A stretch of DNA of 64,000 nt from Flavobacteriaceae bacterium. GTDB lineage: Bacteria; Bacteroidota; Bacteroidia; Flavobacteriales; Flavobacteriaceae. The stretch lies in the NCBI GenBank assembly GCA_016649715.1, contig JAENXC010000010.1, forward strand, positions 62,001 to 126,000. The letters are read 5' to 3'. The notes under the pieces were generated by a model. The model had not been told where the DNA came from. It was given only the letters and a program-made list of their open reading frames with translations, and made no database searches. Below are positions 1 to 64,000 of this stretch, one piece after another. Position 1 is the stretch's first letter. Every line of letters begins with the position of its first letter. A program made the position numbers and the translations under genes.

Positions 1-45
1 AGTGATAGGTAAATTTTGTTTTGCGTGGAGCGTATAAATTTTCAT
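1..45 (-). CDS. SRPBCC-family ligand-binding protein, N-terminal fragment (cut by window edge)
   Basis: The last 15 codons before the window edge read MKIYTLHAKQNLPIT. This resembles the N-terminus of flavobacterial SRPBCC (START-like, hydrophobic ligand-binding) proteins, which often begin MKIYTL followed by a basic/polar stretch and LPI. The ATG lies directly after the TGA of the small upstream ORF (46-165) with no gap, so the two may be translationally coupled. Only the start is visible, so the family call is tentative. Confidence 0.4.
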   Translation of the reverse strand, partial: MKIYTLHAKQNLPIT

Positions 46-165
46 TCAGTCTTTATATCGATTAAATGATAATTTCTGATTCATGCGCAATAATCTATAG
101 GTATTTGCTTTAACATCACGCTTGCGGAAATACGGTCTGAATATTTTCTTTAAAAACTTCAACAT
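46..165 (-). CDS. small basic protein, 39 residues, function unknown
   Basis: This short ORF begins MLKFLKKIFRPYFRKR and is rich in Lys and Arg. Its TGA abuts the ATG of the SRPBCC-like gene, a spacing typical of coupled genes in this genome. It has no signal peptide or membrane segment, and I recognise no family. It could be a genuine small gene, a leader, or chance; support is positional only. Confidence 0.3.
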   Translation of the reverse strand: MLKFLKKIFRPYFRKRDVKANTYRLLRMNQKLSFNRYKD

Positions 166-374
166 TTTCTCAAATTTTCTTTAAAAATACTTTGTTTCAG
201 AATATATAAAAAAGTTTAAACAAAAGTTTAACAATTCTTCCGTATTTAAACAATAGCTTGAATTTCGAGGATTCTTTTATTAGTGATCTTTTACTTTTTT
301 AAGCTTTCCTTAACTATTAAGAAATTTCCAAACTGTAACTTCGTAAAAAATATAAACACTTTAAAACCATTACA

Positions 375-1220
375 ATGAAAAAGATTATTTTCCTTTTTTC
401 TGCCTTGATGCTAACTGCTGGTATTCAGGCACAAATTGAAACACCACAACCAAGTCCGTTTCAAAAAATTGAACAAAAAGTAGGGCTTACAGATGTAACA
501 CTAGAATATTCAAGACCTTCAATGAGAGGTAGGACTATTATGGGAAGTTTGGTTCCTTATGACGCAATTTGGCGTACCGGTGCTAATGCAAACACCAAAA
601 TTACTTTTGAGGATGGCGTGGAAATTGGAGGTAAATCATTGTTGGCAGGGACCTATGCAATTTACACAAAGCCAGGAACCTCAAGCTGGGAAGTTTATTT
701 TTACAATGATGCAACCAATTGGGGAACTCCGGAAAAATGGGATGAAGATAAGGTAGTGGCAAAAGTAACCGTACCAGCTTACCCAATGCCTATGAAAATT
801 GAAACATTCACAATGTCCTTTGACGATTTGAAAAACGATTCGGCAACTCTGGGAATGCTTTGGGAAAACACTTATGTTGGTGTGCCAATTAAATTCAATA
901 CAGACAAGACAGTAACTGAAAGCATTCAAAGAGTAATGAACGGCCCAACTTCCAATGATTATTATGCTTCTGCCGTTTACTACCTTGAAGCTGGTAAAGA
1001 CATTAACCAAGCCAAAACCTGGATTGATAAATCTTTTGAAATGAACAAAGATCCTAAATATTATCAGTTGCGCCAAAAGTCGCTGATCTATGCAAAAGCT
1101 GGGGATAAAAAAGGAGCTATTGAAGCTGCTAAAAAATCATTGCAACTTGCAAAAACTGCTGGGAATAGTGATTATATAACTTTAAATGAAAAATCATTGA
1201 AAGAATGGGGCGCGATGTAA
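375..1220 (+). CDS. DUF2911 domain secreted protein with C-terminal helical repeats
   Basis: The protein has 281 residues with a signal peptide (residues 1-19, ending GIQAQ). The DUF2911 region (about 25-170) carries the typical stretch YSRPSMRGR and the motif WRTGANANT. Residues 190-281 are helical and TPR-like, with alternating AxxYxxxG/KAG patterns. DUF2911 proteins are common secreted or periplasmic proteins in Bacteroidota, but their biochemical role is not established. The gene stands alone, with a bidirectional terminator directly downstream. The start fits a signal peptide and follows an AT-rich leader. Confidence 0.85.
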   Translation: MKKIIFLFSALMLTAGIQAQIETPQPSPFQKIEQKVGLTDVTLEYSRPSMRGRTIMGSLVPYDAIWRTGANANTKITFEDGVEIGGKSLLAGTYAIYTKPGTSSWEVYFYNDATNWGTPEKWDEDKVVAKVTVPAYPMPMKIETFTMSFDDLKNDSATLGMLWENTYVGVPIKFNTDKTVTESIQRVMNGPTSNDYYASAVYYLEAGKDINQAKTWIDKSFEMNKDPKYYQLRQKSLIYAKAGDKKGAIEAAKKSLQLAKTAGNSDYITLNEKSLKEWGAM

Positions 1221-1245
1221 ATTGAGCCAGTTTTTTTAAAAAAGC

Positions 1246-1270
1246 AAAAGCCCCGAATTTTCGGGGCTTT
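1246..1270. terminator. bidirectional intrinsic terminator
   Basis: AAAGCCCCGAA and TCGGGGCTTT form a GC-rich stem with a very short loop. T-rich tracts lie on both strands. It sits between the convergent DUF2911 gene and the Spy-like gene and probably serves both. Confidence 0.85.
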
Positions 1271-1272
1271 CT

Positions 1273-1725
1273 TTATTTTGGACCTTTGGGGCCTTTCTCA
1301 CCTTTTCCGTGTCTATAACGGTCCAGTAGTTCTCTTTTAAAATCGTCTTCCACTTTTTTGAGAATGATTATCTTTTTTGGGGAAATTACACTCCGAAGCT
1401 CAGCGATCATCTGTTTGCGCAATGCCAACTCATCACTTTCAAACAATAGGCTTTTGTCAATTAGCGCATTGGCTTCGGCATCGTTCAAATTTTCCAAACC
1501 ATCGCGCAACTTTTGAAATATTTCAGTTTTTTCCTTTTTTCGCAAGTCGTGAAATTTTTCGTCAAAGGTATTGTAAACAGGCCAAAATTTTTCGGCCTCT
1601 GAAGACGTGAGTGCCAATTTCTCTGTAATGTAAGCCGTTTTCAAAGCTTTGATTTTATCGTGTTTTCCGTCTTGGGCAAAAACGCCGGCTGTGGAAAATA
1701 ATACTAAAAAAAGAATATTTTTCAT
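1273..1725 (-). CDS. Spy/CpxP-like periplasmic protein of an ECF sigma cluster
   Basis: This 150-residue protein has an N-terminal signal peptide (1-17, ending GVFAQ), and the rest is charged and almost entirely helical. The segment LTSSEAEKFWPVYNTF followed by a long helix with many Lys/Glu is typical of small Bacteroidota proteins often labelled sensor of ECF-type sigma factor and distantly resembling Spy/CpxP. The C-terminus is a Lys/Gly tail (GKGEKGPKGPK). It is the last gene of a cluster with an ECF sigma factor (2378-2932) and a membrane-anchored protein (1835-2353), which suggests a role in envelope stress or as a sigma-regulated chaperone. That role is inferred from context. Confidence 0.7.
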   Translation of the reverse strand: MKNILFLVLFSTAGVFAQDGKHDKIKALKTAYITEKLALTSSEAEKFWPVYNTFDEKFHDLRKKEKTEIFQKLRDGLENLNDAEANALIDKSLLFESDELALRKQMIAELRSVISPKKIIILKKVEDDFKRELLDRYRHGKGEKGPKGPK

Positions 1726-1754
1726 CTGTATAAAATATTTGAGAAGTAGGAAGA

Positions 1755-1784
1755 CCTACCTACCTGCGGCAAGCAGGCAGGTGG
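1755..1784. repeat. imperfect copy of the CCTGCC palindromic repeat
   Basis: CCTACCTACCTGC and GCAGGCAGGTGG flank a short GGCAA centre, forming an imperfect inverted repeat. It is a diverged relative of the perfect 20-bp palindromes at 8653, 54491 and 57407. It lies between the Spy-like gene and the putative anti-sigma gene. Confidence 0.6.
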
Positions 1785-1834
1785 AATGCCCAAATGTTCA
1801 TATTCACTTGATTTATAAATCGTTAATGGGCATT

Positions 1835-2353
1835 TCATCGTTCGTTTATTAAGGTTTCGGTATCCACGTTTTCCAAAAGGTAATTTTTGAGCGCGGTTTC
1901 CGAGAATTGTTTGTTTTCAAGTTTTAGGTCCGAAATATCTTCATCATCAATATAAGAAGTCAAATCGTAAATGTCCAAATTGAGGTTGCCTTCTTCAATA
2001 TACGTATCAATAGCTGCCAGTTGTAGTGCATCCAAATTCGATTTATCTGTTTTGTTGTTGAAAATCGAGAATCCAATAATCAAACAAGCTGCGATTGCTG
2101 CTGCGTAACCTAAATATTTTTTCGAATAAAGCGGAATTACTTTTTTGGGTTTTTCACGCCACGGCGCGTATGCTGAATCAATTACCGTCTTCAAAACCCG
2201 TTCTTCCAAGTTTTCAAAATAGTTATTGGGGACATTGAAACCAGTTTTTTTAGAAAACTTTTCCGCTGAAATATTGCTGAAAAGCTGTTCCTCGAACGTT
2301 TCGAAATAACTTTCGGGAGTTTTATAACCAGTTATGTTTTTTTTGTTTTGCAT
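1835..2353 (-). CDS. putative membrane-anchored anti-sigma factor
   Basis: This 172-residue protein has one central transmembrane helix (about residues 80-97, YLGYAAAIAACLIIGFSIF). The N-terminal cytoplasmic part contains two YFE motifs (PESYFETFEEQLF and NNYFENLEERVL), and the C-terminal acidic part is rich in Asp/Glu/Leu. It starts 24 bases after the ECF sigma gene stop, so the two are almost certainly co-transcribed. The one-helix architecture and position match anti-sigma factors, but it has no recognisable zinc-binding anti-sigma motif, so the role is inferred. Confidence 0.6.
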   Translation of the reverse strand: MQNKKNITGYKTPESYFETFEEQLFSNISAEKFSKKTGFNVPNNYFENLEERVLKTVIDSAYAPWREKPKKVIPLYSKKYLGYAAAIAACLIIGFSIFNNKTDKSNLDALQLAAIDTYIEEGNLNLDIYDLTSYIDDEDISDLKLENKQFSETALKNYLLENVDTETLINER

Positions 2354-2377
2354 TACTTCATTATGACTTTTTAAATC

Positions 2378-2932
2378 TTAAAAAGTTTCATTTTGTGTTT
2401 TTATGTATTCCGTAATTTTCTTAACGGCAATGTGATAGCTGCTTTTCAAACCGCCCACAGAGGTTTCCAGAATTTCTGAAAGCTGCTCAAAAGTGTGGTC
2501 TTCAAAATATTTCATTGTGAAAATAAGCCGTTGTCTTTCGGGAAGTGTGGCAATGGCTTTTTGAAATTGCAGCTGAATGGCATCGCCTTCAAAATAGACG
2601 TCGCTCTCCAATTTGCGCAAGGCATTGTCTTTCATATTTTCAATGGAAACATTATTGCGTTTTGCTTTTTTATTGAGAAAAGTGATGGATTCGTTGGCGG
2701 CAATTCTGTACATCCAAGTATGCAACTTGCTGTCACCTTTAAAGGAATTTATATTTCTGAAAATTTTAATGAAAGTGTTCTGGAGCACGTCGTCAGCATC
2801 GTCGTGGTCCAAGACCATATTCCGAATTTGCCAATACAACCGTTCCTTATACTGCGAAACAAGTTCCCGAAAGGCGGTTTCTTTATCCGCTTCGGACTGT
2901 AATGCCGTTACCAGTTCTTGTTCTTCGACCAC
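2378..2932 (-). CDS. ECF-type RNA polymerase sigma factor
   Basis: This 184-residue sigma-70 family protein has region 2 (about 25-95), with DDADDVLQNTFIKIF and HTWMYRIAANESI typical of the core-binding and -10 recognition helices. Region 4 (about 128-175), LPERQRLIFTMKYFEDHTFEQLSEIL, ends in a helix-turn-helix. The first codon is GTG, directly before VEEQEL; no better ATG exists before region 2. It heads a three-gene minus-strand cluster with a membrane protein and a Spy-like secreted protein, consistent with an envelope-responsive regulon. Confidence 0.9.
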   Translation of the reverse strand: MVEEQELVTALQSEADKETAFRELVSQYKERLYWQIRNMVLDHDDADDVLQNTFIKIFRNINSFKGDSKLHTWMYRIAANESITFLNKKAKRNNVSIENMKDNALRKLESDVYFEGDAIQLQFQKAIATLPERQRLIFTMKYFEDHTFEQLSEILETSVGGLKSSYHIAVKKITEYIKTQNETF

Positions 2933-3006
2933 TTTTGTACGATTGATATTAAGACTAAAGATAAACGGAAAAGTTTAATATTGAATCTTGAACTTTGAAT
3001 TTTGAA

Positions 3007-4836
3007 TTATGAAAGGGACTGCATTTCCACCAAACTGTAATAAATCCCTTTTTTGTCCAAAAGTTCTTGGTGTTTGCCCTGTTCCACAATTTTTCCTTTG
3101 GAAAGAACGACTATATTATCTGCATTTTGAATAGTGGAAAGTCTATGCGCAATAACGATGGAGGTGCGGTTTTTCATCATTTTCTCCAAAGCATCCTGCA
3201 CCAAACGCTCGCTTTCGGTGTCTAATGCTGAAGTTGCTTCGTCCAAAATCATTATCGGTGGATTTTTCAACACGGCGCGGGCAATGCTCAAACGCTGTTT
3301 CTGACCACCGCTCAGTTTGTTTCCGCTATCGCCAATGTTGGTTTCAAAACCTTCGGGAAGGTCTTTTATGAATTCGTATGAATTACTTATTTCCGCAGCT
3401 TCAAGCAATTCTGCATCAGAAGCCAAAGGTTTTCCAAGTTTTAAATTGTTTGCCACAGTATCATTAAAGAGGATGGAATCCTGAGAAACGATGCCCATCA
3501 AACCGCGCAACGATCTTTTTGAAATGTCTTTTATATCTACGCCGTCAATTTCGATACTACCTTTATTTACGTCGTAAAAACGTGTCAATAAGTTAGCGAT
3601 CGTACTTTTTCCGCTACCGGATTGTCCAACGAGCGCAACGGTTTTTCCCTTCGGAATTTCGAGTGAAAAATCCTTCAAAACGTATTGATCTTCATATTTG
3701 AAGGAAATATTTTTTATTGAAACAACGCTGTCAAAACCTTCTTTTTGAATTGGGTTTTCAATATCGGTAATCGTATTTTCGGCTTCTAACAATTCTAAAA
3801 TACGTTGGGCAGAACCATCGGCACGTTTAATGGAATAGCTTGCCTTGGCAATGGCTTTTGCGGGCGTGAGAATATTGTAAGCCAGTGAAATATAGCCAAT
3901 AAAGAAGCTGGCTTCCAGTGTTTTATCTATAAAAACCAAATAACCTCCAAAAGCTAAAAGTACTCCAATTGTAATAATTCCTAAAAGTTCACTCAAGGGA
4001 GAAGCAAGGTTCTGTCTGTTCATTACCTTATTGGAATGTTTATAAAACCGCTGGTTGCTATCCTCAAATTTCTTTTGGAATAGATTTTCTGCGTGAAAAG
4101 CTTTGATAATGCGAAGTCCGCCCATGGTTTCTTCTAAAATAGAAAGAAAAACACCCTGTTCTTGTTGCACTTTCAAGGAACCTCTTTTGAGGGATTTTCC
4201 AATTTTTGAAATTATAAAACCTGAAATTGGCAAGAATAGAAACACAAAAAGCGTGAGTTTTGCACTTATAAGAAGCATGGTAATCAAAGTAAAAATAATT
4301 GTAAGAGGTTCACGAACTATCATTTCCAAGACTGAAAGCACTGAGTTTTTCACTTCATCAACATCGCCACTCAATCGGGAAATGGTGTCGCCCTTTCTTT
4401 TTTCTGAATAAAAAGCTAGAGGAAACTGAATTACCTTACTATAAAGGTCATTCCGAAGATCTCTTAAAACACCATTTCGCATATATGTGGAATAGAACAT
4501 GGCCAAATAATTGCTCAAATTTTTCAATAGAAAGAGGGAAATTATGATGCCCACCATGTACATAAGCACCTTAAACTCTCCATATTTATTGATGTTATCA
4601 ATGATGAAGTAATTAAAATAGTCTTGTAAGAAGTCCTTTATTTTCGAAATTCCTCCATAAATTGGACGAATGCCTAACTCCCGTTTATCGTTAAAAATAA
4701 CTTCGAAAATAGGAATTAGTGCCACATAAGAAAGCGTACCAAACAATGCATAAAGGATATTGAAAAATATATTCAAATATGCAAACCGTTTATACGGAAT
4801 GACGTAACGCAGTATTTTTTTGAAATAATAATTCAT
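3007..4836 (-). CDS. ABC exporter, fused permease and ATPase (MsbA-like)
   Basis: The protein has 609 residues. About six transmembrane helices fill residues 15-330 (ABC exporter type 1 fold), followed by a nucleotide-binding domain with Walker A GQSGSGKST, signature LSGGQKQR, Walker B IMILDEATSALD and the H-loop IAHRLST. It belongs to the homodimeric exporters related to the lipid A flippase MsbA and to multidrug exporters. The substrate cannot be read from sequence. Its ATG overlaps the stop of the phosphohexomutase gene by one base (TAATG), so the two are translationally coupled. Confidence 0.9.
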   Translation of the reverse strand: MNYYFKKILRYVIPYKRFAYLNIFFNILYALFGTLSYVALIPIFEVIFNDKRELGIRPIYGGISKIKDFLQDYFNYFIIDNINKYGEFKVLMYMVGIIISLFLLKNLSNYLAMFYSTYMRNGVLRDLRNDLYSKVIQFPLAFYSEKRKGDTISRLSGDVDEVKNSVLSVLEMIVREPLTIIFTLITMLLISAKLTLFVFLFLPISGFIISKIGKSLKRGSLKVQQEQGVFLSILEETMGGLRIIKAFHAENLFQKKFEDSNQRFYKHSNKVMNRQNLASPLSELLGIITIGVLLAFGGYLVFIDKTLEASFFIGYISLAYNILTPAKAIAKASYSIKRADGSAQRILELLEAENTITDIENPIQKEGFDSVVSIKNISFKYEDQYVLKDFSLEIPKGKTVALVGQSGSGKSTIANLLTRFYDVNKGSIEIDGVDIKDISKRSLRGLMGIVSQDSILFNDTVANNLKLGKPLASDAELLEAAEISNSYEFIKDLPEGFETNIGDSGNKLSGGQKQRLSIARAVLKNPPIMILDEATSALDTESERLVQDALEKMMKNRTSIVIAHRLSTIQNADNIVVLSKGKIVEQGKHQELLDKKGIYYSLVEMQSLS

Positions 4837-6584
4837 TAACTGATGTTTAGTTGTGTGGCAATGGCGTCTATTTTTTTCTGAAGTATTTCCTCAAAGTTTT
4901 CTTTTTCTACCTGTGTGCCTTCCGAAGCTTTAGCGGAGGGGCATGTATTAACGCTAATGTAGAACTTTATTTTTGGTTCTGTGCCGCTGGGGCGCGCTGC
5001 AATTTTGCTGCCATCTTTAGTATAATAAATCAAAACGTTGGATTTTGGCAGGTTTAGTGACAAAGTTTCCTGTTTTATAAAGTCTGTAGTTTCGTTTTTT
5101 GAAACATCGTCTATTCGTATTACTTTACTTCCAGCAATTTCCTTAAACGGATTTTCACGAAGCGTTTTCATCATTGCTGAAATCTCGGCAGCACCCTGTT
5201 TTCCTTTCTTTGTAACTGAAATTAAATGTTCACGATAGTTCCCGAATTGTTCGTAAATAGCATTCAAATATTGAAACATACTACTACCAGAATGTTTTTT
5301 CTGCGCGGCAATCTCGCAAGCCAGTAGGGTTGCGGTAACCGCATCTTTATCGCGAACAAAATCGCCCACCAAATAACCAAAACTTTCTTCGCCACCACCA
5401 ATAAATACAAGCTCGGGAAAGTCTTTGATCATTTTTGCAATCCACTTGAAACCTGTGAGTCCTTCAATGTATTTTACATTGAAATGTTCCGCAATCTTTT
5501 CAACCATTGGGGTTGAAACAATGGTGGAAGCAACGAATTGTTTTCCGTTTAGTTTTCCATTTTTTTGCCATTGGTCCAAAAGGAAATGCGTCATCAAAAC
5601 CATCGTTTGGTTTCCATTGAGCAAAACCATTTTGTTTTCGTTGTTTCTTACTGCAACGCCCAAACGGTCGCAATCGGGGTCGGTTCCAATTACGATGTCG
5701 GCGTTTACTTTTTCGGCAAGTTCCAAAGCCATTTTTAAAGCGGCCGGATCTTCGGGATTGGGCGATTTTACCGTTGGGAAATCGCCATCGGGTTCTGCTT
5801 GTTCTTCAACAATAAATACATTTTTATAACCGGCTTGCTCCAAAACCTTCGGAACCATTGTGATTGAAGTTCCGTGAAGCGAAGTGAAAACAATTTTTAA
5901 GTTGTCTTTTGCCTCTTTTGAAGTATTAAAAGTTCCATTTTCAATGGAAGCCTTTGCGAAAGCTTCGTCAACTTCGGCAGCTATATATTGAATCAAACTT
6001 TCATTCGCTTCAAATTTAATTTCTTCGTATTTAAGTGAATTTATTTCAGCAATAATTTCGCCATCCTGTGGTGGAACCAATTGTCCGCCATCTTCCCAAT
6101 ACACTTTATAACCGTTGTATTCCGGTGGATTGTGTGATGCTGTTAAAACGATTCCCGCTTGGCAACCCAAATATTTCAAAGCGAAGGAAAGCTCGGGCGT
6201 GGGGCGCAATTCAGAAAAAAGGAAGACTTTTATCCTGTTTGCCGAAAAAACATCGGCCACCAATTTTGCAAACTCTTTGCTGTTGTGACGACAATCGTAA
6301 GCAATGGCAACCTTAATCTCTTTGTCTGGGAATTGTTTTTTTAAATAATTTGAAATCCCCTGGGTGTTTTTGCCCAAAGTATATTTATTGATTCGGTTGT
6401 CTCCCAGGCCCATAATGCCACGCATTCCACCAGTTCCAAATTCTAGGTTTTTATAAAAACTGTCTTCCAGTCCTTCGGGATCGTAGGCGATCATTTCTTT
6501 GATTTCGTGTTGGGTTTTTTCGTCGAAAAAAGGAGTGAGCCATTGGTTAACGCGGGCTAAAGTTTTCGGATCTACGTAAATCAT
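4836..6584 (-). CDS. phospho-sugar mutase (phosphoglucomutase/phosphomannomutase family)
   Basis: The 582-residue enzyme has the four-domain alpha-D-phosphohexomutase layout: active-site serine loop TASHNPPEYNGYK, metal-binding loop DPDCDRLG, sugar-binding loop GGGEESFGY, and C-terminal phosphate-binding loop RPSGTEPKIKFY. It interconverts hexose 1- and 6-phosphates, feeding polysaccharide and nucleotide-sugar synthesis; glucose, mannose or both may be substrates. Near the C-terminus a foreign-looking segment, CPSAKASEGTQ, follows YISVNT and corresponds to a small palindromic repeat in the DNA (4912-4941). The gene is followed with a one-base overlap by an ABC exporter. Confidence 0.9.
   Translation of the reverse strand: MIYVDPKTLARVNQWLTPFFDEKTQHEIKEMIAYDPEGLEDSFYKNLEFGTGGMRGIMGLGDNRINKYTLGKNTQGISNYLKKQFPDKEIKVAIAYDCRHNSKEFAKLVADVFSANRIKVFLFSELRPTPELSFALKYLGCQAGIVLTASHNPPEYNGYKVYWEDGGQLVPPQDGEIIAEINSLKYEEIKFEANESLIQYIAAEVDEAFAKASIENGTFNTSKEAKDNLKIVFTSLHGTSITMVPKVLEQAGYKNVFIVEEQAEPDGDFPTVKSPNPEDPAALKMALELAEKVNADIVIGTDPDCDRLGVAVRNNENKMVLLNGNQTMVLMTHFLLDQWQKNGKLNGKQFVASTIVSTPMVEKIAEHFNVKYIEGLTGFKWIAKMIKDFPELVFIGGGEESFGYLVGDFVRDKDAVTATLLACEIAAQKKHSGSSMFQYLNAIYEQFGNYREHLISVTKKGKQGAAEISAMMKTLRENPFKEIAGSKVIRIDDVSKNETTDFIKQETLSLNLPKSNVLIYYTKDGSKIAARPSGTEPKIKFYISVNTCPSAKASEGTQVEKENFEEILQKKIDAIATQLNIS
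4912..4941. repeat. small palindromic repeat inserted in-frame in the phosphohexomutase gene
   Basis: On the minus strand CCCTCCGC-TAAAGC-TTCGGAAGG forms an imperfect inverted repeat. It is translated as PSAKASEG, between the conserved phosphate-binding domain and the last helix. It appears to be a dispersed repeat that landed in-frame near the gene's 3' end. Confidence 0.55.
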
Positions 6585-6679
6585 TCGCTTAAATTAATGT
6601 GTAAAAATAGGAATAAAATAAAGGAGAATTCAAGATTCAAAATTCAAGTGAGGTGAATTTGCTAATCCCAATTCCCAAA

Positions 6680-7627
6680 TCACGGATTAACCGTTTCCTT
6701 TATTATATAGTTTCGGGAATCTTTTTTACTTCTGAGGATCAATTCACCCAAAAACCCTGCGAGGAAAAGTTGGGTGCCTAAAATCATTGCGGCAAGCGCG
6801 ATAAAGAATTGAGGTCGTTCCGCGATGAGCCTTCCGTGCGGGCTTATAAATAGTTTGTCGATTCCTAAATAAAGCGCTAATAGAAAGCCAACCATCAGCA
6901 TTACTGCACCCCAAGCGCCAAAAAGGTGCATCGGTCGTTTCCCGAATTTTGATAAAAACCAAATAGTAATCAAATCCAAAAAACCGCGAATAAAGCGCTC
7001 TGCGCCAAATTTTGTGGTTCCATATTTTCGGGCTTGGTGCAAAACATGTTTTTCTGAAATCTTGCTGAAACCTGCATTTTTGGCTAACACGGGAATGTAT
7101 CGGTGCATTTCGCCAGTTACTTCAATGGATTTTACAACGTCTTTTTTATAGGCTTTCAAACCGCAATTGAAATCGTGCAATTTTACGCCAGAAGTTTTCC
7201 GGGCTGCGTAATTGAACAATTTTGAAGGCATGTTTTTGCTGAGTATCGAATCATACCGCTTCTTTTTCCAACCGGAAACCAGGTCGAAATTTTCTTCGGT
7301 TATCATTTTGTACAGTTCGGGAATTTCTTCGGGATTGTCCTGTAAATCGGCATCCATAGTGATGATTACATCGCCTTTTGCCATAGCGAAACCGGCGTGT
7401 AGAGCTTGCGATTTTCCGTAGTTTTTTTGAAAACGGATTCCTTTTACAGCGGAATTTTCCGAGGAAAGTTTTTCAATTATTCCCCACGAACCGTCCGTGC
7501 TACCGTCGTCAATAAAAATGAGCTCGTATAAAAAACCATTGGATTGCATTACTGATGCAATCCAACGGTATAGTTCATTAAGCGATTCTTCTTCGTTGAG
7601 AAGTGGGATGACGATGGAGATGTTCAT
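6680..7627 (-). CDS. family 2 glycosyltransferase, membrane-anchored (DPM1/GtrB-like)
   Basis: This 315-residue protein has a GT-A catalytic domain starting MNISIVIPLLNEEESL. The metal-binding motif is DADLQD (about 93-98), preceded by FIDDGSTDGS. Two transmembrane helices follow the catalytic part (about 231-258 and 270-300). This layout matches polyprenyl-phosphate sugar transferases such as GtrB or dolichol-phosphate mannosyltransferase, which load a sugar onto undecaprenyl phosphate at the inner membrane. The following minus-strand neighbour upstream (DUF4199) is only four bases away, so they probably form an operon. Confidence 0.88.
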   Translation of the reverse strand: MNISIVIPLLNEEESLNELYRWIASVMQSNGFLYELIFIDDGSTDGSWGIIEKLSSENSAVKGIRFQKNYGKSQALHAGFAMAKGDVIITMDADLQDNPEEIPELYKMITEENFDLVSGWKKKRYDSILSKNMPSKLFNYAARKTSGVKLHDFNCGLKAYKKDVVKSIEVTGEMHRYIPVLAKNAGFSKISEKHVLHQARKYGTTKFGAERFIRGFLDLITIWFLSKFGKRPMHLFGAWGAVMLMVGFLLALYLGIDKLFISPHGRLIAERPQFFIALAAMILGTQLFLAGFLGELILRSKKDSRNYIIKETVNP

Positions 7628-7631
7628 TCAA

Positions 7632-8159
7632 TTAATTAAGTTGTTGTGGTGGATTTTTCTTCATAACCAATCCTGTAAACAATGAAATGATAAATCCAAA
7701 GAATAAGGTGGCAATCAGTGAAATTCCAGTCATAAATAAAGGCGTCATTAATTTGGCAGACATGTTCATTCTCATTTCTATTTGATCTTGGGGCATATTC
7801 GCTTTTATCAATTGCTCATGGGTAAAATCCAAGGTTTTTTGAACAAAATCTGGATCTATATAATTCATAAAAATGTAGTTGAAAACCACTGCTATAATCC
7901 CTGCAACAAGACTTATTGCCAGACCCACTTTTAAAGCCTGACTTAGTGTAAGAAAACCTGCATTAGCTGTTTTATAAGCTTTTATTCCATATGCTAAAAC
8001 AGCTATGGAAATAAGAGTTTGTAAGACAGTTAGCCACCACGGACGGTCAATGTGAACGTCCAGCACATATGAAATTACTTGTAAAACAATAGAGAGTAGG
8101 GCCAATATCACACCAAAATTGAAAGCTATCTTTTTTAACGAGTCTGTTTGTGTTTCCAT
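7632..8159 (-). CDS. DUF4199 membrane protein
   Basis: This 175-residue integral membrane protein has four predicted helices, at about 12-32, 38-58, 72-97 and 140-165. The hydrophilic stretch between helices three and four (YIDPDFVQKTLDFTHEQL) is typical of DUF4199, a Bacteroidota family of unknown function. It lies four bases upstream of a membrane glycosyltransferase on the same strand, the usual neighbour of this family, suggesting a role near polyprenyl-phosphate sugar transfer. That role is inferred from context. Confidence 0.8.
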   Translation of the reverse strand: METQTDSLKKIAFNFGVILALLSIVLQVISYVLDVHIDRPWWLTVLQTLISIAVLAYGIKAYKTANAGFLTLSQALKVGLAISLVAGIIAVVFNYIFMNYIDPDFVQKTLDFTHEQLIKANMPQDQIEMRMNMSAKLMTPLFMTGISLIATLFFGFIISLFTGLVMKKNPPQQLN

Positions 8160-8283
8160 TTTTTAATCGTTTTTTTGCCTACCAAACAAAGGGAAGGCAG
8201 GTTCGGATTGTTAGTAAACAAAGATAGCAAAACGTTACATTTGCGGGCGATTTTGGGATGAATTAAAAAAGTGTATTATTTTG

Positions 8284-8313
8284 TTGGTAATTTCCAATTA
8301 ATACCTAAATTTG
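8284..8313 (+). promoter_or_regulatory. Bacteroidota-type promoter of rpmE2
   Basis: TTG at 8284-8286 and TAAATTTG at 8306-8313 are separated by exactly 19 bases. This matches the Bacteroidota housekeeping consensus TTG-N19-TAnnTTTG. It lies 55 bases upstream of the L31 start codon. Confidence 0.75.
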
Positions 8314-8322
8314 CAAACTCAA

Positions 8323-8338
8323 TTCCGAAAGGTCGGAA
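8323..8338 (+). promoter_or_regulatory. small hairpin in the rpmE2 leader
   Basis: TTCCGA and TCGGAA form a six-base-pair stem with an AAGG loop, starting about nine bases after the -7 box and so close to the expected transcript 5' end. It might stabilise the mRNA or take part in ribosomal-protein autoregulation. Only the structure is visible. Confidence 0.35.
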
Positions 8339-8368
8339 GAGCGCATTTTAAACATTAATATTACAGAG

Positions 8369-8650
8369 ATGAGAAAAGGTATCCACCCAGAAAATTATAG
8401 ATTAGTTGCTTTTAAGGACATGAGTAACGAAGATGTTTTCCTTACAAAATCAACTGCAGATACAAGAGAAACCATTGAGGTTGATGGTGTTGAGTATCCT
8501 TTGGTAAAGATGGAGATTTCACGTTCTTCACACCCTTTTTACACCGGAAAAGCAAAACTTATCGATACTGCAGGACGTATAGACAAATTCAAAAACAAAT
8601 ACGACAAGTTTAAGAAACCTGCAGCTAAAGAAGCTAAAACTGAAGAATAA
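8369..8650 (+). CDS. rpmE2: 50S ribosomal protein L31, type B
   Basis: This 93-residue protein begins [10 protein letters not shown] and contains the conserved stretches [33 protein letters not shown] and [10 protein letters not shown]. The zinc-binding cysteines of classical L31 are absent, defining the type B (C-minus) form, which can substitute when zinc is scarce. A Lys/Glu/Ala tail closes the protein. It has its own promoter, a leader hairpin and a strong downstream terminator, so it is monocistronic. Confidence 0.95.
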
Positions 8651-8652
8651 TC

Positions 8653-8672
8653 CCTGCCTGCCGGCAGGCAGG
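8653..8672. repeat. 20-bp perfect palindrome CCTGCCTGCCGGCAGGCAGG
   Basis: This perfect palindrome lies directly after the L31 stop codon. Identical copies occur at 54491-54510 and 57407-57426, and a diverged copy at 1755-1784. All are intergenic, as expected of a dispersed REP-like element. Confidence 0.85.
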
Positions 8673-8691
8673 TTCATTTTGCTATAACTTA

Positions 8692-8721
8692 CAAAAGCCT
8701 TCGAGAAATCGAGGGCTTTTT
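8692..8721 (+). terminator. intrinsic terminator of rpmE2
   Basis: AAAAGCC-TTCGA and TCGAG-GGCTTTTT pair around a GAAA-type loop and run into a T tract, 40 bases after the L31 stop. Confidence 0.85.
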
Positions 8722-8816
8722 GATTTTAGATTGCCGATTGCTGTTTTTTTAGTAATATTGAATACAGCAAGAATCTAGCGTTCATAACACTGAACTCATA
8801 ACTCATAACTGGAAAA

Positions 8817-9992
8817 ATGAATTACATCCTCTTCGACGGCAACGTTCGCAACCAGCTTCTTCCATTCACTTTCACGCGTCCTGTGGCAGATATCCGTGTT
8901 GGTATTTTAACCATTCGCGAAAAATGGGAACATCTTTTGGGGTTTTCAACCACAACTGTAACCGAAGATTATCTTTCAGAAAAATATCCTTTTTTGGAAT
9001 TGGAGAAGAATATTTTGATAAACGCTTCTTTTCTTCCTTCAGAGAATTTGGTGAACATTATTAAAGGTTTGGAAGAAAACCAAGCTTTGTTTTTTGATGA
9101 TGAGCCGATTGCTTTTTATACCACAGAAGGACAGGAAGTAGATTTTGAAACTTTCGACATTACTCAATATGAGCACGATGATGTTTTGCGAATTGAGCAC
9201 ACTTGGGATATATTTTCGAAAAATGGGGAAGCGATAAAGCGAGATTTTAAAATGCTTACCAAAGGCAGAAAATCGCAATCCATCCCAAAAGGTGTTTGGG
9301 CTAAAAATCCAGAGAATATTTTTATTGAAGAAGGTGCAATTGTAGAATTCTGCACATTAAATGCTTCCGAAGGACCAATTTATATAGGTAGAGATGCCGA
9401 AATTATGGAGGGTGCTTTGGTCCGCGGACCATTTGCGCTTTGTGAACATTCCACTTTGAAAATGGGATCCAAGATTTATAGTAACACAACTATTGGCCCG
9501 TACAGTAAAGTTGGGGGAGAAGTGAACAATTCGGTGATTTTTGGGTATTCCAATAAAGGCCATGACGGGTTTTTGGGAAATTCTGTTTTGGGCGAATGGT
9601 GCAATTTGGGAGCAGACACCAACAATTCCAACTTAAAAAATAATTACGCTGAAGTCCGACTTTGGGATTACGAAACCGAAGGTTTTGCACACACTGGCCT
9701 TCAATTCTGTGGTTTGATGATGGGCGATCACAGCAAATGCGGAATTAATACCATGTTCAATACCGGAACAGTTGTGGGCGTAAGCGCCAATATCTTCGGA
9801 AGTGGTTTTCCACGGAATTTTGTTCCCAGTTTCAGTTGGGGCGGAAGTGGGGGATTTACAACCTATAAAACCGACAAAGCCTTTGAGGTTGCAAAAGTGG
9901 TTATGGACCGCAGAAATATTGAATTTTCAGAAATGGACACCAAAATTTTGGAGCATGTTTTTGAAGAAACTTCTAAGTGGCGGAAAGGTTAA
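8817..9992 (+). CDS. GlmU-family sugar nucleotidyltransferase/acetyltransferase-like protein
   Basis: This 391-residue protein begins MNYILFDGNVRNQLLPFTFTRPVADIRVG, cut here only by length, and matches the Bacteroidota alternative GlmU family. The N-terminal third resembles a degenerate nucleotidyltransferase lacking a clear GxGTRM signature. From about residue 165 a left-handed beta-helix of hexapeptide repeats appears (IFIEEGAIVEFC, IYIGRDAEIMEGALV, SKIYSNTTIGPYSKVGG). Family members are proposed to make UDP-N-acetylglucosamine or a related nucleotide sugar, but the exact reaction is not certain. Confidence 0.85.
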   Translation: MNYILFDGNVRNQLLPFTFTRPVADIRVGILTIREKWEHLLGFSTTTVTEDYLSEKYPFLELEKNILINASFLPSENLVNIIKGLEENQALFFDDEPIAFYTTEGQEVDFETFDITQYEHDDVLRIEHTWDIFSKNGEAIKRDFKMLTKGRKSQSIPKGVWAKNPENIFIEEGAIVEFCTLNASEGPIYIGRDAEIMEGALVRGPFALCEHSTLKMGSKIYSNTTIGPYSKVGGEVNNSVIFGYSNKGHDGFLGNSVLGEWCNLGADTNNSNLKNNYAEVRLWDYETEGFAHTGLQFCGLMMGDHSKCGINTMFNTGTVVGVSANIFGSGFPRNFVPSFSWGGSGGFTTYKTDKAFEVAKVVMDRRNIEFSEMDTKILEHVFEETSKWRKG

Positions 9993-10048
9993 AAAATTGT
10001 TTCGCAAAGGCACAAAAAAGCTTGTTGTACGCAAAAATATTTAATACC

Positions 10049-11716
10049 TCAATAACTCTTTTTAACCCTTTTCAAAATCAAAAAATTCTGTGGATTAATT
10101 CCCAAACCACTCACTTTTTTATTCACAAAACGCACTGCCATATCATAAAACAATGGAACCACGGGTGCCTCTTCCACTATGATAGAATCCATTTTGGTAT
10201 ATAGCAATTTTCTTTCGTCAATGTTTGAAATGGAAAGTGATTTCACATAAAGACTGTCAAAAGCCTCATTTTTAAAGTGCATATAGTTTGGTCCATTGGG
10301 CGCGAAATTGGGGCTGTAAAAAAGGGAAAGATAATTTTCCGCATCGGGATAATCGGCGATCCAACTGGCGCGAAAAATATCGAGTTCGCCGCTGCTTTTC
10401 ATCTGCCGAAGCGTGGAAGGCGGCATCACATCAATGGTTACGGCAATTCCGAGCTTTTCAAGTTCGCGCTGCACGTATTCGCATAAGTCCAAATATTGGC
10501 TGTTGGTGCCAATGGTTATTTCAGGTTTTGTATCGCCTGTTTCGGTTTTGTACTGTTCAATTAATTCTTTCGCTTTTACCGGTTGATAGGTATAACCATC
10601 AATTTCGGCATAGCCAGGCAATCCTTTTGGAATAAAGCCGTGGATAGCGGGAATTCCCATTCCGTTGCGCAAATAAGTTACCATTTTTTCACGGTCGAAA
10701 CCATAATTTATGGCTTGTCGCAGGGCTTTGCTTTTTATCTCAGGAGTGTTGGCTTCAAGGAAAAACCCGAGATATTCCGTATTCAAATAGGGCCCTGTTA
10801 TCATATAGGCCAAATCCTTATATTTTGGTTGTAATTTTCCGTGGGTGGTGAGCAATTCATCTTTATAACTGCCGTCCAAACCCGAAATAAAATCGAGCTT
10901 TCCCTGTGCAAACTGCAAAAATTCACTTTGTTTATCAGGTAGAAATGTGATAGCAACCGCTTCCAAATAGGGGAGCCTTTTTCCATTTTCGTCTCTTTCA
11001 AAATACAGCGGATTTTTTCTGAAAACGAGCTTTACATTTTCTTCCCACATTTTAAATTGAAAAGGTCCCGTTCCCACTGGATTTCTTCGGAATTCATTGC
11101 CATAAAATTCCACGGCTTCCTTCGGAACAACGGAACAATACCGCATTGACAGCAATCCCAAAAACGCCGGGAAAGGTTGTTTCAGTTGAATGATTAATGT
11201 AGTGTCGTTTTCTGCTTTGTAGCTTTCCACATAATTCATCACCCAGCTACCGGAAGACGCTACTTTTTCATCTGTCAATCGGTCAAAACTGTACACAAAA
11301 TCCTGCGCAACAACCTTTCGTGTATATCGGGTTGGACTGTGAAGTCCTTTTTGAGCAAAAGCTTCATTTTGATGAAAATAAACATCGTTCCTTAGAAAAA
11401 AAGTATAAGTATAAGTTGAATCATTTATAATCCAACTTTTCGCAATATCGGGTTCAATATTTAAGGAGTCGTCCAATTGCACCAAGCCGTTGTAGAGTTG
11501 GTTGTCTGGCCAGATTGCCTGTGGATTTCGCGCAAAAACGGGATCTAAAGTTGGGATGTTCGCGTGTTCGTTATAGCGGAAAACGAGGTGGTCGTGTTCG
11601 GTTTCTGCATTGTTTTCGCAGGAAAAAAACGCTAAAATAAAGATTCCTAATAATATTCCAAGAATGGGTGCTGGATGCTGGGTGCTGGATGCTCTTTTGA
11701 AATTTACTAATACCAT
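10049..11716 (-). CDS. peptide/nickel-type ABC transporter substrate-binding lipoprotein (SBP family 5)
   Basis: This 555-residue protein has a hydrophobic signal segment ending in the lipobox FFSC (about residue 33). The mature part follows the DppA/OppA fold: LDPVFARNPQAIWPDNQLYNGLVQLD near the start, truncated here to its key motif, and RNPVGTGPFQF in the middle. It would bind oligopeptides or similar ligands at the membrane surface, but no ABC permease or ATPase lies alongside. The n-region of its signal peptide (ASSTQHPAP) is encoded by a repeat (11665-11692) that also borders the neighbouring four-helix-bundle gene, so the original start may have been altered. Confidence 0.85.
   Translation of the reverse strand: MVLVNFKRASSTQHPAPILGILLGIFILAFFSCENNAETEHDHLVFRYNEHANIPTLDPVFARNPQAIWPDNQLYNGLVQLDDSLNIEPDIAKSWIINDSTYTYTFFLRNDVYFHQNEAFAQKGLHSPTRYTRKVVAQDFVYSFDRLTDEKVASSGSWVMNYVESYKAENDTTLIIQLKQPFPAFLGLLSMRYCSVVPKEAVEFYGNEFRRNPVGTGPFQFKMWEENVKLVFRKNPLYFERDENGKRLPYLEAVAITFLPDKQSEFLQFAQGKLDFISGLDGSYKDELLTTHGKLQPKYKDLAYMITGPYLNTEYLGFFLEANTPEIKSKALRQAINYGFDREKMVTYLRNGMGIPAIHGFIPKGLPGYAEIDGYTYQPVKAKELIEQYKTETGDTKPEITIGTNSQYLDLCEYVQRELEKLGIAVTIDVMPPSTLRQMKSSGELDIFRASWIADYPDAENYLSLFYSPNFAPNGPNYMHFKNEAFDSLYVKSLSISNIDERKLLYTKMDSIIVEEAPVVPLFYDMAVRFVNKKVSGLGINPQNFLILKRVKKSY
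11665..11692. repeat. left inverted repeat flanking the four-helix-bundle gene
   Basis: The plus strand reads GGGTGCTGGATGC twice in tandem. An imperfect reverse complement lies at 12123-12150, on the other side of the small gene at 11723-12076. Here the repeat is translated within the signal peptide of the binding lipoprotein. Confidence 0.65.
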
Positions 11717-11722
11717 TTTGGA

Positions 11723-12076
11723 CTACAGAAAATTTCTTCGATATGCGATTAGCATATTCATGAAATGATAACAAAAATCATATTTTATTTTGAAATAATC
11801 ACTATCAACATAATTTCGATTTTTTGCCTTATACAAACAGGTTACCACTTCCGCCAAAGAACGGATTGAATAGCCTAAAAATTTCTTTTGTTCGGGGTCG
11901 GATTGTAGAATGGAGCCTTCAGAAATATTGAGAGCAACTGAATCTGCAGCCCTACGTATTTGACTGGTTAGGTTGAAAATTTCTTTTTTTGGAAATGTTT
12001 CGGCTATAGAGTCAACATCTTCACCAAGTTCCATAGCTTTTTTCCAGATTTCAAGTTTTTCGAATTTAAAACTCAT
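11723..12076 (-). CDS. four helix bundle protein (23S rRNA intervening-sequence family)
   Basis: From the ATG at 12076 the protein has 117 residues and starts MSFKFEKLEIWKKAMEL. It contains the family hallmarks EIFNLTSQIRRAADSVALNISEG and SIRSLAEVVTCL, split here by position about 40-65 and 80-92. This S23 family was first seen inside 23S rRNA intervening sequences of Leptospira and is frequent as stand-alone multi-copy genes in Bacteroidota. It forms pentameric helical bundles, with function unknown. An upstream in-frame start at 12133 exists but lies in the flanking repeat and is less likely. The gene is bracketed by inverted repeats, suggesting a mobile cassette. Confidence 0.85.
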   Translation of the reverse strand: MSFKFEKLEIWKKAMELGEDVDSIAETFPKKEIFNLTSQIRRAADSVALNISEGSILQSDPEQKKFLGYSIRSLAEVVTCLYKAKNRNYVDSDYFKIKYDFCYHFMNMLIAYRRNFL

Positions 12077-12122
12077 ACTTTTTCTTTTTTCAAAGATAAG
12101 ACATTCATTTGTTTCTCGAATT

Positions 12123-12150
12123 ACATCCAGCACCCCGCATCCAACACCCC
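12123..12150. repeat. right inverted repeat flanking the four-helix-bundle gene
   Basis: CATCCAGCACCCC and GCATCCAACACCCC here are the imperfect reverse complement of the tandem GGGTGCTGGATGC units at 11665-11692. The two copies bracket one small gene and lie about 430 bases apart. Confidence 0.65.
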
Positions 12151-12191
12151 ATTTTAGACAAAATGCCTATATTTGCATATCAATTTTAATT

Positions 12192-13523
12192 ATGGACGCA
12201 CCAAAAAAAGTCGCTTTTTACACCCTCGGTTGTAAACTCAACTTCAGTGAAACTTCCACCATTGCGAGAAGTTTTGAAGGAGAGGGTTTTCAAAGGGTAG
12301 ATTTTTCTGAAAAAGCAGATATTTATGTGATAAACACTTGCAGCGTTACCGAAAATGCCGACAAGCGTTTTAAAACCATTGTGAAGCAAGCACAGAAAGC
12401 CAATCCAAATGCTTTTGTGGCGGCAGTTGGTTGTTATGCACAGCTAAAACCGCACGAACTGGCGGATGTTGACGGAGTAGATTTAGTTTTGGGAGCTACC
12501 GAAAAATTTAAAATTACCGATTATTTAAATGACCTGTCCAAAAATGATTTTGGGGAAGTACTTTCCTGTGAAATAGACGAAGCCGATTTTTACGTGGGTG
12601 CCTATTCCATTGGCGATAGAACACGTGCATTTTTAAAAGTGCAGGACGGTTGCGATTATAAATGTACGTATTGCACCATTCCTTTGGCACGCGGCATTTC
12701 ACGAAGTGACACTTTGGAAAATGTACTTAAAAACGCTTTTGAAATTTCGCAACAAGGAATTAAGGAAATTGTTTTGACGGGCGTAAATATTGGCGATTAC
12801 GGAAAAGGTGAATTCGGGAGCAAAAAACACGAACACACTTTTTTTGAATTGGTGAAGGCTTTAGATGAAGTGGAAGGCATAGAACGGCTCCGTATTTCTT
12901 CAATTGAACCAAATCTTTTAAAGAACGAAACAATTGAATTTGTTTCAAAATCACGAACTTTTGTACCGCATTTCCATATTCCACTTCAAAGTGGCAGCAA
13001 TGAAGTTTTGAAATTGATGCGCCGTCGTTATATGCGTGAACTTTATACCGAGCGTGTTGAAAAAATACGAGAAGTGATGCCACATGCCTGTATTGGCGTT
13101 GATGTTATCGTTGGTTTTCCCGGTGAAACAGATGAACGATTTTTGGAAACCTATCATTTTTTGAACGAAATGAATATTTCATATCTGCACGTTTTTACCT
13201 ATTCTGAAAGGGACAATACGCCAGCGTCGGAAATGGAAGACGTTGTGCCGATGAAAGTGCGAAACAAACGCAGTAAAATGTTGCGTGGTCTTTCGGCTAA
13301 AAAGAGAAGAGCGTTTTATGAAAGTCAACTCGGAACAACGCGGACCGTTCTTTTTGAGGGAGAAAACAAGGAAGGTTACATTCACGGTTTTACGGAGAAT
13401 TACGTAAAAGTGAAAGCGCCTTGGAACCCAGGATTGGTGAATACTTTGCAGAAAATCACCCTTTCTGAAATTGATGAAGACGGTTTGGTGCGGTTTAAGC
13501 TTTCTGAAACTGTGATGGCTTAA
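12192..13523 (+). CDS. mtaB: tRNA t6A37 methylthiotransferase MtaB
   Basis: The 443-residue radical SAM enzyme adds a methylthio group to N6-threonylcarbamoyladenosine at position 37 of tRNAs reading ANN codons. The N-terminal MTTase domain has three cluster cysteines (LGCKLNFSE, NTCSVTENAD, VGCYAQ), the radical SAM motif is CDYKCTYC (about 150-157), and a C-terminal TRAM domain binds tRNA. I chose the ATG at 12192 because MDAPKKVAFYTLGCKLN is the conserved N-terminus; a longer in-frame start at 11973 runs antisense through the neighbouring gene. A TATATTTG box at 12168-12175 is a plausible -7 promoter element. Confidence 0.93.
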   Translation: MDAPKKVAFYTLGCKLNFSETSTIARSFEGEGFQRVDFSEKADIYVINTCSVTENADKRFKTIVKQAQKANPNAFVAAVGCYAQLKPHELADVDGVDLVLGATEKFKITDYLNDLSKNDFGEVLSCEIDEADFYVGAYSIGDRTRAFLKVQDGCDYKCTYCTIPLARGISRSDTLENVLKNAFEISQQGIKEIVLTGVNIGDYGKGEFGSKKHEHTFFELVKALDEVEGIERLRISSIEPNLLKNETIEFVSKSRTFVPHFHIPLQSGSNEVLKLMRRRYMRELYTERVEKIREVMPHACIGVDVIVGFPGETDERFLETYHFLNEMNISYLHVFTYSERDNTPASEMEDVVPMKVRNKRSKMLRGLSAKKRRAFYESQLGTTRTVLFEGENKEGYIHGFTENYVKVKAPWNPGLVNTLQKITLSEIDEDGLVRFKLSETVMA

Positions 13524-13819
13524 ATATTTATCCCCACTGGCAGCAAATCTTTGTATTTCCTGCGATTTTTCCGCATAAAACCAGCTACTTCCGGGCTTGT
13601 GGGCACGAGGCTGATTTCGCGTTTCTTTATTTCTTCAAAAACCGCTTTAATAAAAATATCACGGAAACCCTGTTCTTCCAAATCTTCGGGCATTTCATAC
13701 TTGGTAAGAAAAATTTTGCGATCCTGCAAAGCGTATTCTATTCGGGCCATGTTGTCGCCAATTTCGAGTTCAAACTGTCTCAGAAATTCATTGTCGGTAA
13801 TTTCTACATCTTCAATCAT
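13520..13819 (-). CDS. small GNAT-like protein (YjdJ/Acetyltransf_CG type)
   Basis: This 99-residue protein resembles the short acyl-CoA N-acetyltransferase-like family. IEYALQDRKIFLTKYEMPEDLEEQG corresponds to the core beta strands (about 27-50), then a helix FIKAVFEEIKKREI leads to VPTSPEVAGFMRKN. Members bind CoA in some species, but their substrates are unknown. The stop overlaps the mtaB stop by four bases, tail to tail. Confidence 0.8.
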   Translation of the reverse strand: MIEDVEITDNEFLRQFELEIGDNMARIEYALQDRKIFLTKYEMPEDLEEQGFRDIFIKAVFEEIKKREISLVPTSPEVAGFMRKNRRKYKDLLPVGINI

Positions 13820-14073
13820 TAGGAATTGTTTTAAAAAATATGTTCAGCTTATTTTAAATGGTGCAACGGCGTGGTGTTTACTTAAAATAAATAGTTTTGT
13901 ATAAAAAACTCTTGTTTTATACACATTGCTATTAGATGATTTTCTGGTTTGGTTTCAAAGTAAATTATTAAGGAAATCTTCAGTTTTTAAGGAAACTAAT
14001 TTATAATTATATCTTTGTTCCCGTAAATTTACGAATAATCTTTGGGCTATGCCATTTTCTTCAATAAAGACTT

Positions 14074-14733
14074 ATGAATTCTGAAAAAACACATCTTTAT
14101 TTTGTTCCGGGAATGGCCGCTGGAAGTGAGATTTTCAGGAACATAAAACTTCCCAGAAATTATGAAATTCATATTTTGGAATGGTTGATTCCCGAAAAAG
14201 GTGAAAGCTTAAAGGATTATGCACAACGGATGGCTCTTTGTGTAAAAGAAAATGGTGCAGTACTTGTGGGAGTTTCCTTTGGGGGAGTGGTAGCACAGGA
14301 AATGAGTGTTTTTTTGAATTTGAAAAAACTGATAATCATTTCCAGCGTAAAAACACGGAACGAACTGCCCCGAAGAATGAAACTTGCAAGTTTTACTAAA
14401 GCTTATAAACTTATTCCAACCAGCTTGGTTCTCAGTGTTGAAGATTTGACCAAATTTTCCGTTGGCCCCAAATCGAAAAAAAGATTGTCGCTTTATCAGC
14501 AATATCTGCACGTGCGCGATAAACAATATTTGGATTGGGCACTTGAAAAAATGGTTACATGGGAGCGAAAGAAAAAAATTGAAAACGTCGTTCACATTCA
14601 CGGCGAAAAGGATATGGTTTTCCCCATAAAATATATTGAAGGTTGTGAAGTTATCAATGGTGGAACACACATTATGATTTTGAACAAAGGCCAGGAGATT
14701 TCAAAAAAACTTTTAGAAATTATCGAGGAATAG
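14074..14733 (+). CDS. alpha/beta hydrolase
   Basis: The 219-residue protein has the nucleophile elbow GVSFGG (about residues 69-74) and the oxyanion-side motif YFVPGMAAGSE near the N-terminus. The acid is probably in HGEKDMVFP, and the catalytic His is in GGTHIMI. It has no signal peptide, so it is cytoplasmic, and the substrate is unknown. A TATCTTTG box at 14010-14017 could be the -7 element of its promoter. The 254 bases before the gene are AT-rich and otherwise featureless. Confidence 0.82.
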   Translation: MNSEKTHLYFVPGMAAGSEIFRNIKLPRNYEIHILEWLIPEKGESLKDYAQRMALCVKENGAVLVGVSFGGVVAQEMSVFLNLKKLIIISSVKTRNELPRRMKLASFTKAYKLIPTSLVLSVEDLTKFSVGPKSKKRLSLYQQYLHVRDKQYLDWALEKMVTWERKKKIENVVHIHGEKDMVFPIKYIEGCEVINGGTHIMILNKGQEISKKLLEIIEE

Positions 14734-14791
14734 TTTTTGCTTTCTTCGGAAAAATGGCTTTATTCAGTATCTTTATTGAAAATTAGAGACT

Positions 14792-15712
14792 ATGAAATTG
14801 ATTGGAAAAATAGGGTTGGGGATTGCAATTTTGGTGGGGAGTGCCATTAGCATATATGCCGTTCAGGATGCACCCACAGATGAAAATTTCGAAAAGAAAT
14901 TGATAAACGATTATAACGTGTATGCGTTGCCATTGCCTGAAAAAATGGATTTTGCAGGTGAAGCCGTTCCGCTTCAAAACCCCGATATACGCGAACGGAT
15001 GGACAGGGAACTCTTGGTGAACACCTATTGGCAATCAAATGGACTTTTGCTTTTTAAAAGAGCCAATAAATACTTTCCGCAGATTGAACCTTTATTAAAA
15101 AAATATGGCTTACCGGACGATTTTAAATATCTGGCCGTAGCCGAAAGTGGTTTGGAATACCAAAGTTCGCCCGCTGGAGCATCTGGAATATGGCATTTTA
15201 TGAAGGGAACCGGACTGGAATACGGCCTTGAAATTAACGATTATGTGGACGAACGCTACAATCTTGAAAAAGCAACAATGGTGGCTGCTGAATATTTGAA
15301 AAGTGCAAAAGACAAATTTGGAAGCTGGACAATGGCCGCAGCTGCTTATAATGCAGGGATTGGGGGAATGAACAAGCAGATAAGCAGGCAGAAAGAAACC
15401 AGTTATTACGACTTGTTGCTGAACGATGAAACAAGCCGTTATGTTTTTAGGATTTTGGCTTTAAAAGAAATAATGACCCACCCGCAGCAATACGGATTCA
15501 ATTTTCGGGAAAAAGATTTATACACAAACATTCCTACCTATAAAGTGAAAGTGAATACCTCTATTGATGATTGGGCTGAATGGGTAAAACCTTATGGAAT
15601 CAATTATAAAATACTGAAACTTCACAATCCGTGGCTTCGCGATACGTACTTAAAAAATAGCTCCGGAAAGGAATATTTAATTGAAATTCCCGAAAAGGGA
15701 TATTACCAATAA
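14792..15712 (+). CDS. membrane-bound/periplasmic lytic transglycosylase, SLT domain (MltD-like)
   Basis: This 306-residue protein has an N-terminal hydrophobic signal (MKLIGKIGLGIAILVGSAIS). The SLT catalytic domain spans about 95-210, with the catalytic Glu in YLAVAESGL, the motif GASGIWHFM and the AAYNAG signature. It would cleave peptidoglycan glycan strands to 1,6-anhydro ends during wall remodelling. The C-terminal 60 residues (YKVKVNTSIDDWAEWVKPYG) look like a degenerate LysM-like region. It follows the hydrolase gene by 58 bases and ends at a bidirectional terminator. Confidence 0.9.
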   Translation: MKLIGKIGLGIAILVGSAISIYAVQDAPTDENFEKKLINDYNVYALPLPEKMDFAGEAVPLQNPDIRERMDRELLVNTYWQSNGLLLFKRANKYFPQIEPLLKKYGLPDDFKYLAVAESGLEYQSSPAGASGIWHFMKGTGLEYGLEINDYVDERYNLEKATMVAAEYLKSAKDKFGSWTMAAAAYNAGIGGMNKQISRQKETSYYDLLLNDETSRYVFRILALKEIMTHPQQYGFNFREKDLYTNIPTYKVKVNTSIDDWAEWVKPYGINYKILKLHNPWLRDTYLKNSSGKEYLIEIPEKGYYQ

Positions 15713-15731
15713 GAAATTGAAAACATATAAA

Positions 15732-15766
15732 AAAACCCGTAAATACGATACGTTTTTACGGGTTTT
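15732..15766. terminator. bidirectional intrinsic terminator
   Basis: AAAACCCGTAAA and TTTACGGGTTTT form a 12-bp stem with T tracts on both strands. It overlaps the last codons of the convergent TlpA-like gene. Confidence 0.85.
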
Positions 15767-16463
15767 CTTTTGAGGCAAAGTGGTTTCTGTCTTCATCGCC
15801 CAAAGTTTTAAGAAGCGATATTCCATTTAAAAAAGAGTTGTAGTTTAGTTCAAAGGAAATCCCGTATTTCTCGTTGTAGGGGTGAAGTACACCACGTCTT
15901 ACATCAACGATGCGTTTGGTTTCATCTATAAAAAACGAAGTGGGAAAACCGAGGCTGTGCTTCATTATTTCCACAATATGATCATTTTTGTTTTCCTTTT
16001 CGTCAACGTAAATGATGTTTATTTTGTTGGAATACTCCCGCGCGGATTTTCGAACATTTTTCTTTGAATCCCAAAAAAGGACAACAAAATCAATGTCTTT
16101 GTAATGTTTTTCAGCAACTTCGTTCAGAGCGGGGATTTCGCCAACGCCGGGTGTGCACCAGGAAGCATAGGTCATCAAGAAAATTGGTTTCTCAAATTTG
16201 TAGAGTTCAATTTTTCGTCCCGAAAGTTTTCGCACTTTAAAATTGTCGAGATAACTTCCGTTAACCACATTATTGATAAGGGAATCAAATAAAAATTCTG
16301 CACGTTCAAAATCCTTTTCGGCGTACGCATTTTGTGAATTTCTTGTGTATTTCTTGATATTTTTTTCAATGGCTTCAGAAAATAGAGTACTCTGCTCAAT
16401 TTGTGATTGCGCTGAAATGGTCATCAATAAGAAGAAGTAAAGTAGTTTTCTACCCATAAGCAT
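15756..16463 (-). CDS. TlpA-like thioredoxin-fold secreted protein with a single active-site cysteine
   Basis: This 235-residue protein has a signal peptide (about 1-22, ending ISAQS). The thioredoxin fold spans about 85-210, with FLMTYASWCTPGVGEIPALN where TlpA/ResA proteins usually read WCxPCrxE; here Gly replaces the second cysteine. The cis-proline is present in LGFPTSFFID. A monothiol active site cannot do ordinary dithiol exchange, so a glutathionylation-like, sensing or structural role is more likely. Confidence 0.82.
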   Translation of the reverse strand: MLMGRKLLYFFLLMTISAQSQIEQSTLFSEAIEKNIKKYTRNSQNAYAEKDFERAEFLFDSLINNVVNGSYLDNFKVRKLSGRKIELYKFEKPIFLMTYASWCTPGVGEIPALNEVAEKHYKDIDFVVLFWDSKKNVRKSAREYSNKINIIYVDEKENKNDHIVEIMKHSLGFPTSFFIDETKRIVDVRRGVLHPYNEKYGISFELNYNSFLNGISLLKTLGDEDRNHFASKENP

Positions 16464-16586
16464 AAAGCTTTGCTCAAAGATACGCTACTCATCTGATTTA
16501 CAAGTTTCTATTCGATGAAAGGCGCTTTAAAATCGTCCAACTACAAAAAGAAGAAGAAATATACTATGGAGAAAACAAGAAATAGG

Positions 16587-17153
16587 TTAGAACCTTCTTC
16601 CACCACGACCGCTACGGCCAAACTGCTGTTTTGGCTGCCCCATTTTTTTCATCTGCTGCTTCATCATTTTCATTTGTTCATCCAGCATATTGTGTTTGTC
16701 GAGGTTTTTGGCTTCGGTCATAAGTTGTTCGGCCTCGCGCTTGCGGTTTTTGGTCATCGCTATTCCAGCAAGGTTCAGTTTGGTCATTGCCATATCAGCA
16801 GACATGTTAAGCCCTAGTTTTTCGGCCTTTTTGAAATATTTTTCGGCTTCAATCATATTGGTTTGCGAAACCATCAAACCGTTTAAATAGTTGTAATATC
16901 CTTCTTGTTTCGGCACCAAAGAAGCCGCTGGGTTTTTTATTTTGTCCAGCCATTTTTTGGCCCCAGGAAAATCTTGTTTCCGAAGACGAAGAAAGGCAAG
17001 CAGTATGACTTCATTCTTAAAATACAGGAATACGAATACCAAAGAAAGCAAAATGAGCATAATCCCGTTGCCGATATTTGTTTCAGTGAATTGCCAAACA
17101 GCCGCGCCAATAATCATTGCGGCCAAAACTAATTTTATATATTTATTAAACAT
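16587..17153 (-). CDS. membrane protein with TPR-like repeats and a Gly/Arg-rich tail
   Basis: This 188-residue protein has two N-terminal transmembrane helices (about 7-25 and 28-48). A cytoplasmic region with TPR-like helix pairs follows (YYNYLNGLMVSQTNMIEAEKYFKKAEKLG at about 88-116, then MTKLNLAGIAMTKNRKREAEQLMTEA). The end is a Met/Lys/Gln-rich helix and a short GRSGRGGRRF tail. I recognise no specific function. It stands alone, upstream of the L34 transcription unit on the opposite strand. Confidence 0.7.
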   Translation of the reverse strand: MFNKYIKLVLAAMIIGAAVWQFTETNIGNGIMLILLSLVFVFLYFKNEVILLAFLRLRKQDFPGAKKWLDKIKNPAASLVPKQEGYYNYLNGLMVSQTNMIEAEKYFKKAEKLGLNMSADMAMTKLNLAGIAMTKNRKREAEQLMTEAKNLDKHNMLDEQMKMMKQQMKKMGQPKQQFGRSGRGGRRF

Positions 17154-17328
17154 GAGTCATCTTTAAAATGGCCTGCAAAGGTATAAAAACTAAATGCTTT
17201 TTTGAAGATATTGCATTTCTGAAATTGAAAATATTTTGGTTGAAAAAACAAAATCGGCAATGGAAATCTATATATTTTCGCCATTCACAACGAAGTTCAA
17301 AAATTTGCAGCTATTTTTTTAAAAAAGG

Positions 17329-17359
17329 TTTGCCTAAGTGAAAACTTGTTGTATTTTTG
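17329..17359 (+). promoter_or_regulatory. Bacteroidota-type promoter of rpmH
   Basis: TTTG at 17329-17332 and TATTTTTG at 17352-17359 are separated by 19 bases, an excellent match to the Bacteroidota consensus. The promoter lies within the 308-base gap before L34 and implies a leader of about 95 bases. Confidence 0.8.
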
Positions 17360-17403
17360 CACCCGCCTTCGCCAATAAATGCTTTGGCAGACGAACCCGA
17401 CTT

Positions 17404-17420
17404 TTTGGGCAATGCCCAAA
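17404..17420 (+). promoter_or_regulatory. hairpin in the rpmH leader
   Basis: TTTGGGC and GCCCAAA form a seven-base-pair stem with an AAT loop, inside the transcribed leader about 40 bases before the L34 start codon. A second weak stem (GCCA/TGGC) lies just upstream. These could be an autoregulatory or stabilising structure. Confidence 0.35.
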
Positions 17421-17461
17421 GGTTTTGAAACAAGATATTTCAGAAGTTAAAGAATACTATA

Positions 17462-17623
17462 ATGAGCAAAAGAACATTTCAGCCATCAAAGAGAAAAAGG
17501 AGAAACAAACACGGTTTCAGGGAGCGTATGGCTTCTGTGAGCGGAAGAAAAGTATTGGCCGCCCGCAGAGCGAAAGGCAGAAAGAGGCTATCCGTATCTT
17601 CTGAATCCCGTCATAAAAAATAA
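17462..17623 (+). CDS. rpmH: 50S ribosomal protein L34
   Basis: Translation from the ATG at 17462 gives 53 residues beginning [20 protein letters not shown], then [20 protein letters not shown]. This is the unmistakable L34 sequence, which caps the large subunit near the exit tunnel. The C-terminal extension ([13 protein letters not shown]) is typical of Flavobacteriia. An overlapping longer frame starting at 17338 is a shadow. The gene has its own promoter and a strong terminator. Confidence 0.97.
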
Positions 17624-17641
17624 TGTTGATAAATTATATAT

Positions 17642-17678
17642 AAAAGGTGTTGTTTAACTAAGCAACACCTTTTTTTTA
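17642..17678 (+). terminator. intrinsic terminator of rpmH
   Basis: AAAAGGTGTTG and CAACACCTTTT pair closely, followed by a T run, 19 bases after the L34 stop. Confidence 0.88.
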
Positions 17679-17693
17679 TACCCTAAAGCGCCG

Positions 17694-17701
17694 TAATTTT
17701 G
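17694..17701 (+). promoter_or_regulatory. -7 element of the carB promoter
   Basis: TAATTTTG matches the Bacteroidota -7 consensus TAnnTTTG and lies 22 bases before the carB start. The -33 side falls in the T run of the preceding terminator and is not distinctive. Confidence 0.5.
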
Positions 17702-17723
17702 CGGCACCGAAAAAGTAAAGGAA

Positions 17724-20576
17724 ATGCCAAAAAATCCCTCCATTAAATCTGTACTTATTATTGGCTCTGGCCCTATAGTTATTGGTCAAGCGTGTGAATT
17801 TGACTATTCTGGTTCGCAATCTTTACGCTCGCTGCGCGAAGATGGAATTGAGACTGTTTTAATAAACAGCAACCCTGCAACCATTATGACCGATCCATCT
17901 ATGGCCGATCATATTTACCTGTTGCCACTTACCACAAAATCACTCGTACATATTTTAAAGGAACATCCACAAATTGATGCAGTTTTGCCAACAATGGGTG
18001 GACAAACAGCGTTGAATTTGTGTATTGAGGCCGATGAAAAAGGAATTTGGAAAGATTTTGGGGTGAAGTTGATAGGAGTGGATATTGATGCCATAAACAT
18101 TACCGAAGACAGGGAGAAGTTCAGAATATTGATGGAAAAAATTGGGGTGGCAATGGCGCCACAGGCCACTGCAAATTCTTATCTGCAAGGAAAGGAAATA
18201 GCACAGGAATTCGGCTTTCCGCTGGTAATTCGGGCATCTTATACCCTGGGTGGCGCAGGAGCATCGATAGTTTATAAAGAGGAAGATTTTGATGAACTTT
18301 TATCACACGGACTGGAAATTTCACCTATTCACGAAGTGATGATAGACAAGGCGATGATGGGCTGGAAGGAATATGAGTTGGAATTGCTTCGCGATAATAA
18401 TGACAATGTTGTTATTATCTGTACAATTGAAAATATGGACCCTATGGGAATCCATACAGGCGACTCCATAACTGTTGCCCCCGCAATGACGCTTAACGAC
18501 CGAACTTTTCAGAAAATGCGCGATATGGCAATCCACATGATGCGCAGTATTGGCGATTTTGCGGGCGGCTGTAACGTTCAGTTTGCCGTGAGCCCTGATG
18601 AAAATGAAGAAATTATTGCCATTGAAATAAATCCACGAGTGTCGCGCTCTTCAGCGCTGGCTTCAAAAGCAACTGGGTATCCCATTGCAAAAATAGCGAC
18701 GAAACTGGCCATTGGTTATACTTTGGATGAATTGAACAACCAAATTACGAAATCAACTTCAGCGTTGTTTGAACCTACTTTAGATTATGTAATCGTAAAA
18801 ATTCCGCGTTGGAATTTTGATAAGTTTGAAGGCTCCGATCGTACCTTGGGACTTCAAATGAAATCGGTTGGGGAAGTGATGGGCATTGGCCGTTCTTTTC
18901 AGGAAGCGCTTCACAAAGCCACACAATCACTTGAAATTAAAAGAAATGGAATTGGTGCCGACGGAAAAAGCTATACCAATTACGAACAGATACTCGACAA
19001 GTTGAAAAATGCAAGTTGGGACCGTGTTTTTGTGATTTATGATGCAATCCAGATTGGAATCCCGTTGAGCAGAATTCACGAAATCACGAAAATTGATATG
19101 TGGTTCCTCCGCCAATATGAAGAATTGTTTTTGTTGGAAAAGGAAATTTCAAAATATACTTTGGAAACACTTCCGAGGGAATTATTGTTGGAAGCCAAAC
19201 AAAAAGGCTATGGCGACCGTCAGATAGCGCATATGCTGAAATGTTTGGAAAGTCAAGTGTACAAAAAACGTGAGGAAATGAACATTCAGCGCGTTTATAA
19301 ATTGGTAGACACCTGTGCTGCGGAATTTAAGGCGGAAACTCCTTATTATTATTCCACTTTTGAGAATGAAATGCAACTGGAAGGCGAAAAACCCTATTCA
19401 GAAAATGATAGCATTGTAACCAAAAAGAAGAAAATAGTGGTACTCGGATCCGGTCCAAACAGAATAGGGCAGGGCATCGAGTTTGATTACTGCTGCGTCC
19501 ACGGCGTTTTGGCAGCTGCGGAATGTGGATACGAAACCATAATGATAAACTGCAATCCCGAAACTGTTTCCACAGATTTTGATGTTGCTGATAAACTTTA
19601 TTTTGAACCTGTTTTTTGGGAACATATTTACGATATCATCCGTCACGAAAAGCCAGAAGGTGTTATTGTGCAGTTGGGCGGTCAAACAGCTTTGAAACTA
19701 GCTGAAAAGCTTGACAGATACGGCATCAATATCATTGGAACTACTTATAAATCGTTAGATTTAGCCGAAGACCGCGGAAGTTTTTCAACACTTTTGAAAG
19801 AGAACAACATTCCTTACCCAGAGTTTGGTGTAGCCGAAACTACAGAGGAAGCCTTGGCGCTTGCTGATGTGCTTGACTTTCCCCTTTTGATTCGTCCTTC
19901 CTACGTTTTGGGGGGCCAAGGAATGAAGATTGTTATCAACAAAAAGGAATTGGAAGAACACGTTGTGGATTTACTGCGTAAAATTCCTAATAATAAATTA
20001 TTGCTGGATCACTATTTAGACGGTGCCATTGAAGCCGAAGCCGATGCAATTTGTGATGGAGAGAATGTATATATTATCGGAATAATGGAGCACATTGAAC
20101 CTTGCGGAATCCATTCGGGAGATTCAAATGCTACGCTGCCACCATTCAATATTGGTGAATTTGTGATGCAGCAAATAAAAGATCACACTATAAAAATAGC
20201 GAAATCACTGAATACTGTTGGACTCATAAATGTGCAGTTCGCCATAAAGGATGATATAGTTTATATTATAGAAGCCAATCCACGAGCTTCGCGAACAGTG
20301 CCTTTTATTTCCAAAGCCTATGGCGAACCGTATGTAAATTATGCGACCAAAGTAATGTTGGGACACAATAAAGTAACGGATTTCAATTTCAACCCAAAAC
20401 TGGAAGGTTTTGCAATCAAGCAGCCAGTTTTCAGTTTTAACAAATTTCCGAATGTCAACAAGCAGTTGGGTCCCGAAATGAAGAGTACCGGCGAAAGTAT
20501 CTTGTTTATAGATAGTTTAAAGGACGATGCTTTTTATGATCTCTATGCTCGCAGAAAAATGTATTTGAGCAAATAA
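17724..20576 (+). CDS. carB: carbamoyl-phosphate synthase large subunit
   Basis: This 950-residue enzyme makes carbamoyl phosphate for pyrimidine and arginine synthesis, using ammonia from the CarA glutaminase. The two homologous ATP-grasp halves are clear: GSGPIVIGQACEFDYSGSQ begins the first, and GSGPNRIGQGIEFDYCC (about residue 576) begins the second, with the Mg-binding EINPRVSRSSALASKATG and EANPRASRTVPFISK. The protein ends soon after the second ATP-grasp, so the C-terminal MGS allosteric domain of the roughly 1070-residue enterobacterial enzyme is missing. This short form is, as far as I know, usual in Flavobacteriaceae. carA is not nearby. Confidence 0.96.
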   Translation: MPKNPSIKSVLIIGSGPIVIGQACEFDYSGSQSLRSLREDGIETVLINSNPATIMTDPSMADHIYLLPLTTKSLVHILKEHPQIDAVLPTMGGQTALNLCIEADEKGIWKDFGVKLIGVDIDAINITEDREKFRILMEKIGVAMAPQATANSYLQGKEIAQEFGFPLVIRASYTLGGAGASIVYKEEDFDELLSHGLEISPIHEVMIDKAMMGWKEYELELLRDNNDNVVIICTIENMDPMGIHTGDSITVAPAMTLNDRTFQKMRDMAIHMMRSIGDFAGGCNVQFAVSPDENEEIIAIEINPRVSRSSALASKATGYPIAKIATKLAIGYTLDELNNQITKSTSALFEPTLDYVIVKIPRWNFDKFEGSDRTLGLQMKSVGEVMGIGRSFQEALHKATQSLEIKRNGIGADGKSYTNYEQILDKLKNASWDRVFVIYDAIQIGIPLSRIHEITKIDMWFLRQYEELFLLEKEISKYTLETLPRELLLEAKQKGYGDRQIAHMLKCLESQVYKKREEMNIQRVYKLVDTCAAEFKAETPYYYSTFENEMQLEGEKPYSENDSIVTKKKKIVVLGSGPNRIGQGIEFDYCCVHGVLAAAECGYETIMINCNPETVSTDFDVADKLYFEPVFWEHIYDIIRHEKPEGVIVQLGGQTALKLAEKLDRYGINIIGTTYKSLDLAEDRGSFSTLLKENNIPYPEFGVAETTEEALALADVLDFPLLIRPSYVLGGQGMKIVINKKELEEHVVDLLRKIPNNKLLLDHYLDGAIEAEADAICDGENVYIIGIMEHIEPCGIHSGDSNATLPPFNIGEFVMQQIKDHTIKIAKSLNTVGLINVQFAIKDDIVYIIEANPRASRTVPFISKAYGEPYVNYATKVMLGHNKVTDFNFNPKLEGFAIKQPVFSFNKFPNVNKQLGPEMKSTGESILFIDSLKDDAFYDLYARRKMYLSK

Positions 20577-20655
20577 CCTATTTTTTAAACTTTTATGGGA
20601 TTTTTTGTTAAATTTTTTCGTAAATTAGTTTGTTAACCTACTTATCATTTCATTT

Positions 20656-21231
20656 ATGAAAAAAATTACTTTGTTCTTTTGTTTTATTGCAATGAACATT
20701 CTCACTGCGCAGAATGTTATTGAAATTGCTTGGGGACAAGGGATCAATGAATCTGTGGCCAGTCCTACCATAGAAGCTGGTGATACGGTTCTTTGGACTT
20801 GGGCTGATGCTTTGCAGAAAAGCGTAACCAGTTTTTCAAATGGAACTGAAGCTTTTGACAGCGGGATGTTGAAAGGAATAAATAGCGAATATTCATATAC
20901 TTTTTCCAAAATAGGTGTTACCGAATATCAAAATGACTCCGATCCATCAATGCACGGAAAAGTAACTGTGGTCAGTAAACTTTCAACAGAGGAAAAATTT
21001 GTAAAAAACCTTAATTTCTTTCCCAATCCGGTTAAAAATGACTTGACTATTTCTTCACTCTTTAAAATTGACAGTTACCAAATATATAATGTTCTTGGGA
21101 GTCTTATTGCTGAAGGAAAGGGAACTGGAAATGTAACCCAAGTTGATATGGGTAGGCTGAACAGTGGTCTTTATTTTGTGAAAGTTAGTTCTGGAAGTAT
21201 GCAGACTACTTTAAAAATTGCAAAGAAATAA
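20656..21231 (+). CDS. T9SS-secreted cupredoxin-like protein, copper ligands lost
   Basis: The 191-residue protein has a signal peptide (1-18, ending LTAQ). A plastocyanin-like domain spans about 20-112 (TIEAGDTVLWTWAD and SDPSMHGKVTVV), and a type IX secretion C-terminal sorting domain spans about 120-191 (FFPNPVKNDLTI, YNVLGSL, LNSGLYFVKV). In blue copper proteins the ligands sit as H in a HSV turn, C-x-x-H before PSM, and M. Here they read KSV, N-D-S-D and M, so only Met remains and copper binding is unlikely. It is exported across the outer membrane and probably works in cell-surface or adhesive interactions. Confidence 0.88.
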   Translation: MKKITLFFCFIAMNILTAQNVIEIAWGQGINESVASPTIEAGDTVLWTWADALQKSVTSFSNGTEAFDSGMLKGINSEYSYTFSKIGVTEYQNDSDPSMHGKVTVVSKLSTEEKFVKNLNFFPNPVKNDLTISSLFKIDSYQIYNVLGSLIAEGKGTGNVTQVDMGRLNSGLYFVKVSSGSMQTTLKIAKK

Positions 21232-21266
21232 ACATTTTAAATTTATAATTTGAAGGTCACTCCATT

Positions 21267-21635
21267 TTAATTTCGGTTAAAATGGGGCGATTTAACTTGT
21301 TCTACCCCAGTTATGAAATATTTGGTTTCGCCCCAAATGGCAAAGGTAGCAAAGCGTTCCACATAGCTCGCTTTTACGTAGCTACCTTGATATTCCTTTA
21401 ATTTTTCGATTACTTCCTTGTCCCGATATAGTACTGAAAAAGAAAAAATCTGTGCCCCGCTTATGCCTTGGCTTATTTCGCCTTCCCAGGTTTTTATCAC
21501 TACACCGCGATGGCTGAATTTTATGAGTTCGCCCGCTCGAACCCCTTCGCTATAAGGCACAAAATATACGAAAGCGAAATAGAGCAAGTAAAGCGCCAAA
21601 AGGCTTCCCAGAATAATGAAGAGTACTTTTTTCAT
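21267..21635 (-). CDS. small membrane-anchored protein, conserved in Bacteroidota
   Basis: This 122-residue protein has one N-terminal transmembrane helix (about 4-27) followed by a soluble beta-rich domain (GELIKFSHRGVVIKTWEGEI, SFSVLYRDKEVI, YVERFATFAIWGETKYFITG). Similar proteins are sometimes labelled 6-phosphogluconate dehydrogenase in databases; nothing in this sequence supports a dehydrogenase fold, as there is no Rossmann motif. Function unknown. Confidence 0.65.
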   Translation of the reverse strand: MKKVLFIILGSLLALYLLYFAFVYFVPYSEGVRAGELIKFSHRGVVIKTWEGEISQGISGAQIFSFSVLYRDKEVIEKLKEYQGSYVKASYVERFATFAIWGETKYFITGVEQVKSPHFNRN

Positions 21636-21664
21636 TTACTAAAAATAGTCAATTAATTCGGCTT

Positions 21665-22876
21665 TTATAGGAAATTATAACCCGCAATCAATGAGAAAGA
21701 CTTGAAGGAAGAATCAATATTGGTATAGTCTAAAAGTTTTTTGGAGGGTTGAAATTGGGCTTCCACACTGTATTTATTTTTAAACTTGAAACCCACGCCA
21801 AACGCTGTACCTACGGCACTATTCATTTCGAGATCATAGGATTTTTCATTGCTGGATTCAAACTTACCATCCATGATGGCATCCACCACAAATGCGCCGT
21901 TTATAAATATTTTGGAATCGTTATTTAAATAAAAATAATGCCTCACGCCAATGGGGAAAGCTATGGAAGTGTATGTGGCGGTGACGGTAGTATATAAATC
22001 AAAAGTAGTAAACTCATCATATTTAAACTCTTTGCTTGCCTGGTATGAACGATAAGTAGGTTCAATAATCAAAGCCCATTTATCATTGTTGAATGGAAGT
22101 ACAAACTCCATTTCGAGTCCAACTCTGAAACCTGTTTTATTCCCAAAATCTACTTCTTCATGTTCAACATGTTTAATTGCCAAAGATGAAAAAGTAACGC
22201 CGGGCCTAATGCTTAAATTGAACCAATGGCCTTTTTCCTTTTTGTTAAATTCAACAGATTCGGAATTTTCACAAGTATTATACTTTTGAAACAAATTGAC
22301 CAATTTGTTTCTTTTGTACTCCAAGTTTTCAAAATCCTTTTCCTGCATGTTCGCACATGTAAAGGTGGTGGCGAGCTGTTGTTTATATCTAATGTTAAGC
22401 GCCATTTGGGTAGGTTTGGCCATATATCTTTTAAAAATCAGTTGTTCAATTGGCCCACCATTTAGACTGTAAAAATAACGGTCTATACTCTCTGTTTGCA
22501 TATAGTATAAACTCGCTTTGCCCTCCACTAATGTTTTGAGGAAAAGTGTTTCCTCTTTCATAATTGGGTTTCGCTCCGCAGTAAGATTTCCGACCGAGTA
22601 GGGAGATTGGTCCACATTTAAAGTTGCCCGCACATACTTAAAATATTGATCTGAGCCAAATTCTTTCACATCCTCAATAGTTCCTAATTTCACATCGCCA
22701 TTTTCTCCAAATTTATATTCAAAAGTTTTTGGACTTCCCAGCCAATCTTCATTTTTAATCAAACAATCGGTTTTGTTTCCATTGTTCAAAATGATATATC
22801 CAGACTCAAAAGTGGTTTGTGAAAATGCTTGAAGCATTGACAATATGGCGATTAAAGAAAGTAATTTTAATTTCAT
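21665..22876 (-). CDS. outer-membrane beta-barrel protein
   Basis: The 403-residue protein has a signal peptide (1-19, ending LQAFSQ). The N-terminal 180 residues are soluble, and the C-terminal half has alternating hydrophobic strands: FNLSIRPGVTFSSLAIKH, GFRVGLEMEFVLPF, WALIIEPTYRSY, VGVGFKFKNKYSVEAQFQP-like segments. It ends in an aromatic-rich strand (SLIAGYNFL), as barrels recognised by the BAM complex do. It resembles the porin-like PorT family, but its ligand or partner is unknown. Confidence 0.75.
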   Translation of the reverse strand: MKLKLLSLIAILSMLQAFSQTTFESGYIILNNGNKTDCLIKNEDWLGSPKTFEYKFGENGDVKLGTIEDVKEFGSDQYFKYVRATLNVDQSPYSVGNLTAERNPIMKEETLFLKTLVEGKASLYYMQTESIDRYFYSLNGGPIEQLIFKRYMAKPTQMALNIRYKQQLATTFTCANMQEKDFENLEYKRNKLVNLFQKYNTCENSESVEFNKKEKGHWFNLSIRPGVTFSSLAIKHVEHEEVDFGNKTGFRVGLEMEFVLPFNNDKWALIIEPTYRSYQASKEFKYDEFTTFDLYTTVTATYTSIAFPIGVRHYFYLNNDSKIFINGAFVVDAIMDGKFESSNEKSYDLEMNSAVGTAFGVGFKFKNKYSVEAQFQPSKKLLDYTNIDSSFKSFSLIAGYNFL

Positions 22877-22937
22877 AAACAGCGGGCTTTTTTAAAGTTT
22901 AAAGAGTGTAATATAAATAAAAAAATAGTAGTATGTC

Positions 22938-24266
22938 TCAATTTTCCATTGAGTCATCTTCATCTGTATTTTTCAAGAGTTTCGTATCGATGTTTTTGCT
23001 GGTAATAGCGCCCAGTTTCCGAAGTTTTTCTACCCTTTTTACGAGGTTTCCTTTTCCTTCCAGTTTAATTAGGGCGTTGTCAAAAGAACCCTGTACCGTT
23101 CCCAATTGTCTTTTTATTTTGTTCAATTCCTCCAAAAGCCCCACGAACGAATCGTACAATCTACCAGCTTCTATTGCTATTTCGAGCGTGTTTTTCTTTT
23201 GATTGTCGTTTTCCCAAAGATTTTCAACCAACCGCAAGGCCGCCAAAAGTGTGGAAGGGGTTACAATCATCACTTTTCTTTTGAAGGCTTCCTGATACAG
23301 ATTTTTCTGGTTGGCAACGGCTATTGCAAAAGCAGGTTCAATGGGCACGAACATAAAAATAGTATCGGGACTCTCGTTTACGGCGTGATAATATTTTTTA
23401 TCACTCAGCGTAATAATATGTTTTTTGATGGAATCGATGTGTTTTTTTAAATAAAGACTCTTCAGATTTTCATCATCTTCGGAAACGTAACGTTCAAAAT
23501 CGGTCAGCGAAACTTTGCTGTCTATTATCATTTTTTTTCCGTCGGGCAAATGAATGATTACGTCTGTTTGCAAACGGCCGCCATCAGGATTGTCGTGGCT
23601 ATCTTGAATTGTATATTCGCGACCTTTTTCCAATCCAGATTCTTCCAAAACCCGTGATAAAATCATTTCGCCCCAATTTCCTTGAATCTTGGAATCGCCT
23701 TTTAAAGCCTTGGTAAGATTGTCCGCCTCTTGGCTTATTTTAATGTTCTGCTCGTTTAAAAACTGAAGTTGTTTGCCCAATTCGGCGTGGGTCCTCACAA
23801 AATCTATATTGTTTTTTCCCACCTTTTCTTCAAATTCCTTGATTTTAAGGTTCAAAGGTTTTAGGATTCCTTCAATATTTTCTTTGTTTGATTCTGTGAA
23901 CTTTGCAGTTTTATCAACCAAAATTTTATCGGCCAAAACTGAAAATTTATCTTCAAAATCTTTCTCAAAATTTTTAAAACGTTCTTTCTCTTTTTCAAGT
24001 TCTGAAAAGAGTGCTTCATATTCCGCACTCTGACGGGAAAGTTGCATGTTTGCCTGTTCTTTTTCTCTTTGTAAAGCTTCCTTCTCCGAAGTAGATAGTT
24101 CTAAACGCGCATCCAGTTTTTCCAGTTGAAGTTGCGTATTTTCAAGTCGCTCCTCCAGTTTACTGGTTTCGGTTTTATACTTCAACCGCGCTAAAAGATT
24201 ACCGATAAATGCACCTATCAATAAACAGATTGCGGCTAATAAAAGAAATAGAAAAGTTTCGTTCAC
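22938..24266 (-). CDS. rmuC: DNA recombination protein RmuC
   Basis: This 442-residue protein has an N-terminal transmembrane helix (about 4-26), a long coiled coil (about 30-150, with heptads of Leu/Glu/Lys) and the RmuC domain (about 190-385). The domain carries GDSKIQGNWGEMILSRVLE and the nuclease-like core DVIIHLPDGKKMIIDSKVSL, with the paired acidic/Lys D..DSK motif. RmuC limits inverted-repeat rearrangements, probably as an endonuclease-like factor at the membrane. The gene stands alone. Confidence 0.92.
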   Translation of the reverse strand: MNETFLFLLLAAICLLIGAFIGNLLARLKYKTETSKLEERLENTQLQLEKLDARLELSTSEKEALQREKEQANMQLSRQSAEYEALFSELEKEKERFKNFEKDFEDKFSVLADKILVDKTAKFTESNKENIEGILKPLNLKIKEFEEKVGKNNIDFVRTHAELGKQLQFLNEQNIKISQEADNLTKALKGDSKIQGNWGEMILSRVLEESGLEKGREYTIQDSHDNPDGGRLQTDVIIHLPDGKKMIIDSKVSLTDFERYVSEDDENLKSLYLKKHIDSIKKHIITLSDKKYYHAVNESPDTIFMFVPIEPAFAIAVANQKNLYQEAFKRKVMIVTPSTLLAALRLVENLWENDNQKKNTLEIAIEAGRLYDSFVGLLEELNKIKRQLGTVQGSFDNALIKLEGKGNLVKRVEKLRKLGAITSKNIDTKLLKNTDEDDSMEN

Positions 24267-24420
24267 AGGGAAAATGTTAATGGTTATTTGTTAAGAGTTA
24301 ATCGGAGTTTCCAATGCCAATTTAATTTAATTCTCAAAGTAAAGATACTATTATCAGAATGGTATTCAAATAGACGAGAAAATTTTAAGTTTTTCCTTTT
24401 CCACAATTAACCATTAACAA

Positions 24421-25212
24421 TTAACGTATCATAAATCGTCCTGTTTTTCCATCAAAATCGATGGTTTCCTTTGGAAAAAGTGTATCAAATCTACCTGCTT
24501 CTATCAGTTTGCAGGGATCGTCAAAATAGGTTTCGTTCTTTGCCATAACCAACATTTTGTCCGTAAGCTGAATAGCCAGATCTATTTCGTGAGTTGAAAA
24601 AAGAATAGTTTTTTGGGTTTCAGAAGCCAGTTTTTTGAGCAATTTCAGCACATAAGCTCTGTGGTAAATATCCAAATGGGTTGTGGGTTCATCTAAAATA
24701 ATTATTGGGGTATCCTGCGCCAAAGCCCGGGCAATGGCTACACGTTGCATTTGACCATCGCTCAGTTCAAAGCATTTTCGGTGGGCGAGGGCAGAGGTTT
24801 CAGTGGCTTCCAAAGCAGCGTTTACAGCGTTGTTGTCTTTTTCTGAAAGCGAACCGATCCAATTGGTGTAGGGCTGCCTTCCCAAAGAAATCATTTCCAA
24901 AACAGAAAGATTTTTTGAGACGGGAGCTTCGGTCAAAACCACGCTCAACTGCGTTGCAAGTTGAAAAGACGAATACTCCTTTAAGTTTTTTTCGTTCACG
25001 AAAACGTTCCCTTTTAAAGCATTTTGCATTCCCGCCAGCGACCTCAAAAGTGTGGATTTACCAATTCCGTTTGCGCCCACAAGACCTACCAATTCACCTT
25101 TTGTAATTGAAAAATTGATTTCTTTTGCAATTATTGAATTGTCTTTTTTAAGCGAATAACCAACGGAGAGGTTCCGTGCTTCCAAAATGATATGTTTTTC
25201 TTCCGAAGTCAT
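24421..25212 (-). CDS. ABC transporter ATP-binding protein, cobalamin/siderophore type (BtuD/FecE-like)
   Basis: From the ATG at 25212 the protein has 263 residues and overlaps the permease stop as TAATG. Walker A is GANGIGKST, Walker B IIILDEPTTHLD, and the H-loop STHEIDLA. The signature motif reads LSDGQMQR with Asp in place of the first Gly. It would energise import through the neighbouring FecCD-type permease. Because the divergent genes are under a cobalamin riboswitch and encode BtuB- and BtuG-like proteins, vitamin B12 or a corrinoid is the most likely cargo. Confidence 0.88.
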   Translation of the reverse strand: MTSEEKHIILEARNLSVGYSLKKDNSIIAKEINFSITKGELVGLVGANGIGKSTLLRSLAGMQNALKGNVFVNEKNLKEYSSFQLATQLSVVLTEAPVSKNLSVLEMISLGRQPYTNWIGSLSEKDNNAVNAALEATETSALAHRKCFELSDGQMQRVAIARALAQDTPIIILDEPTTHLDIYHRAYVLKLLKKLASETQKTILFSTHEIDLAIQLTDKMLVMAKNETYFDDPCKLIEAGRFDTLFPKETIDFDGKTGRFMIR

Positions 25213-26243
25213 TAAAAGAACAATTTTCGTTTCCGGACCAATAACCAAATTACAACGGGCGCCCCGATCAATGACGTGATTGCATTGATTGGCAACGTAA
25301 ATTCACTGAAGGGCAATTGCGCCACCGTATCGCAAACCAGTAACAGCAAACTTCCGCAGAGCAAGACCGCAGGCAGCAAAACCAAATGATTTGAGGTTTT
25401 AAAAAATTGTCGCACCAAATGCGGCACGGCCAATCCCACAAAGGCAATCGGCCCTACAAACGCGGTGATGCTTCCCGCTAAAATACTCGTCGCTAAGATT
25501 ATAATAAAAGTGGTTCTTTTAATATGAAGGCCCATACTCTTCGCATAATTTTCTCCCAAAAGTAAGGCATTTAAGGATTTACTGCTGAAAACGCTCAAAG
25601 CCAAACCCGCCAAAAAACAAAGACTTAAAATAAAAACACCTTGCCACGATTGGTTTCCCAAACTTCCGAAGGACCAAAAAATGTATTGTTGCAGTTGTTC
25701 CGCATTGCTGAAATAGGACAGCACTGAGACCACGGCGGTGGTTACGCTGCCAAACATCAGCCCTATTATCAAAATGGCCATGGTATCTTTTATCCTGAAA
25801 GTTACCGCTAACACCGCCAGCAGCACCAAAAAACTTCCGAGGGCGGAAGCAGCCACCAAGCTCCATTGGCTCAACAGAACAGTTCCAAAAAAGCCACCGA
25901 AAGCACTCGCGCCCAAAATTAAAATAGCAACGCCCAAACTTGCGCCACTGCTCAATCCCAAAACGAAAGGTCCCGCCAACGGATTCCTAAATAGGGTTTG
26001 CATCAACAGTCCCGAAATTGCCAATCCGCCACCGGCGAGCATTGCGGTGATTGCTTTCGGAAGTCTATACTCCGTCAAAATATATTGCCACGTTTCTTTG
26101 GAAGCGCCATTTCCCATAAAAACCGAAACTATTTCATCTAGAGGAATGGAGACAGAACCAATACTCAAATTGACTAAAAACGCAACGATCAGCGCCAAGA
26201 ATAGCCCTGCAAAATGAAGCCGATATGTTTGTGCGTTTTGCAT
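25212..26243 (-). CDS. ABC transporter permease, FecCD/BtuC family
   Basis: This 343-residue membrane protein has about ten hydrophobic helices and the family motifs YRLPKAITAMLAGGGLAISG near the N-terminus and GPIAFVGLAVPHLVRQ near residue 265, the coupling segment with the ATPase. It matches BtuC and siderophore permeases. The start overlaps the binding-protein stop and the stop overlaps the ATPase start, both TAATG, so the three genes form one tight operon. Cobalamin is the inferred substrate from the adjacent riboswitch-controlled genes. Confidence 0.9.
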   Translation of the reverse strand: MQNAQTYRLHFAGLFLALIVAFLVNLSIGSVSIPLDEIVSVFMGNGASKETWQYILTEYRLPKAITAMLAGGGLAISGLLMQTLFRNPLAGPFVLGLSSGASLGVAILILGASAFGGFFGTVLLSQWSLVAASALGSFLVLLAVLAVTFRIKDTMAILIIGLMFGSVTTAVVSVLSYFSNAEQLQQYIFWSFGSLGNQSWQGVFILSLCFLAGLALSVFSSKSLNALLLGENYAKSMGLHIKRTTFIIILATSILAGSITAFVGPIAFVGLAVPHLVRQFFKTSNHLVLLPAVLLCGSLLLLVCDTVAQLPFSEFTLPINAITSLIGAPVVIWLLVRKRKLFF

Positions 26244-27394
26244 TATTGCAACTTGTTGAAAAAGTAAAGTTCGCGGTCACGGAATAATTCCGGGTGAAAA
26301 ATCTGAATTAAATCCTTCAAAACCAAATCGGGACGGTTGGGTGCCAATTCGTAATAAATTACCCCGCCGGTTGCTCCTTTTTTCATACTGTAGGAATAAA
26401 CTTTTCCGTTTTTAAAAGCCTTGAACTGGGTGTAAACTTGGCTGGCGTTTTTCATCTCTTCCAAACTGGTGAATTGTCCCGGACCAACCCACACATCCGC
26501 ATCGTGGCCTTTTTCCAAAACCGATTCTAAATTTAAGGATAAACTGCCTGTGCCTTTTGAAGTTTTCCAAAGATAATCGCCGTTTGCATCGGCTATAAAC
26601 TGCGCCCCCCAACTGTCGCCCTGCGGCATATACCAAATGTCTTTGTACATTGCACCGCTTATTACCGTTGGCGTTTCTTTGGCTTCGGAAGCAATTTTTT
26701 TAGCTGAAAGATATTCGGTTTCAATGGTTTTGAAAATACTGTCCGCCTCTTTTTCTTTGTTGAAAAGAACGCCGAAAAATTTTATCCATTCCGCTTTTCC
26801 CAAAGGTGAAGTTTCAGTCCAATCGGAATTATAAAGTACGGGAATACCTGTTTTTTCAATAGTTGCGAAGGTTGAATTGTTTCCGTCCACCGCGAAACCA
26901 ATCACTGCATCGGGAGATAAATCTATTAGAATTTCGGTGTTTAAATCTTCGTTTTTACCAAGCTCGGTTATTTTTCCTTCAGTAATCCGTTTGCGTGTTT
27001 TTTCCGATGAAATATAACTGAGATTTGGGAAGCCCACCAAAGTTTCCGTTTCGCCCAGCATTTCCAAAGAGGGAATGTGGGTGGTGGAGGTAACTACAAT
27101 TCGCTTTACGGGAATTTGAACCACCGCATCAAAACTTGTTGCATTGGGAAGGAAAGTTCCTTTTTCAACCAAAGCATACGTAAATGTTTTGTTGGTTCCC
27201 GGCCACGGGTTTTTTAGAGTGATGGTTTTGTAGCCTTCAAAAGTATTGATTTCAAAGCCTTTTGCATATTTAACTTCTATCTTTTTCCGTTTCGGGTTCT
27301 CACTTTTTTTGGTTTCAATAGCGTCGCCGTTATTTTTGCAGGCGGTAAAAATGATGAAGAAACTAAAGAAGACAACAATTTTTTGCATCCTCAA
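26243..27394 (-). CDS. ABC transporter substrate-binding lipoprotein, BtuF/FhuD type
   Basis: This 383-residue protein has a lipoprotein signal with lipobox FTAC (about residue 19). The helical-backbone binding-protein fold is visible in RIVVTSTTHIPSLEMLGE, LVGFPNLSY, DLSPDAVIGFAVDG and a long linker helix near residue 210. It would hand its ligand to the adjacent FecCD-type permease. It is longer than E. coli BtuF (266 residues), as is common for Bacteroidota homologues. It is the first gene of the minus-strand operon; I see no riboswitch on its own leader. Confidence 0.85.
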   Translation of the reverse strand: MRMQKIVVFFSFFIIFTACKNNGDAIETKKSENPKRKKIEVKYAKGFEINTFEGYKTITLKNPWPGTNKTFTYALVEKGTFLPNATSFDAVVQIPVKRIVVTSTTHIPSLEMLGETETLVGFPNLSYISSEKTRKRITEGKITELGKNEDLNTEILIDLSPDAVIGFAVDGNNSTFATIEKTGIPVLYNSDWTETSPLGKAEWIKFFGVLFNKEKEADSIFKTIETEYLSAKKIASEAKETPTVISGAMYKDIWYMPQGDSWGAQFIADANGDYLWKTSKGTGSLSLNLESVLEKGHDADVWVGPGQFTSLEEMKNASQVYTQFKAFKNGKVYSYSMKKGATGGVIYYELAPNRPDLVLKDLIQIFHPELFRDRELYFFNKLQ

Positions 27395-27408
27395 AAATAA
27401 TGGTTTTG

Positions 27409-27441
27409 TTTGGGGGAACTAATATTTAAAGTCTATTTTTG
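27409..27441 (+). promoter_or_regulatory. promoter of the cobalamin riboswitch transcript
   Basis: TTTG at 27409-27412 and TATTTTTG at 27434-27441 are 21 bases apart, a close match to the Bacteroidota consensus. The box lies 45 bases upstream of the aptamer. Confidence 0.65.
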
Positions 27442-27485
27442 TTTCGAATTTTGGTGAGCATTTTTCCACATCGGAAAACGCTCTT

Positions 27486-27745
27486 AAAAGGGAAATAGGT
27501 GAAAGATTTTAAAACCGTTTGTACAAAAATCGGCAATAAAAATCTTAAATCCTATGCTGTTCCCGCAACTGTAAGTCGTCCCAAACCATTTTTTGGGCGT
27601 GCATTCTTCAAAAACCACTGCTTGTGCCGAACTTGTTTCGGCATCTTTTACCGCTTTACGAAGCTTGTGTAAAAGAGACCAGATTTTAAGGCTGGTACGA
27701 ATGGGAAGGTGGCACAAAAGACAAGCCAGGAGACCTGCCAGATTC
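27486..27745 (+). promoter_or_regulatory. cobalamin (adenosylcobalamin-type) riboswitch
   Basis: The region has the ordered elements of the B12 aptamer: AAAGGGAAATAGGTGAAA at the 5' side, TCCTATGCTGTTCCCGCAAC-TGTAAG in the core, GGTACGAATGGGAAGGTGGC in the 3' half, and the diagnostic B12 box AAGCCAGGAGACCTGCC. Variable hairpins fill the centre (for example GCCGAAC-TTGT-TTCGGC). It ends about 40 bases before the start codon of the BtuB-like receptor. High cobalamin would reduce expression of the receptor and the following BtuG-like gene. Confidence 0.93.
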
Positions 27746-27786
27746 ATAACATAAAATCATCAAACTTTCGGGACAAAGGTTGAATT

Positions 27787-29619
27787 ATGAAGCAGTTAAG
27801 TTTCCATATTATTTTTGTCATTTTTTTGTGCACGGCTTCTGCCTATGCTCAGTTGGACAGTATTCAGCGATTGCCGGAAGTGATGTTGACAGATTCCAAA
27901 CTCATCCACTTTTCAAAAGGGTTTAAGCTGGAAAAACTGAACGATTCCATCATTGAAAAAAATGCGGCTTCGCTAACGGAAACACTTCGGTACAATTCCT
28001 CAATCTACTTTAAGGAAAACGGCTTCGGTATGGTTTCGTCGCCTTCATTCCGGGGAACGAATGCCGCGCAGACTGCTGTTATATGGAATGGAGTGAACAT
28101 CAATTCAGTGTTTACGGGACAAACGGATTTCAACACAATTTCCCCTTTAAACTATAATGAAATTGCTATTAGAAGTGGCGGCGGTGGCGTGCAATTTGGC
28201 AGCGGTGCTGTGGGTGGAAGCGTGCATTTAAACAATTCGTATTCTTTCAAAAAAATTGATTCTACTAAAATTGGGCTTTGTTTTGGAAGTTTTTCTACCC
28301 TGGGCGGAAATGCAAGCACAACACAAACCTGGGGCGATCATTATTTGAATGTGGGCCTGGATTTTATAAGTTCGGAAAACGATTATGAGTACGTCGGCAA
28401 AAACAAAACGAACAACCACGGGCAGTTTTTGCGTTTTGCGGCAAAAGTGAACGAAGCCCGAAAACTGAAACGCGGTGTTGCAACGTGGAACTCGGAATAC
28501 ACCTATAACGACCGCAATTTTTCTGGCAGTTTAAACACGATAGGGAAAGATGCCTATAATGATATTGCGACCCGAAACCTTTGGCAGTTGCAACAAAACG
28601 CGGGTATTTTCAACACAAAAGTGAGTGTTGCACATCTTTTTGAGCAGTACAAATATTTCCCAAATAGTGAAAAACCGCTTTATACTGGCGGAAAGGCAAA
28701 TACTTTTATCGGTACTTTTCAGTCGGAGGTTTTCCTTTATAGAAAACTTCGGATTCACGGTAAAGTTGAATACACTTTTGTGGATGCGGAGGGTGATAAT
28801 GTGGGCAATCACTCCCGAAAAACCTTGGCTGCCGTGTTTTTGTTGAATCATAAAATTTCAGAAAAATTCAATTACGGAATTAATCTTCGGAAGGAATTTT
28901 TGAATGATTTTGATAATCCATTTCTTTTTTCCGCAGATGCGAAATGGAACGTTTCAAAAAATTATGCACTGCGATTGAATGGTTCAAAAAATTATCGCGT
29001 GCCCACGTTCAACGATTTGTATTGGTATGCGGGCGGAAATGTTGATTTGCAGCCCGAAACTTCCTATCAAGTGGAGCTGGGACAGGAATTTTCAATCGGA
29101 AACCTAAAAGCTGATGTTGCCGCTTATTATATTTCTTCCGAAGATTTAATAAAATGGATTCCCGGAAACGGAGGCATTTGGCAACCTGAAAATATTCATA
29201 GCACCCGAAATTATGGGGTTGAGGCTGTTTTGGGCTATTTCGTAAAATTTGGAAACTTACAGTCTTTGGATTTTAACGCAAATTATTCATACACCAAAGC
29301 GGAAGATTTACAAAAAGAGAAACAGCTTATTTATGTTCCCTTTCACAAAGCAGCAGGCACATTGGAGTATAATTTTAATTCGTTTTCAGCGTATTTTCAG
29401 GGATTATTTAACGGTGAAGCGTTCACAACTACTGATAACAGTGATAGGGTTGAAACCTACACCATTTTTAATCTCGGGGCGGAATATAGGTTGCCGTGCA
29501 TCCCAAAAATTACTTTTGGAGGAAGGCTAAAAAACGTTTTTAATGTTTATTACGAAAATGTTGCTTACCGACCGATGCCTTCCCGAAATATCGAAATATT
29601 CTTAAACTTTAATATATAA
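27787..29619 (+). CDS. btuB: TonB-dependent outer-membrane receptor, BtuB-like
   Basis: The 610-residue protein has a signal peptide (ending SAYAQ). The plug domain spans about 50-160, with SPSFRGTNAAQTAVIWNGVN and IAIRSGGGGVQFGSGAVGGS. A 22-strand beta barrel follows, closing with a short aromatic-ended strand (IEIFLNFNI). TonB and ExbBD would power import. Control by a cobalamin riboswitch, the downstream BtuG-like lipoprotein and the divergent BtuCDF-type ABC genes identify the ligand as vitamin B12 or a related corrinoid. It lacks the N-terminal carboxypeptidase-like domain of SusC proteins. Confidence 0.9.
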   Translation: MKQLSFHIIFVIFLCTASAYAQLDSIQRLPEVMLTDSKLIHFSKGFKLEKLNDSIIEKNAASLTETLRYNSSIYFKENGFGMVSSPSFRGTNAAQTAVIWNGVNINSVFTGQTDFNTISPLNYNEIAIRSGGGGVQFGSGAVGGSVHLNNSYSFKKIDSTKIGLCFGSFSTLGGNASTTQTWGDHYLNVGLDFISSENDYEYVGKNKTNNHGQFLRFAAKVNEARKLKRGVATWNSEYTYNDRNFSGSLNTIGKDAYNDIATRNLWQLQQNAGIFNTKVSVAHLFEQYKYFPNSEKPLYTGGKANTFIGTFQSEVFLYRKLRIHGKVEYTFVDAEGDNVGNHSRKTLAAVFLLNHKISEKFNYGINLRKEFLNDFDNPFLFSADAKWNVSKNYALRLNGSKNYRVPTFNDLYWYAGGNVDLQPETSYQVELGQEFSIGNLKADVAAYYISSEDLIKWIPGNGGIWQPENIHSTRNYGVEAVLGYFVKFGNLQSLDFNANYSYTKAEDLQKEKQLIYVPFHKAAGTLEYNFNSFSAYFQGLFNGEAFTTTDNSDRVETYTIFNLGAEYRLPCIPKITFGGRLKNVFNVYYENVAYRPMPSRNIEIFLNFNI

Positions 29620-29624
29620 CTAAT

Positions 29625-30689
29625 ATGAAATCTATGAAAACTATGAAAAAGCTATTTTTTTTGTCTCTAACCACCTTGTTTTTTATATCCTGTAGCGATG
29701 ATAATGACATCCAACCAGATTATGTTCCCGATGCTTTTGAAAAAGGTATTTTGATTACCAACGAAGGTCCTTTCAACAACGGCAGCGGCACCATTACTTA
29801 CATTTCTGAAGATTACAGCACGGTGGCGCAAAACATTTACAGAACCGTGAATGGAGTTGAATTGGGCAACATTGTGCAGTCTATGGGTTTTCAAGATGAC
29901 AACGCCTACATTGTGGTGAGCAATTCAAAAAAAATAATGATTGCCAACCGTTATACTTTTAAAAGTGTCGATTCCATTACAACGGGTCTTGTCAACCCAC
30001 GTTACTTTCTGGGAGCAGGCGGAAATAAAGGTTATGTAACCGATTGGGGCGACCCAAACGACAATGCCGATGATTATTTGGCCGTGGTAGATATAAGGAA
30101 CAATACCATTTTAACCACCATTCCTGTGGCTTTTGGCCCTGAAAGAATGGTTCCCTACAACAATAAAATTTATGTGGCACACCAAGGCGCTTATGGGCAG
30201 AACAATTTGATTTCAGTAATCAATGGTACTGCGCTTGAAAGTACTATAACCGTGGGTGATGCTTCTAATTCAATGGTAGTTTCGGGAAATGTACTCTATG
30301 TACTTTGCGGTGGAAAACCAAGCTATACCGGTACTGAAACGGCAGGGTCTTTAGTGAAGATTGATCTTTCAACAGGGCTGGTTTCGGAAACAAATACTTT
30401 TGGAACAACCCAGCATCCATCCAGCTTAACGATGGACGGAGAAAATCTTTTCTACAATCTGGACGGAAAAATTTATAAGGTGAATACCACTTCCATTTCT
30501 TTGCCGGGAACTGCTATTGTCGATGGTTTCTTTTACGCCCTTGAAGCAAAGGACGGAAAACTTTACGCTACCGATGCAGGGGATTTTGCAAGCAAAGGTT
30601 CCTTGAAAATTTACGATCTATCAACCAATCAAGAAATTCAGGATTTCCAGACGGGCATTGTTCCGGGAGGGATCTATTTTAACGAATAA
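29625..30689 (+). CDS. surface lipoprotein beta-propeller, BtuG-like corrinoid-binding protein
   Basis: This 354-residue lipoprotein has lipobox FISC after a short signal. Repeated beta-propeller blades recur about every 45 residues (NAYIVVSNSKKIMIANRYTF, KGYVTDWGDPNDNADDYLAV, NKIYVAHQGAYGQNN, NVLYVLCGGKP, EAKDGKLYATDAGDF), as in the YncE/DUF5074 group. In Bacteroides, BtuG is such a propeller; it sits on BtuB and captures B12 with very high affinity. The position six bases after the riboswitch-controlled BtuB-like gene supports the same role. Three closely spaced ATGs (29625, 29634, 29643) could each serve as start. Confidence 0.83.
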   Translation: MKSMKTMKKLFFLSLTTLFFISCSDDNDIQPDYVPDAFEKGILITNEGPFNNGSGTITYISEDYSTVAQNIYRTVNGVELGNIVQSMGFQDDNAYIVVSNSKKIMIANRYTFKSVDSITTGLVNPRYFLGAGGNKGYVTDWGDPNDNADDYLAVVDIRNNTILTTIPVAFGPERMVPYNNKIYVAHQGAYGQNNLISVINGTALESTITVGDASNSMVVSGNVLYVLCGGKPSYTGTETAGSLVKIDLSTGLVSETNTFGTTQHPSSLTMDGENLFYNLDGKIYKVNTTSISLPGTAIVDGFFYALEAKDGKLYATDAGDFASKGSLKIYDLSTNQEIQDFQTGIVPGGIYFNE

Positions 30690-30703
30690 GCTTTTCTTAA
30701 AAC

Positions 30704-30749
30704 AAAAAAAGAATCCATTAAACCTAAAATTTTAATGGATTCTTTTTTT
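30704..30749. terminator. intrinsic terminator, likely bidirectional
   Basis: AAAAAAAGAATCCATTAAA and TTTAATGGATTCTTTTTTT form a 19-bp stem with a short loop. It lies between the convergent BtuG-like and S41 peptidase genes. Confidence 0.88.
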
Positions 30750-30764
30750 ACTGAATACTGACCA

Positions 30765-32159
30765 CTAATTCCCTATCATTTTTCCATCAATCGGAGAATC
30801 TGCCTTGCTGTCTGAAATTTCTTTTAAAACTTTAAAATCATTTTTCCCTGAAATTGGCCTTCCCCCAATTTCAAAAAGCGCTGCGGCAAGCAATGGTTCA
30901 TTTTCATCGCCAAGTTGGCCGAGGTTGAAATAGTTTTCCTTTAAAACAATCTGCGGAAACAATCCATCATTATAATCTGTATTTCCTGCAACGTTGGCAG
31001 TTTTGAACACCAACGGAAGCATTGCATAATTATGTCCCGGATTTGCTTCCTGTCTGCTGAAAGCTGGCGCAGGAGCATCGTAGAGCAGGAAGGATGCCTG
31101 GAATTTTCCAGTGGTAGTGTCGCCTACTTGTACGGTGTTTATGTATGGATTTAGACCATTTATAACCAATTCGCTAGCGGAAGCCGTCCTCCGAGTTGTT
31201 AAAATATAAACTTCGCTGAGGTTAAGACTGTTTATAGCGGAGCCGTTACTGATGGAACTATCAAAAAGCCCGTCACTTGCATTTTCTGCTTGGCGGTCTG
31301 CGTTCCAAAATTCCTTGTAAAAAACCTTTCCGTTAAATTGGCCCGTAATCATACTGGCCAAATCGGTCGCGGTTTCCACGGCACCGCCACCGTTGTAGCG
31401 AAGGTCCAAAACAAGGTTGGCTACACCTTCAGCCTTAAATTGTGCAAAAGCATTGTTTAATTGCGAATCATAATCCTTTATGAAGCCATTATACATTAAA
31501 TAACCAATTTTTTCGCCATTGATATCCAACGTTTTCGCTATAAAAATTGGGTTTTCGTTGTATTGGGTTTTATTCAATTTTGCTGTTTGTCCTGTAGTGG
31601 TGAAATTTGTACCATCATAAGTGGCAAGGCCGATGGTATAACTGTTGGGCAATAATAAGTCGTTATAGTTGGTTAGGTTTATTTGCTGGCCATCAATGGT
31701 AGTGAAAAGGTCGCCGCGCTTTAAACCTTGCGCTTCAGCATCTGTGTTTGGCAGAACATAGCGCACATATCCAAAAACATTGTTACTACCATCTGGGTAA
31801 AAAACAAGGCCGTATTCCATTCCGTTGCTAAGGCTTATTCCGCTCAGAGCGTCCTCTATCACTCTAAAATCGCTGAAAAGAGCACTGAAACGGTCCTGTG
31901 GCGATATCAAATAATCGAACAAAGATTCAGGTGTATCGTAATTTTTCAGAAAATTATCGAGCTCACCTTGGCTGGCAAAAGCATCGTTTGCAAGTTCGGG
32001 TGTATCGGCTTTGTAGAGGTAATAATAGTTTAGACCTCGGTAGATAAAGTTTTGAATTTCAATAGTTGAAGCTGGATGAATGTTGTCGTCCAAATCTTCA
32101 AAACACGAAACAAAAAGTAGTGAAATAGCCAAAAGTGGAATGAAAATTTTTCTTTTCAT
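30765..32159 (-). CDS. S41 family peptidase lipoprotein (C-terminal processing protease-like)
   Basis: The 464-residue protein starts with a lipoprotein signal (lipobox FVSC). A PDZ domain spans about 110-195 (LPNTDAEAQGLKRGDLFTTI), and an S41 domain about 210-420, with LVLDLRYNGGG, the catalytic Ser in RRTASASELV and the likely catalytic Lys in TTTGKFQAS. It would cleave proteins at C-terminal regions in the periplasm or at the surface. The gene is a single unit reading away from the second ECF sigma operon. Confidence 0.9.
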   Translation of the reverse strand: MKRKIFIPLLAISLLFVSCFEDLDDNIHPASTIEIQNFIYRGLNYYYLYKADTPELANDAFASQGELDNFLKNYDTPESLFDYLISPQDRFSALFSDFRVIEDALSGISLSNGMEYGLVFYPDGSNNVFGYVRYVLPNTDAEAQGLKRGDLFTTIDGQQINLTNYNDLLLPNSYTIGLATYDGTNFTTTGQTAKLNKTQYNENPIFIAKTLDINGEKIGYLMYNGFIKDYDSQLNNAFAQFKAEGVANLVLDLRYNGGGAVETATDLASMITGQFNGKVFYKEFWNADRQAENASDGLFDSSISNGSAINSLNLSEVYILTTRRTASASELVINGLNPYINTVQVGDTTTGKFQASFLLYDAPAPAFSRQEANPGHNYAMLPLVFKTANVAGNTDYNDGLFPQIVLKENYFNLGQLGDENEPLLAAALFEIGGRPISGKNDFKVLKEISDSKADSPIDGKMIGN

Positions 32160-32293
32160 AAGTAGGTTTTATTAGTGAATGGAATTAGAACAGTTAAATT
32201 AAGGATTATATTGCAATTGTAAAAATATGTTTTTTAGTCGAAAATGAATCCCAGAATTTTTCTCTTGGGAAATAAAAAAAATTCATAGCAATA

Positions 32294-32323
32294 CACGAAT
32301 ATTTTTTTACTCAATTATTCGTG
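32294..32323. repeat. inverted repeat CACGAATA / TATTCGTG
   Basis: Eight-base arms are separated by 14 bases, in the gap before the second ECF sigma gene. The arms share sequence with the 19-bp inverted repeat at 34607-34651. The rest of the 245-base gap is AT-rich, with no other clear element. Confidence 0.5.
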
Positions 32324-32404
32324 GTAAACACACAATACAAGAATTGTAACAAAAATCACCCCCGTTCGTCATTAAAATAGAACGGCAAACCACAAGCACC
32401 AAAA

Positions 32405-32911
32405 ATGGACAAAACCGAATTTATTAAATTAGTAATGCCCTATAAGGACAGGCTGTACCGTTTGGCGAAAAGGATTTTGATTTCCAAGGATGAAGCCGAA
32501 GATGCCGTGCAGGAAGTGTTTTTGAAATTGTGGAACGAGAAGCAAAACATTGAAAATTATAAAAATCCCGAAGCATTTGCAATCACGATGACCAAAAATT
32601 ATTGTTTGGACCGATTGAGATCGAAACAGGCTTCCAATTTGAAAATTGTGCACAGCAATTACCAAACTTCCGAAAATATTGAAAAGAATATTGAAGCGAA
32701 CGATGGCGTGGAACTGGTTTTCAAAATAATGGAAACCTTGCCCGAACAGCAAAAAATAGTACTTCAACTGCGCGATGTGGAACAGTTTGAATTTTCAGAA
32801 ATCGCAAAAATGCTGGACAGCAACGAAACGGCGATCAGAGTGGCACTTTCCCGGGCGCGAAAAACAGTTAGGGATGCAATGATTAAAAAATACAATTATG
32901 GAATCGGTTAA
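32405..32911 (+). CDS. ECF-type RNA polymerase sigma factor
   Basis: The 168-residue protein shows sigma region 2 (DEAEDAVQEVFLKLWNEK) and DRLRSKQ at about 78, then region 4 (LPEQQKIVLQLRDVEQFEFSEIAKML, about 118-143) with a helix-turn-helix ending RARKTVRDA. It overlaps the next gene by 14 bases, the classic coupling of an ECF sigma gene with its regulator. Its role is probably an envelope or stress response that includes the DUF4252 genes downstream. Confidence 0.92.
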   Translation: MDKTEFIKLVMPYKDRLYRLAKRILISKDEAEDAVQEVFLKLWNEKQNIENYKNPEAFAITMTKNYCLDRLRSKQASNLKIVHSNYQTSENIEKNIEANDGVELVFKIMETLPEQQKIVLQLRDVEQFEFSEIAKMLDSNETAIRVALSRARKTVRDAMIKKYNYGIG

Positions 32912-33335
32912 AATTAAGGAATTATTGGATGCCTATTTTGAAGGCAACACAAGTCTTGAAGAAGAAAAATCTTTACAGGGCTATTTCAACAGCGGAACAG
33001 TTGCCGATGAATTTATGCAATACCAACCAATTTTTGCAGGATTGAAAGTTGCAAGAGAAGAACGTTCAAACAAGGTTTTCAGTTTGCCTAAAAATAAATC
33101 CAAAAAAAATAGAACGCAGTGGTATTCCGCAGCGGCGATTCTCGTTATTGCCTTTGGTTTGGGTAGTTTCTATTTTTCGCAACCGCACTATACGCAAGAG
33201 GAAAAAGAAGCTTTAGCAGCTTTTGAAAAGAGCAAAAGCGCAATGATGTTACTTTCAGAAAATTTGAACAAAGGAGCCGAACAACTTTCGTTTGTGGATC
33301 AATTTACGATAACGAAGGATAAAATTTTTGAATAA
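32898..33335 (+). CDS. putative anti-sigma factor, single-pass membrane protein
   Basis: This 145-residue protein has an N-terminal acidic helix (ELLDAYFEGNTSLEEEKSLQGYF, about 8-30) typical of Bacteroidota anti-sigma-like proteins. One transmembrane helix (about 75-92, WYSAAAILVIAFGLGSFYF) and a short periplasmic tail follow. The 14-base overlap with the sigma gene supports the call. No zinc motif is visible. Confidence 0.75.
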   Translation: MESVKIKELLDAYFEGNTSLEEEKSLQGYFNSGTVADEFMQYQPIFAGLKVAREERSNKVFSLPKNKSKKNRTQWYSAAAILVIAFGLGSFYFSQPHYTQEEKEALAAFEKSKSAMMLLSENLNKGAEQLSFVDQFTITKDKIFE

Positions 33336-33462
33336 TTTTTTTAAGAAAAGAAAATATAGAACAAAGAATATAGAATGAAGGGCGCTTCGATATAATTCAG
33401 CGACCGAAGATTTTCAAAACCAATAAATAATAGAAATAAACAATAACAAAAATAATATAACA

Positions 33463-34002
33463 ATGAAAAAAATAGCAATAGTAATAGCGCTGGCAATAGC
33501 ACCTATGGTTTCTTGGGCACAGAATGCCTTTGATTCCTTTGAAAACGAAAAAGATGTTACCTCGGTAGTGGTTACCAAAAACATGTTCAAACTTTTGAGC
33601 AAAATGGATCTAAATTCCACTGACCCCGAAGCGCAGTCATACCTTAAAATGGTGAATGATTTGGACAATATCAAAATTTTTACAACCGATAACCCAGCGG
33701 TTGCCCAGAAAATGGACGATGCCGTGGCAAAATATATTTCCAGTTCCAAGAATTTGGGCGAATTGATGCGCGTGAAAGAAGACGGAAAAAACATAAGATT
33801 CTACAGTAAAGAGGGCAAAAACGAAAACTTTGTGAGCGAACTGTTGATGCACCTTGACGGAATGGTGGACGGTAAACCCACCACGATCATTATGAGCATT
33901 ACAGGGAATATTGATTTGAAACAGATTTCAAAACTAACTCAAGATTTGAAAGTTCCTGGTAGTGAGCAATTGAAGAATATTGACAAAAACAAAAAACAAT
34001 AA
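33463..34002 (+). CDS. DUF4252 secreted protein
   Basis: This 179-residue protein has a signal peptide (1-20, ending VSWAQ). The DUF4252 domain covers most of the rest (FENEKDVTSVVVTKNMFKLLSKM at the start and MDGVDG-like SELLMHLDGMVDG in the second half). The family is restricted to Bacteroidota, has no established function, and often follows ECF sigma/anti-sigma pairs, as here. The stop overlaps the next ATG by one base (TAATG). Confidence 0.8.
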   Translation: MKKIAIVIALAIAPMVSWAQNAFDSFENEKDVTSVVVTKNMFKLLSKMDLNSTDPEAQSYLKMVNDLDNIKIFTTDNPAVAQKMDDAVAKYISSSKNLGELMRVKEDGKNIRFYSKEGKNENFVSELLMHLDGMVDGKPTTIIMSITGNIDLKQISKLTQDLKVPGSEQLKNIDKNKKQ

Positions 34003-34544
34003 TGATGGTCGTGGCAAGATATTTATTGGCTTTGGTCTTGGGTTTTATCGCGTTGACGTCGTGTAGCGATAAATCTCTGCAGAAGTATTTGGTGGAAAAG
34101 CAGGACGATGATAAGTTTGTGAAAATGGACATTGCCGCCAGTTTACTTCAGGGTAGAAACAGCAATTTTACGCAGGAAGAAAAGGATATTTTAAAAACCT
34201 TAAAGAAAGTAAATGTGGTTGCCTACCCTATAATAGAAGGTGATACTGCTGATTTTGTTAAGGAAAAGAATGAATTAAAAACCATTTTGGACCAAGCGCA
34301 GTACAAAGAGTTGACGCGAATAAAAAGCAACGATTGGAACGCCACATTAAAATATACGGGCGAAGAAGATGCAATTGATGAAGTAATTGTTTTTGCGAGC
34401 GACGACAAGCGCGGCTTTGCGGTTTTTAGATTGTTGGGCGAAAATATGCGCCCAGACCAAATGTTGAAACTGATGAAATCTGTGGAAAGCGGCGATTTGG
34501 ATGTTTCCAAATTGGAAGGTTTCGGTGAAATATTTAAAGATTAA
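34002..34544 (+). CDS. DUF4252 lipoprotein
   Basis: The 180-residue protein is a second DUF4252 member, but with a lipoprotein signal (lipobox LTSC) in place of a cleaved signal peptide. The pair, one soluble and one lipid-anchored, is the usual arrangement. It overlaps the previous gene as TAATG, showing translational coupling, and ends the sigma-factor operon. Confidence 0.8.
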   Translation: MMVVARYLLALVLGFIALTSCSDKSLQKYLVEKQDDDKFVKMDIAASLLQGRNSNFTQEEKDILKTLKKVNVVAYPIIEGDTADFVKEKNELKTILDQAQYKELTRIKSNDWNATLKYTGEEDAIDEVIVFASDDKRGFAVFRLLGENMRPDQMLKLMKSVESGDLDVSKLEGFGEIFKD

Positions 34545-34563
34545 ATTAGTTGATTAATAGTTG

Positions 34564-34601
34564 AAAAGGGCTTCTTCCGAATTAGGATTGAAGCCTTTTT
34601 T
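34564..34601 (+). terminator. intrinsic terminator of the DUF4252 operon
   Basis: AAAAGGGCTTC and GAAGCCTTTTT pair with one bulged G, followed by a T run, 20 bases after the last gene. Confidence 0.7.
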
Positions 34602-34606
34602 ATTTG

Positions 34607-34651
34607 CCACGAATTCACGAATAATATAAAAAATTATTCGTGAATTCGTGG
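34607..34651. repeat. perfect 19-bp inverted repeat
   Basis: CCACGAATTCACGAATAAT and ATTATTCGTGAATTCGTGG pair perfectly around a seven-base loop. It has no T tract of its own and is located between a terminator and the end of purB. It shares CACGAATA with the repeat at 32294. Confidence 0.75.
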
Positions 34652-34673
34652 TTGTATTTTTCAGAATCGAAGT

Positions 34674-36017
34674 TTAAATTCCCGTGTAGTTTCCGGGGGT
34701 TATGTTTCGCATTTCCTGTTTTACGCTCTCGGGCACTTCCAGAGTTTCTATGAAATTTGCGATGGAAGTTTTGTTTATTCTTTCGTTGGTGCGCGTGAGT
34801 CCTTTCAGCGCTTCGTATGGGTTAGGATAGCCTTCGCGGCGCAGTATGGTTTGGATAGCTTCGGCTACAACGGCCCAATTGTTTTCAAGGTCTTCGGCAA
34901 ATTTTGGTTCGTTCAACAGCAATTTGTTCAAACCTTTTAAAGTGGAATGAAAAGCGATGAGCGTGTGCCCAATGGGAACGCCAATGTTCCGTAAAACCGT
35001 GCTATCAGTAAGGTCGCGTTGCAACCTGCTAATGGGAAGTTTTCCGGAAAGATACTCGAAAAGTGCGTTTGCAATTCCAAGATTTCCTTCACTGTTCTCA
35101 AAATCTATTGGGTTCACTTTGTGCGGCATTGCGCTGGAGCCAACTTCGCCCGCCTTTATTTTTTGTTTGAAATATTCCATGGAAACATAAGTCCAAATAT
35201 CCCTATCAAGGTCAATCAAAATATTGTTGATTCTTTTCAAACAATCAAAAAGGGCTGCCATGTGGTCGTAATGTTCAATCTGTGTGGTTGGGAAGGATTG
35301 GTGTAATCCTAAAGTATCCTGAACAAATTCTTTCCCGAAAGCGCGCCAATCGATGTTTGGATATGCCACTTTATGGGCGTTAAAATTGCCCGTGGCACCG
35401 CCAAATTTTGCGGCACTTTTTATGTCGTTCATTAAATTGAACTGTTCTTCAATTCGGACAACAAAAACTTCAATTTCCTTTCCCAAACGTGTTGGCGAAG
35501 CAGGCTGGCCGTGGGTTCGTGCAAGCATGGATATGTGTGCCCACTCTTCGGAAAGTTCTTTCAGCTTGTTTTTCACCTCCATCAAAAGCGGAACATAAAC
35601 ATTGTTTATCGCATCCTTCAATGAAAGCGGAATGGCGGTGTTGTTTATGTCCTGTGAAGTCAGCCCGAAATGGATAAACTCTTTGTATTTCTGCAGGTTT
35701 AAATCGTCAAACTTTTCTTTTATGAAATATTCAACCGCCTTAACGTCGTGGTTGGTAACTTTTTCGGTCTCTTTTATTTTTATTGCGTCCTGTACCGAAA
35801 ATTCGAAATATAGGCTTCTTAATTTTGAAAAAAGATTTCTGTCAAAATCCTTCAACTGTGGCAAATCTAGTTCTACCAAAGCAATAAAATATTCAATTTC
35901 TACTTGCACACGATAACGGATGAGCGCTTCTTCAGAAAAAAAAGGAATTAGGCTTGCGGTTTTTGAGGCGTATCTGCCGTCAATGGGTGAAATGGCTTGT
36001 AATGCGTTGGTGTACAT
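34674..36017 (-). CDS. purB: adenylosuccinate lyase
   Basis: The 447-residue enzyme of the fumarase/aspartase superfamily carries the signature loop SSAMPHKVNPIDFEN (about 285-300), the N-terminal DGRYASKT, and the catalytic His region ARTHGQPASPT. It cleaves SAICAR and adenylosuccinate, releasing fumarate, at two steps of purine synthesis. A TATCTTTG box (36037-36044, minus strand) 20 bases upstream is a good -7 promoter element. The length is normal for the E. coli-type subfamily. Confidence 0.95.
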   Translation of the reverse strand: MYTNALQAISPIDGRYASKTASLIPFFSEEALIRYRVQVEIEYFIALVELDLPQLKDFDRNLFSKLRSLYFEFSVQDAIKIKETEKVTNHDVKAVEYFIKEKFDDLNLQKYKEFIHFGLTSQDINNTAIPLSLKDAINNVYVPLLMEVKNKLKELSEEWAHISMLARTHGQPASPTRLGKEIEVFVVRIEEQFNLMNDIKSAAKFGGATGNFNAHKVAYPNIDWRAFGKEFVQDTLGLHQSFPTTQIEHYDHMAALFDCLKRINNILIDLDRDIWTYVSMEYFKQKIKAGEVGSSAMPHKVNPIDFENSEGNLGIANALFEYLSGKLPISRLQRDLTDSTVLRNIGVPIGHTLIAFHSTLKGLNKLLLNEPKFAEDLENNWAVVAEAIQTILRREGYPNPYEALKGLTRTNERINKTSIANFIETLEVPESVKQEMRNITPGNYTGI

Positions 36018-36194
36018 GGTTGAAAATTTAAAACGGCAAAGATACGAAACACCGTCGAGTTATGAGGGACACAGCTGGCTATAAAATTTGTCAGATTTTT
36101 ATGTGAAAACTTAATGGAATGCCAATAAAATCCAGTTTAAGATAATGGATAGTTAAATGTTTAACCACCCAATAAATTTTAAGAATTTGTTGGG

Positions 36195-36224
36195 TTGAAA
36201 TAGGTTTTGAGGCGCGTAATTTTA
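36195..36224 (+). promoter_or_regulatory. promoter of the small Q/N-rich gene
   Basis: TTG at 36195-36197 and TAATTTTA at 36217-36224 are 19 bases apart, matching the Bacteroidota consensus in all but the last base. It lies 44 bases upstream of the ATG at 36269. Confidence 0.55.
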
Positions 36225-36268
36225 ATAGTGAAAAGAAAAATGAATTATTAATTTAAATAAATACTGTT

Positions 36269-36385
36269 ATGATTACACAAAATCAAAATCAGCAAAGGAA
36301 CCCTCAAAATCAACAACAAAAAGAACAGAGGAATCCTCAAAACAAACCACAAAACCAACATAATCCAGAAGAGGAAGAAGAATAG
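36269..36385 (+). CDS. 38-residue Q/N/P-rich small protein, function unknown
   Basis: The peptide begins MITQNQNQQRNPQNQQQKEQ, contains RNPQN twice and ends in HNPEEEEE. It is extremely hydrophilic, has no hydrophobic segment, and so should be cytoplasmic and disordered. It is shorter than usual gene-calling limits, but it has its own promoter at 36195 and a hairpin terminator at 36427. It resembles the small polar peptides of unknown function found in other Flavobacteriia; that comparison is from memory. Confidence 0.55.
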   Translation: MITQNQNQQRNPQNQQQKEQRNPQNKPQNQHNPEEEEE

Positions 36386-36426
36386 TGGAAAGTTTATAGA
36401 TTGAGTGTCTAATTTATAGGCACGAC

Positions 36427-36462
36427 GAAACCCCTTAATCAACACAATGAGAAAGGGGTTTC
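36427..36462 (+). terminator. hairpin after the small Q/N-rich gene
   Basis: GAAACCCCTT and AAGGGGTTTC form a 10-bp stem, followed by a weak T-rich stretch (TTATT). Confidence 0.6.
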
Positions 36463-36627
36463 TTATTGTGGGGATAATTAAAAAAAAAGTGGATTGATAA
36501 AGATATTAAAGATTTATGAGATAGCGATTAAATTGTTAAGAAGACTGGCGAATGGGTTTATAATCCAATAAGAATTGTTCAAGAAATCTCGGTTATTTTA
36601 GCTTTAATGAAGTTCTGAGGTGCTATA

Positions 36628-37269
36628 TTATTTTGAAATCTTAAGCAAAAATTCCCAATTTACTTCGTGAATTCCATCAAAAACCTCAATCTTTAAGCGG
36701 TCTTGAAAGAGATTGCTTCCCTTTAATTCTTCTTTAGTTTTTCGGGCTTCGGTGATGTATTGGTCTTTATTGCCGTAAAGGTAAATCACTTGGGCAGTTG
36801 GTTTTAAAAACTCAAAATCTGTGGGCCGCAGTTCATTTGGAATTCCCCCAGAGTGAAGAATCAATTTGTCGCACTGAATTTTTCGGCTGGCCACCCAGCG
36901 CGTTGCAATGGAAACTCCTTGCGAATACCCCAAAACAAATAGATTGGGGATTGTTTCTAAAATTTCCTTTTCAAAAACAGCATCCACATAATTCAAAATA
37001 TTATTGGTTTCCATCACCGTGTTTTCGCGCGTAAGCCAGGATGCGCCCACGTGTTTAAAAGCCCTGTCTTGATAATATTTTGAAGGGGCCTGCGGAGCAA
37101 TTATGTAATTTTCCTCAGCATTCAATTCGGAAAAATAATTAATGAAATATTTGCTCAAATAACCCATTCCGTGGAAAACCATCCAAACATTTTTTGTCTT
37201 TTCGGTAAATGTATTAAGAGTGGAATAGGTATTTGTTGTGCTGTAAGAAGCTTCTTCTTCGTTGCTCAT
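36628..37269 (-). CDS. alpha/beta hydrolase (carboxylesterase/phospholipase type)
   Basis: The 213-residue protein has the nucleophile motif GYSQGVS (about residues 117-123), the N-terminal oxyanion strand VWMVFHGMGYLS and an acid motif GNKDQYI. The usual catalytic His is probably in GIHEVNWEF near the C-terminus. It resembles cytosolic esterases of the YpfH type; the substrate is unknown. It is divergent from the menaquinone genes. Confidence 0.8.
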   Translation of the reverse strand: MSNEEEASYSTTNTYSTLNTFTEKTKNVWMVFHGMGYLSKYFINYFSELNAEENYIIAPQAPSKYYQDRAFKHVGASWLTRENTVMETNNILNYVDAVFEKEILETIPNLFVLGYSQGVSIATRWVASRKIQCDKLILHSGGIPNELRPTDFEFLKPTAQVIYLYGNKDQYITEARKTKEELKGSNLFQDRLKIEVFDGIHEVNWEFLLKISK

Positions 37270-37314
37270 TTTGTTGAATCCAATTTTGTATTTTTACAAA
37301 TGTAAACCAATACA

Positions 37315-37740
37315 ATGAAGTACACCAACGAAGAAATTTTGGCCGCGTGCAACAAAATGTGCAAAAACAACCTAATGGAAACATTGGGCATAGAATTTAC
37401 TGAAGTGGGCGCAGATTTTTTAGTGGCCCGAATGCCTGTGACCCCGAGGGTCCACCAGCCCGATGGTGTTTTGCACGGCGGGGCATCAGTAGCTTTGGCT
37501 GAAAGTGTGGGTAGTGCAGGAGCGTACTTTTTTTTGAATTCGGAAGAAATAATTATCCGTGGGATTGAAATAGGGGCCAACCACGTAAAAAGTGTTCGGG
37601 ATGGCTATGTTTATGCACATGCCAGTATTGTGCACAAAGGAAGGACCACACAGCTTTGGCAAATAAAAATAACCGATGAAGAAGGCGCGCTCGTTTCGCT
37701 CGTTAAACTCACGACACTTACCTTACCCAAAAAGAATTGA
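37315..37740 (+). CDS. hotdog-fold thioesterase, probable DHNA-CoA thioesterase
   Basis: The 141-residue PaaI/YbgC-type hotdog protein contains HQPDGVLHGGASVALAESVGSAGA, the active-site segment of 4-hydroxybenzoyl-CoA thioesterase-like enzymes. It precedes menF and menD with a TGATG overlap. In this context it most likely hydrolyses 1,4-dihydroxy-2-naphthoyl-CoA, the MenI step of menaquinone synthesis. The pathway assignment is inferred from position. Confidence 0.82.
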   Translation: MKYTNEEILAACNKMCKNNLMETLGIEFTEVGADFLVARMPVTPRVHQPDGVLHGGASVALAESVGSAGAYFFLNSEEIIIRGIEIGANHVKSVRDGYVYAHASIVHKGRTTQLWQIKITDEEGALVSLVKLTTLTLPKKN

Positions 37741-38807
37741 TGGATTATAAACTACTGATTCCAAAAATTTCGCAACAGTACAATAAGAAATTACCTTTTG
37801 TAATTTTTTCGTTGCCCGAAAGTGATTGTTTGAAAGTGTTTTTTCAAAAAAATAACCATTTGCACACCCTTTCGGAATTTGCAGAAAACGGTTTTGTCCT
37901 TGCCCCGTTTGATTTTAAAGACTCCGCTTTTTTTATTCCTGAAAATGATTCTGAAAGTTGGGAGGGTACGGTATTAAATAACAGTTATGAAATGGCTCCG
38001 GTTGAGTTGCTCCATAATATTAAAGAAAAGAACAAATACATTAAATTGCTCAACAAAACAGTTGAAACCATAAAAGAGCGGAAAGCGAGCAAGATTGTTA
38101 TTTCCCGTCATAAAGATTTTGAGCTAACAAATTTTTCGATTGAAAAACTGATAGAACGATTGTTTTCGGCATATCCCACCGCCTTTAGATATATATGGTA
38201 TCATCCCAAAACAGGATTATGGTGTGGTGCAACCCCCGAAACGCTGGTACTGATTGAAAATGAATCTTTTAAAACCATGGCTCTGGCCGGCACACAGCCT
38301 TTCACAGAAAGGCTGCCCATAATTTGGGGGCCGAAAGAACTGGACGAGCAACAACTGGTTACAGATGCAATAACGAATAGTCTGCAACGGGTCACTTCGG
38401 TTTTGAGAGTTTCAAACCCGCATTCACACAGGGCAGGGTCGTTGTTACACCTTCGAACGGACATAACGGGTGTAATAAAAAACGGCAAAGCTACCTTGAC
38501 CACAATCGCAGCCGCATTACACCCAACACCTGCAGTTTGTGGAAGCCCACAGATAATCGCAAAGGAATTTATACTTGAAAATGAGGGTTATAACCGTGAG
38601 TTTTATACGGGCTTTTTAGGGCCAATAAACGAAAATGGCGATTCTGCATCATTATTGGTGAACCTTCGCTGTATGAAAATTGAAGGCAACACGGCGCGCA
38701 TTTTTGTGGGTGGTGGCATAACAATCGGTTCCAGACCTCAGGAGGAATGGAACGAAACCCAAAATAAAATGCAGACTATGCTACAAGTATTGCAACCAAT
38801 GCTTTAA
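37740..38807 (+). CDS. menF: isochorismate synthase
   Basis: This 355-residue chorismate-utilising enzyme converts chorismate to isochorismate, the first committed step of menaquinone synthesis. Typical motifs are IVISRHKDF, WCGATPETL, LHPTPAVCGSPQ, NREFYTGFLGP and FVGGGITIGSRPQEEWNET near the C-terminus. The ATG at 37740 overlaps the previous stop (TGATG) and is preferred over the TTG three bases upstream. It is followed by menD. Confidence 0.93.
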   Translation: MDYKLLIPKISQQYNKKLPFVIFSLPESDCLKVFFQKNNHLHTLSEFAENGFVLAPFDFKDSAFFIPENDSESWEGTVLNNSYEMAPVELLHNIKEKNKYIKLLNKTVETIKERKASKIVISRHKDFELTNFSIEKLIERLFSAYPTAFRYIWYHPKTGLWCGATPETLVLIENESFKTMALAGTQPFTERLPIIWGPKELDEQQLVTDAITNSLQRVTSVLRVSNPHSHRAGSLLHLRTDITGVIKNGKATLTTIAAALHPTPAVCGSPQIIAKEFILENEGYNREFYTGFLGPINENGDSASLLVNLRCMKIEGNTARIFVGGGITIGSRPQEEWNETQNKMQTMLQVLQPML

Positions 38808-38838
38808 TATTTTCGGCGTCTTTGTACCTTTGTGCCAC

Positions 38839-40503
38839 ATGAAATTCTCAACTAAAATTGGTTCCCAAACTCTTGTGCAATTGTGTTTGGACAAGGGTAT
38901 TGACCACATAGTGATTTCCCCCGGTTCACGAAACGCACCACTTTCCATCGGTTTTGCCGAACATCCAAAATTTAAGTGTTTTAGTATTGTCGATGAACGC
39001 TGTGCGGCATTTTTCGCTTTGGGAATGGCGCAGCAATTAAAGAAACCTGTTGCTGTTGTATGTACTTCCGGGTCGGCGTTGCTCAACTATTATCCTGCCG
39101 TGGCCGAAGCGTTTTATAGCGATATTCCTTTGGTGGTTATTTCAGCGGATAGGCCTGTGGATTACATTGATATTGGCGATGGACAGACTATACGGCAGCA
39201 GAACGTTTTTGAAAACCATATTCTTTATAGCGCCAATTGTACTGAAGGTGAAGATTTTCAGATTAAAAATGAAACTGAAATGAATATTGCACTAAACACG
39301 GCAATAGAACTGAACGGTCCGGTACATATAAATATCCCTTTTTCCGAACCTTTGTACCAAACTACAGAAAATCAATTGGTTTGGCCGCAAAATGTGAAAC
39401 CGCGATTAATTGAAAAAACTTTAGAGGAAGAATTAGCTCCATTTATTGAACAGTGGAACAACAGCCAAAGGAAAATGATCCTTGTCGGAACGCTTTCGCC
39501 AAACAGTGTGGAACAAAGGTTTGTGGAGCAACTTGCAAAAGATGAAAGCGTTTTGGTGTTGACCGAATCAACTTCAAATCTTCACAGTGAGAATTTTATT
39601 TCTTGTATTGACCAGTTGATTACACCTTTGAAAGATGAAGATTTCAAAAAGTTGCAGCCAGATATTTTGCTCACATTTGGTGGAATGGTAGTTTCAAAAA
39701 GGATAAAAGCATTTCTCCGAAACTTTCCGCCGAAGGCACATTGGCACGTGGATGCCAAAAAAGCGTACGATACTTTTTTTGTGCTAAAACACCATTTCAA
39801 AATACCTATAAACAATTTTTTTGTTGAATTTCTTCCAAAGACAAACGCCCTAAAAAGTGATTACCAAAACCATTGGCTAACTGTAAAACACCACAGGTTG
39901 CAACGTCACGAAATGTATGAAATGGAAATTCCGTATTCGGATTTTATGGTTTTTTCGGAAATTTTCACACAACTGCCGCAAAACGTTCAATTGCAGTTAA
40001 GCAATAGTGCCACTATTCGCTATGCCCAGCTTTTTGAAATTCATGCTTCAGCCGAAGTGTTTTGCAACCGTGGCACCAGTGGGATAGATGGAAGCACGAG
40101 TACCGCTGTTGGCGCAGGCTACGCATCAAATATACCAACCGTTTTTATAACGGGCGACCTCAGTTTTTTTTATGACAGCAACGCACTTTGGAACAATTAC
40201 ATTCTGAAGAACTTCAAAATAATAGTAGTCAATAATGGCGGTGGCGGTATTTTTAGGATACTTCCGGGGGAAAAGGATTCGGAATTTTTTGATACCTATT
40301 TTGAAACAAAACACAACTTAAGTGCGAAACAACTTTCAGAAATGTACGGTTTCAAATATGAAACTGTCGGAAAAGAAGAAGCATTGAAGGAAAGTGTGAA
40401 GAATTTCTTCAACGAAAAAACTGGACCGGCATTGTTGGAAATCTTTACGCCTTCCACTGTGAATGATAAAGTATTGTTGGATTATTTCAAATTCATTTCA
40501 TAA
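38839..40503 (+). CDS. menD: 2-succinyl-5-enolpyruvyl-6-hydroxy-3-cyclohexene-1-carboxylate synthase
   Basis: This 554-residue thiamine diphosphate enzyme condenses 2-oxoglutarate with isochorismate (SEPHCHC synthase). The N-terminal segment ISPGSRNAPLSIGF and the catalytic Glu in VDERCAAFFALGMA are conserved. The ThDP-binding end is GDLSFFYDSNALWN followed by NNGGGGIF. The ATG at 38839 is preferred over an upstream TTG because MKFSTKIGSQTLVQ matches family starts. A TACCTTTG box at 38825 would give an almost leaderless secondary promoter. The stop overlaps the next convergent gene by six bases. Confidence 0.95.
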   Translation: MKFSTKIGSQTLVQLCLDKGIDHIVISPGSRNAPLSIGFAEHPKFKCFSIVDERCAAFFALGMAQQLKKPVAVVCTSGSALLNYYPAVAEAFYSDIPLVVISADRPVDYIDIGDGQTIRQQNVFENHILYSANCTEGEDFQIKNETEMNIALNTAIELNGPVHINIPFSEPLYQTTENQLVWPQNVKPRLIEKTLEEELAPFIEQWNNSQRKMILVGTLSPNSVEQRFVEQLAKDESVLVLTESTSNLHSENFISCIDQLITPLKDEDFKKLQPDILLTFGGMVVSKRIKAFLRNFPPKAHWHVDAKKAYDTFFVLKHHFKIPINNFFVEFLPKTNALKSDYQNHWLTVKHHRLQRHEMYEMEIPYSDFMVFSEIFTQLPQNVQLQLSNSATIRYAQLFEIHASAEVFCNRGTSGIDGSTSTAVGAGYASNIPTVFITGDLSFFYDSNALWNNYILKNFKIIVVNNGGGGIFRILPGEKDSEFFDTYFETKHNLSAKQLSEMYGFKYETVGKEEALKESVKNFFNEKTGPALLEIFTPSTVNDKVLLDYFKFIS

Positions 40504-40902
40504 AAGACCCTTTGCCCATTGAACAGCGTTAACAAGGTTGTGGAAAACCGCAAACTGTTTTGTGCAGAATTTAGATTCGAGCACTGCATTGGAACGGGCT
40601 GCCGGATTATAGTTCACAATGGCAATCCCCATCAAAGAGGGGATTTCGTTCAAATAGTTATAATCTAAGGGTTTTATGGAATATGAATGTACCCGATTGG
40701 CAATATAGACCCACGGATCCGATTCCAAAATAGTAAGTGCTTTGAGCAATATTGAGAACTCGGTTTTGTATGAAAGCGTGATTCCCTCTTTTGCTTCCAC
40801 AACAACTATGTTTCCATAAAAATAGTACATACCTATTTTGGTTTCCATTTCCTTGTCCAAATGAAATTCTGGAGGTAACTTATGGGGAGATATTTTCTGC
40901 AT
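40498..40902 (-). CDS. conserved protein, STAS/SpoIIAA-like fold possible
   Basis: This 134-residue cytoplasmic protein has alternating strands and helices (KIGMYYFYGNIVVVEAKEGI, NEIPSLMGIAIVNYNPAARSNAVLES) that could be a STAS/SpoIIAA-like fold, a weak call. The gene is convergent with menD and lies opposite in the menaquinone region. Function unknown. Confidence 0.55.
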   Translation of the reverse strand: MQKISPHKLPPEFHLDKEMETKIGMYYFYGNIVVVEAKEGITLSYKTEFSILLKALTILESDPWVYIANRVHSYSIKPLDYNYLNEIPSLMGIAIVNYNPAARSNAVLESKFCTKQFAVFHNLVNAVQWAKGLL

Positions 40903-40987
40903 AGGAGAGTGAATTTACATTTTTTAGCTGGATATTCATATATGTGGTCTGCGTTTTTTTATGACATAATACAGTACCTTTGCGGCT

Positions 40988-41818
40988 ATGATAAAATTGG
41001 GTGAATACAATACTTTAGAGATTCTTCGGGAAACCGATCCGGGTCTTTATTTGGGCGATGACGAGGAAAATGTGGTGCTCCTGCCGCATAGATACAAGCC
41101 AGAGGAATATGAAATTGGCGATAAAATCTCGGTTTTTATTTACCTCGATAATGAAGAACGTCCAATAGCTACAACGCTGGATCCCTTTCTACAACTAAAC
41201 ACTTTTGGTTATCTTCATTGTAGCGATGTTACCGAATACGGAGCTTTTATGGATTGGGGATTGGAAAAACAGTTGTTTGTTCCTTTTAAAGAACAGGCGC
41301 GCCCAATGAAAAAGGGGAATTGGTACATTGTCTATCTGTATATTGACGAAGAAACGAACCGTTTGGTGGGCAGCAGTAAAACGAACCATTTTCTTCAGAA
41401 TGAAACCTTGACTGTTGAACCATTTCAGGAAGTAGATATTTTGGTAACGCACCTCACCGAAAAAGGCGCAAACGTAATTATAAATGGCGTTCACAAAGGA
41501 TTGATTTATATTGAAAATATTTTTGAAGACATCCGCACGGGCGATAGAATGAAGGCCTTTATCAAAAATATACGTCCCGACAATAAAATAGACATTGTGT
41601 TGCAAACTCCTGGCTATAAAAGCATAGAGCCAAATGCAAACTTCATTCGGGAAGAACTGGAAGCAGCCGGTGGTTTTTTGCCACTTCACGACAAATCAGA
41701 TCCAGATTCAATAAAAAATTTATTGGGGATGAGCAAGAAAAGTTTTAAAAAGGCAATCGGCACTCTTTATAAGGACAAGCAGATTATAATTAAGGAAGAC
41801 GGAATAGAACTACTGTGA
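40988..41818 (+). CDS. CvfB-like RNA-binding protein with S1 domains
   Basis: The 276-residue protein begins MIKLGEYNTLEILRETDPGLYLGD, shortened here to its motif, and has tandem S1-like domains (about 1-60, 65-135 and 145-210). The second S1 domain contains GAFMDWGLEKQLFVPFKEQ. A C-terminal winged-helix-like segment (SKKSFKKAIGTLYKDKQIII) follows. It matches CvfB/YitL, first described in Staphylococcus as a virulence regulator, and it is commonly found next to men genes in Flavobacteria. A TACCTTTG -7 box lies at 40975-40982. Confidence 0.88.
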   Translation: MIKLGEYNTLEILRETDPGLYLGDDEENVVLLPHRYKPEEYEIGDKISVFIYLDNEERPIATTLDPFLQLNTFGYLHCSDVTEYGAFMDWGLEKQLFVPFKEQARPMKKGNWYIVYLYIDEETNRLVGSSKTNHFLQNETLTVEPFQEVDILVTHLTEKGANVIINGVHKGLIYIENIFEDIRTGDRMKAFIKNIRPDNKIDIVLQTPGYKSIEPNANFIREELEAAGGFLPLHDKSDPDSIKNLLGMSKKSFKKAIGTLYKDKQIIIKEDGIELL

Positions 41819-42289
41819 AGGCGTTCCATAAATCCCGTAATCTACATAGAAACCGCTCCGCCGTGGACGTTGAAAATAACCGTAGGAATAGGGCATAAGT
41901 TCGGGTCTTAAAAATCCTCGAGACTCTTTATAGGAAATGTTTTTAACAGCCGTTGAGCCATCAGCGCTGTAACTGCTGTTGCCACCATAAATGCCGTATT
42001 CTTTTGGATCTAAAGAAATTTTAATATCAGATCTTACGTAGCTTTCATTTGTGGACATCACGTCAAACATACTTACTGCTTCCCTATAGTTTTCCTTGCT
42101 CAATTTAAAAGAAGGAAGTTTATTGGAATATTTGGCTGTAAAATCTGAAGCGGAAGGGAGCGAAGTGGTCATCAAACTTTCAATTTCGGGAAGTTTCACG
42201 AAATCCAGCTTGAATTTGTTGGACTCAAAATCCAACTGCGCGAAGGAAATTAGCGGGAACAATAATAGTATAAACAATAGATTTTTCAT
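41810..42289 (-). CDS. secreted protein of unknown function
   Basis: This 159-residue protein has a signal peptide (1-18, ending ISFAQ) and a short mature region rich in Ser/Tyr (YGIYGGNSSYSADGS). I recognise no domain. The stop overlaps the CvfB-like gene by nine bases, tail to tail. It resembles lineage-specific secreted proteins of Flavobacteriaceae. Confidence 0.6.
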   Translation of the reverse strand: MKNLLFILLLFPLISFAQLDFESNKFKLDFVKLPEIESLMTTSLPSASDFTAKYSNKLPSFKLSKENYREAVSMFDVMSTNESYVRSDIKISLDPKEYGIYGGNSSYSADGSTAVKNISYKESRGFLRPELMPYSYGYFQRPRRSGFYVDYGIYGTPSQ

Positions 42290-42336
42290 CGCAACAAAGG
42301 TAACAAAAGTTAAGCCAACTTTAATTCCATATTTTT

Positions 42337-43455
42337 TTACAAATTCAGTTTTGTAGCTGTGCTCTTTGGCAGCGCATCTTTATGGACGGTAACGCTAACG
42401 GCTTTTAAACGCATATAGGCTTCACTAAAATACACATAACCGCCATTGGCAACGCGAGTTTCGTCTGTGCCCCAACTGTTTTTTACTTTGTAGTATTTTG
42501 TTCCGTTTTGGTCGCGGAGCATTCCAGTGATGTGCATTAAATGGTCATCGGTGGTGTCGTAATTTTCAAATTCATCCTGACGGAATTGCTGTGTTATTTT
42601 CTTTTCAGGATAAATTCCTCGTAACGATTTTACATTATTTTCAGCATTTTCGGGAATAACTGCTACGCCATCTTTGGAAGAAAACGTTTTTTCGCTAACA
42701 TCGCAATCCAGCTCCACGGTAAAACCTTTTTCCAGGGCATTGTCAATGGTTGTCATCATTTCGTCCAGCGGAAGGTTGTAAAAACTGCCGTTGCTCCAGT
42801 TGTCAGGAATGTTCAAAATAAATTTTGAATAGAAAGGTGCTTGTGTAAAACTGGTGATGTTCACATAATCCTTCGGCTGAATCTTCGTCATTGCCAAAAA
42901 GGTTTGCGGGGTATATTGTTTTCCTTCAAAAGTGAAATTGGAAACGTTTTTACCTATATACACATCTAAAACACCGTCAATGGCAGTACGCCATTTTTTA
43001 CTGAGTTTTCTTCCAGGATTGTCTACGTATGTTTTCAGCATTGCTTCCAGTACGGCTACCATTTCGGCGTGGTTGTAAGCGGTTTCACCAGCAAATAATC
43101 CGCTGAAGGCCTCTTCGGGAACGAGTCCATTTTTTTCCACGGAATTTATCACGTCGTGTGCCAAGCCCCCTTCGCCAAACTGTGCACGACCTTGGCGCAT
43201 AATATAATTTTCTGCTTTTGCGGGATAGGTGTTTCGCACTTGGTACATTTCACTTAAATCTATTTTCTTTCCCGTTAGACGGATTATTTCGCTTTCCAAA
43301 AACGAAGTGCTGCTAAAACTCCAACAAGTACCCGTTACTCCTTGACTTATTACCGGCGTGGCTTCAAGGTCTGTAACTGTTGTGAATTTATAAGTCTCTT
43401 GGGCAGTTAGGTTTAATGTGAAAAGAATTACGAGAGAAAGAAGGATATGTTTCAT
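42337..43455 (-). CDS. C1-family cysteine peptidase (aminopeptidase C/bleomycin hydrolase type), secreted
   Basis: From the ATG at 43455 the protein has 372 residues with a signal peptide (MKHILLSLVILFTLNLTAQ). The catalytic Cys is in GTCWSFSS, the His in DDHLMHITG and the Asn in VKNSWGTDE, the full C1 triad. The length and the segment MYQVRNTYPAKAENYIMRQG match the peptidase C1B branch. The 21-residue upstream extension (from 43518) starts before the signal peptide and is unlikely. Confidence 0.9.
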   Translation of the reverse strand: MKHILLSLVILFTLNLTAQETYKFTTVTDLEATPVISQGVTGTCWSFSSTSFLESEIIRLTGKKIDLSEMYQVRNTYPAKAENYIMRQGRAQFGEGGLAHDVINSVEKNGLVPEEAFSGLFAGETAYNHAEMVAVLEAMLKTYVDNPGRKLSKKWRTAIDGVLDVYIGKNVSNFTFEGKQYTPQTFLAMTKIQPKDYVNITSFTQAPFYSKFILNIPDNWSNGSFYNLPLDEMMTTIDNALEKGFTVELDCDVSEKTFSSKDGVAVIPENAENNVKSLRGIYPEKKITQQFRQDEFENYDTTDDHLMHITGMLRDQNGTKYYKVKNSWGTDETRVANGGYVYFSEAYMRLKAVSVTVHKDALPKSTATKLNL

Positions 43456-43577
43456 TTGTGTTTGAAGTTTATTGTTTATGGTTTGTGGTTTTCTACGGTT
43501 AAACAACAAACCTTCCAATTGGCAGGCAGGCCATAAACCACAAACAATTTATATCTTTGAAAACAAAAATAACAATT

Positions 43578-44417
43578 ATGGCTTCACCCAACTGGAAAAC
43601 CGCTAAAGAATATTCAGATATCACTTATAAAAAATCAAACGGTGTGGCTCGTATTGCTTTCAACAGGCCCGATGTGCGCAATGCTTTTCGCCCACAAACG
43701 ACCTTCGAATTGCTAGATGCTTTTCACGATGCGCAGGAAGATACTTCTATTGGCGTGGTGTTGCTTTCTGGGGAAGGGCCTTCTTCCAAAGATGGGGTTT
43801 ATAGTTTTTGCAGTGGCGGCGACCAAAAGGCGCGCGGCCACCAAGGCTATGTGGGCGATGATGGGTATCACCGCTTAAATATTTTGGACGTTCAAAGATT
43901 GATTCGCTTTATGCCTAAGGCGGTTATCTGTGTGGTTCCGGGCTGGACCGTAGGTGGCGGACATAGTTTGCATGTGGTATGTGATTTGACTTTGGCAAGC
44001 AAGGAACACGCAATATTTAAACAGACCGATGCCGATGTTACCAGTTTTGACGGGGGCTACGGAAGTGCTTACTTAGCCAAAATGGTAGGGCAGAAGCGGG
44101 CTCGCGAAATCTTCTTCCTCGGAAGAAATTACTCTGCACAGCAGGCTTTTGATATGGGAATGGTGAATGCCGTGATTCCCCACGCTGAACTTGAAGATAC
44201 TGCTTATGAATGGGCGCAGGAGATTCTTGCGAAAAGTCCAACCTCCATTAAAATGCTGAAGTTCGCAATGAATTTAACTGACGACGGAATGGTAGGGCAA
44301 CAGATTTTTGCGGGAGAAGCTACCCGACTTGCATATATGACGGACGAAGCGAAAGAAGGGCGCGATGCTTTTCTTGAAAAACGGAAGCCGAATTTTGATA
44401 AAAAATGGTTACCATAA
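43578..44417 (+). CDS. menB: 1,4-dihydroxy-2-naphthoyl-CoA synthase
   Basis: The 279-residue crotonase-family enzyme closes the second ring of naphthoquinone from o-succinylbenzoyl-CoA. The oxyanion-hole motif FCSGGDQKARG and PGWTVGGGHSLHVVCDL are conserved, as are QTDADVTSFDGGYG and the C-terminal [14 protein letters not shown]. The ATG at 43578 (MASPNWKTAKEYSD) is preferred over an in-frame codon 21 bases upstream. It is intact, but a second, diverged copy of its 3' end occurs at 45708-45851. Confidence 0.95.
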   Translation: MASPNWKTAKEYSDITYKKSNGVARIAFNRPDVRNAFRPQTTFELLDAFHDAQEDTSIGVVLLSGEGPSSKDGVYSFCSGGDQKARGHQGYVGDDGYHRLNILDVQRLIRFMPKAVICVVPGWTVGGGHSLHVVCDLTLASKEHAIFKQTDADVTSFDGGYGSAYLAKMVGQKRAREIFFLGRNYSAQQAFDMGMVNAVIPHAELEDTAYEWAQEILAKSPTSIKMLKFAMNLTDDGMVGQQIFAGEATRLAYMTDEAKEGRDAFLEKRKPNFDKKWLP

Positions 44418-44520
44418 ATAGTTTTTTTTCTATGCTTAGAAACTATGGCAAATGTATTTATTTTTTATTAATGAGGTTGTGACGATGTTAAATGATTTTC
44501 TATTAATAAATTAGTTTTTG

Positions 44521-45594
44521 ATGAGGAGAACAAATAGTGGATGCGGAATTATAACATTTATAATCGTTGTAATGACAGCAATTGTAATGTTATTTCAAGG
44601 GGAATCCTTCTACGTTTTGTATTTAATGGTTTTTTTAAGTATACCTCTTGTAATTTTATTTTTACTGAATCTACCCGATTATTTCAAACACAACAAAAAC
44701 AAAACTCTTGAAAAAAAAATCGTATCTAAAGTGGTTTTAGATAATTCTTTAAATAATAAGAAGGAAGCATATTATATTAAAAATGAAAGTTTGATTGGTG
44801 AAATTACCTCCCAATCAATATTGAATAAATTAAAACAAAATAAAACATTAGAATATATAACCATAAACTGTTCTTCGAGAATTGAAATCTCAAGTCTTAT
44901 CAATAACAATCCTAATCTCATTAAAATTAGTTTAACCGGACCATTTTGGTTGAAAGATGGTATTATTCCTCAAGTGAAGGAGTTTTATATTAATAATGAT
45001 TATGAAATAAATAATTTTTTGATTGAAATTAATAAACAATCACTTTTGAAAAATCTCACAATTATATCTTCAGTCTTGGTAGATTTAGATATAATTGATG
45101 ATTTATTTAATAAACTCAAAGAAATAAGACTCGTTAATGGACTCAATAAAATACCTATCAAATTATTTGAGAGTAATACATTAACTTCAATAAATCTATC
45201 GGGGAATAAAATTCAAAATATAAAACTCACAGATTTTCATAAGAAAACACTAATTAATTCTAAGGTTTGGAGTTTAAATTTATCAAAAAACGACCTTACC
45301 AATATCCCTAATGAAATTTTAAATATTAAAACTTTAAAACAGTTAGATTTGTCATATAATCCTTTAGCGAACAGATTATTAAAGAAATTAGTAAAATATC
45401 ATAAAGAGATTGTAATACTGAATTTTGAACAAATGGAAGTTGGTGATAGAATTTTTCATCCTGTTGTAAAAAGGATATTAAAAATTTTAATATCAACATC
45501 GTTAATAATAATTCCTGGTTTAGTATTTGAAAATTTATCTTTGCCGATAATTTTTTTAATATTGGTTTTTATTTCCTATAACATCTTTGATTGA
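44521..45594 (+). CDS. AT-rich membrane protein with leucine-rich repeats
   Basis: The 357-residue protein has two N-terminal transmembrane helices (about 10-27 and 32-50) and a C-terminal hydrophobic pair (about 318-357). The centre contains leucine-rich repeats, best seen at LTSINLSGNKIQNI, VWSLNLSKNDLTNIPNEILN and TLKQLDLSYNPL. ATG at 44521 is preferred to the TTG one codon upstream. Codon use is much more AT-rich than neighbouring genes (Asn/Ile/Lys codons dominate), a sign of transfer. It sits between menB and a duplicated menB 3' end. Function unknown. Confidence 0.75.
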   Translation: MRRTNSGCGIITFIIVVMTAIVMLFQGESFYVLYLMVFLSIPLVILFLLNLPDYFKHNKNKTLEKKIVSKVVLDNSLNNKKEAYYIKNESLIGEITSQSILNKLKQNKTLEYITINCSSRIEISSLINNNPNLIKISLTGPFWLKDGIIPQVKEFYINNDYEINNFLIEINKQSLLKNLTIISSVLVDLDIIDDLFNKLKEIRLVNGLNKIPIKLFESNTLTSINLSGNKIQNIKLTDFHKKTLINSKVWSLNLSKNDLTNIPNEILNIKTLKQLDLSYNPLANRLLKKLVKYHKEIVILNFEQMEVGDRIFHPVVKRILKILISTSLIIIPGLVFENLSLPIIFLILVFISYNIFD

Positions 45595-45707
45595 GTGTAT
45601 TTCAAATTATTCATATTTTAATAATATAAAACAGATGAAAGTCTTTATTTCGATGTTGTATAAATGTTAAACGTGATGTTTCTAATTACTTTAAATTTTG
45701 ATACATT

Positions 45708-45851
45708 TTAACGGGTAATGGCAGGGTAGGCCAACAGGTTTTTGCAGGAGAGGCTACAAGATTGGCCTATATGACGGACGAAGCCAAAGAAGGTCGCGAT
45801 GCTTTCCTCGAAAAGCGCAAACCTAATTTTCAGAAGAAGTGGTTGCCGTAG
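45708..45851 (+). pseudogene. duplicated, diverged 3' end of menB
   Basis: The frame reads [20 protein letters not shown] and continues to the menB C-terminus ending in WLP and TAG. Over the 47 codons it matches intact menB at 42 residues, while most third codon positions differ (about 80% of bases identical by eye). There is no start. It is a xenologous remnant rather than a recent copy. Confidence 0.85.
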
Positions 45852-45893
45852 GGCAGTAGTCAGTACGCAGTAATCAGTATGCAGTAGTCAGTA
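45852..45893. repeat. run of CAGTANTCAGTA direct repeats
   Basis: CAGTAGTCAGTACGCAGTAA and TCAGTATGCAGTAGTCAGTA form a short tandem run just upstream of the methyltransferase. Reverse-complement relatives (ACTGAATACTGA) occur at 30750, 57450 and 62325. Confidence 0.6.
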
Positions 45894-45927
45894 AAAGAAA
45901 ATTCAAATAAAAAAACAATCGATTTCA

Positions 45928-46788
45928 ATGAGTAAATTATTCAACTTGCGTAGTTTTTGGTATTCGCTTTCATCAAACCAACGATTTTTTATTAGGCGAC
46001 TTTACTATCTACCAAAGGATACTTTGGACAGTATTATGGGAAAGCGACATAAATACGTTCCACCGCGCGGTTATATTTATACAGGTTCTCCGGCCAGTGC
46101 TGAAAATTATCTGAAGCAAGGGCAGCACCAACTGCAAATGCTTCAGAAATATGCGAATCTTCAGCCTAAGCATTCCGTTTTGGATATTGGCAGTGGTATT
46201 GGAAGAACTGCAATTGCGCTGACTGATTATATAAACAATAGCGGAAGTTATGAAGGTTTTGATGTGGTTGAAAGAGGCGTGCAATGGTGCAACGCGCGCA
46301 TCCACAAGGAACATCCAAATTTTAATTTTAAATATGTGCCCTTGTTCAATGATCTTTACAATACGGCAACGCTTAAGGCTACTGAATTTATTTTTCCTTA
46401 TGTTGACAATTCCATAGATGTTGCCTTCTCTTTTTCAGTTTTTACGCATATGCAGATTGAAGAGATTCAGCATTATTTCAATCAGATTTATCGGGTGCTG
46501 AAACCTGGAGGAGTTTGCTTTTCTACTTTTTTTCTTTATGATGAAGGTTCAGAAGCATTTATTTCAACTAAAAAAGATTTCAGTTTTCCTGTGAAAAGGG
46601 ATGGGTTTAGGTTGATGAACGAAAATGTGAAATCTGGCAACATTGCTATTGATAAAAAGAAGCTTTCTAAAATGCTCATTACTGAAAATTTTGAATTGGT
46701 CACTATTATAGATGGTTTTTGGAAGGATGATGTGCGGGATACTGCAAAAGCGGAGTATCAGGATATGATGGTTTTTCAGAAAGTGTAA
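45928..46788 (+). CDS. class I SAM-dependent methyltransferase
   Basis: The 286-residue protein has SAM motif I VLDIGSGIGRTAIALT (about 85-100), the acidic motif II region YEGFDVVERG, and a motif near FSFSVFTHM for the later strand. Residues 1-80 are a distinct N-terminal region. It is related to small-molecule or glycan methyltransferases, but the substrate cannot be read. It begins the second half of the accessory island. Confidence 0.8.
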   Translation: MSKLFNLRSFWYSLSSNQRFFIRRLYYLPKDTLDSIMGKRHKYVPPRGYIYTGSPASAENYLKQGQHQLQMLQKYANLQPKHSVLDIGSGIGRTAIALTDYINNSGSYEGFDVVERGVQWCNARIHKEHPNFNFKYVPLFNDLYNTATLKATEFIFPYVDNSIDVAFSFSVFTHMQIEEIQHYFNQIYRVLKPGGVCFSTFFLYDEGSEAFISTKKDFSFPVKRDGFRLMNENVKSGNIAIDKKKLSKMLITENFELVTIIDGFWKDDVRDTAKAEYQDMMVFQKV

Positions 46789-46820
46789 CGATTCATAGTT
46801 CCAGCAGTTTAGCGAAGATG

Positions 46821-47135
46821 CCAACAGAGGTTTCCATCGATCCGACTGAGGTTTCCATCGATTCAAAGTGGGTTTCCATCGACCCAAAATGGGTTTCCAT
46901 CGACCCGACTGAGGTTTCCACCGACCCGACTGAGCTTTCTGCCGATCCAACTAAACCTTCTACCGACCCGATTGAACTTTCTACGTACCCAACTGAATTT
47001 TCTATCGGCACGACTAAACCTTCTACCGACCCGACTGAACTTTCTATCAATCAAACAAAACTTTCTACCGACCTTACTGAGCTTTCTAAGGGTGGGAAAT
47101 CGCTATCTATGAGCCCGACTAAACTTTCTAACGTT
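46821..47135. repeat. fifteen 21-bp tandem repeats
   Basis: The unit is close to CCGACTGAGGTTTCCATCGAC and repeats 15 times without spacers. Units 1-5 read GTTTCC in the centre, while later units read CTTTCT, so the array shows a gradual change along its length. Because 21 is divisible by three, several frames stay open on both strands: plus frame heptads like PTEVSID from an ATG at 46818, and minus frame heptads like VGSMETS. Whether any of these is translated is unclear. Confidence 0.9.
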
Positions 47136-47185
47136 TGCGAGGAGTTTGGAGATTTACTGTTGTGGGTGCACGTTGCAAACGTGGG

Positions 47186-48091
47186 CTAGCGAGGTAAAAA
47201 CTGAATTTTTTTTGAATTTTTTTTCTTGATTAATTTAAAATCCGTTGGATTCCAATCCTCTAAGTCGGGTTGTTTTAGATCGCGACTAAAAAATAATATT
47301 TCTTTTCCTTTTTTGCTTGAATGTGTGGAATGATTAAATATATATTCTTTTCCTTGAAATGGTTGATATATTTCTTTTATAATTGGATGATTATCATAAG
47401 AAACTATCCAATGGATATTTTTTATTTTTTTTATTTTCGCCGCAACCTCTTTATGATCTTGATTATCATAATAATTCATATAAAGAGAAGAAGCTTTTAA
47501 ATAATATGGTGGGTCGAAATAAAAAATAGTGTTCGAATTTTGTGGATTATCAACGACTTTATCAATTAATTCCAGAGCATCCAAAGAATAAAGTTCAATA
47601 TCTTCTTTTCTTGATGAGATTAATTGAATTTTTTTAATTATTTCTTTTTTGTTGAAACGACAATCCAATTTATACTTCCCTAATTGTTCTTTTCCTCCGA
47701 TCACACCACCTTTTATTATTCCGTCTCTATTTGTTCTATTTAGGAACAAAGTGGAAAACCCCAAATCGAGTAAATCAGGCTTTTGTTTATTAGTCTGAAT
47801 TTTTTTTAAGCGAAGACGATTTTCAATTGTTATTTCAGTATCTTCTATTAATTGACACAATCTTTGTGAATCATATATAACTGAATGCCAAAAAGCGTAT
47901 ATCGAAAGATCTTTATCATTTATAGTAATTTTATTGACAAATCCTTCAAACAGTAAAAATAGCGCTACAGATGCACCACCTGCATATGGTTCAACATAAT
48001 GAGATGAAATATTATTGTCTATGCAAATTTTGGCTAGAAATGAAGAAAGTTTGTTTTTGCCTCCTGGATAACGTAATGGTGAATAAAACAT
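47186..48091 (-). CDS. DNA adenine methylase (Dam/D12 class N6-MTase)
   Basis: The 301-residue enzyme has the N-terminal SAM-binding motif LRYPGGKNKL, EPYAGGASVALFLL and the catalytic DPPYYLK (about residues 195-200). It transfers a methyl group to adenine N6 in a specific site, which is not predictable here. It is AT-rich, unlike the surrounding housekeeping genes, and sits next to a ParB-like protein (48149-49618) on the same strand, in an island. This suggests a restriction-modification or other defence unit, but a paired nuclease is not proven. Confidence 0.88.
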   Translation of the reverse strand: MFYSPLRYPGGKNKLSSFLAKICIDNNISSHYVEPYAGGASVALFLLFEGFVNKITINDKDLSIYAFWHSVIYDSQRLCQLIEDTEITIENRLRLKKIQTNKQKPDLLDLGFSTLFLNRTNRDGIIKGGVIGGKEQLGKYKLDCRFNKKEIIKKIQLISSRKEDIELYSLDALELIDKVVDNPQNSNTIFYFDPPYYLKASSLYMNYYDNQDHKEVAAKIKKIKNIHWIVSYDNHPIIKEIYQPFQGKEYIFNHSTHSSKKGKEILFFSRDLKQPDLEDWNPTDFKLIKKKNSKKIQFLPR

Positions 48092-48148
48092 TCTTGAAAT
48101 TATTTGAATAGAACAAATAAAATGAAAAATATAATGATTTGGCCACTT

Positions 48149-49618
48149 TTAGGAATCTTTATTCAACTCATAATAAATAATAACAAAGAAAGGCTCTAAT
48201 AGGTCCCATTTTGTTTTTAATTCACTTGAAGAAGGCTCAAGAGTATTTGAATGAACATATTCGTGAAATTTTTCAATAGATAAATATGTATATTGTTTTT
48301 TTGATGATCCCACAGAATTTATTACTGAAAAAAGTTTATTAGGATATCCTAATGAAATCAATTTATCTACAACCCATTCAATTTTAGAAGAAATTCCCGA
48401 GTCCTTTTTAAAATTATGTCCATGTTTTTTCTCTGCATATTCATCTAAAGTAACTTCCAAAAAGACTCTAAATAAAACACCTACAGCATTTGGAACTGAT
48501 TTTGTGGAATCACTTAATAAAAGATCATCTCTTAACTCACGAAATATGTTATTGACTTTATTGTTTTTAATATTTAGTTTGCAACTTTTTGGTATTAAAC
48601 GAGTCCTAGATGTTGATTTGCGTTTTAATTTATTTTTTTTATCTGGCAGAATTGCCCCGCTAGTCCCTTTATTTGTATTAACTACTTTAGAAATATCCTC
48701 TCCATCATTATCTAGCTTTTTAATATTACCTTCTATTTTTTTCTCAACTATATGTTCTTTTTGATTTGTTTTTTTCTTATCAGAATTGGAATCAACTTTT
48801 TTAAGAACAAGGGTATTTAAATATTTGTCAATATCTACTTTATTTAGTCGAGAGAATATTTTTCCATTAAAAACCTTTCCTGCAATAATATCATAAATTA
48901 TTATTTCTAATTTATTTGTAAAATCTTTATTTCCAGAAATTAAATTATTGTCATCATCAAATGTTAAACTGAAAAATTTTGCAGCAGTGGTAGAATTGAT
49001 TGTCCTAAATAGTGTGGTTACATATCCCTTACCTAAAATTTGATTTTTAATGCTCTCAGGGAGATCCATATTTCTAATAATAACAGACAAATTACTTTGA
49101 AAAATATCTTGTTTCATTGGATTTTCCAACCATCGTAATTTAGCATTTGAATTTTCTATGGAACCCCAATTCACTTCATTGTTATTATTTAAGTGTTTTC
49201 GGTTGACATATCTTAAAATTTCCTTTGGATTTTCAGATATTACACAATCAATTTTAAAATCTTCATCTATATTTATTAATCTTTTAAGTTGAGTAAAGTA
49301 ATCGGAAACATTTATATCAGAGGTAATATTGGGGTTCAATAATAACTTATAAACCGTTAATCTTCTATTCCCTTCATAAGCAATAAATTCCCCATTATCA
49401 TTATAAATTGCTAATTTTTCAAATACAGGCATATCAAAATCCTCGACAACTTCTTTTCCAAATTCCTTGATTTTGTAATGCGGTATAGAAACGATGTAAT
49501 CTATTAGTTCATTCTCTGGCTTACCAAAATAAGCTTCAGGAAACCTCGGGTTTTCTGACCATAGATTTAAATCCTTTAGAGCAATTTTTCTTTCTTCAAA
49601 ATTATTTTCTTTTGCCAT
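48149..49618 (-). CDS. ParB-like N-terminal domain protein with helical, HEPN-like C-terminus
   Basis: This 489-residue protein has a ParB/Srx-like N-terminal domain (about 10-100): KIALKDLNLWSENPRFPEAY, then IAYEGNRRLTVYKLL, the GNRR motif expected of the fold. Residues 290-350 are a Lys-rich disordered linker. The C-terminal 140 residues are helical, with NAVGVLFRVFLEVTLDEYAE and KFHEYVHSNTLEPSSSELK, resembling HEPN/DUF4145-type domains (weak call). It lies 57 bases upstream of the DNA adenine methylase in a probable operon. A modification-dependent or abortive-infection role is inferred. Confidence 0.7.
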   Translation of the reverse strand: MAKENNFEERKIALKDLNLWSENPRFPEAYFGKPENELIDYIVSIPHYKIKEFGKEVVEDFDMPVFEKLAIYNDNGEFIAYEGNRRLTVYKLLLNPNITSDINVSDYFTQLKRLINIDEDFKIDCVISENPKEILRYVNRKHLNNNNEVNWGSIENSNAKLRWLENPMKQDIFQSNLSVIIRNMDLPESIKNQILGKGYVTTLFRTINSTTAAKFFSLTFDDDNNLISGNKDFTNKLEIIIYDIIAGKVFNGKIFSRLNKVDIDKYLNTLVLKKVDSNSDKKKTNQKEHIVEKKIEGNIKKLDNDGEDISKVVNTNKGTSGAILPDKKNKLKRKSTSRTRLIPKSCKLNIKNNKVNNIFRELRDDLLLSDSTKSVPNAVGVLFRVFLEVTLDEYAEKKHGHNFKKDSGISSKIEWVVDKLISLGYPNKLFSVINSVGSSKKQYTYLSIEKFHEYVHSNTLEPSSSELKTKWDLLEPFFVIIYYELNKDS

Positions 49619-49779
49619 TTTTCTTTCTCATTTTAACATTTAAAGTACAATTTACTCAAAAAAATAAAAGGAAAGAATTTTTAGCGGCAACTTTAGAGAG
49701 ATTACCTTAAAAAAACATCAAATGAAAAAGCCTTTATGCTTCAACTTACTTAATGTCAGCTGTTACTGAACACTGAATA

Positions 49780-51447
49780 TTATTTTCCATAAGCATCCGC
49801 ATGTACATTCTTCACAGCCCGTCCGCTAGGATCATTCATATTCTTAAAACTGGCATCCCATTCCAATGCAATAGGGCTGCTGCACGCCACAGATGGCACT
49901 GAAGGCACGCTGAGCGCGGCGGTGTCGCTGGGGTAGTGTTCGGCGAAAATGCTTCGGTAGTAAAACTCTTCCTTGCTGGAAGGAGTTTGCAGTGGGAACT
50001 TGTATTTGGCATTTGTTAGTTGTTCGTCGGTTACTTTTTCGTTTACCATTTCCTTTAAAGTGTCTATCCAACTGTAGCCCACGCCGTCGCTAAACTGTTC
50101 TTTTTGGCGCCACGCCACACTGGCGGGGAGCATATCTTCAAAGGCTTTGCGGAGTACCCATTTTTCCATGCGTTCCCCGTTAATCATTTTGTCCTGTGGG
50201 TTGATACGCATGGCCACGTCCATAAACTCTTTATCAAGAAAGGGAACGCGCCCTTCAATTCCCCAACTGGCGAGTGATTTGTTTGCGCGCAGGCAGTCGT
50301 ACATATGCAGTTTGTCCAGCTTGCGCACGGTTTCTTTGTGAAGTTCTTCGGCGTTGGGGGCGTTGTGGAAATAGAGATAGCCACCAAATATTTCATCGGA
50401 GCCTTCGCCGCTGAGCACCATTTTTATACCCATCGCTTTAATGGCGCGCGCCATTAAATACATGGGTGTGCTGGCGCGGATGGTGGTGATGTCATAGGTT
50501 TCCAGATGATAAATCACATCGCGGATGGCGTCAATGCCTTCTTGGATGGTGAATTTTATTTCGTGGTGAACTGTCTTTAAATGTTCCGCTACTTTTTGTG
50601 CGGCGGCCAGATCGGGGCTGCCCTCAAGACCGATGGCAAAGCTGTGTAGCTGTGGCCACCAAGCACCTTCGGTGTCTTCGCTCTCGATACGTTTTTCGGC
50701 ATACTTTTTTGCAATTGCTGAAGTGATACTACTATCCAATCCACCGGAGAGCAATACGCCGTAAGGCACGTCGCTCATCAGTTGGCGGTGTACGGCGGCT
50801 TCCAATGCCTTGCGGAGTTCGGCGATTTCGGTGGTATTGTTTTTTACGTTTTCGTACTCCATCCAATCGCGGGAGTACCAGCGTTTCAATTCGCCTTCGC
50901 GGCTGTCTAGATAATGGCCGGGAGGGAAGAGCTCAATCTTTGTGCAAATTCCTTCCAAAGCTTTTAATTCTGAAGCCACATAAAAAGTTCCGTTTTGGTC
51001 CCAACCGATATATAGAGGAATGATGCCCATATGGTCGCGGGCAATGAAGTAGTTGTCGTTTTTAATATCATAAAGTGCAAAGCCGAAGATGCCGTTCATT
51101 TCATCCAAAAACGAAGCGCCTTTTTCTCTGTATAAAGGAAGGATTACTTCGCAATCGCTTTTGGTTTGGAAATCATAGTTTTTGAATTGTTTCCGAAGCG
51201 CCATATGGTTATAGATTTCGCCATTGGCGGCCAAAACGAGATTGCCATCACTGCTGAAAAGCGGCTGCTTTCCAGAAGTTGGATCAACAATGGCGAGGCG
51301 TTCGTGCGCCATTATCGCTTTGTCGTTACTGAAAATTCCACTCCAGTCTGGGCCCCGGTGACGGATACATTTTGCCATTGACAATACCTGAAGTCTTAAG
51401 GCCTCCGCGGGCTCTTTGAGTTTGAATGCACATACAATTCCACACAT
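49780..51447 (-). CDS. asnB: asparagine synthase B (glutamine-hydrolysing)
   Basis: The 555-residue enzyme starts MCGIVCAFK, with Cys2 the glutaminase nucleophile once Met is removed. The N-terminal amidotransferase domain (about 1-200) contains RHRGPDWSG and ANGEIYNH. The synthetase domain has the PP-loop LLSGGLDSS (about 233-241) and GEGSDEIFGGY. It makes asparagine from aspartate, ATP and glutamine. Its leader carries an Asn-rich peptide and a terminator (see 51497-51596), pointing to transcription attenuation by asparagine supply. Confidence 0.96.
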   Translation of the reverse strand: MCGIVCAFKLKEPAEALRLQVLSMAKCIRHRGPDWSGIFSNDKAIMAHERLAIVDPTSGKQPLFSSDGNLVLAANGEIYNHMALRKQFKNYDFQTKSDCEVILPLYREKGASFLDEMNGIFGFALYDIKNDNYFIARDHMGIIPLYIGWDQNGTFYVASELKALEGICTKIELFPPGHYLDSREGELKRWYSRDWMEYENVKNNTTEIAELRKALEAAVHRQLMSDVPYGVLLSGGLDSSITSAIAKKYAEKRIESEDTEGAWWPQLHSFAIGLEGSPDLAAAQKVAEHLKTVHHEIKFTIQEGIDAIRDVIYHLETYDITTIRASTPMYLMARAIKAMGIKMVLSGEGSDEIFGGYLYFHNAPNAEELHKETVRKLDKLHMYDCLRANKSLASWGIEGRVPFLDKEFMDVAMRINPQDKMINGERMEKWVLRKAFEDMLPASVAWRQKEQFSDGVGYSWIDTLKEMVNEKVTDEQLTNAKYKFPLQTPSSKEEFYYRSIFAEHYPSDTAALSVPSVPSVACSSPIALEWDASFKNMNDPSGRAVKNVHADAYGK

Positions 51448-51496
51448 GATATTTGGTTATTGAGTTATTTGGTTATTGAGTTGTGAAAAAAAAAAA

Positions 51497-51525
51497 AGCC
51501 CGCCAGGTAAAAAACCTGACGGGCT
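51497..51525 (-). terminator. intrinsic terminator in the asnB leader (attenuator)
   Basis: On the minus strand AGCCCGTCAGGT and ACCTGGCGGGCT form a 12-bp stem with one G-U pair and a five-base loop, followed directly by about eleven T residues. It ends about 40 bases before the asnB ATG. In this position it can only block asnB itself, since the gene upstream has its own terminator at 51674. Confidence 0.9.
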
Positions 51526-51535
51526 GTATATCGCG

Positions 51536-51596
51536 ACAAGTTTTTGTTACGGCAACTGGTTATTATTATTTAGACTGAAATGTAACATACACTTGT
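51536..51596 (-). promoter_or_regulatory. stem enclosing the asnB leader peptide
   Basis: ACAAGTGTATGTTAC and GTAACAAAAACTTGT pair at both ends of this region (12 Watson-Crick pairs plus one of three central positions), enclosing a 31-base loop. The start codon lies in one arm and the stop codon in the other, so translation of the leader must open the stem. I do not see a perfect antiterminator that pairs with the terminator arm. Confidence 0.7.
51547..51588 (-). CDS. asnB leader peptide, 13 residues with NNNNQ
   Basis: The minus strand reads ATG TTA CAT TTC AGT followed by CTA, four Asn codons (AAT AAT AAT AAC), CAG, TTG, CCG and TAA, giving MLHFSLNNNNQLP. Four consecutive codons for the product amino acid, then glutamine (the amide donor of AsnB), just upstream of an intrinsic terminator and asnB, is the classical layout of a leader peptide for attenuation. 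It is far too short for normal gene finding. Confidence 0.82.
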   Translation of the reverse strand: MLHFSLNNNNQLP

Positions 51597-51673
51597 TTGT
51601 TTTTTTATTTGAATTGCTAATATAAAATAAATTTCGAAGCGAAACTATATCTTGATTAATTTAGATTAAAAAT

Positions 51674-51687
51674 AGGGGGAAATCCCC
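51674..51687 (-). terminator. short terminator after the E1 dehydrogenase gene
   Basis: GGGGG and CCCCC pair around an AAAT loop, followed on the minus strand by TATTTTTA. It lies 33 bases after the E1 stop and would separate that gene from the asnB leader. Confidence 0.6.
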
Positions 51688-51719
51688 CAGAGGTTTTCAA
51701 TAGCTACAAAGGTTGAATT

Positions 51720-54134
51720 TTATCGCAGTTTCGGGTATTCCGAAGGATTTGCCTCGTGCATCATTTCATAAACCTTTTCAAAAACGTCTTCCACAGAAGG
51801 TTTGCTGAAGTAATCGCCATCCGTGCCATAAGCAGGGCGGTGTTCTTTTGCGGTAAGGGCTTGCGGTTTGCTGTCCAAATATTGGTACCCATTCTGATTG
51901 TCTATTATTTCATTGAGAATGTACGCCGATGCCCCGCCGGGAACGTCTTCATCTATTACCAAAAGACGGTTGGTTTTTTTTACGCTTTCCACCATTTCTT
52001 TTTTCAAATCTAAAGGCAATAGAGATTGCACATCTATTATTTCAGCGTCAATACCCACTTGTTGCAGTTCCTTGGCGGCTTCCTGAACAATGCGAAGCGT
52101 ACTTCCGTAGGAAATCAAGGTAATGTCTTTTCCTTCTTTTACAGTTTCCACAACTCCGATAGGGGTTCTGAATTCACCGAGGTTGTTTGGTAATTTTTCT
52201 TTTAATCGATAGCCGTTCAAGCATTCAATGACCAATGCTGGTTCGTCAGTTTCCAGCAAAGTGTTGTAAAAACCTGCGGCTTTGGTCATATTTCGCGGTA
52301 CGAGAATGTACATTCCGCGCAGCAAGTGGACCAAGCCGCCCATGGGCGAACCGCTGTGCCAGATTCCTTCAAGTCTGTGGCCGCGGGTCCGAACGATAAG
52401 AGGTGCTTTTTGGGTGCCGTTGGTTCGGTAGCGAACTGTTACCAAATCGTCGCTCATAATTTGAAGGCAATACAATATATAATCCAAATACTGAATTTCG
52501 GCAATGGGGCGGAGGCCGCGCATCGCCATCCCGATTCCTTGGCCGAGAATGGTTGCTTCGCGAATTCCGACATCGGCAACCCTAAGTTTGCCGTACTTTT
52601 CCTGCATGCCTTCCAAACCCTGGTTTACGTCGCCGATTTCGCCGCTGTCTTCTCCAAAAATAAATACTTCGGGGTGTTTGGTGAAAATTGCATCAAAGTT
52701 ATCACGTATAATCACACGGCCATCCACTTCCTCGGCATCGCTGGCGTAGGAGGGAAGTACTTCTTTTATGGTCTTGGCATTCACTTTCGCTTCACTATAA
52801 AGGTGTGCGCTGTATTTTGGTTGGATTGTTTCGAAATAATTGGCAATCCAATCTTGAAGTTGTTTCTTTTCGGAAGAATCTTCGCCCAATACATATCGCA
52901 ACGCTTTTCGGGCGGAAGCAACGATGTCTCTTCGCAAGGGTTCTTTTTCGGAAGCCAGTTCGTTCTTTATTTTTTCAATGAAATTTTTGTTGGCGCTGTT
53001 CTCAGCTAGATTTCCGAGCAATAAAACGGCTTCTTCTTGTTCAATTTTCTGAGGTGCAACAAAAGCATCCCATGCCGCTTTTTTACCATCACGGACTTGT
53101 TTCTTTATTTCTTTTTCAATTTCTGCAAGTGTTTCTTCAGTGGCAATTTCACTGCCAATTATCCATTCGCGCATTTTCACGTTACAGTCATATTTTGCTT
53201 CCCACTCCAAACGTTTCTTGCTTTTGTAGCGTTCGTGGGAGCCGCTGGTGCTATGGCCTTGTGGTTGGGTCAATTGTTCTACGTGAATCAAAACGGGAAC
53301 GTGTTCTTCCCGTGCAATGTTTGAAGCACGGCTGTAAACCTCAATAAGTTCAGGGTAATCCCACCCTTTTACACGGATAATTTCATAACCATCTTCCCCT
53401 TCATTGCGTTGGAAGCCTTTTAATATTTCAGAAATATTCTCTTTGGTGGTTTGGTATTTTGCGTGTACGGAAATTCCGTATTCATCGTCCCAAACGCTCA
53501 TTACCATTGGTACTTGCAAGACTCCTGCAGCGTTTATGGTTTCCCAGAAAAGACCTTCGCTGGTGCTGGCGTTTCCGATGGTTCCCCAAGCAACTTCGTT
53601 ACCGTTTATGGAGAAATTGGTTTTGTTTTCAATTCCTTTTACATTTCTGAAAATTTTGGAAGCCTGTGCCAATCCCAACAAACGTGGCATTTGCCCTGCG
53701 GTGGGTGAAATATCGGCGCTGCTGTTTTTTTGTTGCGTTAGGTTTTTCCAACTGCCATCTTCATTTAAACTATGGGTGGCAAAGTGCCCGCCCATCTGTC
53801 TCCCGGCGCTCATTGGGTCTGCTTTGATGTTGGTGTGTCCGTAGAGACCTGCGAAAAACTGTTCAATGGTAAGTTTGCAGATGGCCATCATAAAAGTTTG
53901 GTCGCGGTAGTAGCCACTACGCCAGTCGCCGTTTTGGAATGCTTTGGCCCAAGCTAGTTGAGGCACTTCCTTTCCGTCGCCAAAGATCCCGAACTTCGCT
54001 TTTCCGGTAAGTACTTCGCGGCGGCCCAACAGACTACATTCACGGCTGGTTACTGCAATTTTATAATCGCTTAAAACTGTTTCTTTGAAATCGTCAAAGG
54101 AAATCTCGCCGTTGGTCTTTGGGTCTGTCTGCAT
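51720..54134 (-). CDS. 2-oxoacid dehydrogenase E1, fused alpha and beta subunits (branched-chain type)
   Basis: From the ATG at 54134 the protein has 804 residues. The N-terminal half is the E1 alpha-like ThDP part (GNASTSEGLFWETINAAG at about 205-222). The C-terminal half is the E1 beta-like part (FGEDSGEIGDVNQGLEGMQ, FLDYILYCLQIMSDDL and YTPAGV-type C-terminal strands). Such fused proteins act with E2/E3 as branched-chain 2-oxoacid or pyruvate-like dehydrogenases. The 17-residue upstream extension in the same frame is unlikely. E2 and E3 are not in the window. Confidence 0.92.
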   Translation of the reverse strand: MQTDPKTNGEISFDDFKETVLSDYKIAVTSRECSLLGRREVLTGKAKFGIFGDGKEVPQLAWAKAFQNGDWRSGYYRDQTFMMAICKLTIEQFFAGLYGHTNIKADPMSAGRQMGGHFATHSLNEDGSWKNLTQQKNSSADISPTAGQMPRLLGLAQASKIFRNVKGIENKTNFSINGNEVAWGTIGNASTSEGLFWETINAAGVLQVPMVMSVWDDEYGISVHAKYQTTKENISEILKGFQRNEGEDGYEIIRVKGWDYPELIEVYSRASNIAREEHVPVLIHVEQLTQPQGHSTSGSHERYKSKKRLEWEAKYDCNVKMREWIIGSEIATEETLAEIEKEIKKQVRDGKKAAWDAFVAPQKIEQEEAVLLLGNLAENSANKNFIEKIKNELASEKEPLRRDIVASARKALRYVLGEDSSEKKQLQDWIANYFETIQPKYSAHLYSEAKVNAKTIKEVLPSYASDAEEVDGRVIIRDNFDAIFTKHPEVFIFGEDSGEIGDVNQGLEGMQEKYGKLRVADVGIREATILGQGIGMAMRGLRPIAEIQYLDYILYCLQIMSDDLVTVRYRTNGTQKAPLIVRTRGHRLEGIWHSGSPMGGLVHLLRGMYILVPRNMTKAAGFYNTLLETDEPALVIECLNGYRLKEKLPNNLGEFRTPIGVVETVKEGKDITLISYGSTLRIVQEAAKELQQVGIDAEIIDVQSLLPLDLKKEMVESVKKTNRLLVIDEDVPGGASAYILNEIIDNQNGYQYLDSKPQALTAKEHRPAYGTDGDYFSKPSVEDVFEKVYEMMHEANPSEYPKLR

Positions 54135-54234
54135 TACAATGGATTTTATATTTGCAAAAATAGCGAAATTGAGGGTGTTTTGCAAAGCTTAGTTATGCAC
54201 AGCCAATTTTTTGAAAAGAAATGGTTTTGTTAGC

Positions 54235-54459
54235 TCAATTCTTTTTAGAAGGGAGTACCTTAATAACCAGCAATCTAAGCAATAAAAGGAAAGGCAATCC
54301 GTGGAACAAAACATCAAACCAATCTGCGGCTTGCATACCTTCGGCGCCACCGACAATCCATTTCAGTTTCCCCCAAATGTGGGGTTCGGGGAAGAAAGGG
54401 GCGAGGCCGAGTGTGAGGCAAAGCAGGAGGATGATACGCCAGTTATTTAGTAGTTGCAT
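54235..54459 (-). CDS. small conserved membrane protein
   Basis: This 74-residue protein has two hydrophobic segments (about 7-22 and 47-67) separated by PFFPEPHIWGKLKWIVGGAEGM. Similar small proteins occur in many Flavobacteriaceae; database labels such as RND transporter are not supported by the sequence. It is a single gene, with a CCTGCC palindrome upstream (54491). Confidence 0.65.
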   Translation of the reverse strand: MQLLNNWRIILLLCLTLGLAPFFPEPHIWGKLKWIVGGAEGMQAADWFDVLFHGLPFLLLLRLLVIKVLPSKKN

Positions 54460-54490
54460 TTTGGTGATTTGTTAATTTGTGATTCGATAA

Positions 54491-54510
54491 CCTGCCTGCC
54501 GGCAGGCAGG
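54491..54510. repeat. 20-bp perfect palindrome CCTGCCTGCCGGCAGGCAGG
   Basis: This is identical to the copies at 8653-8672 and 57407-57426. It lies between the small membrane protein and the fasciclin gene and is followed by TTCGG, as in the copy-like region near 8200. Confidence 0.85.
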
Positions 54511-54558
54511 TTCGGGGTTCGTACCGGTTTCACATAAAAATTGAAACAAAAATAGCCA

Positions 54559-54588
54559 AAAAAAAACCCCATTGCTGGGATTTTTTTA
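54559..54588 (-). terminator. intrinsic terminator of the fasciclin gene
   Basis: On the minus strand AAAAATCCC and GGGGTTTTT pair around AGCAAT, followed by a T run, 20 bases after the gene. Confidence 0.75.
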
Positions 54589-54607
54589 ATTCATTCTAAA
54601 TTTTGGA

Positions 54608-55243
54608 TTACAGTTTTGACGCAGGCATTAAAACCTTATCAACCGTATGGACAACACCGTTTGAGGCGTCCATATCTGCCGCTGTTACCGTGGCTGTATT
54701 GCCTTTGGCATCTTTCACCATTATTTTACCACCTTTTTCGGAAAGAGTAATTTTCTCAGTGTCCATAGTGGTTAGTTCATATTTATTCTTGGATTCCTTA
54801 ATTTTTGCCAACAGATCAGCAGAAGCCATTTTTCCGGAAACAACGTGATATTTAAGCAACTCTTGAAGTTTCGCTTTGTTCTCCGGTTTCATCAATTCGT
54901 CTAATTTTCCTTTTGGCAATTTGCTGAAAGCATCGTTTGTTGGAGCGAAAACGGTGTATTCGCCTTCACCTTTTAGGGTCTGGGTTAAATCAGCAGCCTG
55001 AAGTGCGCTCACTAATGTTGAAAGATCTTCATTGCCCATTGCTTTTGCAGCTATAGAATTTGCCTCCATTTCAGCAATCCTCGCTTGATTGTCCGTCTCA
55101 ACTTTTAGTAAGGAATCTTTTTCGCGCTCCATGCGCATCTGTTCAACTTTAGCCTGTTCGGCTTCTTTCTTTTTTGTGTCATCACAACTGGCAAAAAGCA
55201 TTGCTACTACTGCCATTGACATTACAATTGTTTTTAGTTTCAT
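54608..55243 (-). CDS. fasciclin (FAS1) domain lipoprotein
   Basis: The 211-residue protein has a lipoprotein signal (lipobox FASC) and a charged helical linker (about 25-70, KKKEAEQAKVEQMRMEREK). One FAS1 domain spans about 75-211, with LSTLVSALQAADL, GEYTVFAPTNDAFSKLPKG, LLKYHVVSGKM and ASNGVVHTVDKVLMP. FAS1 domains mediate adhesion or ligand binding on the cell surface. The gene is monocistronic. Confidence 0.92.
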   Translation of the reverse strand: MKLKTIVMSMAVVAMLFASCDDTKKKEAEQAKVEQMRMEREKDSLLKVETDNQARIAEMEANSIAAKAMGNEDLSTLVSALQAADLTQTLKGEGEYTVFAPTNDAFSKLPKGKLDELMKPENKAKLQELLKYHVVSGKMASADLLAKIKESKNKYELTTMDTEKITLSEKGGKIMVKDAKGNTATVTAADMDASNGVVHTVDKVLMPASKL

Positions 55244-55448
55244 AATTTTATAGATGATTTATTGTTTGAAACAAAGTTATTCCAAATCCAGTTAATTATT
55301 AATTAATTAAGATTAATATTTAGTTAATCTTATAATTTTTTTATACGTATTTTAATAGCCTTATTTAATCCTAAAATTTTGCAAAAGAGAATATTTAAAT
55401 TTCTTGAATTTGTATCTTTAAGAAATTAACTTTTAAAGAAAATCAAAG

Positions 55449-55826
55449 ATGATAAAGTCAAAATGCCAAAGCGTTTTGGATTTAGGAGAAAAACTGAACA
55501 TTCAAAACGGCGATGTGAAAGAAGAAAACGGCCAGCTTAAAGTTTGGGGGACCGCAAAAAACCAGTACGAAAAAAATTTTCTTTGGGATGAAATTAAGCG
55601 AGTTGGCGGTGAAAACCCCGCTGATATTATGGCAGATATAAAAGTGGCCGATAGTTTGGTTTATGCTCACCACACTGTGAAAAGTGGCGAAACATTGAGC
55701 AAGATTGCTAAACAATACTACAAAGACCCCAACAAATACAACACTATTTTTGAAGCGAACAGAGGAAAATTAAAATCTGCAGACCTCATTCATCCTGGTG
55801 ATGAGCTGGTAATACCGAATATCTAA
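55449..55826 (+). CDS. LysM domain protein (YgaU-like)
   Basis: The 125-residue protein has an N-terminal BON-like domain (about 1-65) and a C-terminal LysM domain (about 75-123: YAHHTVKSGETLSKIAKQYY, ANRGKLKSADLIHPGDELVIP). YgaU of E. coli binds potassium and has this same two-domain layout; in Bacteroidota it is a common small cytoplasmic protein. There is no signal peptide. Confidence 0.9.
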   Translation: MIKSKCQSVLDLGEKLNIQNGDVKEENGQLKVWGTAKNQYEKNFLWDEIKRVGGENPADIMADIKVADSLVYAHHTVKSGETLSKIAKQYYKDPNKYNTIFEANRGKLKSADLIHPGDELVIPNI

Positions 55827-55845
55827 TTTTAAGCTATTAACATAG

Positions 55846-55878
55846 AAATCCCGTAAACTTTATAGTTTGCGGGATTTT
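55846..55878. terminator. bidirectional intrinsic terminator
   Basis: AAATCCCGTAAACT and AGTTTGCGGGATTT pair over 14 bases with one G-U, with T-rich flanks, between the convergent LysM and MoxR-like genes. Confidence 0.88.
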
Positions 55879-55888
55879 TTATTTGTAT

Positions 55889-57352
55889 TTATAGGCCTCT
55901 GATGTAACTTCCGTATAAATCTTTAAAATGAAGCCCGTTCCCCAAGCTGAATTTGCTCAGTTTCTTGTTCTCTGCCAAAGCCCAAAGAATTACTTCTTTT
56001 AAAAAATAACTATCCTTTTTAGAAGTTTTCGGTTGGTATTTTTCTATTAATTGTTGAAGCGGAATAATACTGTCCAGTGCAATTTTATATTCTTCATCAG
56101 AATAGGAATCGAGCAGTTCAAAATCATTTTCTTCAAAAAACCAAGATACAATTTCAGCATACGGATCAGCATCACCTTGTTTTGTCAGTTTTTCAATTTT
56201 CGGAAATAGTTCTTTAAAAGTAGTGTTCACGGCATCTGCAATTAATTGTTGTGCCACTTGGGAAACACCTTCTTGCTCTCCTTCGTAAACCAACTCAATT
56301 TTTCCTGTAATAGACGGAATGATTCCTATAAAATCGCCCAAACGGACGCTTGTCTTTTCTTTACCATTTTTCAAAGCCCGACGTTCCGCAGTGCTCAAAA
56401 GATTTTCGAAAGCCGTAATGCTCAACCGAGCGCTCACGCCACTTTTGGCATCTATAAAATCATTTTCACGGGCTTCAAAACTTATTTGCTCCAAAACGTC
56501 CTTTGCCAATTCAGGAACGTAAATGTTAGATTTTGTTTTAATTGCCTCTGCCGTTTCCTGTTCCGTAATGGTTCTTGCCGTTTTGATGTCTTCGGGATAA
56601 TGCGTTAAAATTTGGGAACCAATTCTATCTTTCAAAGGTGTAACTATACTTCCACGGTTGGTGTAATCCTCTGGGTTTGCCGTGAAAACAAATTGAATAT
56701 CCAATGGCAAGCGCACCGCAAAACCACGAATCTGAATATCGCCTTCCTGCAAAATATTAAAAAGTGCGACTTGAATTCGCGGTTGCAAGTCAGGCAATTC
56801 ATTAATAACAAATATGCACCGGTTGCTTCGGGGAATCATTCCAAAATGAATTACGCGGTCATCGGCATAAGTCAGTTTTAGGTTTGCTGCTTTTATGGGG
56901 TCCACATCGCCAATAATATCAGCGACCGTAACGTCTGGCGTTGCAAGTTTTTCTGAAAAGCGATCGTTACGATGCAACCAACTTATAGGTGTATCATCTC
57001 CTTTTTCGCGCATCAAGTTTTTTGCGTAGCGAGAAATTGGGCTGAAAGGATCGTCGTTTATTTCGCTGCCTTCCACCACGGGAATGTATTCGTCCAAAAG
57101 TCCCACCATTTGGCGTGCCAATCGGGTTTTTGCTTGTCCGCGCAAGCCTAAAAGATTTATGTTGTGCTTTGAAAGAATGGCGCGCTCCAACTCAGGAATT
57201 ACGGTTAGTTCATAGCCGTGAATTCCCACAAATGTCGTTTCCTTCTTCATAATTTTTTGAAGCAGATTGCGGCGCAATTCCTCTTTTATTGACTTCGGTT
57301 CGTAACCCGCTTTTTTGAGTTCGCCGAAAGTTTTGATTTTTTCTATTTCCAT
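55889..57352 (-). CDS. MoxR/magnesium-chelatase-type AAA+ ATPase
   Basis: The 487-residue protein has Walker A GLRGQAKTRL (about 63-72) and a Walker B-like motif IFVINELPDLQPRIQ, in which the usual Asp is Asn. Sensor motifs FVFTANPEDYTNRGS and PLKDRIGSQI follow. MoxR-type ATPases work with VWA proteins (here the upstream gene 57471-58592) in chaperone-like assembly or metal insertion. This is a common Bacteroidota pair of unknown target. Confidence 0.87.
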   Translation of the reverse strand: MEIEKIKTFGELKKAGYEPKSIKEELRRNLLQKIMKKETTFVGIHGYELTVIPELERAILSKHNINLLGLRGQAKTRLARQMVGLLDEYIPVVEGSEINDDPFSPISRYAKNLMREKGDDTPISWLHRNDRFSEKLATPDVTVADIIGDVDPIKAANLKLTYADDRVIHFGMIPRSNRCIFVINELPDLQPRIQVALFNILQEGDIQIRGFAVRLPLDIQFVFTANPEDYTNRGSIVTPLKDRIGSQILTHYPEDIKTARTITEQETAEAIKTKSNIYVPELAKDVLEQISFEARENDFIDAKSGVSARLSITAFENLLSTAERRALKNGKEKTSVRLGDFIGIIPSITGKIELVYEGEQEGVSQVAQQLIADAVNTTFKELFPKIEKLTKQGDADPYAEIVSWFFEENDFELLDSYSDEEYKIALDSIIPLQQLIEKYQPKTSKKDSYFLKEVILWALAENKKLSKFSLGNGLHFKDLYGSYIRGL

Positions 57353-57406
57353 ATTTTTTTTCTATCTGTTTTTTTTAACCACAAAGGGCACTAAGTTTTG
57401 CATAAA

Positions 57407-57426
57407 CCTGCCTGCCGGCAGGCAGG
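57407..57426. repeat. 20-bp perfect palindrome CCTGCCTGCCGGCAGGCAGG
   Basis: This is identical to the copies at 8653 and 54491, in the gap between the VWA and MoxR-type genes, next to an ACTGAATACTGAACAC repeat run at 57456-57471. Confidence 0.85.
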
Positions 57427-57470
57427 GGTCACGAAGCAGCTACTGCCGACTGCTACTGAATACTGAACAC

Positions 57471-58592
57471 TTATTTTATCCGTTTCCTGCGGTTTGTTTC
57501 ATAATCACTAAAGATCATTTCACCCAAACCTTTTAAACCTGTGTAAAATGCCTTGCCTTGATTGGCTGCGGTAAAATGTTCAATAAACTGCATTAAATAG
57601 GGGTCTTCGGCAATCATAAATGTTGTGATCGGGATGTGAAGTTTTCGTGCTTGCGAGGCCATTGCGTAACATTTGTTCACAATATAACTGTCAAGGCCGT
57701 TGCTATTTTTATAATAACGTCCGTCCGAAAGCTGTATGCAGCTTGGCTTGCCGTCGGTTATCATAAAAATCTGTTTGTTGGTGTTTCGTTTTCTTCGAAG
57801 CAAATCCATCGCCAATTGAAGTCCCGCAACGGTGTTTGTGTGATACGGACCTACATTCAAATATGGCAAATCTTTTATTTTAATGGGCCAAGCGTCATTT
57901 CCAAAGACTAAAATATCCAAGGTATCTTTAGGATAGCGGGTTGTAATAAATTCCGAAAGCGCCATCGCTACTTTTTTTGCTGGTGTAATCCTGTCTTCGC
58001 CATAGAGAATCATACTGTGGCTGATGTCTATCATTAGCACGGTGCTCATCTGGGTTTTGTACATGGTTTCTTCAACCACCAAATCGTTTTCAGAGAGTAT
58101 AAAATCTCCCAAACCGTGATTTATCTGTGCGTTTTTGAAACTTTCCGTCATTGATATTTGTTCCAAAGAATCGCCAAAGCGATAATCCCGAAACTCGCCA
58201 GCCTGTTCATCACCTCTTCCAGTTTGTTTGGTTAGGTGGTTTCCTGCACCACTTTTTCTTAGTTTTCCAAAGATCTGTTCCAAAGCTCTCTTCCGAAGTG
58301 TTCGCTCGGTTTTTTCTGTGATGGCTAAACCGCTTTTGCCGTCCATTTTTATTTCTTCGCGCAGGTAGCCTTTCTTTTTAAGGTCTTCCACAAAATCGTC
58401 CAATGTATAATCTTTCGTAGTGAGTTTATATTCTTCATCCAACTGTTTCAACCAGTCCATTGCTTCGTCGAAATCACCGGAAGTGTGGGTTATCAATTCC
58501 TGAAAAATATCGAAGAGTTTATCAAAAGGTGATTGATCTTTTGGGCTGTGTTTGGTGAAGACAAATCCGCTTTTAACTTCTTTTTTGTTCAT
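57471..58592 (-). CDS. von Willebrand factor A domain protein
   Basis: The 373-residue protein has a VWA domain in its C-terminal half, with a complete MIDAS: DISHS (about 192-196), a Thr region and ITDGKPS. The N-terminal half is charged and helical. It lies upstream of the MoxR-type ATPase (57352) on the same strand, 120 bases apart with repeats between. The pair would form a metal-dependent complex with the ATPase; the target is unknown. Confidence 0.87.
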   Translation of the reverse strand: MNKKEVKSGFVFTKHSPKDQSPFDKLFDIFQELITHTSGDFDEAMDWLKQLDEEYKLTTKDYTLDDFVEDLKKKGYLREEIKMDGKSGLAITEKTERTLRKRALEQIFGKLRKSGAGNHLTKQTGRGDEQAGEFRDYRFGDSLEQISMTESFKNAQINHGLGDFILSENDLVVEETMYKTQMSTVLMIDISHSMILYGEDRITPAKKVAMALSEFITTRYPKDTLDILVFGNDAWPIKIKDLPYLNVGPYHTNTVAGLQLAMDLLRRKRNTNKQIFMITDGKPSCIQLSDGRYYKNSNGLDSYIVNKCYAMASQARKLHIPITTFMIAEDPYLMQFIEHFTAANQGKAFYTGLKGLGEMIFSDYETNRRKRIK

Positions 58593-58791
58593 ATTTTAAA
58601 AGTAAAACAATCCTTATTTATAAAAAAGGGTGAAACGTTAAACTACTTGTAAAAGTGTTTGTTTCAATTTTATACATATTGAGAATTCATTAACTGTTTA
58701 TCATTATTAAATACTTAACTTTAAATTAGATTGATTTTAAGTTTTTTAAAAAAAATCGACTGACTACTGAATTACTAACAAAGCCAAAATA

Positions 58792-59706
58792 ATGAACATT
58801 CAAAAAGTATCATTTTCAAATAAAGCCGAAGAGCAATTAGCAGGCCGTTTGGAACTTCCTTTGGACCAAAAACCCCATAATTTTGTAATTTTCGCACATT
58901 GCTTTACGTGTACTAAAAATTTGACGGCCGTTAGGAATATTGGTCGTGCGCTCACTGATGCAGGCTTTGGTGTACTTAGGTTCGACTTTACGGGCTTGGG
59001 CGAAAGTGAGGGCGATTTTGAGAACACAAATTTTTCAGGAAATGTGGACGACCTTGTGGAGGCAGCAGATTTTTTGGCCGAAAATTATATGGCTCCCACC
59101 TTGCTTATTGGTCACTCTTTGGGAGGTGCGGCGGCAATATTTGCAGCTTCAAAAATTCAATCTATAAAAGCGGTTGCCGTCATCAATTCGCCCAGCAATC
59201 CTTTGCACGTGATGCATCTGCTGAAAGACAGCACTGACGAAATCAATAAAAACGGAAAAGCGAAAGTTAATTTGGGCGGAATAGATTTTACCATCAGAAA
59301 ACAGTTTTTGGATGACCTTGAAAACAAGCCACTCATTGATGTTGTGAGCAGTTTTGGAAAAGCACTTTTAATTTTACATTCTCCGCAGGATACCATGGTC
59401 GGGATAAAAAACGCGGAAGAAATTTACAAAGCGGCGAAACACCCAAAGAGTTTTGTTTCTTTGGATGGCGCTGACCATTTGCTTACAAAAAAAGAAGATT
59501 CACACTACGCTGGGCAAGTAATTGCGGGCTGGGCTTCTCATTATGTAGATATTGAGCCCCCTGAGGAGATAAAGAGCAAAAGTAAGGTAGCTGCAAGTTT
59601 GAATAGTGATGATAAATTTTCAACAACATTAAAATTGGGAGACCATCATCTTATTGCTGATGAACCAACAAATTATGGCGGAAATAATTGGTCCCTCGCC
59701 TTATGA
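58792..59706 (+). CDS. alpha/beta hydrolase half of a hydrolase-OsmC fusion (frameshifted)
   Basis: The 304-residue ORF has a full alpha/beta hydrolase domain (about 1-255): FAHCFTCTKNLTAVRNIGRA near the start, nucleophile elbow GHSLGG and the end-His in DGADHLLTKKED. It continues into the OsmC-type domain (AASLNSDDKFSTTLKLGDHH) but leaves frame at GGNNW. The homologous family is about 400 residues and fuses hydrolase with OsmC. The shift at about 59688 breaks the link with the second half (59654-60004). Confidence 0.85.
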   Translation: MNIQKVSFSNKAEEQLAGRLELPLDQKPHNFVIFAHCFTCTKNLTAVRNIGRALTDAGFGVLRFDFTGLGESEGDFENTNFSGNVDDLVEAADFLAENYMAPTLLIGHSLGGAAAIFAASKIQSIKAVAVINSPSNPLHVMHLLKDSTDEINKNGKAKVNLGGIDFTIRKQFLDDLENKPLIDVVSSFGKALLILHSPQDTMVGIKNAEEIYKAAKHPKSFVSLDGADHLLTKKEDSHYAGQVIAGWASHYVDIEPPEEIKSKSKVAASLNSDDKFSTTLKLGDHHLIADEPTNYGGNNWSLAL

Positions 59707-60004
59707 ATTTCTTTCTGCGGGACTCGCCGCTTGCACTGTTATGACCATCCAAATGTATGCACGGCGAAAAAAGTGGGAAGTGGAAAACGTTACCTGCAAT
59801 ATTAATTATTCAAAAGAACACGCTTTGGATTGTGAAGCCTGTGAAGAAGATTCAGCTAAGATTGACACTTTCGCACGTGAAATTAAACTAAGGGGAAACC
59901 TTTCCGAAGAACAGAAGAAAAGATTGCTGCAAATTGCCGATAGATGTCCGGTGCACAGAACTTTGCACAGCGAAACGCAGATTATTACAAAGCTTGTGGA
60001 CTAA
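59654..60004 (+). CDS. OsmC half of the same frameshifted fusion
   Basis: In the +1 frame the sequence continues GPSPYEFLSAGLAACTVMTI, the OsmC core, with both redox cysteines (AACTVM and DRCPVHRTLHSET). OsmC proteins are thiol peroxidases for organic hydroperoxides. The listed start codon is only the first in-frame one and is probably not used; this is most likely the 3' part of the 58792 gene. Confidence 0.75.
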   Translation: MLMNQQIMAEIIGPSPYEFLSAGLAACTVMTIQMYARRKKWEVENVTCNINYSKEHALDCEACEEDSAKIDTFAREIKLRGNLSEEQKKRLLQIADRCPVHRTLHSETQIITKLVD

Positions 60005-60065
60005 TTCAGAATTTTTAAAACTATTGATTGCAGAAAAAATCAAATGCTAAGATTTGTTAAAATTT

Positions 60066-60096
60066 TTGTCCACGGCGAAATGAAATCATACCTTTA
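60066..60096 (+). promoter_or_regulatory. promoter of the superoxide dismutase gene
   Basis: TTG (60066-60068) and TACCTTTA (60089-60096) are 20 bases apart, one base from the TAnnTTTG consensus. It lies 45 bases before the ATG. Confidence 0.5.
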
Positions 60097-60140
60097 ATAC
60101 TCTTAAAAATTAATTAACATTAACTATTAAATTATATAAA

Positions 60141-60743
60141 ATGAAAAAATTAGGAATATTAGTTGTGGTCACAGTGCTTTTCGCATTTGTAGGCTGTAAA
60201 AATGAAAAAAAGGATATGGACAAAATGGACGGAAAGAACGATTCCATCCAAATGGATTCCACTTCTGAACAAGAGGCCATTCAAGAAGCGCCAAAAACGG
60301 TATCAGTTATTATGGAATCAAAAAGTGGAAGTACTGCAAAAGGAGAAGTTTATTTTACCGAAACAAATGGAGTGGTAACCATGGAAGCCAAATTTAATGG
60401 CTTAAAGCCTGGTACTCACGCCATCCATATTCACGAAAAAGCAGATTGTAGTTCCGCAGATGGAAAATCTAGCGGCGGCCATTGGAACCCAACCCATCAA
60501 AAACACGGTAAATGGGGCGATGCCGCAGGATATCACAAAGGCGATATCGGTAATTTTGTTGCCGATGCCGAGGGCCATGGAAGCATTACAATGCAAACTG
60601 ACGAATGGTGTATAGGTTGTGGCGATGAAAACAAAGATATTATTGGTAAAGCCGTAATAGTTCACGATGGAACAGACGATTTTACCACACAACCAACAGG
60701 AGATGCAGGCGGAAGAGTTGCCTGTGGAGGAATTATTAAATAA
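60141..60743 (+). CDS. sodC: Cu/Zn superoxide dismutase, lipoprotein
   Basis: This 200-residue protein has a lipoprotein signal (lipobox FVGC) followed by an acidic linker. The SOD fold starts about residue 55 and holds all metal ligands: HAIHIHEKADCSS (Cu), GGHWNP (bridging), H...H in HKGDIGNF, and the closing HDGTDDFTTQPTGDAGGR (Cu plus active-site Arg). The disulphide Cys are present. It protects the envelope from superoxide. Confidence 0.95.
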   Translation: MKKLGILVVVTVLFAFVGCKNEKKDMDKMDGKNDSIQMDSTSEQEAIQEAPKTVSVIMESKSGSTAKGEVYFTETNGVVTMEAKFNGLKPGTHAIHIHEKADCSSADGKSSGGHWNPTHQKHGKWGDAAGYHKGDIGNFVADAEGHGSITMQTDEWCIGCGDENKDIIGKAVIVHDGTDDFTTQPTGDAGGRVACGGIIK

Positions 60744-60768
60744 TTTTCACTACAATAGTTTAAATTTG

Positions 60769-60803
60769 AAAAACCATCCTGATGAAAAATCGGGATGGTT
60801 TTC
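60769..60803 (+). terminator. intrinsic terminator of sodC
   Basis: AAAACCATCCTGAT and ATCGGGATGGTTTT pair over 14 bases with one G-U, followed by a T-rich tract, 26 bases after the gene. Confidence 0.88.
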
Positions 60804-60886
60804 TTTATATAATTAATGGAAAGTGTCTTATATTTCATATAATATAAAAGGCGCTGATACACAAAATTATTGCTTACTATTACTTT

Positions 60887-61837
60887 CTATTTTTTTATGG
60901 AAATACTTTCGTAATAATCCTTAGGCGGTAAAACTGTAATCTCCACCCGCCTGTTTTGGTGTTTATTTTGTGGGGAATCGTTGGGAATGCGGGGTTTGCT
61001 TTCGCCGTAAGGTTTAATTTCATAATCGTATAAAGCATTTTCGCCAAAAATCTCCATCAATCGTTCCTTTACCGAAATACATCTATTTTCCGAAAGCTGC
61101 ATATTCGTTATTTCAGAGCCATCGCTATCCGTATGGCCTTCAATCAAGATTGTAGCTTTATCTACTTTTTTGATTATTTCGGTAAGAGAATCGAGACTTT
61201 TTTTAGCGGTTTCTTTCAAGTCGTATTTGGCAACATCAAATAAAACGTCTGCATTTATGGTAAGTTTTATCACGCTATTGATGGCGCCAATTGCATCAAT
61301 ATCGGCCCCAGCACTGATGCTTCTGCAAAGGTCCCGAAGATCGGTAATTCGAAGAAAATAGAAAACGGTTTCACCGTCAATTCCTTCCTTGCTTAAATCT
61401 ATGGAAGACTTTCCGCCTGCTATTTTTCCAGCATATACCCAATCGATGCCATTTTGTGAAATTTCTACTTTTGCAGCTTCTTTGGACGGTCCCACTTCAA
61501 ATATATAAAGATCGTCGCCGGGCAGGTTCATAAAACCGTTGTCTGTAAATTCAACAGTTAAACTTCCGCCACAACCCAACGAAAGAAAATTTGGGGTTTG
61601 GTAATTTTTGTAGTTTGGTTCGTGAAGGCATTGCACACTATCTCTATATTTTTGAATGGGCGCGGGCGATCCGACCTTATATTCAATTAGTTTATCGGCA
61701 AATGAAATCTTTCCCAAGGGAAGATAGATGGATTCGTATCTGTCAATCCTGTATAATTTTCCCGTTCCTTTTTGGGCGAAAAGAAAACCTTCCGAAACAA
61801 AAAGCACTATAAAAAGTAGAAGTACGGAACGAAGCAT
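60887..61837 (-). CDS. OmpA-family C-terminal domain protein
   Basis: With the ATG at 61837 the protein has 316 residues and a signal peptide (MLRSVLLLFIVLFVSEG...). The N-terminal part (about 20-200) is a beta-rich secreted domain (LGCGGSLTVEFTDNGF, LYIFEVGP). The C-terminal OmpA domain (about 215-310) has IEGHTDSDGSEITNMQLSEN and NRRVEITVLPP, the peptidoglycan-binding core with the essential Asp and Arg. It tethers the outer membrane to peptidoglycan or carries another domain there. Confidence 0.88.
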   Translation of the reverse strand: MLRSVLLLFIVLFVSEGFLFAQKGTGKLYRIDRYESIYLPLGKISFADKLIEYKVGSPAPIQKYRDSVQCLHEPNYKNYQTPNFLSLGCGGSLTVEFTDNGFMNLPGDDLYIFEVGPSKEAAKVEISQNGIDWVYAGKIAGGKSSIDLSKEGIDGETVFYFLRITDLRDLCRSISAGADIDAIGAINSVIKLTINADVLFDVAKYDLKETAKKSLDSLTEIIKKVDKATILIEGHTDSDGSEITNMQLSENRCISVKERLMEIFGENALYDYEIKPYGESKPRIPNDSPQNKHQNRRVEITVLPPKDYYESISIKK

Positions 61838-61890
61838 TCGTCTATTTTTAACGAAGATAATCAAACTTCTTTAGCTGAAGTTTTCACATA

Positions 61891-61922
61891 AAAAAACCGC
61901 CTCATTGCTGAAGCGGTTTTTA
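61891..61922 (-). terminator. terminator of the infC-rpmI-rplT operon
   Basis: On the minus strand AAAACCGC and GCGGTTTT pair around TTCAGCAATGAG, followed by a T run, 24 bases after the rplT stop. Confidence 0.85.
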
Positions 61923-61945
61923 GGCGAAATAATATAGTTAATGTC

Positions 61946-62290
61946 TTATTTTACTTTGTTTACGATTGCGGCAAAAGCCTCTGGGTGGTTCATAGCCAAA
62001 TCTGCCAAAACCTTACGGTTAAGTTCGATTCCACTATTTTTCATACTTCCCATAAATTGAGAATAAGACATTCCATGCTGTCTTGCACCCGCGTTGATAC
62101 GGGTAATCCATAAGGATCTGAAATTTCTCTTTTTGGTACGACGGTCACGGTATGAATAAAGCATTGCTTTGTCCACAGCGTTTTTAGCAACTGTCCATAC
62201 GTTTTTACGTCTTCCAAAGAAACCTTTGGCTTGTTTAAGAACCTTTTTTCGGCGGGCTCTCTTCGCAACTGAATTTACTGATCTAGGCAT
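61946..62290 (-). CDS. rplT: 50S ribosomal protein L20
   Basis: The 114-residue protein begins [20 protein letters not shown] and contains [20 protein letters not shown] and [21 protein letters not shown], the L20 signature. L20 is needed early in 50S assembly and in other bacteria represses its own operon. It is the last gene of infC-rpmI-rplT. Confidence 0.97.
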
Positions 62291-62324
62291 AATTTTGTTT
62301 TTTTTTGTAGTAGGCGATTCGCAA

Positions 62325-62356
62325 ACACTGATTACTGATCACTGAATACTGAATAC
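62325..62356. repeat. ACTGAATACTGA-type direct repeats between rpmI and rplT
   Basis: ACACTGATTACTGATC and ACTGAATACTGAATAC lie in tandem within the operon, in the 123-base gap between rpmI and rplT. They are relatives of the run at 45852 (reverse orientation). Confidence 0.6.
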
Positions 62357-62413
62357 TTTTTTTTGGGCACTACTCCAGGGTTTAAATGAATTGTTTTAAC
62401 CGGTTAAGCTTTA

Positions 62414-62611
62414 TTACTTCAATCGAAGCATTTGCTTAACATTGCTTTCGTCGGCCTTGTCAACCAACCCATCATGGGTCAGGGCAAGTTTGCGTTTTTT
62501 GCTTTTCTTTGTTAAGATATGGCTTTTAAACGCATGCTTTCTTTTGATTTTACCTGTACCTGTAAGCTTAAAACGCTTTTTGGCACTGGATTTTGTTTTT
62601 TGTTTCGGCAT
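62414..62611 (-). CDS. rpmI: 50S ribosomal protein L35
   Basis: The 65-residue protein begins [20 protein letters not shown] and contains [15 protein letters not shown] and [16 protein letters not shown], the L35 signature. It sits between infC and rplT, the conserved order. The gap to rplT contains dispersed repeats but no terminator. Confidence 0.97.
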
Positions 62612-62709
62612 GTTTCCTATTATTAATTATTACTTCGCTTTATTGTATTCTTCAGTTACTGAAAGCAAATGAAGGATTTTTTATTTTTTTACTGAACTCT
62701 GAATATGGA

Positions 62710-63264
62710 TTACTTCTTTTTAGGTGCGATGAACATAATCATTCGCTTGCCTTCTAATTTTGGCATTTGCTCCACTTTTCCGAATTCCTCAAGATCTCTG
62801 GCAAGACGCAAAAGTAAAATTTCACCTTGGTCTTTATAGATTATTGAGCGGCCTTTAAAGAAAACATATGCTTTCAATTTTGAACCTTCCTGCAAAAACT
62901 TTTCGCCGTGTTTCTTTTTAAAATCGTAATCGTGGTCGTCCGTATTTGGACCAAACCTGATTTCCTTAATGGTAACCTTGGTTGCTTTTGCCTTTAGGAC
63001 TTTCTCACGTTTTTTCTGTTCGTAAACAAACTTTTTATAGTCTATTACTTTACAAACGGGAGGGATTGCATTTGGTGAAATTTCCACGAGATCGAGTTCT
63101 TGCTCTTCGGCAATTTCACGCGCTTTTTTTAAAGGATAAACTCCTATTTCAACATTGTCTCCTACAAGTCGTACTTCTTCAGCACGAATCTTTCCATTGA
63201 TTCTGTGTTGATCTTCCTTAATTACCCTTGCAGGGCCTCTACTTCTTTTTCTTCGTATTGCTAT
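62710..63264 (-). CDS. infC: translation initiation factor IF-3, probable AUA start
   Basis: The 184-residue factor keeps ribosomal subunits apart and proofreads start-codon pairing. Conserved blocks are [53 protein letters not shown] and [18 protein letters not shown] start at the first ATG (63087) would remove about 59 conserved residues. The frame upstream reads ATA GCA ATA CGA AGA, matching the usual MAIRRKR start of Flavobacteria, so ATA at 63262-63264 is the likely start. IF-3 genes are known to use rare start codons (AUU in E. coli) for autoregulation. It begins 15 bases after thrS. Confidence 0.93.
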
Positions 63265-63279
63265 GGCTAAAATATTTAG

Positions 63280-64000
63280 TTAAACGTTAAATTCTTTTAA
63301 TTCTTCTTTTACTGCTTGTTGAATCAATTCTGAAAAGGCTTTTGGCGTCATTGTACCCAAATCGCCTTCGCCGTGTTTACGCACAGAAACTGTTCCATCT
63401 TTTTCTTCCTGCTCCCCAACAATCAACATATACGGGATTTTGTTCATTTCGGCCTCCCTTATTTTCTTGCCAATCGTCTCGTTCCTGTTGTCAACAAGGG
63501 CGCGAATTTCGTCATTTTCAAGCAAATCTAAAACTTTTTGGGAGTATTTTTCATATTTTTCACTCAATGACAAAATACTAACCTGCTCCGGCATTAGCCA
63601 CAATGGGAAGTTTCCGCCTGTGTGCTCCAAAAGAATTGCCACAAAACGTTCCATACTGCCAAACGGTGCGCGGTGAATCATTACAGGGCGGTGTGTTTCG
63701 TTATCACTGCCTTTGTACTCCAATTCAAAGCGTTCAGGAAGGTTGTAATCTACTTGAATGGTGCCCAATTGCCAGCTTCTTCCAAGCGCGTCTTTCACCA
63801 TAAAATCCAATTTTGGACCGTAAAAGGCAGCTTCGCCGTATTCAATTTTATAATCAAGTCCTTTAGATTCCGCAGCGTTGATAATCGCTTTTTCAGCTTT
63901 CTCCCAATTTTCAAGACTTCCTATATATTTTTCTGGTTTTTCTGGATCGCGCAATGAAACTTGGGTATAAAAATTTTCAAAACCCAAAGAGCCGAAAACG
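63280..64000 (-). CDS. thrS: threonyl-tRNA synthetase, C-terminal part (cut by window edge)
   Basis: About 240 residues are visible to the edge. The class II catalytic core ends with [21 protein letters not shown] and contains [12 protein letters not shown] (motif 3 region). The anticodon-binding domain follows ([15 protein letters not shown] to the end EELKEFNV). The frame stays open to position 64000, so the start lies outside. It charges tRNA-Thr and heads the infC-rpmI-rplT operon. Confidence 0.95.

Follow-up and report, generated by a model that had tools for sequence, protein, structure and literature searches.

A leader peptide and RNA switch that very probably let a marine flavobacterium and its relatives read asnB only when asparagine is short

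Ribosome-mediated transcription attenuators of the trp, his, ilv, thr, leu and phe type are a known kind of regulatory element. In Firmicutes, asparagine genes are under T-box control, in which the charging of tRNA-Asn is sensed and transcription termination is controlled. For several amino-acid operons of Flavobacterium psychrophilum, control by leader-peptide attenuation has been proposed, and pheA and hisG are among the genes for which conserved 5′ elements are listed (PMC9723704). Tandem attenuators, with two leader open reading frames (ORFs) in series, are described for Salmonella mgtCBR (PMC3641672). As for asparagine, neither this amino acid nor Bacteroidetes is named in the main text of Naville and Gautheret 2010 (PMC2965389), the word asparagine occurs in a Listeria attenuator paper (PMC5864092), and searches of an open-access library turned up no title or opening of an abstract that pointed to a leader-peptide attenuator for asparagine.

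The window considered here is a 64 kb stretch of DNA from a marine member of the Flavobacteriaceae. It carries asnB on the minus strand (49780-51447), whose product is identified as glutamine-hydrolysing asparagine synthase B by its NCBIfam match (928 bits, cut-off 499). Judged from sequence, the probability is about 0.93 that asnB is controlled through its leader by ribosome-mediated transcription attenuation, with charged tRNA-Asn as the signal. In this bacterium and its relatives, the leader and its RNA switch very probably allow asnB to be read only when asparagine is short. Calculation establishes the anatomy of the leader, its conservation, its mutually exclusive pairings and its ruler-like spacing.

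The components of the leader all lie on the minus strand. The initial annotation had claimed an Asn-rich leader ORF of 13 codons directly upstream of asnB, and this ORF is confirmed at 51588-51547, where it reads MLHFSLNNNNQLP plus a stop codon and is kept in relatives. Codons 7-10 (51570-51559) are Asn, making the ORF rich in codons for the product of asnB. One base past the stop codon begins region 2, AAAAACTTG (51545-51537), which is the 5′ arm of an antiterminator; its 3′ arm is region 3, CAGGTTTTT (51518-51510), which overlaps the 5′ arm and the loop of the terminator. Both arms are supported by folds and alignment, and they form nine pairs including one G-U (-9.0 kcal/mol, z -2.9), although no perfect antiterminator had earlier been seen by eye. 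The intrinsic terminator hairpin, or 3:4 pairing (51525-51497; arms 51525-51514 and 51508-51497), stands between leader and asnB as had been claimed, with 12 pairs, 8 of them GC (-23.2 kcal/mol, z -7.5 by folding, with alignment support), and with a T run that reads 51497-51486. Since the antiterminator takes CAGGT of the terminator 5′ arm plus the loop, the two structures are mutually exclusive, which the folds bear out.

Region 1, CAAGT (51595-51591), is the partner of region 2, as judged from its pairing relative to shuffles and from folding. It forms the core of a stem that encloses the ORF (51596-51582 with 51550-51536) and had been described as 15 bases long. This stem stands in part: only 13 of its 15 positions are complementary by reading, it forms with 12 pairs alongside the terminator in the whole-leader fold of the window, and it is the 1:2 hairpin rather than the antiterminator. 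What relatives retain of it is chiefly the CAAGT segment, and some of them lack even that. The flavobacterial -7 promoter box has the consensus TAnnTTTG, to which a possible box, TATATTAG (51624-51617, minus strand), 36 nt ahead of the leader start, matches weakly at five of six positions. Transcription would start upstream of the leader, where this weak box is the only candidate. Between regions 2 and 3 lies a spacer (51536-51526; columns 87-103 of alignment A1), TCGCGATATA or TACCCTATA, which is well kept within groups of relatives.

The proposed mechanism depends on where the leading ribosome stands. When asparagine is ample, this ribosome would pass the Asn codons, reach the leader stop and cover region 2; region 3 would then pair with region 4, and RNA polymerase would terminate ahead of asnB. 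When asparagine is scarce, the ribosome would stall on an Asn codon and leave region 2 free to pair with region 3 during RNA synthesis, and the polymerase would continue into asnB. With no ribosome on the leader, region 1 could pair with region 2, which would favour termination after release or without translation. Stalling at low Asn-tRNA, termination and the response to asparagine are what we infer from the leader. The terminator is far more stable than the antiterminator, so the choice between them would have to be kinetic and not one of equilibrium.

The element is shared by a group of relatives. The closest named one, Aequorivita aurantiaca (AsnB 94% identical), has a leader with 10 Asn, MIRFRLNNNNNNNNNNELP, and a second Aequorivita genome has one with 6 Asn, MYFISLNNNNNNELP. 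Further named carriers include Luteirhabdus pelagi, Thermobacterium salinum, Planktosalinus lacus and Patiriisocius marinistellae, as well as MAGs named Marixanthomonas and Pukyongia. Homologous leaders were checked for loss of the Asn codons or of the terminator, and leader, antiterminator and terminator are kept in all 48 distinct leader-carrying asnB loci, window included (46 counted, two by eye). The 46 counted leaders have 3 to 10 Asn codons each and keep the frame. The leader motif matched 48 of 127 asnB-like starts, with two false matches in Aquimarina (L077, L082) and two leaders missed (L130, L158); all four are omitted from the counts of 46, and the last two are included among the 48 leaders of the AsnB tree. 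This tree has 125 distinct rows, picked by similarity to the window protein or by the covariance model described below, and omits two paralogue pieces (L002, L005). The leader is present in 48 rows and absent in 77, two of which (L031, with 7 nt upstream, and L053, with 174 nt) have too little DNA to judge absence. Leaderless rows come from Arenibacter, Maribacter, Lutibacter, Gelidibacter, Aquimarina, most named Flavobacterium and others; one MAG named Flavobacterium (L017) carries the leader. A single change on the tree suffices to account for its presence (support 90, quick method), and in more distant Flavobacteriaceae the whole element is absent.

A covariance model was built from 27 leaders and searched in 397 Flavobacteriaceae genomes. 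It matched 96 of them at E <= 0.01 and 40 at E <= 6.2e-8, with a gap in E values between 6.2e-8 and 1.3e-5. All 40 strong matches precede asnB (30 are L115-L144, eight are L155-L162, and genomes G042 and G263 correspond to L152 and L088), and since the model was trained on some of these loci, the matches there are not independent. Nine of the many weak matches below the gap were examined (E 1.3e-5 to 2.5e-3): eight are, by eye, terminator-like hairpins without an Asn leader, and the ninth (L173) is the leader of a different gene, asnA. The second-best match in the window genome (C42) is likewise a hairpin of terminator type; it follows some other gene and has no Asn leader. Across 296 genomes of the order, four matched at E <= 1e-4, of which G000 and G042 have known leaders and G532 and G596 have no asnB start in the stretch examined. 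By eye, no comparable Asn leader was seen at asnS of the window genome.

One alternative is that the terminator acts constitutively or is part of a gene for a small RNA or a small protein, that the Asn ORF is incidental, and that the asnB promoter lies after the terminator. A strong terminator close behind a short ORF would suit this explanation, and there would be room for a start site in the 38 nt that separate the T run from asnB. An incidental ORF, however, would not retain, in 40 of 46 leaders, an Asn run that ends three codons ahead of the stop with an antiterminator arm right after it. Apart from the Asn run and the C-terminal end, moreover, the peptide sequence is variable, which would not be expected of a functional small protein. 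We regard this alternative as very unlikely. In the remaining leaders, the distance from Asn run to stop is two codons in three, five in two and seven in one. A terminator lies within 170 nt upstream of asnB in 44 of 46 leader loci, compared to 2 of 75 others. The 64 kb window has three short ORFs with a run of at least four identical residues, and the asnB leader alone has a terminator in the next 70 nt; among 30 run-bearing ORFs from 10 Markov-simulated windows, two have one, and neither of these carries an Asn run. Elsewhere in the window, a degenerate repeat-rich stretch (46793-47189) is open on both strands, with STDPTELS-like and GSVES-like repeats, and adjoins a probable DNA adenine methylase gene (47186-48091, named from reading).

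The spacing of the leader matches what attenuation by a translating ribosome would require. A ribosome covers up to 12 nt past a stop codon (PMC4833913), and the footprint assumed here extends 12 bases after the first base of the A-site codon. With this assumed footprint, a ribosome positioned on the final Asn codon of the run falls short of region 2 by a median of 3 bases, and one that has reached the stop hides the full nine bases of region 2 in 43 of 46 leaders, so that the arm is free at the sensing codons and covered at the stop. By string comparison, a single base separates the stop codon from region 2 in 42 of 46 leaders. In seven of the 46, with the tails GNP or GNT, an additional Asn falls among the three codons ahead of the stop, and a ribosome stalled there would hide some of region 2. 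Of the 46 leaders, 45 end in a Pro or Thr codon, and 39 specifically in CCG, CCT or ACG (51552-51547 in the window, and relatives). Placed just ahead of the stop, such a codon may delay release and so keep region 2 covered for longer; its conservation would reflect either slow release or an RNA constraint.

Leaders were folded with and without a stalled ribosome, a comparison that the initial annotation had called for. In these folds, which ran up to the terminator loop and counted an antiterminator as at least 6 pairs, a ribosome stalled on either the first or the last Asn codon of the run lets the antiterminator form in 46 of 46 leaders, and one at the stop does so in 0 of 46; all RNA upstream of the ribosome edge was masked, so region 1 could not compete. 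In nascent leaders without a ribosome, before region 4 is made, 2:3 forms in 32 of 46 and 1:2 in 12 of 46, which leaves the guarding role of 1:2 unsure. Full-length leader RNA forms the terminator in 46 of 46, with region 2 paired upstream in 45 of 46. When spacers were shuffled, at least 7 pairs were reached in 922 of 1,840 cases, a test too permissive for pair counts to serve as proof of an antiterminator, while only 41 of 1,840 were as stable as the real structure. Together, the antiterminator, the stall folds and the kept leaders support the attenuation first proposed for this locus.

Conservation of the pairings was measured in alignment A1, which holds 27 of 31 loci (L001 is the window; L092, L097, L098 and L102 were omitted as copies or near-copies). 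In the terminator, 98.1% of 319 cells are paired and six pairs changed on both sides, and 0 of 500 shuffles did as well on either measure. In the antiterminator, 97.1% of 240 cells are paired, which 1 of 500 shuffles equalled, and sliding the arms out of register leaves 28-69% paired. Its covariation is thin, consisting of one pair in which A-U gives way to G-C in six sequences that are probably related to one another; the number of pairs changed on both sides was reached by 439 of 500 shuffles and the number of cells by 1 of 500. The 1:2 pairing score averages 12.3, compared to 8.0 in shuffles, and 17 of 27 leaders reach P <= 0.03; the other 10, which include L009, L013, L017, L018 and L088, do not. 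Region 1 ranges from CAAGT up to CAAGTTTT, and L099 keeps CAAGC opposite GCTTG.

A second alternative is that the leader is a riboswitch or T-box with a metabolite or tRNA as its direct ligand, and that the ORF is secondary. In favour of it, one group of relatives strongly conserves the spacer, often TCGCGATATA, for no evident reason, but it is replaced in other groups. Between 51300 and 51800, Rfam gave 24 matches at E <= 10, none of them at gathering score and none to a T-box covariance model; these were taken as chance. Eight sampled loci (three asnB, five asnA) had no Rfam family at gathering score except one tRNA gene. Moreover, Asn is kept through both of its codons. The 45 distinct leader ORFs contain 299 Asn codons (217 AAT, 82 AAC) and 10 Lys in total, which means that Asn and not A-richness is kept. 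Direct binding is therefore extremely unlikely as the primary function.

It might also be supposed that translation of the leader raises translation of asnB, by coupling or reinitiation, since leader genes near structural genes can act in this way (PMC4833913). This effect peaks at about 10-16 nt, and at 11-14 nt in Bacteroidetes, according to the same source, whereas in the 46 leaders the distance from leader stop to asnB start is 76-184 nt with the terminator between. Coupling is almost certainly not the explanation, and transcription attenuation remains the preferred reading.

A related arrangement exists at asnA, whose product, aspartate-ammonia ligase, is the other asparagine synthetase and is not known to be homologous to AsnB. 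Genomes with a match to this gene number 15 of 249 in the family, 14 of 295 in the class and 2 of 2 in a single genus, and the window genome has none; all six proteins tested scored above the TIGR00669 cut-off. Of 32 asnA loci read, two (L189, L194) are uninformative because the stretch does not start at the gene start. An Asn-rich leader with a terminator, unlike the asnB leader in sequence, precedes asnA in 9 of the 30 informative Bacteroidota loci (L173, L175, L176, L177, L180, L190, L191, L195, L205); L192 is doubtful, and 20 loci show no leader in the 300-400 nt read. Two complete Asn-leader units stand in series in L173, L175, L195 and L205, and these tandem loci come from Flavobacteriaceae and from a second family within the class. 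In L176 and L177, a second Asn ORF has no stop ahead of the second hairpin, so the usual attenuation logic does not fit. This second ORF, about 165-40 nt before the asnA match, encodes SPPPGGE or DPPPGGE, and the polyproline might matter.

With a ribosome at the last Asn run, 8-16 pairs form between the free stretch and the 5′ part of the terminator in 13 of 13 asnA units, and at most 3 form with it at the stop (nine loci; raw counts). L192 gives 5 and 6 pairs, and in L190 a long ORF runs into the terminator. The ends of the asnA ORFs, often RKAIV-like, encode the antiterminator arm, and the layout thus differs from that of asnB. Genome G241 has both synthetases, an asnB without a leader (L101) and an asnA with Asn-rich leaders (L176). 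It is likely, on this pattern, that Asn-sensing attenuation is recurrent in Bacteroidota, having arisen separately on asnA and asnB, and that the tandem asnA units, which would sense the same amino acid, make the switch tighter or steeper. On the evidence of asnA, evolution may have reached this solution a second time, with an unrelated enzyme.

Compared to the T-box of Firmicutes, the asnB leader is proposed likewise to sense tRNA-Asn charging and to control termination; the T-box binds tRNA directly, and none is among the Rfam matches at the asnB leader. The F. psychrophilum predictions concern the same family as the window, and their main text mentions neither asparagine nor asnB (PMC9723704). 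The asnA tandems resemble Salmonella mgtCBR in their serial arrangement, and differ in that both leaders carry the same amino acid, asparagine (PMC3641672). With the trp and his type, the asnB leader shares richness in codons for the product, exclusive 2:3 and 3:4 pairings, with 1:2 as a possible further alternative, an intrinsic terminator and, as inferred here, a response to ribosome position. If the attenuator is real, it is a very clean and easily testable one in Bacteroidota, and it would require ribosomes close behind RNA polymerase. Unlike in the trp and his type, region 2 begins one base after the stop and region 1 lies at the start codon; this spacing, with the Asn run three codons before the stop, offers a natural ruler for the flavobacterial ribosome footprint. 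Finally, in contrast to the trp, his, ilv, thr, leu and phe type, the asnB leader of Flavobacteriaceae would sense asparagine, which would thereby join the amino acids sensed by translating ribosomes.
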